From positions 1 through 29,091 of IMG/VR virus record IMGVR_UViG_3300029448_000287: a stretch of DNA of 29,091 bases, one strand, 5' to 3'. Origin of the DNA: a virus. The notes below the pieces were generated by a model that was given only the letters and a program-made list of their open reading frames with translations, was not told the DNA's origin and did not search any database. The position numbers and the translations under genes were made by a program. Of this stretch, positions 1 to 29,091 are shown one piece after another (positions within the stretch are counted from its first letter, which is position 1; the number at the start of each line of letters is the position of its first letter).

Positions 1-1473
1 GATCCTGTCGGCGTGTTTGTTATCGGCGGTGCTTCGAAAGTAACTGTAATGTGCGAAGGATTTGCCACGGGAGCATCGATCCATGAGGCGACTGGGCATC
101 AGGTTTATGTTTGTTTTAGTTCTCATTCTATGGTCAAGCTAGCGCCAGCTATTGAAAAGGTAGTCGATGGCGTTTTAATGATTGGCGGTGACAATGATGA
201 AGCTGGTCGAAGAGCGGCTGAGAGCGCCAAAAAAGCGTGTACAGGGGCATCTATTGTTTATTCTGATGTCGAGGGTCAGGACTTTAATGACGTGTTTTTG
301 AGCAATCCTGAGAAGGTTCGGGAGTTGTTTAATATCGATAATGTCGAGTTGCCGCCGTTCGATGCTTGGGTTGAAACTGATTTTAGTACGTTAACCTATC
401 CTGAGTTCGTATACTCGGACTTCTATGCACGGGGATATACCTCGGTTACTCTCGCCGCTCCGAAGGCTGGTAAGTCGCTTCTGGCGCTCTGTGAGGCTAT
501 TGATATGGCTACGGGGCTGGGATTGCTCACGGGACGTGAAAGACAGGCTCAGAGGGTCTTATACTTTAATGCAGAGGATGATGATCAGATATTAAAAAGC
601 AGAGTGGCTGGGATATGTAAGCATTACAATATCGATCAAAAGCTTCTGGTTGGTAAGCTTTGGCTGACTAGTGGTGTAGAGTGGAACAAGTTTCACTTTG
701 TGGAAGGGGATGAGGGTTCCATTCGAGAGGATGTATTCGTTGGAATTGAGCGCTTTATTCAAAAGAATAATATTGATTGTGCTATCTTTGATCCATTGCA
801 AGATATGTCAGATGCTCCCGAGACGAATGACGTGTTTCGTCGGCTCGGTCGAAGACTGCGAAAGCTGGCGAGTGAGAATGATTGCTCGATTGGTCTTATA
901 CATCATCTTAGGAAGGTACAGGCTGGCATTGCTGTATCGATTGATGATGGACGGGGCGGTAGCGCTTTGCGCGGCTCTGCGCGATTTAATCGGGTTTTGG
1001 TAGGCATGGATGAGAATACGGGAACAAATGCTGGCGTCGAGGACTACAGGAATTATGTGCGAATTGGAGATGCTGAAAGCAATCTAGCGCCGCCAAGTTC
1101 TGACAAGAATAGATGGTTCGAGAAGAAATCTGTGCGGATTGATGCTGGGTTTCATGTCGGTGTTATCGCGCCGTGGAAGTTCCCTGATGCATTTGATGGA
1201 ATTGAACTGTCTCAGGTTGCTGAGTTCCAGCGATTTATTAGGCAAGTTGAGACGCCGCTGAAAGCGGATGTAAGAGCGAATGGCTGGGTTGGTGAGGCAA
1301 TAGCCGAGCGGTTTGATCTGGACTTGGAAAAGAAGGCTGACAAAAGCCGTGTAAAGCGGTTACTGGCTGGCTGGGTGGAGACTGATGTTCTGCGGATAGA
1401 GAAGCACAAAGAGGCTCGAACAGGACGTGAGATACGGGTAGTTGTGAGCGGTGAGAACAATGTTCGATCATAA
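1..1473 (+). CDS. TOPRIM primase / RepA-type helicase, 5' truncated
   Basis: A replication protein that should prime and unwind DNA at the phage fork. The frame is open to the left edge with no stop, so the GTG at 13 is probably internal and the N-terminal part lies outside the window. Numbering from 13, a TOPRIM domain covers about residues 8-100: the acidic residue is in CEG (E15) and the DxD-type motif is GGDND (D60, D62). A RecA-like RepA/AAA_25 ATPase follows, with Walker A APKAGKS (149-155), Walker B CAIFDPL (256-262) and a sensor-like GLIHHLRK. The C-terminus (about 400-480) looks like a winged helix. Fusion of TOPRIM and RepA-type ATPase is common in phage and plasmid primase-helicases. 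The order of motifs is seen directly; the biochemical role is inferred from the families. Confidence 0.88.
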   Translation, partial: DPVGVFVIGGASKVTVMCEGFATGASIHEATGHQVYVCFSSHSMVKLAPAIEKVVDGVLMIGGDNDEAGRRAAESAKKACTGASIVYSDVEGQDFNDVFLSNPEKVRELFNIDNVELPPFDAWVETDFSTLTYPEFVYSDFYARGYTSVTLAAPKAGKSLLALCEAIDMATGLGLLTGRERQAQRVLYFNAEDDDQILKSRVAGICKHYNIDQKLLVGKLWLTSGVEWNKFHFVEGDEGSIREDVFVGIERFIQKNNIDCAIFDPLQDMSDAPETNDVFRRLGRRLRKLASENDCSIGLIHHLRKVQAGIAVSIDDGRGGSALRGSARFNRVLVGMDENTGTNAGVEDYRNYVRIGDAESNLAPPSSDKNRWFEKKSVRIDAGFHVGVIAPWKFPDAFDGIELSQVAEFQRFIRQVETPLKADVRANGWVGEAIAERFDLDLEKKADKSRVKRLLAGWVETDVLRIEKHKEARTGREIRVVVSGENNVRS

Positions 1474-1488
1474 CTTAAATGTGGCATC

Positions 1489-1517
1489 GTATCTTCCCAA
1501 CCTTTGTTGGGAGATAC
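1489..1517. repeat. Inverted repeat 1 (12-bp stem with one bulge)
   Basis: Left arm 1489-1501 (GTATCTTCCCAAC) pairs with right arm 1506-1517 (GTTGGGAGATAC), leaving one unpaired T in the left arm and a CTTT loop. It lies 15 bases after the primase-helicase stop codon. There is no following T run, so it would be a weak terminator at best. Confidence 0.75.
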
Positions 1518-1535
1518 AATGACACGGTTATTGTT

Positions 1536-1571
1536 ACAGTTATGTTTATATGAGGTATGGAACATAACTGT
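1536..1571. repeat. Inverted repeat 2 (perfect 11-bp arms)
   Basis: ACAGTTATGTT at 1536-1546 is the exact reverse complement of AACATAACTGT at 1561-1571, with a 14-base spacer. The long spacer and AT-rich arms fit a dimeric repressor operator as well as an RNA hairpin. Confidence 0.75.
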
Positions 1572-1572
1572 G

Positions 1573-1588
1573 GTGACAATAATGTCAC
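1573..1588. repeat. Inverted repeat 3 (GTGACA-N4-TGTCAC)
   Basis: GTGACA at 1573-1578 and TGTCAC at 1583-1588 form a perfect palindrome around ATAA. It starts two bases after inverted repeat 2 and ends 18 bases before the next start codon, where it could cover a promoter or limit access to the ribosome binding site (GAGGT at 1598-1602). Confidence 0.7.
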
Positions 1589-1606
1589 ACAAATAATGAG
1601 GTAAAA

Positions 1607-1915
1607 ATGCAGTGTAAGATGTGTGGAAAAGATATAACTGGACGTGGCAAAAGTGGTTTATGCCAGCCTTGCTCGGCAAGGCGATTAATGCTTGCCAAGT
1701 GGGGAAGCTATGGCATCAGGCAAGGCAACGCCTTTAAGATTATGTCACCAGAAATTATCGATTGGCTGGCAACTGAAGCAAGTAAGTCGAAGGTCGATAT
1801 GGCAACGATTATTAGTTCGATTGTGGCGGATGCTTGGTGGGATGAGAACAATGGATTGAGTGAGGAAGAGAAGGCGCCAGCCTGTCTATGTGGCAATGAA
1901 CAGATACCGTACTAA
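1607..1915 (+). CDS. Small zinc-ribbon protein with RHH-like segment
   Basis: I do not recognise a named family. The 102-residue product starts with two CxxC knuckles, C3-x2-C6 and C19-x2-C22, that should bind one zinc ion. A helical middle part around residues 48-75 (EIIDWLATEAS...DMATIISSIV) looks like a ribbon-helix-helix-type DNA-binding segment, but this is only suggestive. A further Cys pair (CLC) lies near the C-terminus. GAGGT lies about five bases before the ATG. The gene follows the three inverted repeats and is 9 bases from the next gene, so an early or regulatory role with the primase region is plausible. Confidence 0.7.
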   Translation: MQCKMCGKDITGRGKSGLCQPCSARRLMLAKWGSYGIRQGNAFKIMSPEIIDWLATEASKSKVDMATIISSIVADAWWDENNGLSEEEKAPACLCGNEQIPY

Positions 1916-1924
1916 GGAGCGAAG

Positions 1925-2305
1925 ATGAACTGGGATAAGTTTTATGAGAATTACTATTCGTTTCCAACGGAGTTGCGAGACTTGCTCGAAGAGCATTTTG
2001 GCAAGTACGTGATTGATCGGGCTAGGCGCGATGCTGAGAGCGGCTTGCGAAAGCAGCCAGCTTGCGACTTCGATGTGAAGCACAATGTGCGCCGTCGTCT
2101 CGATCCGAAGCCGATCATGGATTACTTACGAGCGAACCCGAACTCTTCAGCGCATGAGATTACAGAGGGAATGGCGCAAGACTTCTTGAAGGTGTCAGGC
2201 CAGTTGATATCTTTAAGCCGCGAAGGCTTAGTATACAAAGCAATGCGTCGTAATGTGTCTACCTCTGGTAGACAACAAGTATGGGAATATTGCGTCAAAG
2301 ATTAA
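1925..2305 (+). CDS. Winged-helix DNA-binding-like protein
   Basis: A 126-residue protein with an excellent AAGGAG ribosome binding site just upstream. The C-terminal half (about residues 60-115) reads as a winged helix: a helix at PIMDYLRANP, a helix-turn-helix-like stretch SSAHEITEGM...KVSGQLISLSREGLV, then a wing (YKAMRR...GRQQVWEY). This resembles phage regulators or replication accessory proteins that use a short wHTH. The N-terminal part is charged and has no clear domain. It closes the replication side of the window before the non-coding region. A perfect hairpin (2256-2274) lies inside its last codons. Function beyond DNA binding is unknown. Confidence 0.7.
   Translation: MNWDKFYENYYSFPTELRDLLEEHFGKYVIDRARRDAESGLRKQPACDFDVKHNVRRRLDPKPIMDYLRANPNSSAHEITEGMAQDFLKVSGQLISLSREGLVYKAMRRNVSTSGRQQVWEYCVKD
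2256..2274. repeat. Perfect 8-bp inverted repeat TGTCTACC-N3-GGTAGACA
   Basis: TGTCTACC (2256-2263) and GGTAGACA (2267-2274) form a perfect dyad with a 3-base centre, inside the last codons of the winged-helix gene. A related dyad sharing TGTCTACCT and TAGAC lies at 7467-7487. The pair could be binding sites for the same regulator. Confidence 0.65.
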
Positions 2306-2601
2306 GGATTTCTCCTAGCGATCACACACAAACGGTGGCGTCATTTCGCGCCTGTAAGGACGGTCAAATCAGGTCAGAACAAGGGCAAAATAACGCTAAA
2401 TAATGCCCGAAATAACCTAACACATTGATAATAAACAATAATAAAAGTAACATAATACATGTTATGCGAATAAGCCCCCCCGTGAACGATATTTAGCCCG
2501 AGTGCTTTTGCAAGGTCGGACGCACACGCGCAGACAGTTCTAGCCACAGGCGAATTTCTGATTTATGTTTGAAAAAATTTTTAAACAAATAGGAGACGCA
2601 A
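2306..2601. promoter_or_regulatory. Non-coding region before terminase: putative late promoter / packaging region
   Basis: The largest gene-free stretch (296 bases). It contains an imperfect tandem decamer (2362-2371 and 2372-2381, both starting GGTCA), a GGGCA/TGCCC dyad (2383-2408), an AT-rich stretch with a possible sigma-70-like pair TTGATA (2425-2430) and TAACAT (2448-2453) at 17-base spacing, a dyad AACAT-N5-ATGTT (2449-2463), a run of seven C (near 2476), and an almost palindromic A/T tract at 2567-2586. Position directly before the terminase genes is typical of phage cos or pac sites and of the late promoter. No single element is proven. Confidence 0.5.
2425..2453 (+). promoter_or_regulatory. 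Candidate sigma-70-like promoter for the packaging/late operon
   Basis: TTGATA (5 of 6 to the -35 consensus) and TAACAT (4 of 6 to the -10 consensus) are 17 bases apart in an AT-rich stretch. The -10 overlaps a short dyad, AACAT-N5-ATGTT (2449-2463), that could be an operator. It is the best-placed promoter candidate upstream of the terminase genes, but the match is modest. Confidence 0.35.
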
Positions 2602-2673
2602 ATGCCTAAAGGCGTTGGGACATATGGAACGAAAAAAGGACGACCGCCAAAAAAACCAACAAAGGGTAAATAA
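2602..2673 (+). CDS. 23-residue basic micro-protein with AT-hook-like GRP core
   Basis: A very short gene with a strong AGGAG ribosome binding site (2591-2595) seven bases before the ATG. Its stop codon overlaps the small terminase start by one base (TAATG). The product begins MPKGVGTYG and continues with a lysine-rich tail containing KKGRPPKK, which resembles the AT-hook core GRP flanked by basic residues. Short basic genes beginning MPKG are something I associate with marine phage terminase regions, but I cannot confirm this here. Likely role: DNA binding, or translational coupling of terminase. Function unproven. Confidence 0.6.
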   Translation: MPKGVGTYGTKKGRPPKKPTKGK

Positions 2674-3116
2674 TGGCTGGGCGTCCTGTATTACGAAAAC
2701 TTCTCAAAGACATCGAAACTGACGGCGGTTTTGAAAAAATTTGCGAGAAAGTTGAAGAAGGCGGATCGATTGCTGGCATTGCAAAACACTATGGCGTCTC
2801 CAGAAAATTTTTAAGCGAAATTTTAAACAAAGACCCGTCCCAAAAACTGGCTCTCGCCAACGCTCGAAAGAACCGAGGCGAATGGTACGCCCAAGAGGCG
2901 CTTCGGATTGCAGACGAAGTTGAGGAAGACAGCAACGCGATCAACAAAGCACGGGAGCGCATAAAGGTTCGCCAATGGCTTGCGTCAGCGGAAAACCCAG
3001 AGCGCTACGGCTCAAAACAAAACACAGTAACAATATCAATTGGAGAGATGCATCTGAACGCCTTAAAGAAAATTAATCAGGAAACTATCGAAGATGCAGA
3101 AGTCATCGACAACTAG
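2673..3116 (+). CDS. terS: Terminase small subunit
   Basis: Recognises the packaging site and recruits the large terminase. The 147-residue product has an N-terminal helix-turn-helix at about residues 32-52 (GSIAGIAKHYGVSRKFLSEIL). A charged helical region follows (about 60-110), with the NPERYG motif often seen in small terminase-like proteins. Length and position immediately before the large subunit fit. Its start is coupled to the preceding micro-gene. Family assignment is by motif and synteny only. Confidence 0.8.
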   Translation: MAGRPVLRKLLKDIETDGGFEKICEKVEEGGSIAGIAKHYGVSRKFLSEILNKDPSQKLALANARKNRGEWYAQEALRIADEVEEDSNAINKARERIKVRQWLASAENPERYGSKQNTVTISIGEMHLNALKKINQETIEDAEVIDN

Positions 3117-3282
3117 ATTAAGAGATTTGGATTTTGACAATGTCATTATGGTTTGTTGGTCAGGCGATAAGATGACGATGGTTACGACGTGCCATGAGCA
3201 ACGCGCCGTTGTTCATGCTCTCGACAGCGCCTTACAAAAAGCAATTTCAGATTTATCGCCAGAGGGAGCAACTGTTCATTGA
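3094..3282 (+). CDS. Small conserved-looking protein between terminase genes
   Basis: A 62-residue product overlapping the end of the small terminase gene by 23 bases and the large terminase start by four bases (ATTGA-type junction). It contains DLDFDNVIMVCWSGDK and a helical C-terminal half. I have an impression of similar short genes in marine phages but cannot name a family. A later internal start is possible because no strong ribosome binding site precedes 3094. Without this gene there would be an unusual 160-base gap inside a tightly packed operon, which supports it being real. Confidence 0.6.
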   Translation: MQKSSTTRLRDLDFDNVIMVCWSGDKMTMVTTCHEQRAVVHALDSALQKAISDLSPEGATVH

Positions 3283-4685
3283 GCCAAGAAGTCTTCGAGC
3301 AATTTGTAAAAGAGACAAAAAACGATCCCGTACGCTTCGTTAAAGAATATCTTGGCGTCGTCCCAGACCCGTGGCAAGCCGAGGTTTTAAGCCTAATTGC
3401 CAGCGGCGAGAGAGCCATTAGCGTTAAGTCGGGTCACGGTGTAGGAAAATCGACTTTTGCAAGCTGGGCGATGCTTTGGTACTTGCTAACCCGTTATCCC
3501 GTTAAGGTTGTTTGTACCAGTCCAACCAGTAGTCAGCTATTCGACGCGCTTTTTGCCGAATTAAAGCGCTGGATTAACGAATTGCCGCCGCAGCTTAACG
3601 AGCTACTCAACGTCAAATCAGACCGAATAGAACTCATAGCGGCGCCTACTGAAGCCTTTATTTCAGCCCGTACCAGTCGCGCCGAAAATCCAGAATCTTT
3701 ACAGGGTGTACACTCAGAATCGGTACTACTGGTTGCAGATGAAGCATCGGCGATACCAGAGGCGGTTTACCTTTCCGCCGCTGGAAGTATGTCGGGTCAT
3801 GCGGCGTGTACTTTACTTTTGGGTAACCCTACCAGAAATACTGGCTATTTCTACGATACACACAACAAGCTTAGAGATCGCTGGGTTACGCGCACAATAT
3901 CGTGCGTCGATAGCCCCCGTGTTTCTGACGATTTTGTTCGAGAGATTGCCGAGCGTTTTGGCGAACACTCCAACAACTATCGCGTTCGCGTTATTGGCGA
4001 ATTTCCACTACAGGAAGACGACACGGTTATTCCCTATCATTTAGTCGATAGCGCCCAAAAGCGCGATATTGAGCCGCAACTGGACGCTCCCGAAGTATGG
4101 GGTTTAGACGTGGCAAGGAAGGGCGGAGACTTTGCTGTGCTGTGCAAGCGTCAAGGCACGGTCATTAAAGAATTAATAAAGTGGAAAGACCTCGATCTAA
4201 TGGAATTGTGCGGCGCGGTTAAGTTTGAGTACGACCAGCTACACCCGTCGGCGCAACCCGTCGAGATTGCGGTAGACGCAATCGGGATGGGAGCGATGGT
4301 TTGCGATAGGTTTATGCATTGGAACATGCCAGCCGTATCGATTAATGTGAGCGAAGCCAGTTCGATGAAGGCGCAATATTTAAATCTCCGAGCCGAGCTA
4401 TGGTTTAAGATTAAAACTTTTCTTGAAAACCGAGATTGCAAAATCCCAATGGACGAAGCGCTTGCCGAAGAATTACTGGCAACCCGATTTAATTACACAA
4501 CGTCTGGAAAGATAAAAATCGAGAGCAAAGACGAAATGCGAAAAAGAGGTCTTCGTTCTCCTGATAACGCAGACGCCTTTGCTCTGTGCATGGCATCAGA
4601 CGCCATAACGGCGCTTCGAGGGAACGTAAGCCATCACCATAAGTGGTCACAGCCAATTAGACGCAATATGCAAGGAGTAGCGTAA
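3279..4685 (+). CDS. terL: Terminase large subunit
   Basis: The packaging motor ATPase and headful/cos nuclease. Walker A is SGHGVGKST (residues 51-59) and Walker B with the catalytic Glu is LLVADE (150-155). A coupling-type GNPT motif lies near 182-185. The RNase H-like nuclease has its acidic residues at GLDVAR (D277), VDAIG (D333) and NADAF (D432). The 468-residue length is normal. The start is TTG, overlapping the previous stop, with GAGGGA at 3262-3267 as ribosome binding site. The sequence fits P22/Sf6-like phage terminases. Confidence 0.95.
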   Translation: MSQEVFEQFVKETKNDPVRFVKEYLGVVPDPWQAEVLSLIASGERAISVKSGHGVGKSTFASWAMLWYLLTRYPVKVVCTSPTSSQLFDALFAELKRWINELPPQLNELLNVKSDRIELIAAPTEAFISARTSRAENPESLQGVHSESVLLVADEASAIPEAVYLSAAGSMSGHAACTLLLGNPTRNTGYFYDTHNKLRDRWVTRTISCVDSPRVSDDFVREIAERFGEHSNNYRVRVIGEFPLQEDDTVIPYHLVDSAQKRDIEPQLDAPEVWGLDVARKGGDFAVLCKRQGTVIKELIKWKDLDLMELCGAVKFEYDQLHPSAQPVEIAVDAIGMGAMVCDRFMHWNMPAVSINVSEASSMKAQYLNLRAELWFKIKTFLENRDCKIPMDEALAEELLATRFNYTTSGKIKIESKDEMRKRGLRSPDNADAFALCMASDAITALRGNVSHHHKWSQPIRRNMQGVA

Positions 4686-5122
4686 TGGGCGCTGGAGGAC
4701 TTTTAAAATTATTACCAGAGTTATTTGGCGAGTTTTCAAAAAACAAGTATCAAATTCCAGTAACGGAAATGACGAGAGTTTTAAAACCAACCCATCAAAT
4801 TGAAAAAAAAATTATCAATTGGGATAATGAAACAAATTCTTGGCGAAGATCGGTTTATGACTTTCTTGGTGGCGATCAAGACCCACAACTTGCTAGCGCT
4901 TTTCAAGGATTATCAGAATTTACGCCAATGGCAATTATGTATTCGGCTGAAGACGGGATGGACGCGGATATGAACGCTGAAAGCCAAGACCAAATAAAAG
5001 ATTATTTAAAAAATCGAGCGGCGAGTATTGGCCATAGAGGTTTAGCATTGCTTGATATGTTAGGCATTGGCGCTGGTGCTAAAGTTATAAAAAACTCTGT
5101 AAAAAAAGGTTTATTAGATTAA
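4685..5122 (+). CDS. Hypothetical phage protein
   Basis: A 145-residue protein of unknown function. Its start overlaps the large terminase stop (TAATG), with AAGGAG upstream. There is no clear membrane segment. The N-terminus (MGAGGLLKLLPELF) is amphipathic and the C-terminal 30 residues (around ALLDMLGIGAGAKVIKNS) are small-residue-rich and amphipathic, so it may contact membrane or virion. It opens the block of small genes before the holin and endolysin. Confidence 0.7.
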   Translation: MGAGGLLKLLPELFGEFSKNKYQIPVTEMTRVLKPTHQIEKKIINWDNETNSWRRSVYDFLGGDQDPQLASAFQGLSEFTPMAIMYSAEDGMDADMNAESQDQIKDYLKNRAASIGHRGLALLDMLGIGAGAKVIKNSVKKGLLD

Positions 5123-5553
5123 TGCCCGAACCAATTACACTTGCATTAGGTGCATTCGCGCTGGCGAAAAAAGCTATTGAGTTAGGCAAGGACGCTAATG
5201 AAATATCACGTTGTTTGGGAAAAGCATGGTCAGCTATCGATGACGTTAAAGCCCAAGCTGCAAACGCTAAAAAGTCTAATGATTCCAATGCATTAGAGAA
5301 ATTTATAGCCTTAAAACAAGCGGAAGATTTAGAAGAATCAATCCGAAATATAGTGATATCCCAGCGCGGAGAGGCTGGCTGGCGGCAACTTAAACAGCTA
5401 CGTCAGCAAGAAAAACAACAAAAAATAAAAGGTCGCTATCAAGCGACACGCAGAAAAAATCAAATTGTAAACGCTATAGGAATTATATGTGCAATGCTCA
5501 TTACTGGAGTTGGTGCTTATTTTATGATTATTTTTGCGATGAGGTATCAATAA
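5122..5553 (+). CDS. Membrane-anchored helical phage protein
   Basis: A 143-residue protein. The N-terminal half is helical (ITLALGAFALAKKAIELGKD...), similar in style to small virion-associated or lysis-region proteins seen in marine phages. A long charged helix covers about residues 60-110. A single transmembrane segment lies at about residues 116-139 (AIGIICAMLITGVGAYFMII), giving a tail-anchored layout. It is coupled to the previous gene by TAATG. A role in lysis is inferred from the neighbours only. Confidence 0.7.
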   Translation: MPEPITLALGAFALAKKAIELGKDANEISRCLGKAWSAIDDVKAQAANAKKSNDSNALEKFIALKQAEDLEESIRNIVISQRGEAGWRQLKQLRQQEKQQKIKGRYQATRRKNQIVNAIGIICAMLITGVGAYFMIIFAMRYQ

Positions 5554-5558
5554 GATGA

Positions 5559-5657
5559 ATGGAACCCAAGCGCATATTAGCATTAACAATTATTTTATTT
5601 TTATTAGCGTTCGCACACATAAACACTCAACCACCAGCATGGTTGATAGTTAAATGA
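5559..5657 (+). CDS. 32-residue membrane micro-protein
   Basis: A very short gene filling the gap between two coupled genes. The product is MEPKR, a hydrophobic helix (ILALTIILFLLAFA), then a short polar tail ending PPAWLIVK. Its stop overlaps the next start as ATGA, the same junction type used by the genes around it, which is the main support. The ribosome binding site is weak (GAGGT is about 15 bases upstream). A competing frame from 5555 encodes a polar peptide without features and is less likely. It may be a small holin/antiholin component. Confidence 0.55.
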   Translation: MEPKRILALTIILFLLAFAHINTQPPAWLIVK

Positions 5658-5980
5658 AAAAACTTTCAAAAGATAATCCATTAAATCAAGCTGACTTGGA
5701 TGGTGATGGAATTGTAACGACGGAAGAGTTAGACACCCATGAACGCTATATTAAAATTGATAATCAGAACCGCAAGGAAGACCAGTCACGTTTTATTATA
5801 CTCTTTAGTGTGTTTAGTGTTACAGCCTTTATAGCCATAATGTTAACGCCGTTTATTTCAATTGAGCGTGTTCAAGTGTTGCAACCAATAGGAAGCACTT
5901 GGGTCATAGCCAACATGGGTATTATTGGTACTTTTCTTGGCGTTAATGGCTACACAAAAATTAAGGAGAATGGCAAATGA
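5654..5980 (+). CDS. EF-hand protein with two membrane segments
   Basis: A 108-residue product. Residues 14-25 (DLDGDGIVTTEE) form a textbook EF-hand/dockerin-type calcium loop: D14, D16, D18, G19, V21 and E25 occupy positions 1, 3, 5, 6, 8 and 12. Two hydrophobic segments follow at about 47-67 and 79-100. This gives a soluble calcium-binding N-terminus on a two-helix membrane hairpin. The gene sits in the lysis block, so a holin-like or calcium-sensing lysis-timing role is possible but unproven. Confidence 0.75.
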   Translation: MKKLSKDNPLNQADLDGDGIVTTEELDTHERYIKIDNQNRKEDQSRFIILFSVFSVTAFIAIMLTPFISIERVQVLQPIGSTWVIANMGIIGTFLGVNGYTKIKENGK

Positions 5981-6207
5981 TGGAAGGGTACTTCGATGAC
6001 ATTTTAGAATACTTTGTCATTCCAGTTATTATGTTCGTTTGGATTATGCATCGAACTCAACAAGGTCAGGGTACAAAAATTGCCGTACTCGAAGCGCTTC
6101 TTGATCGAACGAAAGAAGGGCATGACAGAGAGATAAAAGAAATGCGTGAAACCGTAAAACATATTTTTGCCAAACTCGACATTATTGAACAGGCGTTGAG
6201 AAAATGA
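5977..6207 (+). CDS. Small membrane / coiled-coil protein (spanin- or XhlA-like)
   Basis: A 76-residue product with one N-terminal membrane segment (about residues 10-25, YFVIPVIMFVWIM) and a charged coiled coil (about 33-75). This layout occurs in phage XhlA-type lysis proteins and in inner-membrane spanins; I cannot choose between them. It overlaps both neighbours as ATGA, and AAGGAG precedes its start. Confidence 0.65.
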   Translation: MMEGYFDDILEYFVIPVIMFVWIMHRTQQGQGTKIAVLEALLDRTKEGHDREIKEMRETVKHIFAKLDIIEQALRK

Positions 6208-6632
6208 AAATCCACGAACTTGGACGGGTTGGGGAACACTACGCGGTTTATCGATTAGAACAGGCTGGCATACAGGCTATTCGCGTTGACCGTGAGGATG
6301 AAGATATCTGGGCAAGGCTTCCTAATAAAAAAATTATTTCAGTACAAGTTAAAAGTTCAAGTCCATTTAGACCATATGACCGTACCGCCCATTTTAGATT
6401 TTATTTTAGAAAAAAATATAGTTCATACAAATCAGCGGATGTATCGGTATGCGTTGGCGTAAGGCCAGAAGAAATGAATTTGCTTTGCATACAGGATAAT
6501 TTTGAAACAGAAAAACGTAGAGATATCCGCATAAATGAAAAATTTTTTAACGCAAATATTGAGAAAGAAAGTATTCAAAGGCTTATCGACGACAAACCAA
6601 TGAAACACTTTGGACAGGGGAAAGTGCAATGA
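6204..6632 (+). CDS. PD-(D/E)XK nuclease-like protein
   Basis: A 142-residue protein whose N-terminal half matches the PD-(D/E)XK nuclease core: a first helix G-x-x-GE11 followed by VYRLEQAG, an acidic residue in EDEDIW (D34 likely), then a strand ISVQVKSSS giving Q48-x-K50, the QxK variant used by Mrr-like enzymes. The C-terminal part has no motif I recognise. It lies in the lysis block with ATGA overlaps on both sides. Possible roles are host DNA degradation, resolution of packaging intermediates or exclusion of competing phages. The fold is well supported by motif spacing; the role is not. Confidence 0.72.
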   Translation: MKIHELGRVGEHYAVYRLEQAGIQAIRVDREDEDIWARLPNKKIISVQVKSSSPFRPYDRTAHFRFYFRKKYSSYKSADVSVCVGVRPEEMNLLCIQDNFETEKRRDIRINEKFFNANIEKESIQRLIDDKPMKHFGQGKVQ

Positions 6633-7006
6633 TAGGACAAATTATAGGAGCCGTAGGCGGCTTGGCAACAACTTGGCTGGAAACCAAACAGGAAACCGCT
6701 CGGAGCGCCGCCAAAGTGAAGCAAGCGAAAGCTGAAGCTGAGAGCGAAGTTTTAAAAGTTACGGCTACGCATGAAGCTGGCTGGGAAAAAATCATGGCGC
6801 AAAACTCAAATAACAGTTTTAAAGATGAAGCGTGGACTATAGCCTTTCTTATTATTTTACTGGCAAACTTCATTGAGCCGCTCCAGCCTATGATGTTACG
6901 CGGCTTTGAAAACCTTGCCAATTGCCCAGCTTGGGTTCAAGGCGGTATGTACGCCAGTATAGCCGCCAGTTTTGGTTTAAGAACAGTTAGAGGATTTAAA
7001 AAATGA
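6629..7006 (+). CDS. Holin-like protein
   Basis: A 125-residue protein with a short N-terminal hydrophobic stretch (IIGAVGGLATTWL), a charged helix (about 18-60), a central membrane segment (about 66-90, WTIAFLIILLANFIEPL) and a last hydrophobic stretch (PAWVQGGMYASIAASFGLRT). The pattern KDE-W...F...P-x-W...ASFG-x-R resembles 3-TM holins found in phages and gene transfer agents. It is immediately followed by the endolysin (ATGA overlap), which supports a holin role. Confidence 0.7.
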   Translation: MIGQIIGAVGGLATTWLETKQETARSAAKVKQAKAEAESEVLKVTATHEAGWEKIMAQNSNNSFKDEAWTIAFLIILLANFIEPLQPMMLRGFENLANCPAWVQGGMYASIAASFGLRTVRGFKK

Positions 7007-7464
7007 ATATGACAAAGTTGAAAGAAGAAATTATTGCTGACGAAGGTCGAATGGACGAAATTTATAATTGTTCTATGTCCGTTAAGACCGCTGGAATAGG
7101 TCATGCCATTCGAAAATCAGAACCAGAATACAAATTGGAGCTTGGCACAAAAGTATCGGACAAGCGTATTGACGAATGGTTTGACAGCGATATTAAAAGT
7201 ACAATTGCTGATGTTAAATTTTTATTTCCTAACATTTCAGATATTCCCGAAGAGGGTCAAAGAGTATTAGCAAATTCCTGTTTTCAACTTGGCAGAAATC
7301 GTTTGAGCCATTTTGTAAAACTTAGAAAAGCTGTGGCGGAGCCTTACTGGTGGCTTTCGAAAGAAGGAAAAGAGAAAGTTGCGGCGGAAATGAAAGACAG
7401 CCGCTGGTACAAGCAAACAACAAATCGAGTGCAACGCCACATAGATCGGATTTTAGCGTTATAG
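7003..7464 (+). CDS. Endolysin, GH24 (T4-lysozyme-like)
   Basis: Cleaves peptidoglycan at the end of infection. The first 35 residues contain the GH24 core IIADEG...TAGIGHAI. The catalytic Glu is E14; the T4 D20 and T26 positions fall on C23 and T29. The Cys form (E-x8-C-x5-T) is a known variant of this triad in phage lysozymes. The 153-residue length is typical. There is no signal or SAR sequence, so it should depend on the holin encoded just upstream. Confidence 0.88.
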   Translation: MNMTKLKEEIIADEGRMDEIYNCSMSVKTAGIGHAIRKSEPEYKLELGTKVSDKRIDEWFDSDIKSTIADVKFLFPNISDIPEEGQRVLANSCFQLGRNRLSHFVKLRKAVAEPYWWLSKEGKEKVAAEMKDSRWYKQTTNRVQRHIDRILAL

Positions 7465-7466
7465 TT

Positions 7467-7487
7467 TGTCTACCTACAGTTGTAGAC
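7467..7487. repeat. Inverted repeat GTCTAC-N8-GTAGAC between endolysin and portal
   Basis: GTCTAC at 7468-7473 and GTAGAC at 7482-7487 are exact reverse complements with an 8-base centre. This lies just after the endolysin stop, in the only gap (73 bases) between terminase and portal blocks. TGTCTACCT is shared with the dyad at 2256-2274. There is no T run, so it is an unlikely terminator; it may be an operator or RNA processing hairpin. Confidence 0.6.
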
Positions 7488-7537
7488 CCATTTGAAAATT
7501 CGCTTTATAGTTGCAAAAATAAAACAGGAAGATTGGA

Positions 7538-9616
7538 TTGGCTAAACCAGAAAAGCTAACAGAAGACGATATTCACGGTATAGTCGCCAGCGCCGTCGAT
7601 GACGCAGTTGACTTTATCGAAAGCGAAATTGCGCCTGTTCGAACGAAATCAGAAAAGTATGTAAACGGCGGAGTAAATATTGGGCATGAGGACGGGCGCT
7701 CAAGCGTTGTAAATACAAAATGCCGCGATGTCGTCCGATCCATCAAGCCAAGCTTAATGCGTGTATTTTTACACGGGGATAAGCCTGTAGAGTTTGTTCC
7801 CAAGTCCCCAGAGGACGTACAGAGCGCACAGCAAGCGACAGATTATATTAATTACAAGTTTCAGCAATTAAATGGCTACAAACTTTTGAGCGGCGCAATA
7901 CATGAAGCATTAATAAAAAAAGTAGGGTTTTTACAAGTCTATTACGAAGATTATTCTAAAGCAGAAATTTACACTTACAGCTTCCTAGATGACGACGCAT
8001 TTACCCTACTTGCTAATGACGAAGAGGTCGAGGTTCTCGAGCATGAAGAAGTTGTCGAAGCTTCTGAAAATTCTCCCGAGGTTCGCTATCATAATTGCAA
8101 AATTTCCAGAACAAAAAAATCTGGCGATATTTGTATCGAAGCCATTCCCAGCGAAGAATTTTTTATTGATCGAAATGCGAAAGGTTTAAATGAAAATGAA
8201 TACTATGTTGTCGGTCATAGGACAGAAATGCGTGTCAGCGACGTTGTGGCTATGGGTTTCGATTTTGACGAAGTTAGCGAACTCTCGGGACTGGGTAGCA
8301 AAACAAGTAGCGCGGACGAAGAAATCGAAGCAAGGCGAGGCTACACAATCGACAGAGACGAAGACGAAAACTCGAAAGACTTATCGCAGAAAAAAGTCCT
8401 AATTAGCCAAGCTTATATGAGAATGGATATTGAGGGTAGCGGAACAAGCAGTCTCTATCGTTTTATCCTTGGCGGAAATAATTATAAAGTTTTAGATTAT
8501 ATGCTATGCGACGAATGCCCGATTGTGGCGTTTGAAGTTGACCCAGAGCCTCACACGTTCTTTGGCAGATCGATAGTTGATCTTATTATGACTGATCAAG
8601 ACGCCAGTACACAAATTTTGCGCGGTATCCTCGATAACGTAGCGCTGACAAATACGCCGCGAATGGCGGTTACACCAGATGTGAATATCGATGACCTATT
8701 AAACGCTGAAGTTGGCGGAGTGGTCAGAATGCGTAATTTAAATTCGATTACGCCGCTCGATATTCCATTCACCGCTGGGCAAACTTTGGGCGCTCTTCAG
8801 TATTTGGATACGCTAATCGAAAATAAGACAGGCGTAACGAGAGCAAGTGTCGGACTTGATCCTGACGCGCTCCAATCCACCACAAAAGCTGGAGTACAGG
8901 CAACATTGAGCGCCCAGCAAGGTCAAGTCGAAGTTATCGCTAGAAACCTTGCAGAAGGCGGCATGAAGCGCCTGTTTAAGCTTATGCTACATCTTATCAC
9001 AAAGCATCAGGACAAGCCGTCTATGATGCGTATGAACAGCCAATTCGTTCCAATTGATCCACGGGTTTGGAACGTCGATATGGATATGTCGTGCAATGTT
9101 GGTTTGGGTACGGGGAGAACTGAAGAAAAGACAATGGCTCTTCAGCAAGCGTTAGCGCTCCAGCAAACAATTTTTGGCGAATACGGTAACCAAAATGGCT
9201 TAGTTTCGATGACAAATATTCGAAATACTGTCGCAGATTTGCTTGGAACTATGGGGATTAAGAATGCAGATCGGTACTTCCAGCCTATGAACGAACAAAT
9301 AGAACAGCAACTTATTGCACAATCGTCTCAAGAGGATCAGGAAGCACAAAAACTTGCAATTCAAAACGACCCAGCAACAAAGCTTCTCCAAGCTGAAACA
9401 GTTAAGGCTCAGACAAAGGCTCAGACAGATTTAACCAAGATGCAACTTCAGCAACAACAACAAACGCTGAATGACGATCTTGCACGGGATAAAATGGATC
9501 AAGACTTACTTATCAAGGCGGCGGAAGTCCTAGGGAAGTATGGCACGGCGGTCGATGTAGCCGAAATTAATGCAATGAAGAACGCTCCAAGAAATGGCGG
9601 TTTAAATGGTAACTGA
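7538..9616 (+). CDS. Portal protein (P22-like)
   Basis: Forms the dodecameric DNA channel at the head vertex. The 692-residue length, order and sequence style (SSVVNTKCRDVVRSIKP near the N-terminus, FFGRSIVDLIMTDQDASTQILR in the middle, then TGVTRASVGLDPDALQ) match large portals of P22-like podoviruses. The C-terminal 130 residues are glutamine-rich and coiled-coil-like (QLQQQQQTL), resembling the barrel extension of P22-type portals. The start is TTG, preceded by AGGAAG at good spacing; no better start precedes it. Confidence 0.92.
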   Translation: MAKPEKLTEDDIHGIVASAVDDAVDFIESEIAPVRTKSEKYVNGGVNIGHEDGRSSVVNTKCRDVVRSIKPSLMRVFLHGDKPVEFVPKSPEDVQSAQQATDYINYKFQQLNGYKLLSGAIHEALIKKVGFLQVYYEDYSKAEIYTYSFLDDDAFTLLANDEEVEVLEHEEVVEASENSPEVRYHNCKISRTKKSGDICIEAIPSEEFFIDRNAKGLNENEYYVVGHRTEMRVSDVVAMGFDFDEVSELSGLGSKTSSADEEIEARRGYTIDRDEDENSKDLSQKKVLISQAYMRMDIEGSGTSSLYRFILGGNNYKVLDYMLCDECPIVAFEVDPEPHTFFGRSIVDLIMTDQDASTQILRGILDNVALTNTPRMAVTPDVNIDDLLNAEVGGVVRMRNLNSITPLDIPFTAGQTLGALQYLDTLIENKTGVTRASVGLDPDALQSTTKAGVQATLSAQQGQVEVIARNLAEGGMKRLFKLMLHLITKHQDKPSMMRMNSQFVPIDPRVWNVDMDMSCNVGLGTGRTEEKTMALQQALALQQTIFGEYGNQNGLVSMTNIRNTVADLLGTMGIKNADRYFQPMNEQIEQQLIAQSSQEDQEAQKLAIQNDPATKLLQAETVKAQTKAQTDLTKMQLQQQQQTLNDDLARDKMDQDLLIKAAEVLGKYGTAVDVAEINAMKNAPRNGGLNGN

Positions 9617-9845
9617 CATAAAAAGAGAAGCTTCAAAAGCAAAGAAATTGCTCAATGATGAAACCTTTATGGAAATCATGGATCGATTGAGAAACCGTCA
9701 AGTCGAGACGTTTCTCACTAGCGCAAAAGAACAAATCGAATTGCGTGAAACCGCTCATGATATTGTGGCGGCAATAACCTTAATCGAAGACGAACTCCAT
9801 GCCGCAATAGCGGAAGAGACACTTTTCGATAAGAAACATCAATAA
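9606..9845 (+). CDS. Small helical protein between portal and scaffold
   Basis: A 79-residue, charged, fully helical protein overlapping the portal gene by 11 bases. Small proteins of this style (…AKKLLNDETFMEIMDRLR…ALTLIEDEL-type pattern) recur between portal and scaffold genes in many phages, with no known function. It may help head assembly. Confidence 0.72.
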   Translation: MVTDIKREASKAKKLLNDETFMEIMDRLRNRQVETFLTSAKEQIELRETAHDIVAAITLIEDELHAAIAEETLFDKKHQ

Positions 9846-9858
9846 AGGAGTTTGCACC

Positions 9859-10839
9859 GTGGAAGCGACAAACAATGAGACAGAACAAGTAGCAGATTAT
9901 GGCGACGGGTCAGTAGACGCAGTTGCTCAAGGTCTTTTATATAATCCAACGCCCGAAGAGACGCCAGCGGCGGAAGCCGAAGAGCCAGTAGGGGAAGAGT
10001 TGGATGCTGGAGCCGTCGATCCAGAAATAGAAACCGACGAAGGAATTGTTGATGATCCTGTAGACGAGGAAGTCGAAGAGCAATCTATACCGCCCATTTA
10101 CCAAGTAAAGGTAGATGGTAAAGAGGTAGAGGTCACGCTTGAAGATTTAAAGCGGTCTTACTCTGGTCAATCTCATATTCAAAAAGGAATGCAAGAAGCC
10201 GCCGCCGCTAGGAAACAAGCGGAAGAAGTTTATGCAAGCCTTACAACTGAACGTGAAAAGCTGAAAGTTAAATTGGATAGCATCCAAGAACTTGGCAATT
10301 CAAATGTACCCAAAAAGCCTGATAAGTCGCTTATGGATAGTGATCCAATTGCATTTTTCGAGCAAATGGAAAACTACAGAGAAGCGGTTGAAGCCAATGA
10401 AACTTTGTCGAAACAGAAATTAGAGGTTCAGCAAGCCCAAGCCCAACAAGCACAAGCCCAGCATAACGTCTATTTATCTCAGCAAGCAAAGATTTTAACA
10501 GAAAAAATTCCAGAATTTGCAGAGCCAGAGAAGGCTCAAAAGCTTAGATCGGAATTAGTATCTACAGGAGTTCACTATGGTTTTTCTGAAGCCGAAATTA
10601 CTGAGGTTGCCGATCATCGTGCGATTCAAGTCATGTACGACGCTATGAAGTATCGACAGGCACAAGCTGGGAAAGCGACGGCGGTAACTAAGGCTAAAGG
10701 TGCAAGACCAATGGTGAAGGCTGGGTCAAAGAAAAGTGAAGGTTCGGGTAAAACCAAAGTAGCTGAAGCGGCACGTTCTAAAATGAGATCAACTGGCAGT
10801 GTCGATGATGTTGCCGCTTACCTATTAACAGGAGAATAA
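9859..10839 (+). CDS. Scaffolding-like protein
   Basis: A 326-residue protein with a very acidic, proline/alanine-rich N-terminus (about 1-80), a small conserved-looking segment YQVKVDGKEVEVTLEDLKRSY (80-105) and long coiled-coil helices with QAQAQ repeats (about 110-215). The C-terminal tail is basic. This composition and the place immediately before the capsid gene are typical of phage scaffolds that are lost or cleaved during head maturation. The start is GTG, with AAAGGAG upstream. Confidence 0.82.
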   Translation: MEATNNETEQVADYGDGSVDAVAQGLLYNPTPEETPAAEAEEPVGEELDAGAVDPEIETDEGIVDDPVDEEVEEQSIPPIYQVKVDGKEVEVTLEDLKRSYSGQSHIQKGMQEAAAARKQAEEVYASLTTEREKLKVKLDSIQELGNSNVPKKPDKSLMDSDPIAFFEQMENYREAVEANETLSKQKLEVQQAQAQQAQAQHNVYLSQQAKILTEKIPEFAEPEKAQKLRSELVSTGVHYGFSEAEITEVADHRAIQVMYDAMKYRQAQAGKATAVTKAKGARPMVKAGSKKSEGSGKTKVAEAARSKMRSTGSVDDVAAYLLTGE

Positions 10840-10840
10840 A

Positions 10841-11812
10841 ATGGGTGTAACAGCAAATGCTTTGGAAACGTACGATAGTACGATGATCAGAGAAAACTTA
10901 CAGGAAGCGTTAATTTCTATTTCGCCTACTGACAATATTTTTATGAGTTCAGTCGGAAGTAAATCCGTAGACAATACGCTATTTGAATGGGGCGCAGTTT
11001 CGCTTCAAACAGCGGCGAATAACAGAGCAATGGAAGGTGAAGTAGCTCCAAGCGTTAATACAGCAACCATGCCTGTCAGATTGTCAAACTATACTCAGAT
11101 AAGTACGAAAGTTGTTGAAACGACTTCAACTGCACAGGCGTCAAACGGCGTTGGTTCGCACACTACTCAGGCAAAGCAGATCGCTTATAAGTTAAAAGAA
11201 CTTCGACGTGATCAGGAGAAAATGATGCTTGATAACGTGGCGGCGGTTGCTGGTTCTTCTGGCAATGCTCGAACCTCGGCTGGTATGGCGGCGTTTATTC
11301 GCTCAAATGGTCAAAGGGGTACAGGCGGAGCCGCTCCAACTTTATCTGGAACTACCGCTGGTTATCCAAACGCGGCAGCGACAGATGCAAGTACCTCTAA
11401 CCAAAGAGCCATCACGGAAGCGCATCTTAAAAGTGTTATTAAAGATGCGTGGGAAGCTGGCGCAGAGCCAAGTATGGTATTATGTGGAGCGTTTAATAAA
11501 ACAGCAATTTCCGCATTTACTGGCAACGCTACGAAGTATCAGGAAGTGGACGGTAAGAAGCTTACAGCCGCAATTGATATTTATGTCAGCGATTTTAATA
11601 CCGTAAGTATCGTGCCAGCAAGGCAGATAAGAGCCAGAGACGTGATCGTAATTGATCCCAGCTACGCTCGAATTTGTTACCTACAAAACGCAAAGCAAGA
11701 GCCTCTTGCAAAAACTGGTTTAGCAGATCGAACCATGATCAGCGTTGAGTATGGCTTACAGGTCGATACGGAAGAAGCACACGGCATTATTGCGGATTGC
11801 ACTACTGCTTAA
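10841..11812 (+). CDS. Major capsid protein (SU10/DUF5309-like, HK97 fold)
   Basis: A 323-residue capsid subunit. Typical features are the N-terminal DNIFMSSVGSKSVDNTLFEW, the TQISTKVVETTSTAQ segment, the AYKLKELRRDQEKMMLDN helix and a C-terminal IDPSYARICYL...GLADRTMISVEYGLQV region. These match the family named after phage SU10 capsid (DUF5309), which has an HK97-like fold. It directly follows the scaffold, and the AGGAG of its ribosome binding site overlaps the end of the scaffold gene. Confidence 0.92.
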   Translation: MGVTANALETYDSTMIRENLQEALISISPTDNIFMSSVGSKSVDNTLFEWGAVSLQTAANNRAMEGEVAPSVNTATMPVRLSNYTQISTKVVETTSTAQASNGVGSHTTQAKQIAYKLKELRRDQEKMMLDNVAAVAGSSGNARTSAGMAAFIRSNGQRGTGGAAPTLSGTTAGYPNAAATDASTSNQRAITEAHLKSVIKDAWEAGAEPSMVLCGAFNKTAISAFTGNATKYQEVDGKKLTAAIDIYVSDFNTVSIVPARQIRARDVIVIDPSYARICYLQNAKQEPLAKTGLADRTMISVEYGLQVDTEEAHGIIADCTTA

Positions 11813-11835
11813 ACTTAAACAAGGATGCTAAAAAA

Positions 11836-12084
11836 ATGAGTACATTTAAAATACGCATCACGACTGAAAGGCGCCCGTTTTACGACGGGCGTCCATTAAG
11901 CGTGGGTGAGGAAATAGAGGTTTCGCAAGAAGATTTTGATCATTTTAAAGCGCACGGTTGGTGCGAGGAAATGGAAACTAAGAAAGCTGAACCAAAAAAG
12001 AAGAAGAGAGCGCGAGATAAAAACGGGCATTACATTGGCGACGATCCAAAAACTGCTCGCAATGAGGCATACGTCGATGGCTGA
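11836..12084 (+). CDS. Small head/neck-associated protein
   Basis: An 82-residue protein. I place the start at the ATG at 11836 (MSTFKIRITTERRPFYDG) because AAGGA lies 11 bases upstream. An in-frame start at 11797 would add residues overlapping the capsid gene. The N-terminal half is a small beta domain (RPLSVGEEIEVSQEDFDHFKAHG). A lysine-rich linker follows, then a tail RARDKNGHYIGDD...NEAYVDG, a C-terminal motif I have seen on small phage head proteins. It may decorate or join the capsid. Confidence 0.7.
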   Translation: MSTFKIRITTERRPFYDGRPLSVGEEIEVSQEDFDHFKAHGWCEEMETKKAEPKKKKRARDKNGHYIGDDPKTARNEAYVDG

Positions 12085-12373
12085 AAACATTCAAAATGTT
12101 AATTCAAAGATGGTCGAAGAGGACGGTAATTTACATATCGTTCGTACTCAAGAATTGAGCGATTTTTTTAAAGAAAATCACCATCTACAATCGGAAAGTC
12201 CAAACCATCACGGGGATGCCCGTTGGCGGTTAGCTGGGCGTATACCTTTCGTTGTGGCGGAGCAATGGTCACGCGAATGCGGAGCGTCGATAGGTTCACA
12301 AGAATTTCTTGAATATTGCAAAAGAAAAATGATGGATGGCGATTTTGCCAAACTACGAGTTCGAGGCGTTTAA
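12077..12373 (+). CDS. Conserved neck-region protein
   Basis: A 98-residue protein; the start at 12077 (MAENIQNVN) overlaps the previous gene by 8 bases. The pattern LHIVRTQELSDFF...RIPFVVAEQWSRECG...FLEYCKRKMMDGDFAKLRV is one I associate with small proteins between capsid and adaptor genes in many podoviruses. No biochemical function is known to me. The longer open frame from 11936 is rejected because it would overlap most of the previous gene. Confidence 0.75.
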   Translation: MAENIQNVNSKMVEEDGNLHIVRTQELSDFFKENHHLQSESPNHHGDARWRLAGRIPFVVAEQWSRECGASIGSQEFLEYCKRKMMDGDFAKLRVRGV

Positions 12374-12984
12374 TGGATACTTATGCAAATTTAAAAACGT
12401 CGATTGCTGACTGGCTTAACCGCTCAGATTTAACGTCGGTCATTCCGACTTTTATATCTCTTGCCGAAGCTGGCATGAATAGAAACATTCGACATTATAA
12501 AATGCATAAAAGATCAAATGCCCAAGTTGATACACAATATACGGCTGTACCAGCGGATTTTCTTGAAACGGTACGGTTTCAAGTATCTACTGCGCCGCCT
12601 TCCCTTATTGAGCCAGCTTCAACGACAGAGATTATGAAGCGGCGCTATGAAAATTCAGACACGGCTGGCAGACCTACCTTATTTAGTATGGTTGATAGTC
12701 AGTTTGAAATGTGGCCTACGCCTGATGCAACCTATGATGTTGAATTACTTTATTATGCAAAAATTCCATCATTGTCAGATACCAATACTGTCAACTGGCT
12801 TTTAACCGAAGCGGCTGACGTTTACCTATACGGGAGCCTACTACAAGCGGCGCCGTACCTACAGGACGATGCTCGTCTTGAAACTTGGGCGCAACTTTAC
12901 GCCGCATCCACCACTAACCTTATCGGATCATCCGAAACCGCTAGAAATGGCGGCTCCCTAAAAATCAGAGTGAGGACTTACTAA
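12373..12984 (+). CDS. Head-tail adaptor protein (P22 gp4 / SU10 adaptor-like)
   Basis: A 203-residue protein that should bind below the portal. The start at 12373 is a TAATG junction with the previous stop. The helical N-terminus (DTYANLKTSIADWLNR...IPTFISLAEAGMNRNIR), the PADFLETVR segment and the PTLFSMVDSQFEMWPTPDATYDVELLYYAKIP beta region are the usual plan of SU10-like adaptors. The C-terminal helix (ADVYLYGSLLQAAPYL...WAQLYAASTTNL) completes the family pattern. Confidence 0.82.
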   Translation: MDTYANLKTSIADWLNRSDLTSVIPTFISLAEAGMNRNIRHYKMHKRSNAQVDTQYTAVPADFLETVRFQVSTAPPSLIEPASTTEIMKRRYENSDTAGRPTLFSMVDSQFEMWPTPDATYDVELLYYAKIPSLSDTNTVNWLLTEAADVYLYGSLLQAAPYLQDDARLETWAQLYAASTTNLIGSSETARNGGSLKIRVRTY

Positions 12985-13376
12985 TGTCATTTTCTAATGC
13001 TTTCGAAACACATCTTTTAACTTATTTATTCACGTCGGGTACACCATCTCCAAATCGCCCGACTGCATGGCACGTCGCCGCGTTTACTTCAAACCCAGCC
13101 GAAGACGCAAGCGGCACGGAAGTTTCTGGCAATGGTTATACCAGAAAGCCAGCGACTTTTACTGTAAGCGGTAACCTAGCCACAAATTCTACGGCGGCAA
13201 TTGAGTTCCCGACGTGTACTGGCTCGAATTGGGGCGCGGTCACTCATATAGGAGTTTTTGACGCCGCAACGTCTGGAAACTTAATCGCTTATTCGGCGCT
13301 CTCTTCGACAAAAACGATTGAGGTGGGGGACGTGCTAAGAATTCCCCAGAATGATTTGGATGTGAGTTTAGATTAA
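12984..13376 (+). CDS. Tail-fibre-associated structural protein
   Basis: A 130-residue beta-rich protein matching a widespread phage pattern: SFSNAFETHLLTYLF, AFTSNPAEDASGTEVSGNGYTRKP, then GAVTHIGVFDAATSGNLIAYSAL and a final GDVLRIPQNDLDVSL. Such proteins are annotated as tail fibre or baseplate components and often precede fibre genes, as here. It is coupled to the adaptor by overlap and followed by the long LamG fibre. Confidence 0.75.
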   Translation: MSFSNAFETHLLTYLFTSGTPSPNRPTAWHVAAFTSNPAEDASGTEVSGNGYTRKPATFTVSGNLATNSTAAIEFPTCTGSNWGAVTHIGVFDAATSGNLIAYSALSSTKTIEVGDVLRIPQNDLDVSLD

Positions 13377-13396
13377 TTACTTAGGGGAATAAGTTT

Positions 13397-16300
13397 ATGT
13401 CAACAATTGTAAATAGAGTATCAAAAGGAACGAAGCTTACTTTCGCTGAAGTTGACGCGAACTTTTCAAATCTAAACACGGATAAGGCGGAGATGACGCA
13501 TTCGGATACTCCGCCTTCCTCGCCAACCGTTGGGGATTTTTGGTTCGATACTTCGACATTAACTACCTACGTTTATTACAACTCTCAATGGGTACAATCA
13601 GTCGTCGCCTCTGGCGGTAACGCTGGCGGCTCTGGAATAAGTTTAGGAAGTTTAAGCGTTGGAGCCGAGGGAACTGCAAGCGGCGATGGCTCAGTTACTT
13701 ACAACAATTCGACAGGAGTATTTACTTATACTCCGCCAGTAATTTCTGGAAGTTCAACCACCGTTGTTGCTAATGCCGCTAATCTTCCCACAAGCCCTTC
13801 AGACGGTGACTTAGCGTTTGCAGCCGACACTAGCCGTTTGTATCTTTCTCGAAACAACGCTTGGTACTCGGTGGCTCTCGTTAACACCGCCCCAAGCGTA
13901 TCTGGAAATCAGGCAACTTACGAATTGGCTACAGATGGAACAGCTACCGTTGTAACAATGTCAGCAACAGACCCCGAGGGCGATCCGATTACTTGGTCAC
14001 ACACAGCAAGTGGTCTTGGATCAATCGCGACGATATCTAGGTCTAACAATGTTTTCACCATTACTCCAAATACTAGCAACGTAGCTGGTACGTTTTCAGT
14101 TTCTTTTCAAGCTTCGGATGGGGCAAATACGGCGAATGCAACATCATCTTTTACTCTTACTTTTGCTAGTCCAATGACAAGAGGCACTCAGTTGCTCACA
14201 AAAACTTCTGGGAATAATAATAGAACAAATTCAGTATTTGACGATAGTTCAACAAGCAATCATACCATCACTCCGAATGGAGACGTTTACCAGACGTCTT
14301 TCAGCCCGTACTCTGTTCCACAGGGATTTTGGTCTTCAAACTTTGCGGCTAAAAGCGATCAATTAAATTTTACATCAGTTGATTTAGGAACTGGTAATTT
14401 TACGATTGAGGCATGGGTCAAGCCCGACAATTTAACTGGTTATCACGCGATGATTGCTCATGATAATACCTCGAACTCTTACTTTCAATTCCACATGCAC
14501 GGAGCAAATATTCAGTTTTGGGAAGCTTCCCAATTAACAGCTACAGGCGTTATGGTTGCAAACGAGTGGCAGCACGTAGCCTTAACAAAAGACACATCGA
14601 CCTCCACTCCTACTTTCACAATTTATCATAACGGAAAAAATGTTGCTCAAGCTACAAACGGGACGAGTGTTAGGCATATTAATAGAATTGCAAATTATTC
14701 TGCTGGAAACAATAGCGAAGGTTACCAAGGAAAAATGTCAAATGTAAGACTTTCTAATACCCTACGTTATCAAGGAGATTATTTTACACCGCCCAGTCAA
14801 TTTACGTCAGACAGCAATACTCTTTTACTTGCTTGTGCATCAAACAGATTTATCGATAATAGTTCAAATGCAGTTGCTCTAACCGCTACAACTGGTAGTT
14901 CAATTAGTACGGATATTCCTTCGTGGGTATTACCTGATGTTTGGAAAGCAACAGTTAATGGCTCGGCTTATTTGGACGGGTCAGGGGATTCTTTATCTAT
15001 TGCAAGTACGACAGACCTAGCATTTGGAACTGCTGAGTTCACCATATCTTTTTGGCTGAATATTGTTAGTCAAGCAACAACATATTCATCAATTTTAGAT
15101 TGGCGTCATTCTTCTCAAACCGACGCTTCTGCTATCTCGATAAGTTTTGATAGTAGTAAGTTATATGTTTATAACGCTGGATATTTAATCAATAATTTGC
15201 CTCGTAATTTAAATCAATGGCAGCACATCGTTTTTCAAAGAAGAAATATAGGTGGAACTTTAACTAACGAATTTTTTATAAATGGAGTGTCAGTACATTC
15301 CGCTGCAAACTCGACTAACTGGACGGCAAGCACTTTAAAAATTGGTTCTTCAACTTGGAATGATCACGCGAATTTTTACATAAGTGATTTAAAAATAAAT
15401 AAGGCTAATGCTGTATATTCGTCAGCGTTTACTCCGCCTACCTCACCCAGCGCACTTGATGCAAGTACGATATTAAAACTTAATTTTACAGATGTTGGTA
15501 TTTTCGATAGTGCAGCAAGAAGTTCTATTAAACTGATTGGAAATACGAAAGAAAGCACTACGCAAACAAAATATGGAACTACAAGTTTTTACTTAGATGG
15601 AAGTGGTGATTATGTAAATATTACAGGGTTATATCCGCCAAGAGTAGGTGACTTCCAGTTGGAAGGATGGTTTTACGAAACTTCTTCTGGCGACAACGGA
15701 TTATTCCAAGCCTTTGCTCCGCTATCAAACTCAACTGGCGGCGTGGCTATCGGAACCGTTGGCGCTACAATGTGGTATCAACAGGCAAATAGCCAAACAA
15801 ATATTGGGTCGCATTGGGGTCAAAACGCATGGAAACATCTTGCCGTAGTTAGACGAAATGGCGTCCAGCATTTATTTGTAGATGGAACAAGAATTGATGT
15901 TCGAGCCAATACGACAGACCTGACTGATGGCCAAATAAACTTGGGCGGTTATTATTCTACAGGCAATTTAACGACAGCTTATTACGAAGATTTTCGTTAT
16001 TTAAAAGGTCACACAACCTATCCTAATGAAGCGCCTCAAATACCCTTAACCGCCGTTTCTGGAACATCTTTACAGCTTGCAAACGCCTCTACAATCCCCA
16101 GTTCACCAAACGGATTAACCTTGACGGCATCCGAGGGATCACCAACCGTTTCGACTTTTACGCCATCCTACTCAACGGTAACCCACAGTATTTACTACGA
16201 TGGAAATGATATCACAAAAATTGATGCTAATACTGCTTTGAACTTTGGAGTAACGGATTTCACTATTGAAGGACATTTTTATTTGGTTGCGAACGTAAGC

Positions 16301-16672
16301 ACATACAATGCGTTATTTGATAATCGTGTAACAAACAATAATCAAGGGTTTAGTCTTTCAACAAATGGTACAAATATGTACTTATATTCCGCCGCCTATA
16401 TTGTTAATAATATTCCTTTTTCTTTTGGAAAGTGGCATCATATTGTCTATCAAAGGAAAACAGTATCAGGCACACCAACCCATCAGATTTATGTTGACGG
16501 TATGTTTATAGGAGAAAGCACTACCGCTAGAACTTATGGTAATAATCCCTTCTATATAGGTGGTGGGATGGGTACTTCTGAAAATCATAATATGTATGTG
16601 TCTGACTTTAGAATTGTTAAGGGTTCGGCGGTTTACGATAAATCATTTACACCACCCACAGGAGCGCTCTAA
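13397..16672 (+). CDS. Large tail fibre with cadherin-like and four LamG-type lectin domains
   Basis: A 1091-residue adhesion protein, preceded by AGGGGA. The N-terminus carries two short SP..GD..(F/W)....Y.Y/L....W modules (about 38-66 and 128-156) that probably attach to the virion. Residues about 160-258 form a cadherin/Ig-like domain (NTAPSV...ATDPEGDPITW...FTITPNTSNVAGTF). Four concanavalin-A-like LamG domains follow at about 310-485, 520-695, 728-895 and 930-1091. Each has a FTIE.W / ISFW-type strand, a W-Q/K-H-(I/V/L)-(A/V) motif and a YVDG/FING/HNGK hairpin, and three end with TPP. This fits glycan binding at the host surface. Domain limits are approximate. Confidence 0.85.
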   Translation: MSTIVNRVSKGTKLTFAEVDANFSNLNTDKAEMTHSDTPPSSPTVGDFWFDTSTLTTYVYYNSQWVQSVVASGGNAGGSGISLGSLSVGAEGTASGDGSVTYNNSTGVFTYTPPVISGSSTTVVANAANLPTSPSDGDLAFAADTSRLYLSRNNAWYSVALVNTAPSVSGNQATYELATDGTATVVTMSATDPEGDPITWSHTASGLGSIATISRSNNVFTITPNTSNVAGTFSVSFQASDGANTANATSSFTLTFASPMTRGTQLLTKTSGNNNRTNSVFDDSSTSNHTITPNGDVYQTSFSPYSVPQGFWSSNFAAKSDQLNFTSVDLGTGNFTIEAWVKPDNLTGYHAMIAHDNTSNSYFQFHMHGANIQFWEASQLTATGVMVANEWQHVALTKDTSTSTPTFTIYHNGKNVAQATNGTSVRHINRIANYSAGNNSEGYQGKMSNVRLSNTLRYQGDYFTPPSQFTSDSNTLLLACASNRFIDNSSNAVALTATTGSSISTDIPSWVLPDVWKATVNGSAYLDGSGDSLSIASTTDLAFGTAEFTISFWLNIVSQATTYSSILDWRHSSQTDASAISISFDSSKLYVYNAGYLINNLPRNLNQWQHIVFQRRNIGGTLTNEFFINGVSVHSAANSTNWTASTLKIGSSTWNDHANFYISDLKINKANAVYSSAFTPPTSPSALDASTILKLNFTDVGIFDSAARSSIKLIGNTKESTTQTKYGTTSFYLDGSGDYVNITGLYPPRVGDFQLEGWFYETSSGDNGLFQAFAPLSNSTGGVAIGTVGATMWYQQANSQTNIGSHWGQNAWKHLAVVRRNGVQHLFVDGTRIDVRANTTDLTDGQINLGGYYSTGNLTTAYYEDFRYLKGHTTYPNEAPQIPLTAVSGTSLQLANASTIPSSPNGLTLTASEGSPTVSTFTPSYSTVTHSIYYDGNDITKIDANTALNFGVTDFTIEGHFYLVANVSTYNALFDNRVTNNNQGFSLSTNGTNMYLYSAAYIVNNIPFSFGKWHHIVYQRKTVSGTPTHQIYVDGMFIGESTTARTYGNNPFYIGGGMGTSENHNMYVSDFRIVKGSAVYDKSFTPPTGAL

Positions 16673-17829
16673 TGGCTATCACTTTCCCATCTTCTCCCAG
16701 CAACGGCGATACTTCAGTCCAAAATGGAATAACTTATAGCTACTCTTCGAGCGCAAATGCATGGACGGCGGAGAAGTCATTCTTGCCAGCGACAGGCGGT
16801 CAATTAAGCGGAAACATAACTTTTGCTGGCACTCAAACTGTAGACGGTAGAGACTTGTCGGCGGATGGCATAAAACTGGACGGCATCGAAGCCAACGCGA
16901 CAGCAGATCAAACCGCAGCCCAAATACTTACAGCCGTAAAGACAGTAGACGGAGCAGCGTCTGGATTAGACGCAGACCTTCTCGACGGGCAACATGGAGC
17001 GTATTATGCCCCCATATCTTCTCCAACTTTAACGGGGACGCCTCTTGCTCCTACAGCCTCCGCAGCGACAAACAATACCCAAATTGCAACCACAGCCTAC
17101 GCAGACGCCGCCGTTGCAGCCCTAGCAGACTCAGCACCTACTACACTCAATACTTTAAACGAATTAGCAGCAGCTTTAAATGATGATGCAAGTTTTAGCA
17201 CTACTGTAACTAATAACATTGCTACTAAGGCTAACTTATCAGGAGCAAATTTCACAGGAAATGTTACGACAACTGGGAATGTTGGAATTGGTAATAATAA
17301 TCCAGAAGCGTATGGAACGCTTATTGATAACCTTGTAGTCGGAACAACATCTGGCGAGAACGGAATGACGATTGCTTCTGGTACATCTAATGGTGGTCGC
17401 ATTTGTTTCGCTGACAATACTACAAGCCCACAGCGAGGCATGATCGAGTATGCTCATAGCAGTGATTCAATGAGTTTTAACACAAACGGTGCTACTCGGA
17501 CTACTATAGATAGTTCTGGCAACCTTACCCAAACTGGAAACATAACAGCATACTCTGATGAACGGTTAAAAGAAAACGTAACAACCATACCAGACGCACT
17601 TGAAAAAGTAGAAATGATGCGTGGTGTTATGTTCGACAAGAAATCGTCTGAAGATGAATTTTCGCACATGACTAAAGGTTCTGGCGTGATTGCCCAAGAG
17701 TTAGAGAAGATTGCTCCCGAATTAGTTATAGATGGAGAATACAAATCTGTAGCCTACGGAAATATGGTTGGCTATCTCATTGAGGCCGTTAAAGAATTAT
17801 CCGAAAAAGTAAAAGAGTTGGAGAAGTAA
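16672..17829 (+). CDS. Tail fibre/spike with S74 self-cleaving chaperone domain
   Basis: A 385-residue protein starting with the same SP..GD...Y.Y...W module as the LamG fibre. A repetitive alanine/threonine-rich middle follows, containing DLLDGQHGAYYAPISSPTL and an IATTAYADAAVAAL-like segment common in phage fibres. The C-terminal 95 residues are an S74 intramolecular chaperone: YSDERLKENV contains the Ser295-x4-Lys300 dyad, and GVIAQELEKIAPELV and VAYGNMVGYLIEAVKEL complete the family. The domain should trimerise the fibre and then cut itself off. Base usage in the middle (many GCAGC/GCAGAC words) looks different from its neighbours. Confidence 0.88.
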   Translation: MAITFPSSPSNGDTSVQNGITYSYSSSANAWTAEKSFLPATGGQLSGNITFAGTQTVDGRDLSADGIKLDGIEANATADQTAAQILTAVKTVDGAASGLDADLLDGQHGAYYAPISSPTLTGTPLAPTASAATNNTQIATTAYADAAVAALADSAPTTLNTLNELAAALNDDASFSTTVTNNIATKANLSGANFTGNVTTTGNVGIGNNNPEAYGTLIDNLVVGTTSGENGMTIASGTSNGGRICFADNTTSPQRGMIEYAHSSDSMSFNTNGATRTTIDSSGNLTQTGNITAYSDERLKENVTTIPDALEKVEMMRGVMFDKKSSEDEFSHMTKGSGVIAQELEKIAPELVIDGEYKSVAYGNMVGYLIEAVKELSEKVKELEK

Positions 17830-19973
17830 TGGCACTACAAACCGCGAATGGAAGCCCACCGTCAAACTCATTAAGTTTAAGTGAAGTTAATACTGAACTT
17901 GGGAAATCTAGTACAACCCAAATTGCATTAAATGACGCTGATGTTCGTGGGTTAATTGGGAAAGGAGTTAATGAAACATTCGGAATGATTGAACTCTATG
18001 GCGCCTCTTCGGTTGTGGGGTGGATACGGGTTATGCCGTTTGATATTACTAATCATAGTTCAACAACTACTTCTGTAGTTTTTGACAGTAGCGATAATAT
18101 GTACGCTTTAATTTTAAACACACAAAAATCTAGAAGTGGAAGTTGGAACAATACAGCGCTTGCTGGGAATTACGAACTTTATAAATTTAATTCCAGCAAT
18201 GTTGAGCAAGCAAATGTTGGCTTTTCTTTAGACCACATGAATGGCGCACAAAACATTTATGCGTCAGGAAGTTTTAAAGAAGTATCAAAAATTATTTTAA
18301 GAGGAACATCTGATATTTATGCTTACTTGCCTCGAAAAGTGAACACTTATTTTCCCCACGATGGTATTTCAATGAATGCTACAGTTATGACTGTGACAAA
18401 GCATAATCAGTCCAACTTATTACAAGAACACGATTTGTGGCATCATTTTTATATGAACTCGAGGCCGCATACCGCTAGTTTTGGTAACGATAATTATTTG
18501 TCCGCTGGCAGCTATGGTAGAGAGGCTCAAGGCGATTATGGCATGGCTGCTATTGATAAAAATAATAAATTAACTGTTTGTGTGCCAGCAAAAACAAATG
18601 CAAGTACGGCATACTGGATGGTGAGCCGCTATGGAACTGATCCTCAATACACTTCAGCGCCAGAAATAATGTCTGCTTATAGAATGACTGATTCGGGCGG
18701 AACTAGCTACTGGAACCAGACTAATGTTTATTCAAGAGTAGTTATTCGTCCAGTTGATACCTCTTGGAACTGGTATTGGGGTATGGACGGTAATTCACAT
18801 AGAGCGTATTGTTTGTTTAAAGACAGCGCCACCCGTTCCCAGCCTACAACTGCGAATGGATATGGCGGTTTAATAGGGTCGAATGACAATTCAAATTCAA
18901 TTGTATCTCAAGCTATTCATCAGCATTCTTCGCAGTCACGTCCAGAAACAATGGTTTTAGACCATAATAACAATCCTTCAGTTTTTGGATATGGCGGTAT
19001 AAAAACGCAAAATAACACAACCGTAGACGGTGGTGTTTGGTGTCAAACACACAATTCGGACGGCACAAAAAACGCATTACGGTTCCAGTTTACTTTGTGT
19101 AATTACTCGAGCAGCGATTATTCTAACGGTGGGTTTGAAAAAGCCGTGTATGATTCCTCTGGAAATTGCTACATGGCTGGCTGGAACAATATGTCGAGAA
19201 TGGCTAACAATTCCGACTTAAACTTCTACCCGTGGGGAAGTGGGTCAACCTCATATCCTTACATAACTTGGGTTGCAAAATTTAATTCGTCTGGGGTCTA
19301 TCAATGGCACACTTGGTTTAGTTGTAAAGAATGGGCATTACACTATCCACCAAGTGGACTTGGTACAGGCGGACAAGGGGGGAACCAAACTGTTTTTTCT
19401 AGTACATATGGAAATGCATACACTCAAAGAGTAACGATAAACGATTTAACAATTGATCCAGACAATAACTTAATAGTTAGTGGTCAAACGCCTTTTTATG
19501 GCGGCGTGTCAAACGCTACTGGAGCTTACAGAACTAATTTTATATTGAACCTTCCAGCGGACGGGTCGCATAGCGCTGGGTTTGTTGGCCACACAGATGT
19601 ATCGGTTAACAGTTCAAATCGAAATGTTGGAATTTATTTGGGTAAAGTAACTGGAGATGGTCAAAGTTCGACTTCGCAATTTTATTGGAGTAACAACACA
19701 ACTGGCAATTGTTTTTCAAATGACCAATACACTAGGTCGGGTGATAGCCAATGTAATGTGTATTGCAACCTTGGAAGGCCGAGGTCTACCTACGGCGGAA
19801 CATCTGGGACGCAGTACAACACATCTACACTCCCTTGCATAACTCCAAATTCTGTAAACGTCGGTTATAGAATAATAGCCCCAACATCGGACAGCCAAAA
19901 TAGTTCTGGTTCTCCGAGAGACTACACACCGCCAGCCGAATTAACTAATGCAAGCACTTTTGAAGAGTTTTAA
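17829..19973 (+). CDS. Propeller-like tail adhesin
   Basis: A 714-residue protein. The N-terminal 60 residues (PPSNSLSLSEVNTELGKSS...ALNDADVRGLIGK...IELYGAS) match an anchor motif often found on marine phage structural proteins. Five D-x-x-x-N-x-(Y/x)-x-x-(G) motifs are spread along the chain, at about residues 83 (FDSSDNMYAL), 241 (IDKNNKLTVC), 376 (LDHNNNPSVFG), 440 (YDSSGNCYMAG) and 540 (IDPDNNLIVSG). This spacing suggests beta-propeller blades of the SBBP type. It is rich in Trp, Tyr, Asn and Ser, as expected for a receptor-binding protein. The exact fold is an inference. Confidence 0.72.
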   Translation: MALQTANGSPPSNSLSLSEVNTELGKSSTTQIALNDADVRGLIGKGVNETFGMIELYGASSVVGWIRVMPFDITNHSSTTTSVVFDSSDNMYALILNTQKSRSGSWNNTALAGNYELYKFNSSNVEQANVGFSLDHMNGAQNIYASGSFKEVSKIILRGTSDIYAYLPRKVNTYFPHDGISMNATVMTVTKHNQSNLLQEHDLWHHFYMNSRPHTASFGNDNYLSAGSYGREAQGDYGMAAIDKNNKLTVCVPAKTNASTAYWMVSRYGTDPQYTSAPEIMSAYRMTDSGGTSYWNQTNVYSRVVIRPVDTSWNWYWGMDGNSHRAYCLFKDSATRSQPTTANGYGGLIGSNDNSNSIVSQAIHQHSSQSRPETMVLDHNNNPSVFGYGGIKTQNNTTVDGGVWCQTHNSDGTKNALRFQFTLCNYSSSDYSNGGFEKAVYDSSGNCYMAGWNNMSRMANNSDLNFYPWGSGSTSYPYITWVAKFNSSGVYQWHTWFSCKEWALHYPPSGLGTGGQGGNQTVFSSTYGNAYTQRVTINDLTIDPDNNLIVSGQTPFYGGVSNATGAYRTNFILNLPADGSHSAGFVGHTDVSVNSSNRNVGIYLGKVTGDGQSSTSQFYWSNNTTGNCFSNDQYTRSGDSQCNVYCNLGRPRSTYGGTSGTQYNTSTLPCITPNSVNVGYRIIAPTSDSQNSSGSPRDYTPPAELTNASTFEEF

Positions 19974-19977
19974 ATAA

Positions 19978-20631
19978 ATGACAACTTATACTTTTACCAA
20001 TTACTGGCAAAGTGGATATGCACAAGGCGAAGCGTATGAAGCTTCTGTGGCTTTGTCAGGAACAGGAACAGTATCGGCGGTTGGGGTTCGGTTGCGGCTT
20101 GGAGCAAGCGCAATTCCAACAACGGCTACTACCGCAATTTCTGGTCAAAATGTAAAAACTTCTTCTGCTTCAATTTCAGCGACGTGTACAATTACTCAAG
20201 CAGATGCCCAAGTAAGTCTCGTTGGCTCGAGCGCAATACCGTGCGCCAGTTCGATGACTGCAAATGGAGTGAAAGTTTCAAATCCAAACAGATCGGCGAC
20301 AATTGCATCAACGGCTACAGTTTCCGCCAATGGCGTTCGCTATCGAGAAATTTCAGCAAATATTCAGCCAGCGTTAACTTTGGCAACGGCGGCAAAATTC
20401 ACAACGGGAATGCCAGTCACAATCGCTGGAGTTTTAACAAATATCTGTGCGGCGAAATTTACTGTTAGCCCCAGCGTTACAATTGCGACGGCTGGCACAG
20501 TCGTAAGTCCTGTCGAGCGAATACATCGACCAAGCGCCACAATTACAACGCTTGGAAGTGTAAGTACAACGGCTCGAGAGAAATGGGAATTACTAGACGA
20601 AACAACTGAAATTTGGACTGAGGTGGCGTAA
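19978..20631 (+). CDS. Fibre protein made of ~20-residue repeats
   Basis: A 217-residue protein consisting of about nine degenerate repeats of 19-21 residues between residues 23 and 205. Each reads roughly S-A-x-I-x-x-x-x-T-V-x-A-x-G-V-(R/K). Examples are VALSGTGTVSAVGVRLRLG, ATIASTATVSANGVRYREIS and SVTIATAGTVVSPVERIHRP. Regular alternation of small/hydrophobic residues suggests a beta-solenoid or triple-stranded fibre shaft. The last 15 residues (WELLDETTEIWTEVA) form an acidic cap. Its gene is coupled by TAATG to the next S74 gene. No family name is certain. Confidence 0.72.
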   Translation: MTTYTFTNYWQSGYAQGEAYEASVALSGTGTVSAVGVRLRLGASAIPTTATTAISGQNVKTSSASISATCTITQADAQVSLVGSSAIPCASSMTANGVKVSNPNRSATIASTATVSANGVRYREISANIQPALTLATAAKFTTGMPVTIAGVLTNICAAKFTVSPSVTIATAGTVVSPVERIHRPSATITTLGSVSTTAREKWELLDETTEIWTEVA

Positions 20632-21293
20632 TGGCAACGACTACAAATTATAATTGGACGATACCTACGGTTGGCGGCGATACAAACAATTGGGGTACGA
20701 TTTTAAATACAACGATTGGTTCGATTGATACAAACCTTAATACGGTATCAACTACGGCTACAGCCGCCGCTGTAAAATCAAATAACTTATCTGACCTGAC
20801 AAGCGCGGCAACCGCACGGACAAATTTAGGGTTAGGAACAATGGCTACTTTGAATCAAGGTGACGCTATATTCGCTACCAGTCCGAACTTTTCAGCAAGT
20901 ATCACAAATAGTCATGCTATTTCATTTTCTGGATCGTTTACTTGTTCTGGTGATATTACAGCGTTTGCTTCAGACGCGACCCTTAAAACAATCGATAGCC
21001 CAATTGAAAATGCGCTCGAGCGCCTCGATAAAATTACTGGATATAATTACCATTGGAATGAGGAAGCCCAAGAAGAAAACTCAATGATTTTTACAAATGA
21101 ACCGCAAGTCGGATTACTGGCTCAAGAGGTGCAAGAAATTCTTCCAGAAGTCGTAAAGCAATCTCCAGCGGCTCCAAAAAAACTAACTATTCAATATGAG
21201 AAGCTTGTACCGCTTCTCGTAAACGCAATTAAAGAATTAAAAGCTGAAATGGACATATTAAAGAATGGCTCTGATACCTCTAAGTCTGCCTAA
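20631..21293 (+). CDS. Second fibre with S74 chaperone domain
   Basis: A 220-residue protein. The N-terminus (TTNYNWTIPTVGGDTNNWGTILNTTIGSIDTNLN) is a well-known phage fibre anchor. A short collar-like stretch with DLTSAATARTNLGLGTMATLNQGDA follows. The C-terminal 110 residues form an S74 chaperone: FASDATLKTI carries the Ser114-x4-Lys119 dyad, followed by GLLAQEVQEILPEVV and IQYEKLVPLLVNAIKEL. It is shorter than the first S74 fibre and has almost no shaft, so it may be a spike tip or a partner of the repeat protein encoded just upstream. Confidence 0.87.
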   Translation: MATTTNYNWTIPTVGGDTNNWGTILNTTIGSIDTNLNTVSTTATAAAVKSNNLSDLTSAATARTNLGLGTMATLNQGDAIFATSPNFSASITNSHAISFSGSFTCSGDITAFASDATLKTIDSPIENALERLDKITGYNYHWNEEAQEENSMIFTNEPQVGLLAQEVQEILPEVVKQSPAAPKKLTIQYEKLVPLLVNAIKELKAEMDILKNGSDTSKSA

Positions 21294-22743
21294 CGGCGTT
21301 TATAAGAATGGGACTGATTTACAGTCGGCTGGACGCTGGGCTGACAGTAATTTGGTGCGTTGGTCTGATGATGCGCTACAGCCCGTAGGCGGCTGGCGTT
21401 CACGGTCTGCGTCTGCCGCAAATGCACAAATTAGAGGTTTAATTGCTTGGAATGATAATTCGGGAGTTCGCCATATTGTCGGTGGAACATATAATAAGCT
21501 TTGGTACTGGCACGAAGGCGTCCAGCGATACGATATCACGCCAACCAGTTTTACCGCTGGGCGCGTTGACGCTGTAAATCCAATTGGGTATGGGCAAGGT
21601 ATCTACGGGTATTATGGTTATGGAGTAGAGCGACCTGATACTGGTAACAGTCCAATAGCCACAACGTGGCAACTTGATTTGTGGGGCGAAAACCTAATTG
21701 GCTGTAGTCCCGACGACGGTAAGCTTTACGAATGGACGCTCAACTCTGGAACGCCAGCGGCTGTTATTGCAAATGCTCCAACTACAAACAAAGGCGTTAT
21801 GGTTACCGACGAAAGGTTTGTTTTAGCGCTCGGATCGGGTAATCCTCGAACGGTTGCTTTCTCGGATCAGGAAGACAATACAGTCTGGGCGTCTACAGCT
21901 ACAAATCAAGCTGGAACAATTGAATTAAATACAACGGGATCGATAGTTTGTGGTGTTAGAGTACGTGGTCAGAGCCTTATTCTCACAACCGACGATGCTC
22001 ATGTGATGAATTATATCGGTCAGCCGTTCATTTACGGACATGAAAAGGTTGGCTCGAAATGTGGAATAGCTTCCAGCCAAGCCGTGGCTGTAATTGATGC
22101 TGGCGCAATTTGGATGGGGAACCGTGGCTTTTACACATACGCTGGCGGCGGAGTAACTGAGATTAAAAGTGAAGTTGGAGACTATATATTCAGCAACATG
22201 AATTTTGGACAGATTTCAAAAGTAGCCTCGGTTGTAAACTCTCAATTCTCAGAAATTATCTGGTTTTATCCATCAACGTCTTCTATCGAAAACGATAGAT
22301 ATGTTGCTTTTAATTACCAAGACCAAACTTGGTCAATTGGTTCAATGGCTCGAACTTCTGGCGTTGATCGAGGCATATACAATACGCCAATTTATGCAAA
22401 CGCAACTGACTTTAAAATCTATGATCACGAAGTCGGATTTGATTACAGCGGCGACACGCCGTATGCGGAAACAGGCGCTATTCAAATTGGTAATGGTGAC
22501 AATATTATGCATGTCAAAGAAGTTATTCCTGACGAAAAAAATCTTGGCGATGTATCGGTTACTTTTAAAACTCGACCTTATCCCACAGCTACAGAAACTT
22601 CTCATGGCGCTTATAGTACCGCCAATCCAACCAGCGTTCGATTTAATGGACGTGAAGTAAGAATGAAAGTCGCCGCCGTAGAGCCATCAAGCTGGAGAGT
22701 TGGAATTATGAGGATTGACGCGGTAAGAGGGGGCAGACGATGA
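21265..22743 (+). CDS. Tail nozzle / DNA stabilisation-like protein
   Basis: A 492-residue protein starting MALIPLSLPNGVYKNGT...GRWADSNLVRWSDDALQPVGGWRSR, a pattern I recognise from podovirus tail proteins that resemble P22 gp10 and T7-type nozzles. The chain is beta-rich with repeated GG..W/LYEWT-type hairpins, consistent with a propeller. It overlaps the preceding S74 gene by 29 bases, and its ribosome binding site is weak, so expression may depend on coupling. It follows the fibre cluster rather than the adaptor, which is less usual. Confidence 0.72.
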   Translation: MALIPLSLPNGVYKNGTDLQSAGRWADSNLVRWSDDALQPVGGWRSRSASAANAQIRGLIAWNDNSGVRHIVGGTYNKLWYWHEGVQRYDITPTSFTAGRVDAVNPIGYGQGIYGYYGYGVERPDTGNSPIATTWQLDLWGENLIGCSPDDGKLYEWTLNSGTPAAVIANAPTTNKGVMVTDERFVLALGSGNPRTVAFSDQEDNTVWASTATNQAGTIELNTTGSIVCGVRVRGQSLILTTDDAHVMNYIGQPFIYGHEKVGSKCGIASSQAVAVIDAGAIWMGNRGFYTYAGGGVTEIKSEVGDYIFSNMNFGQISKVASVVNSQFSEIIWFYPSTSSIENDRYVAFNYQDQTWSIGSMARTSGVDRGIYNTPIYANATDFKIYDHEVGFDYSGDTPYAETGAIQIGNGDNIMHVKEVIPDEKNLGDVSVTFKTRPYPTATETSHGAYSTANPTSVRFNGREVRMKVAAVEPSSWRVGIMRIDAVRGGRR

Positions 22744-22946
22744 AGCTTCCAATGCCAGATGAGATTTATTCTTTTTTAAAGGAATTACAAAAAACGCAGA
22801 TTATCGAAAACGCAGATCGATCAAATCTAAAAAAAGATAGTGATATTGAAGTTGGGGTGGGACGTGTAATTTTACGAAGCCCGAACGGTACACGTTATTA
22901 TCTAAGCGTTTCAAATTCTGGCACAATAACGGCGGTAGCAGTATGA
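22740..22946 (+). CDS. Small conserved-looking virion-region protein
   Basis: A 68-residue protein between the nozzle and GNAT-like genes, with ATGA overlaps on both sides. The first half is helical and the second is a small beta hairpin sheet (GRVILRSPNGTRYYLSVSNSGTITAVAV). Similar short genes occur at this position in other podoviruses in my memory, without known function. Confidence 0.68.
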   Translation: MKLPMPDEIYSFLKELQKTQIIENADRSNLKKDSDIEVGVGRVILRSPNGTRYYLSVSNSGTITAVAV

Positions 22947-23320
22947 AGATTTCAGCGGAACTTAAAAGATGTAGAGGCTGGATTGAAAACGCTCTGGCTC
23001 AAAATGGCAAGACGCATTCTTTTGAAGATATCGTACGAGAGTTGATTGAAAAGCGGATGCAATTCTGGAGCGGCCAGAACGGCTGTGCTATAACAGAAAT
23101 AATTAAATACCCGAACGATAAGGAAATGAACGTGTTTCTCTATGGCGGCAAAATTGGATCAGGAATTAAACAATTAGAAATGATGAAAGAAAGCTTGTTT
23201 CAATTTGGAAGAGATAATGGTTGCACAAAAATTTCAATTACGGGACGCCGTGGTTGGAAAAAGGTTTTAGATAAGCACGGGTTTAAAAATACATTTATTA
23301 CGATGGAAAGGGCGCTTTAA
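22943..23320 (+). CDS. GNAT-like phage protein
   Basis: A 125-residue protein. The chain ..FWSGQNGCAITEIIKYP...NVFLYGGKIGSG...LFQFGRDNGCTKISITGRRGWKKVLDKHGFK has the strand-helix order of a reduced GNAT acetyltransferase fold, and its GRRGW motif is typical of small phage versions. T7 gp13, an internal virion protein, is known to look GNAT-like, so a role in assembly or ejection is as likely as catalysis. It lies directly before the ejection-protein genes. Confidence 0.66.
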   Translation: MKISAELKRCRGWIENALAQNGKTHSFEDIVRELIEKRMQFWSGQNGCAITEIIKYPNDKEMNVFLYGGKIGSGIKQLEMMKESLFQFGRDNGCTKISITGRRGWKKVLDKHGFKNTFITMERAL

Positions 23321-23967
23321 TGGGCAAATCAAGCAGAACCGTGGAAAAAGAAATTCCAGAAGAAATCATGCAAGCAAACCGAGAAGCTTTGCTCGATGCT
23401 TCGAACGTAGCGCAAATGGGATACATACCCAAGTATGGAGCGCAAGTTGCGGCGCTTACGGACGCGCAAAAAGCGGCAATGAATAATACGTACGGAGCGG
23501 CTGGTTCGTTTGGTTTGGCGGCGCCAGCAAGAAATAATTTTGGAATGCCAGAGGTTGTAAATACGGGCGGAATTGATGGCTATGCTACGTCTCCAATTTT
23601 TGATGCGGCAATGGCAGAGTTTCAAGGGGCAAGACCAGCCCAATACGATTATCTAAATTCGTTTTTCATTGATCCTGTAACTGGCGAAGTTGGTTCACGG
23701 GGAATGGGTGTTGATCAAAGTTATTATAATATGATGATGGAAAAGCTTCAAAAAGAAGCTGAAGGAAGTACAAAGAAAAAAAAGAAGAAAAAAGATAAGG
23801 GTGGAACTAGTACGACTTCAAGTAATTTTACTGGCGATGAACATACGGCTGGCTGGTTTCGAGAGTTTGGAGACAATACATACGGTAGCCATGAGGATCA
23901 CGACGCAAATTTTAGTTATTCGTTCAACAATCCTATGAGTGGCATCATGGATTATTTTAAAAAGTAA
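23320..23967 (+). CDS. Internal virion / ejection protein 1
   Basis: A 215-residue protein. The N-terminal QANREALLDASNVAQMGYIPKYGAQVAALTDAQKAAMNNTY...AAGSFG is a pattern shared by small ejection-region proteins of podoviruses. A lysine run (TKKKKKKKDKGG, about residues 150-163) separates it from a glycine/aspartate-rich tail. The chain has many Met and Asn residues and no membrane segment. The role is inferred from place and composition. Confidence 0.7.
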   Translation: MGKSSRTVEKEIPEEIMQANREALLDASNVAQMGYIPKYGAQVAALTDAQKAAMNNTYGAAGSFGLAAPARNNFGMPEVVNTGGIDGYATSPIFDAAMAEFQGARPAQYDYLNSFFIDPVTGEVGSRGMGVDQSYYNMMMEKLQKEAEGSTKKKKKKKDKGGTSTTSSNFTGDEHTAGWFREFGDNTYGSHEDHDANFSYSFNNPMSGIMDYFKK

Positions 23968-23976
23968 GGAAAAGAG

Positions 23977-25107
23977 ATGGCTGGAAAAAAGAATAAAGGC
24001 GGCAAACCAGTAGAAGCGGCTGGCTCTACGGCTCCCGTTGATCCCATTTTTGCGGCGGTCAAAGCCAATAATGAAAAGGCAAAGGCAGAGCAAGCGGCGG
24101 CGGCTGGGGCAGTCCCAGAGCAACTGCAAATTCAGATGCTTAACCAAAATCATAATTCGTTATCTGATCAAGCCGCTAGTAGTGGAGACTTATTGACTAA
24201 AACTGATATTTATAACGGTGCATTAAATAATCAAGCTACAAGTCCAAGTATTTATGACCAAAGTGCGACGAACTTGGCTAACAGCAATACGGCTATAAAT
24301 TCGGCTATTGATTATACACCACAGCAAACTTCAATCAACCCAACTGCGCCGACAATCAGTGCGAACACAACAGTTACGCCGCTGTTATCCGAAGCGTTAA
24401 ATGCACAAAACTTTTCTAATTATTTTAACCCTTACACCAGTAATGTTTATGACACTACGATGACGCAAATGGGCGACGCAAAAGATTTAGCGATCAATCA
24501 AATTGGTGACGCCGCTACAGCGGCTGGAGCCTTTGGCGGCTCTAGGCACGGCGTCTCCGAGGGAATAGCAAATTCTCAATTTGTAAAAGACGCTGGGGCG
24601 CTTGGAGCAAATTTAAATATGAATGCATTTAACAATGCTGTTCAAAACGCCATGTTTGATGTCGGCAATAAGATGGGAACGAATCAGTTTAATGAAGCAA
24701 ATGCTTTACAGGCGCAGATGGCAAACGCTGGAAACTTTTTGCAAGGTCAAAACCTTAGTTTACAAAGCCAGCTTGGCAATCAAAATGCTGGGTTACAAGC
24801 CAACCAGCAAGCGCTTGGTGGCGCGTCACAGTTGGCGAACAATGCCAATTTGGGCTTTGGTATGGGTAATACTATAAATGCCCAGCTTGCAGCGGCTGGG
24901 GCGCAACAACAACTTATTAATCAAGCGTTATTGGATAAAGCGAACGCAGATTATACTGGCGCAACAAATCAACCAAATAATGCATACGCGACCACATTAG
25001 CTGGGCTAGGAGCCGCTGGTCAGACAATACCTGAAACTCAAACAACGACAAAAGAAAATGGTCTATTTGACTACCTTACTCTGGCGGCTACAGCGGCTGG
25101 GGGGTAA
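23977..25107 (+). CDS. Ejection protein 2 (NPYT...GAFGGSRHG motif)
   Basis: A 376-residue Ala/Asn/Gln-rich protein. Residues about 148-200 contain NPYTSNVYDTTMTQMGD...AATAAGAFGGSRHGVSE, a motif widely found in podovirus DNA-ejection proteins. The C-terminal half is a long series of Q/N/A-rich helices (LQGQNLSLQSQLGNQNAG...). Such proteins are packed in the head or tail lumen and form a channel through the cell envelope. AAGGAAAAG precedes the ATG. Its last codons form the left arm of an intrinsic terminator. Confidence 0.8.
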   Translation: MAGKKNKGGKPVEAAGSTAPVDPIFAAVKANNEKAKAEQAAAAGAVPEQLQIQMLNQNHNSLSDQAASSGDLLTKTDIYNGALNNQATSPSIYDQSATNLANSNTAINSAIDYTPQQTSINPTAPTISANTTVTPLLSEALNAQNFSNYFNPYTSNVYDTTMTQMGDAKDLAINQIGDAATAAGAFGGSRHGVSEGIANSQFVKDAGALGANLNMNAFNNAVQNAMFDVGNKMGTNQFNEANALQAQMANAGNFLQGQNLSLQSQLGNQNAGLQANQQALGGASQLANNANLGFGMGNTINAQLAAAGAQQQLINQALLDKANADYTGATNQPNNAYATTLAGLGAAGQTIPETQTTTKENGLFDYLTLAATAAGG

Positions 25108-25122
25108 AGCCGTTGTTTTTTT
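25091..25122 (+). terminator. Intrinsic terminator inside the late operon
   Basis: CAGCGGCT (25091-25098) pairs with AGCCGTTG (25108-25115), seven Watson-Crick pairs and one G-T, with a 9-base loop that contains the stop codon of the preceding gene. A run of seven T follows (25116-25122). The layout is a classical rho-independent terminator, but the operon continues 20 bases later, so it probably acts as a partial terminator or is read through. Confidence 0.68.
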
Positions 25123-25141
25123 ATTAATAGGATTTTTGACA

Positions 25142-26521
25142 ATGGCAATGTCACCGAACGCTCGATTTGCTTTTGATAGAATGATTACGGCTGGCTATTC
25201 ACCAACAATGGCGTCGGGAATTGTTGGAAATTTAATGAGTGAAAGCACTCCAGACCTTAATCCTAATGCGTGGAATGAAGTGGAAAAAGCGTATGGAATC
25301 GGTCAATGGAGAAACGACAGATATAATAATTTGGCTAATTTTGGCGCTGGAAAAAATCCGAAAGGAATTGGAGATGTGGGTATCCAGACAGACTTTTTAA
25401 TGCACGAATTACAATCAAACTATGGCGGTCTATTTCGTAAACTTTTGAACAGTAAAAGCCCAGAGGAAGTTGCCGAGCTTTTTGATAAAGAATATGAGCG
25501 CTCGGATGGCTCGACAATCGATCAACGTAAAAAAGATGCACGGATGATTTTTGATTTAATTACGAAGGAAAAAGAGGAACAGGCGATGGCAATGCAAAAT
25601 CAGAATAAACAAGGTCTATTGGCTCAACTTGTAGGTAAAACCCAGCAACCAAATTTCATGGGGAATTTAGCGGTTGGTCTAAACTCTATGCGTCTTGATC
25701 CTGATCCAAATTTGGCAAGCTTTATTAATCAGCGCCAAGAAAGAAATCTCGCGGCTAATCAGCGAAATCGGACAGCAGATATTTTGGATAAAATGGGACA
25801 CACGGATTATGCTAGTTTAGTTCGGGCTGGTCAGATGAGCGGCAAAGATGTTTTCACAATGCTCAATCCAAAAGACCCAGCCGCCGTTCGAACTTATAAA
25901 TGGGCAATCGCAAACGGTATGATCCCAGAGGGAACGTCGTTTTTGGAATTTTCAAAGATACAAGCTGGACTAAATCCACAAAGCGCTTGGGACACCGCAA
26001 TAACTGAGGGTGAAATTGAACAATATAAAAAATACGAGGAAGCGAACAATAATTCTTTTGGAGAACTTGAAAGTTTAAATGTGCTTGAAGAATTGGCTAA
26101 AGACCCAGACAATACTCAAGGCTTTGGCGCTAATGTTATAACAGATTTAAAGAAAATTGGTCAAAAACTTGGATACAAAGTAGAAGGAATTGATAAAGCT
26201 GAAGCTTTTACAGCGGAAGCTTCTAAAGCAGTTCTGGCGATGATGGGGGGTTCTCTTGGGGCTGGCTTCTCTGACGGCGACCGTTTGTTCGTTGAAAAAA
26301 TGCAACCAAAACTTACAAATACTCGACAAGGAAATCTTTTAATTATTGATATTAATAGGTTTGCTTTAATACGCCGCCAGCAAGTATTTAAAATGGCTCA
26401 AGAATTTCAACGTAGAAATGGAAATTTAAATGGGTTTACTCAAAAACTGCAAGAGTGGGCTGATAAACCAGAAAACTCAATTAAGACATATCTCAAAACC
26501 CGTGGCGTACCAACAATTTAG
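25142..26521 (+). CDS. Virion-associated tail lysozyme / ejection protein
   Basis: Residues 1-150 match the phage tail lysozyme domain: SPNARFAFDRMITAGYSPTMASGIVGNLMSES...LNPNAW...GIGQWRNDRYNNL, with the likely catalytic Glu in MSES. This should locally open peptidoglycan during DNA entry. The remaining 300 residues are helical and virion-like. I chose the ATG at 25142 because ATAGGA lies at proper spacing and the domain begins right after. An in-frame ATG at 25058 would add a hydrophobic stretch but would run through the terminator hairpin and overlap the previous gene by 50 bases. Confidence 0.82.
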   Translation: MAMSPNARFAFDRMITAGYSPTMASGIVGNLMSESTPDLNPNAWNEVEKAYGIGQWRNDRYNNLANFGAGKNPKGIGDVGIQTDFLMHELQSNYGGLFRKLLNSKSPEEVAELFDKEYERSDGSTIDQRKKDARMIFDLITKEKEEQAMAMQNQNKQGLLAQLVGKTQQPNFMGNLAVGLNSMRLDPDPNLASFINQRQERNLAANQRNRTADILDKMGHTDYASLVRAGQMSGKDVFTMLNPKDPAAVRTYKWAIANGMIPEGTSFLEFSKIQAGLNPQSAWDTAITEGEIEQYKKYEEANNNSFGELESLNVLEELAKDPDNTQGFGANVITDLKKIGQKLGYKVEGIDKAEAFTAEASKAVLAMMGGSLGAGFSDGDRLFVEKMQPKLTNTRQGNLLIIDINRFALIRRQQVFKMAQEFQRRNGNLNGFTQKLQEWADKPENSIKTYLKTRGVPTI

Positions 26522-26530
26522 GAAGAAATT

Positions 26531-28810
26531 ATGCAAGAAGGTATAGTAGAACTTAGTGACGGAACATTTGTTAATTTAAGCGCTGAAACAGCGGCTATGT
26601 CAGAAGATGAAATTAATGCAAAATTATCAGCGGCTGGAATGGCGCCGCTGAAAAGTTCTGTCTCTGCGAATACTTCTGAAGATAAAAGTCTCATGCAGTC
26701 TGCAAAAGATTTTATCACGGCAAAAAATCGAAACCCTGAGATACCGTCGATACGAGATGCTTTTAATGCGCCAGATCATCGAGCGGCACAGATGCAAATG
26801 CTAATGAATTTTTTACCAATGGGCGACGAGAAACGAAAAGGCGCTATTTTAAATATTGAACCAAAGGCGACGTTTTCCACGGACGCCAGCGGCAATCTTG
26901 TGACGACATTCCCGAACCGCTCGGATGCTGGCAAGGGAGATATTATTGAGGGGCAAGGAACGACATTTTATCCAAATCCAACAGGGTTAGATATGACAGA
27001 TATCTCTCAGGTCGCATCTACCGCTGGTATGGCGCCTCTTGTTGCACGAGGTTTACAAGGAATTGGACTTCCGACCACGGGACTAACGGGTTCAAGTTTA
27101 ATTGGCGCTACCGAAGCTGGGTTGCTCGAGGGAGTTAATACAAAACTTTCTGGCATGGGCGGCGAAAAAGCTGGGGTCGAGACACCGCCGTATCGTATGG
27201 GCGTTATTCCAGAAGGCGGAGCTTTTGGTGCGGCTGGAGACTTGGTTGGAAAGATTGCGTTTACATTAGCCCGTCGCGCCAAAAATCTTTATAGTTCTGT
27301 TTTCGATGACAGTGGTCAGCTAAATAATTCTACCAAAAAAGCTATCGGTGAAATGAATTTAAATCCATCCGAGGTACGCGCAGAAACTATTAAGGTTTTG
27401 CAACGTGATAGAAGTCCAGCGCCAACAACTGAAAAATTTACGAGCGCTCAAGCTGGTTCGCTTCCAGTTGCTGTACCACTTTCGAAAGGGAATATTACTG
27501 AAAACCCAATGGATCAATTGTTTGAAGATGCGGCGGCAAAGGGTGTTTATGGCGATCAAGCGCAGAAAAACATGGTAGAATTAAAAGACGCACAAGATGC
27601 GGCTCTTAAAGAAAATTTACAGGAAATACAAAATACAATCGCTGGCAACCCAACTGGAGCTATTCGACCAGAGAATGTAATTCAGAGAACTGCTGGCGCT
27701 CAAATGGCTCAAGATGAACTAGGCGCACTTCGAACCAAAATGGATGCCAGATCAGATCGTTTGTATCAAATTGCCCGTGATCCCAAAAACACGGTCAACA
27801 TAAATGCTGAAACTGGCAATATTATGACAGGGAATTTAACCGATAGGTTTCAACAAGGTTTTAGTGGAAATAGCGCACCAAATGTATTGGCTGATTTACA
27901 AGATTTTGTAAAAAATACAAATCCAACTTTACGGGATATGTATGAATTTCGAGCAAAGTTACGGGCTTATGGCACGGATATTACTCCAAATGGAGCGGCG
28001 GCAAATGCGTTAATTAAAACTTTTGATGATACTATCGAGAGTGTACAAGATACCTTAATATCAAGTGGCAATACTAACGCTGTGAAGGCGTGGAAAAATG
28101 CTATCTCGGGTTACAAAGAATTTATGGACATATTCGACAATAAAAAAATTATGGGAAAACTCACAAAAACTGATCCTAACGGCGAATTTTTGATCGATCC
28201 ATCCAATGCGGCTGATCAAATATTTGGATTGAATGCGTCTGGTTTTGCCAGCAAACGTGATCTTGTCAAAAATATAAAAGCGCTTAAAAAGACTTTAAAT
28301 CCAGAAACATTTGACGCTCTGCGACAAGAAGCTTGGATTAAGCTAACTGACTTGGGTCAGAAAGGCGATAATCCATTCTCTGGAAAAGTTTTTAACACGG
28401 CATGGCGAGACATGGTGAGAAAAGACAACGGTATTTTGCGTGAGTTATTTACGTCTGAAGAACGTAAGCTGATTACGCAGTTTGGCTCGGTGGCTGAACG
28501 TGTCACAAGCGGCGCTAAAAATTACAGTAATACTGGGGTGCTTGGGATGGGGTTAATTCAGCAAATTTGGGCGCGGCTGGGTGGAACGAATGCGGCAATC
28601 AGTATGGCTGGTGTTCGAACTATTCCAGAGTTCCTCGGAAGCATTAAGGCGCAGAGGGCGGCGAAATATAATCCAAAAATGGTTCCGACGACGGGAGGAA
28701 CCGCTCTGCGGTCTGGATCAAAAGTTGGCGTAACGCTACAAAATGAAGACGAAAACCAAGCTTTTATTAATTCGCTAACAGGGGGTCAAGGCTATTCTGC
28801 CTCAAGATAA
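26531..28810 (+). CDS. Large internal virion / ejection protein
   Basis: A 759-residue protein at the end of the late operon. It begins MQEGIVELSDGTFVNLSAE, contains a glycine-rich hydrophobic region (about 160-205, AGMAPLVARGLQGIG...) and is mostly helical from residue 270 to 700. Length, position after the tail lysozyme and lack of catalytic motifs fit the largest ejection protein of podoviruses (P22 gp16/gp20 or T7 gp16 type). I cannot assign a closer family. The gene ends 56 bases before a strong terminator. Confidence 0.7.
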   Translation: MQEGIVELSDGTFVNLSAETAAMSEDEINAKLSAAGMAPLKSSVSANTSEDKSLMQSAKDFITAKNRNPEIPSIRDAFNAPDHRAAQMQMLMNFLPMGDEKRKGAILNIEPKATFSTDASGNLVTTFPNRSDAGKGDIIEGQGTTFYPNPTGLDMTDISQVASTAGMAPLVARGLQGIGLPTTGLTGSSLIGATEAGLLEGVNTKLSGMGGEKAGVETPPYRMGVIPEGGAFGAAGDLVGKIAFTLARRAKNLYSSVFDDSGQLNNSTKKAIGEMNLNPSEVRAETIKVLQRDRSPAPTTEKFTSAQAGSLPVAVPLSKGNITENPMDQLFEDAAAKGVYGDQAQKNMVELKDAQDAALKENLQEIQNTIAGNPTGAIRPENVIQRTAGAQMAQDELGALRTKMDARSDRLYQIARDPKNTVNINAETGNIMTGNLTDRFQQGFSGNSAPNVLADLQDFVKNTNPTLRDMYEFRAKLRAYGTDITPNGAAANALIKTFDDTIESVQDTLISSGNTNAVKAWKNAISGYKEFMDIFDNKKIMGKLTKTDPNGEFLIDPSNAADQIFGLNASGFASKRDLVKNIKALKKTLNPETFDALRQEAWIKLTDLGQKGDNPFSGKVFNTAWRDMVRKDNGILRELFTSEERKLITQFGSVAERVTSGAKNYSNTGVLGMGLIQQIWARLGGTNAAISMAGVRTIPEFLGSIKAQRAAKYNPKMVPTTGGTALRSGSKVGVTLQNEDENQAFINSLTGGQGYSASR

Positions 28811-28866
28811 TACAGTTCTGGCTTCCACTCAAAACTTGTATTAATTTCGCCTTATCCTCCCACAAC

Positions 28867-28908
28867 TGTCCTGTCATTTTTCTCTCGATTTGACAGGACA
28901 TTTTTTTT
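28867..28908 (+). terminator. Strong intrinsic terminator of the late operon
   Basis: A perfect 10-bp stem, TGTCCTGTCA (28867-28876) with TGACAGGACA (28891-28900), a 14-base loop and eight T. It ends the long structural transcript. The upstream side has no A run, so it should work mainly on the + strand. Its right arm also forms the -35 element of a candidate promoter. Confidence 0.9.
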
Positions 28909-28917
28909 GTCTATTCT
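28890..28917 (+). promoter_or_regulatory. Candidate promoter of the repressor-like gene, overlapping the terminator
   Basis: A perfect -35 TTGACA (28890-28895) and a weaker -10 TATTCT (28912-28917) are separated by 16 bases. The -35 lies in the right arm of the late terminator hairpin and the spacer holds its T run. Transcription would start near 28924, about 25 bases before the ATG. Confidence 0.5.
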
Positions 28918-28949
28918 AAGGCGAAACAAATCAACTAACGAACGAACCA

Positions 28950-29091
28950 ATGAAAAATTTTTACACGGCTATTGGTCATAAGATCAAAGAACGTCGCCAG
29001 CTTTTAGATATGTCACAGCGTGACTTGTCAAAAAAGCTGGGAGTTAGTCACCAGCAAATTCAAAAGTATGAAACTGGCAAAAACAAAATGC
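28950..29091 (+). CDS. XRE/Cro-CI-like regulator, 3' truncated
   Basis: The first 47 residues of a helix-turn-helix regulator cut by the window edge. The HTH covers about residues 8-44, with the recognition region MSQRDLSKKLGVSHQQIQKYETG. This QQ-(I/V)-QKYE-x-G style is typical of alphaproteobacterial XRE proteins. It may be the phage repressor, which would make the phage temperate, or a host gene next to a prophage. No Shine-Dalgarno sequence is seen before the ATG; the leader instead has an ACGAACGAAC repeat. Confidence 0.85.
   Translation, partial: MKNFYTAIGHKIKERRQLLDMSQRDLSKKLGVSHQQIQKYETGKNKM

Follow-up and report, generated by a model that had tools for sequence, protein, structure and literature searches.

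A short phage protein carrying an EF-type calcium loop directly ahead of two membrane helices represents a phage protein family that is real, conserved and unexplained, and its sequence and gene neighbours make lysis the likely process in which it acts. The window, as we call the whole stretch of DNA analysed, is a virus contig of 29,091 bases that constitutes its source record, and the gene in question, hereafter the loop gene, lies at 5654-5980 on the plus strand. Our preferred reading is that its product may be a lysis protein of holin-like type that carries its own calcium sensor, which we regard as close to evenly poised but slightly on the doubtful side.

The coordinates, strand and frame of the loop gene were re-derived exactly, with an ATG at 5654, a stop codon ending at 5980 and a product of 108 aa (MKKLSKDNPLNQADLDGDGIVTTEELDTHERYIKIDNQNRKEDQSRFIILFSVFSVTAFIAIMLTPFISIERVQVLQPIGSTWVIANMGIIGTFLGVNGYTKIKENGK). 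By hydropathy, two membrane segments follow the loop, at residues 47-65 (2.51; 5792-5848, plus strand) and 79-97 (1.50; 5888-5944, plus strand), and the best family in a PHROGs profile search is phrog_27150, a large unnamed phage family (E=1.2e-07). The 12-residue loop itself, DLDGDGIVTTEE, occupies codons 14-25 (5693-5728, plus strand) and fits an EF loop at every ligand position. Positions 1, 3, 5, 7 (backbone), 9 and 12 are D, D, D, I, T and E, which bears out the six-ligand loop that the original prediction placed at these residues. The E at position 12 of an EF loop is a bidentate, calcium-type ligand.

A PROSITE-like full EF pattern was run alongside a stricter loop-only pattern (D/N/S at 1, 3 and 5, G at 6, a hydrophobic residue at 8, an oxygen ligand at 9 and D/E at 12). 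Residue 14 of the loop protein is where the full pattern's only match lies among the 170 six-frame ORFs counted in the window. Shuffling the window protein 20,000 times produced the full pattern 12 times, and 1 of the 3,189 other ORFs called in the relatives' loci has it; the strict pattern turned up in 2 of the 20,000 shuffles and in 2 of the 3,189 ORFs. Profile matches are fainter. Pfam EF-hand_5 reaches E=0.0013 and 18.5 bits on the window protein, under its curated cut-off of 25.9, EF-hand_1 reaches 13.8 bits against a cut-off of 25.4, and the PHROGs EF-hand matches are sub-threshold as well. When 48 members of the family were scanned, EF-hand_5 matched 44 and EF-hand_1 matched 36 at E<=0.1. 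The family profile also matches calmodulins, with E values down to 4.9e-09; these values score the sequence as a whole, none of its stretches passing by itself, and are therefore given little weight.

Relatives were gathered at several distances. Close relatives at 82-92% identity were found in 25 viral-contig loci, and tblastn against 50,697 phage records returned 15 records at 26.7-32.7% identity, from Limnohabitans, Roseobacter, Methylophilales and Sinorhizobium phages, and another query contributed Pelagibacter phage HTVC008M, CRP-345 and CRP-810. The member from phage Melnitz (L029) is annotated as hypothetical only. Three more viral-contig scans with single-protein queries yielded 204, at least 586 and 325 confirmed relatives, and 80 were kept from each. 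The conservation sample thus holds 276 proteins, namely the window protein and those of 275 loci, with a duplicate of the window (L033) excluded. All scans were seeded from members, some via peptide patterns inside the loop, so that loop-less relatives may be under-sampled. As a control, the protein of Limnohabitans phage DC31 was used as a query without its loop; the 8 phage records it matched at E<=10 are without exception loop carriers (three Melnitz records via 100% identity). The loop-less window protein matched 4 Melnitz records (E=0.07) and five further sequences at E 4-9 (four Streptomyces, one Synechococcus), which were treated as chance. No plasmid match to the DC31 relative was found at E<=0.01. 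The lone 'cellular' relative from genome contigs (L277) was rejected as chance: its frame is open through the 137 residues translated, it resembles a transporter permease by eye, and it has no D at loop position 1.

The conservation of the ligands, on which the original prediction had staked itself beforehand, held. D14, G19 and E25 are invariant (276/276) and positions 16 and 18 are D or N throughout, so that D/N/E ligands are kept at 14, 16, 18 and 25 in all 276 proteins. Position 22 is T, S or D in 274, the exceptions being V and A in two Sinorhizobium phage proteins, and position 20, the backbone ligand, is variable (K, V, I, T and others). The strict loop pattern accordingly matches the window protein and 274 of the 276 members. 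The full PROSITE-like pattern matches 191; in the 12 failing sequences that were printed, the residue following the loop is H and not the hydrophobic one the pattern calls for. After greedy clustering at 70% identity 15 representatives remained; apart from a single V at 22, they have ligand-type residues at each of the five side-chain positions. At the codon level, pairwise comparisons that ignore kinship gave synonymous differences of 0.39-0.44 at the five side-chain ligand codons in all four groups of relatives, and non-synonymous differences of 0.000, 0.000, 0.045 and 0.120 per group; the non-synonymous changes listed in the latter two groups are D/N and S/T/D swaps. These data support strong selection on the loop. 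Support for a calcium-type loop is as good as sequence allows, and calcium binding is putative.

The structure around the loop departs from a canonical EF-hand. The AlphaFold model of the window protein (mean pLDDT 80.8, pTM 0.55) has helices at 23-63 and 70-107, and that of a relative of the CRP-9 type (mean pLDDT 72.7, pTM 0.43) has a long helix at 15-55. In both models the exiting helix and membrane helix 1 form a single helix directly after the loop, and a hairpin and a second long helix follow; the two models are not fully independent because their input alignments share members. The claim of two membrane helices after the loop is hence upheld by hydropathy and by AlphaFold alike, and the exiting helix and membrane helix 1 are predicted to form one rod. 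The claim of an EF-hand survives for the loop, by pattern and conservation, and fails for the full helix-loop-helix: the entering helix is nearly absent, comprising residues 9-12 in the window model and only 3-5 in the other, and the models lack the helix-loop-helix of the EF-hand superfamily. In CRP-9-type members the loop starts at residue 6, with just 5 residues ahead of it. For these reasons 'loop-helix' or half EF-hand is the better description. Of the 179 members in which two or more segments were detected, 178 have their K/R excess outside the hairpin loop, which predicts an N-in/C-in topology with the loop in the cytoplasm; in 97 of the 276 members one membrane segment only was detected at the threshold used. 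The cytoplasm has low free calcium, so a cytoplasmic loop should be empty until the membrane leaks.

Single unpaired EF loops can serve as structural helix caps. It is therefore conceivable, if on balance unlikely, that the protein is holin-like but that calcium or another divalent ion merely stabilises the fold of the juxtamembrane helix, with no gating. The same conservation and context data fit such a role, and both models place the loop just ahead of one long helix. One might, however, expect some members to have dropped or exchanged a cap that is merely structural, whereas none of the 276 sampled has lost it and position 12 is E throughout. This argument is weakened in turn by the sample having been found by similarity to loop-bearing members.

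The loop gene of the window sits in a run of small membrane-protein genes, all on the plus strand, that leads to an endolysin candidate. Upstream, at 5122-5553, lies a 143-aa partner gene, phrog_32327-like by profile match, with a C-terminal TM; this placement ahead of the loop gene recurs in three of the four groups. Between the two, ORF reading revealed an unlisted mini-ORF of 32 aa with a single TM (5559-5657), whose stop codon shares bases with the ATG of the loop gene (ATGA). Comparable mini-ORFs of 30-35 aa stand at the same place in the 24 other window-group loci printed, an alignment of 20 sequences has a C-terminal PxW in every one, and codon differences show a third-position excess (2,872 vs 2,229 and 1,276). 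The mini-ORF evolves fast, since 2,621 of 3,874 codon differences change the residue. It may encode a new small membrane protein, and its translation may be coupled to that of the loop gene. Downstream, a 76-aa protein with an N-terminal TM and a charged coiled-coil-like tail (5977-6207) belongs by clustering to a cluster (37) that also occurs in CRP-9-type loci. It is followed by a 142-aa ORF at 6204-6632, which lies among the membrane genes and has weak matches to DUF4365 (E=0.014) and phrog_5018 (E=1.9e-06).

The last membrane gene of the run (6629-7006) encodes a 125-aa protein of phrog_2524 (E=7.6e-23), a possible second holin-like protein; against the holin family phrog_3427 it reaches E=0.34 only. 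It precedes a candidate endolysin of the lysozyme family at 7003-7464 (PF00959, 23.1 bits vs a cut-off of 22.3), 1.0 kb from the loop gene. Neither PF11351 nor a profile of the relatives' PF11351-type proteins matched anywhere in the window. The original prediction had described a lysis block with holin genes; the PF00959 gene upholds the lysis setting, and these profile searches identified no neighbouring gene of the window as a holin. Elsewhere in the window, an SU10-type portal (7538-9616; PF23899, 601.8 bits) and an Sf6-type small terminase (2673-3116; PF20901, 65.6 bits) form what we take to be a podovirus-like packaging set, and a 1,091-aa protein (13397-16672) has several internally similar stretches that by eye resemble LamG-type repeats.

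The tie to lysis that had been proposed is supported by relatives, which stand beside different endolysins and spanins. The ORFs of each fetched locus were clustered and searched with profiles on the same strand; the resulting counts are lower bounds because contigs are fragments, and loci within a group are related and so not independent events. The CRP-9 group has a phrog_465 endolysin in 80 of 82 loci, its start at a median distance of 0 bases, a spanin-like lipoprotein with a C-terminal TM in 82/82 and the phrog_32327-like partner in 55/82. One cluster member of this lipoprotein is the depositor-named spanin2 of CRP-345, a genome in which a depositor-named endolysin is likewise near the loop gene, and the lipoprotein is weakly Rz-like (phrog_1804). 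In the DC31 group, which comprises 81 loci and whose counts are unions over profiles, Rz-like profiles match in 79 loci and endolysin profiles in 77 (69 of M15 type), and the partner is present in 75. A weakly XhlA-like coiled-coil gene with one TM (phrog_1193 hemolysin, E=0.0028 and 0.014) recurs in some loci, some of them DC31-type. The window group (26 loci) has the partner in 25, a PF11351-type holin in 13 and GH108 in 7; the window locus itself has the partner and lacks the PF11351-type and GH108 genes. Because the endolysin families differ, the association with lysis genes is not simply one inherited gene order, and neighbours that are non-homologous endolysins and spanins argue for a function in lysis.

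The fourth group, obtained with a T4-like query, has a different setting. Here a gp51-like gene is present in 48 of 82 loci and a tape-measure gene in 40, with an endolysin profile in 1/82 and the partner in 2/82. The loop gene of T4-like relatives, Sinorhizobium T4-like phages included, lies mostly between the gp51-like hub-assembly and tape-measure genes. Of the 30 loci without hub context, 12 were read. Lysis genes were noted in four loci only: L183 has a phrog_181 endolysin with an Rz1-like phrog_812 gene, L190 an Rz gene (phrog_739) with Rz1-like phrog_812, L186 an i-spanin cluster shared with L190, and L191 an M15-like gene. In L159, L146, L165 and L191 the loop gene is outside the hub operon, surrounded by what seem on inspection to be enzyme genes of the sugar, nucleotide and radical-SAM types, so its place is not fixed in this group.

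This setting lends indirect support to the role in entry that had been suggested beside lysis, as one large group places the gene mostly between hub-assembly and tape-measure genes. The loop protein would then be a membrane or virion protein for tail-hub assembly or DNA entry, with calcium reporting the outside or the periplasm. The gene order of CRP-810 fits as well: two very large genes precede the loop gene, and a depositor-named internal virion protein D lies beyond them. The presence of the loop gene in the lysis cassettes of other relatives speaks against such a role, which we hold to be the least probable of the readings weighed and quite improbable overall. Among the matches listed, no virion proteomics bearing on the loop protein was on point.

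By size and place, with one to three TM segments near an endolysin or spanin, the loop protein looks like a holin in the CRP-9 and DC31 groups and in the window, and does not in the greater part of the T4-like group. The searches tied it to no named holin family: Phage_holin_3_6 gave E=0.098 on the window protein and matched 5 of 48 members at E<=0.1. Foldseek against BFVD and PDB returned nothing at E<=0.001, the best BFVD match being an unnamed 148-aa protein (E=0.028). Across 10 records searched, PF04971 matched none, its control working, and PF11031 and PF10746 matched none in the records and none in the controls either, so that these two negatives carry no weight. PF11351 (GTA_holin_3TM) matched 1/10, namely CRP-810, where the protein is encoded next door to the loop gene; some other loci of relatives likewise encode it separately from the loop protein.

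Such neighbours raise an alternative in which the loop protein is an antiholin or co-holin, the PF11351 protein or phrog_2524 is a separate holin, and calcium sets the timing. The PF11351-type genes in half of the window group and in CRP-810, together with phrog_2524 in the window, are consistent with this arrangement, and one report describes two holin-like proteins of one cassette as jointly required (PMC13056207). Searches for a second candidate tell against it: at the threshold used, a further short ORF with at least two segments inside 2.6 kb is lacking in 74 of the 81 DC31-type loci (7/81 have one), and the extra ORFs of this kind in 29 of 82 CRP-9-type loci are all explained by the spanin cluster. 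We consider the antiholin or co-holin alternative improbable. Scans of short proteins in three genomes bear on the preferred reading in both directions. In its favour, among the 46 short CDS entries of CRP-1 (67 features; the loop gene entered twice), two segments occur only in the loop protein and the spanin; against it, CRP-9 has 3 other short proteins with at least two segments elsewhere in the genome (49 scanned) and DC31 has 4 (98 scanned).

Returning to the preferred reading of a holin-like protein with its own calcium sensor, we infer both calcium gating and holin activity, and the following sequence of events may be envisaged. As long as free calcium in the cytoplasm stays low, the protein would build up in the inner membrane without harm. 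Once the membrane first leaked locally or depolarised, outside calcium would be admitted, the loop would fill and its acidic charge cluster would be neutralised, and the rod could then move or pair with a neighbour. The protein would thereupon assemble or open, more calcium would enter, and this positive feedback would end in sudden lysis. In the window, with phrog_2524 before the lysozyme, and in PF11351-bearing relatives, the loop protein could be a calcium-sensing partner and not the sole holin. Points that count against the preferred reading are the baseplate setting of the T4-like group, the PF11351-type holins of half the window group and of CRP-810, the failure to match a known holin, the 97 members with one detected segment and the two with V or A at loop position 9. 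The original prediction had looked to the calcium of sea water in particular; that idea is rejected, because the same loop is carried by phage DC31, of freshwater source, and by Sinorhizobium phages. The broader proposal, that calcium-gated holins are widespread in phages of marine, freshwater and soil bacteria and that inflowing calcium drives sudden lysis by positive feedback, is one we advance as a speculative possibility, leaning towards doubt.

It has long been asked what makes holins fire suddenly, and we know of no ion ligand that acts as a holin trigger. In a holin-like protein with a hard-wired site of calcium type, a model of triggering by a ligand is open to direct test; calcium gating is a daring idea, but a cheap one to test. 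If it is true, the T4-like phages of SAR11 and OM43 (HTVC008M and Melnitz) could use the loop protein, which is annotated in them as hypothetical only, as their holin, and ocean phages such as Melnitz would gain a concrete lysis-gene candidate. The Melnitz paper contains, by word count, no words beginning with 'holin', and its authors suggest that the curli pore CsgG may be a functional analogue of pinholins (PMC9004378). Holin, EF-hand, calcium and lysis are all absent from the main text of a paper on pelagimyophages (PMC7029224). According to another report, most CRP-822-type roseophages, a separate roseophage group, have holin and endolysin genes (PMC12629253), so roseophage holins of some kind are already annotated. 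None of the titles and abstract openings listed describes a holin, or a membrane protein of phage lysis, that bears an EF-type loop, subscription journals and preprints being outside the scope of the search. The structural proteins of phage TP-84 were reportedly screened for EF-hands with none found (PMC5889276), and the EF-hand gene in another report is a host gene of an archaeon (PMC9694453).

Several known systems share part of this architecture. Class II-type holins and pinholins, such as S of phage 21, have two TM segments and an N-in/C-in topology. The loop protein is like them, and like mycobacteriophage LysF1a as described in PMC13056207, in size, in its two segments, in its N-in/C-in charge pattern and in its endolysin and spanin neighbours. 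It differs from them in having no detectable match to the holin families tested and in the calcium-type loop fused to TM1. To our knowledge, no known holin has such a fusion. The PBSX cassette XhlA/XhlB/XlyA of a Bacillus phage combines a coiled-coil protein with one TM, a protein with two TM and a lysin. It resembles the DC31-type cassettes that have the weakly XhlA-like protein; the likeness drawn here is one of gene set, and we know of no calcium loop in the PBSX cassette. LysGH15 is a peptidoglycan-cutting enzyme. The title of a 2014 report describes it as an EF-hand-like calcium-binding lysin. It and the loop protein would both be phage lysis proteins with an EF-type calcium site, that of the loop protein sitting on a membrane protein. 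Dockerin and Excalibur are single EF-type loop-helix motifs of bacteria, found in extracellular domains. Like them, the loop protein has a calcium loop and then one helix, with no true entering helix; unlike them, its helix after the loop continues into the membrane.
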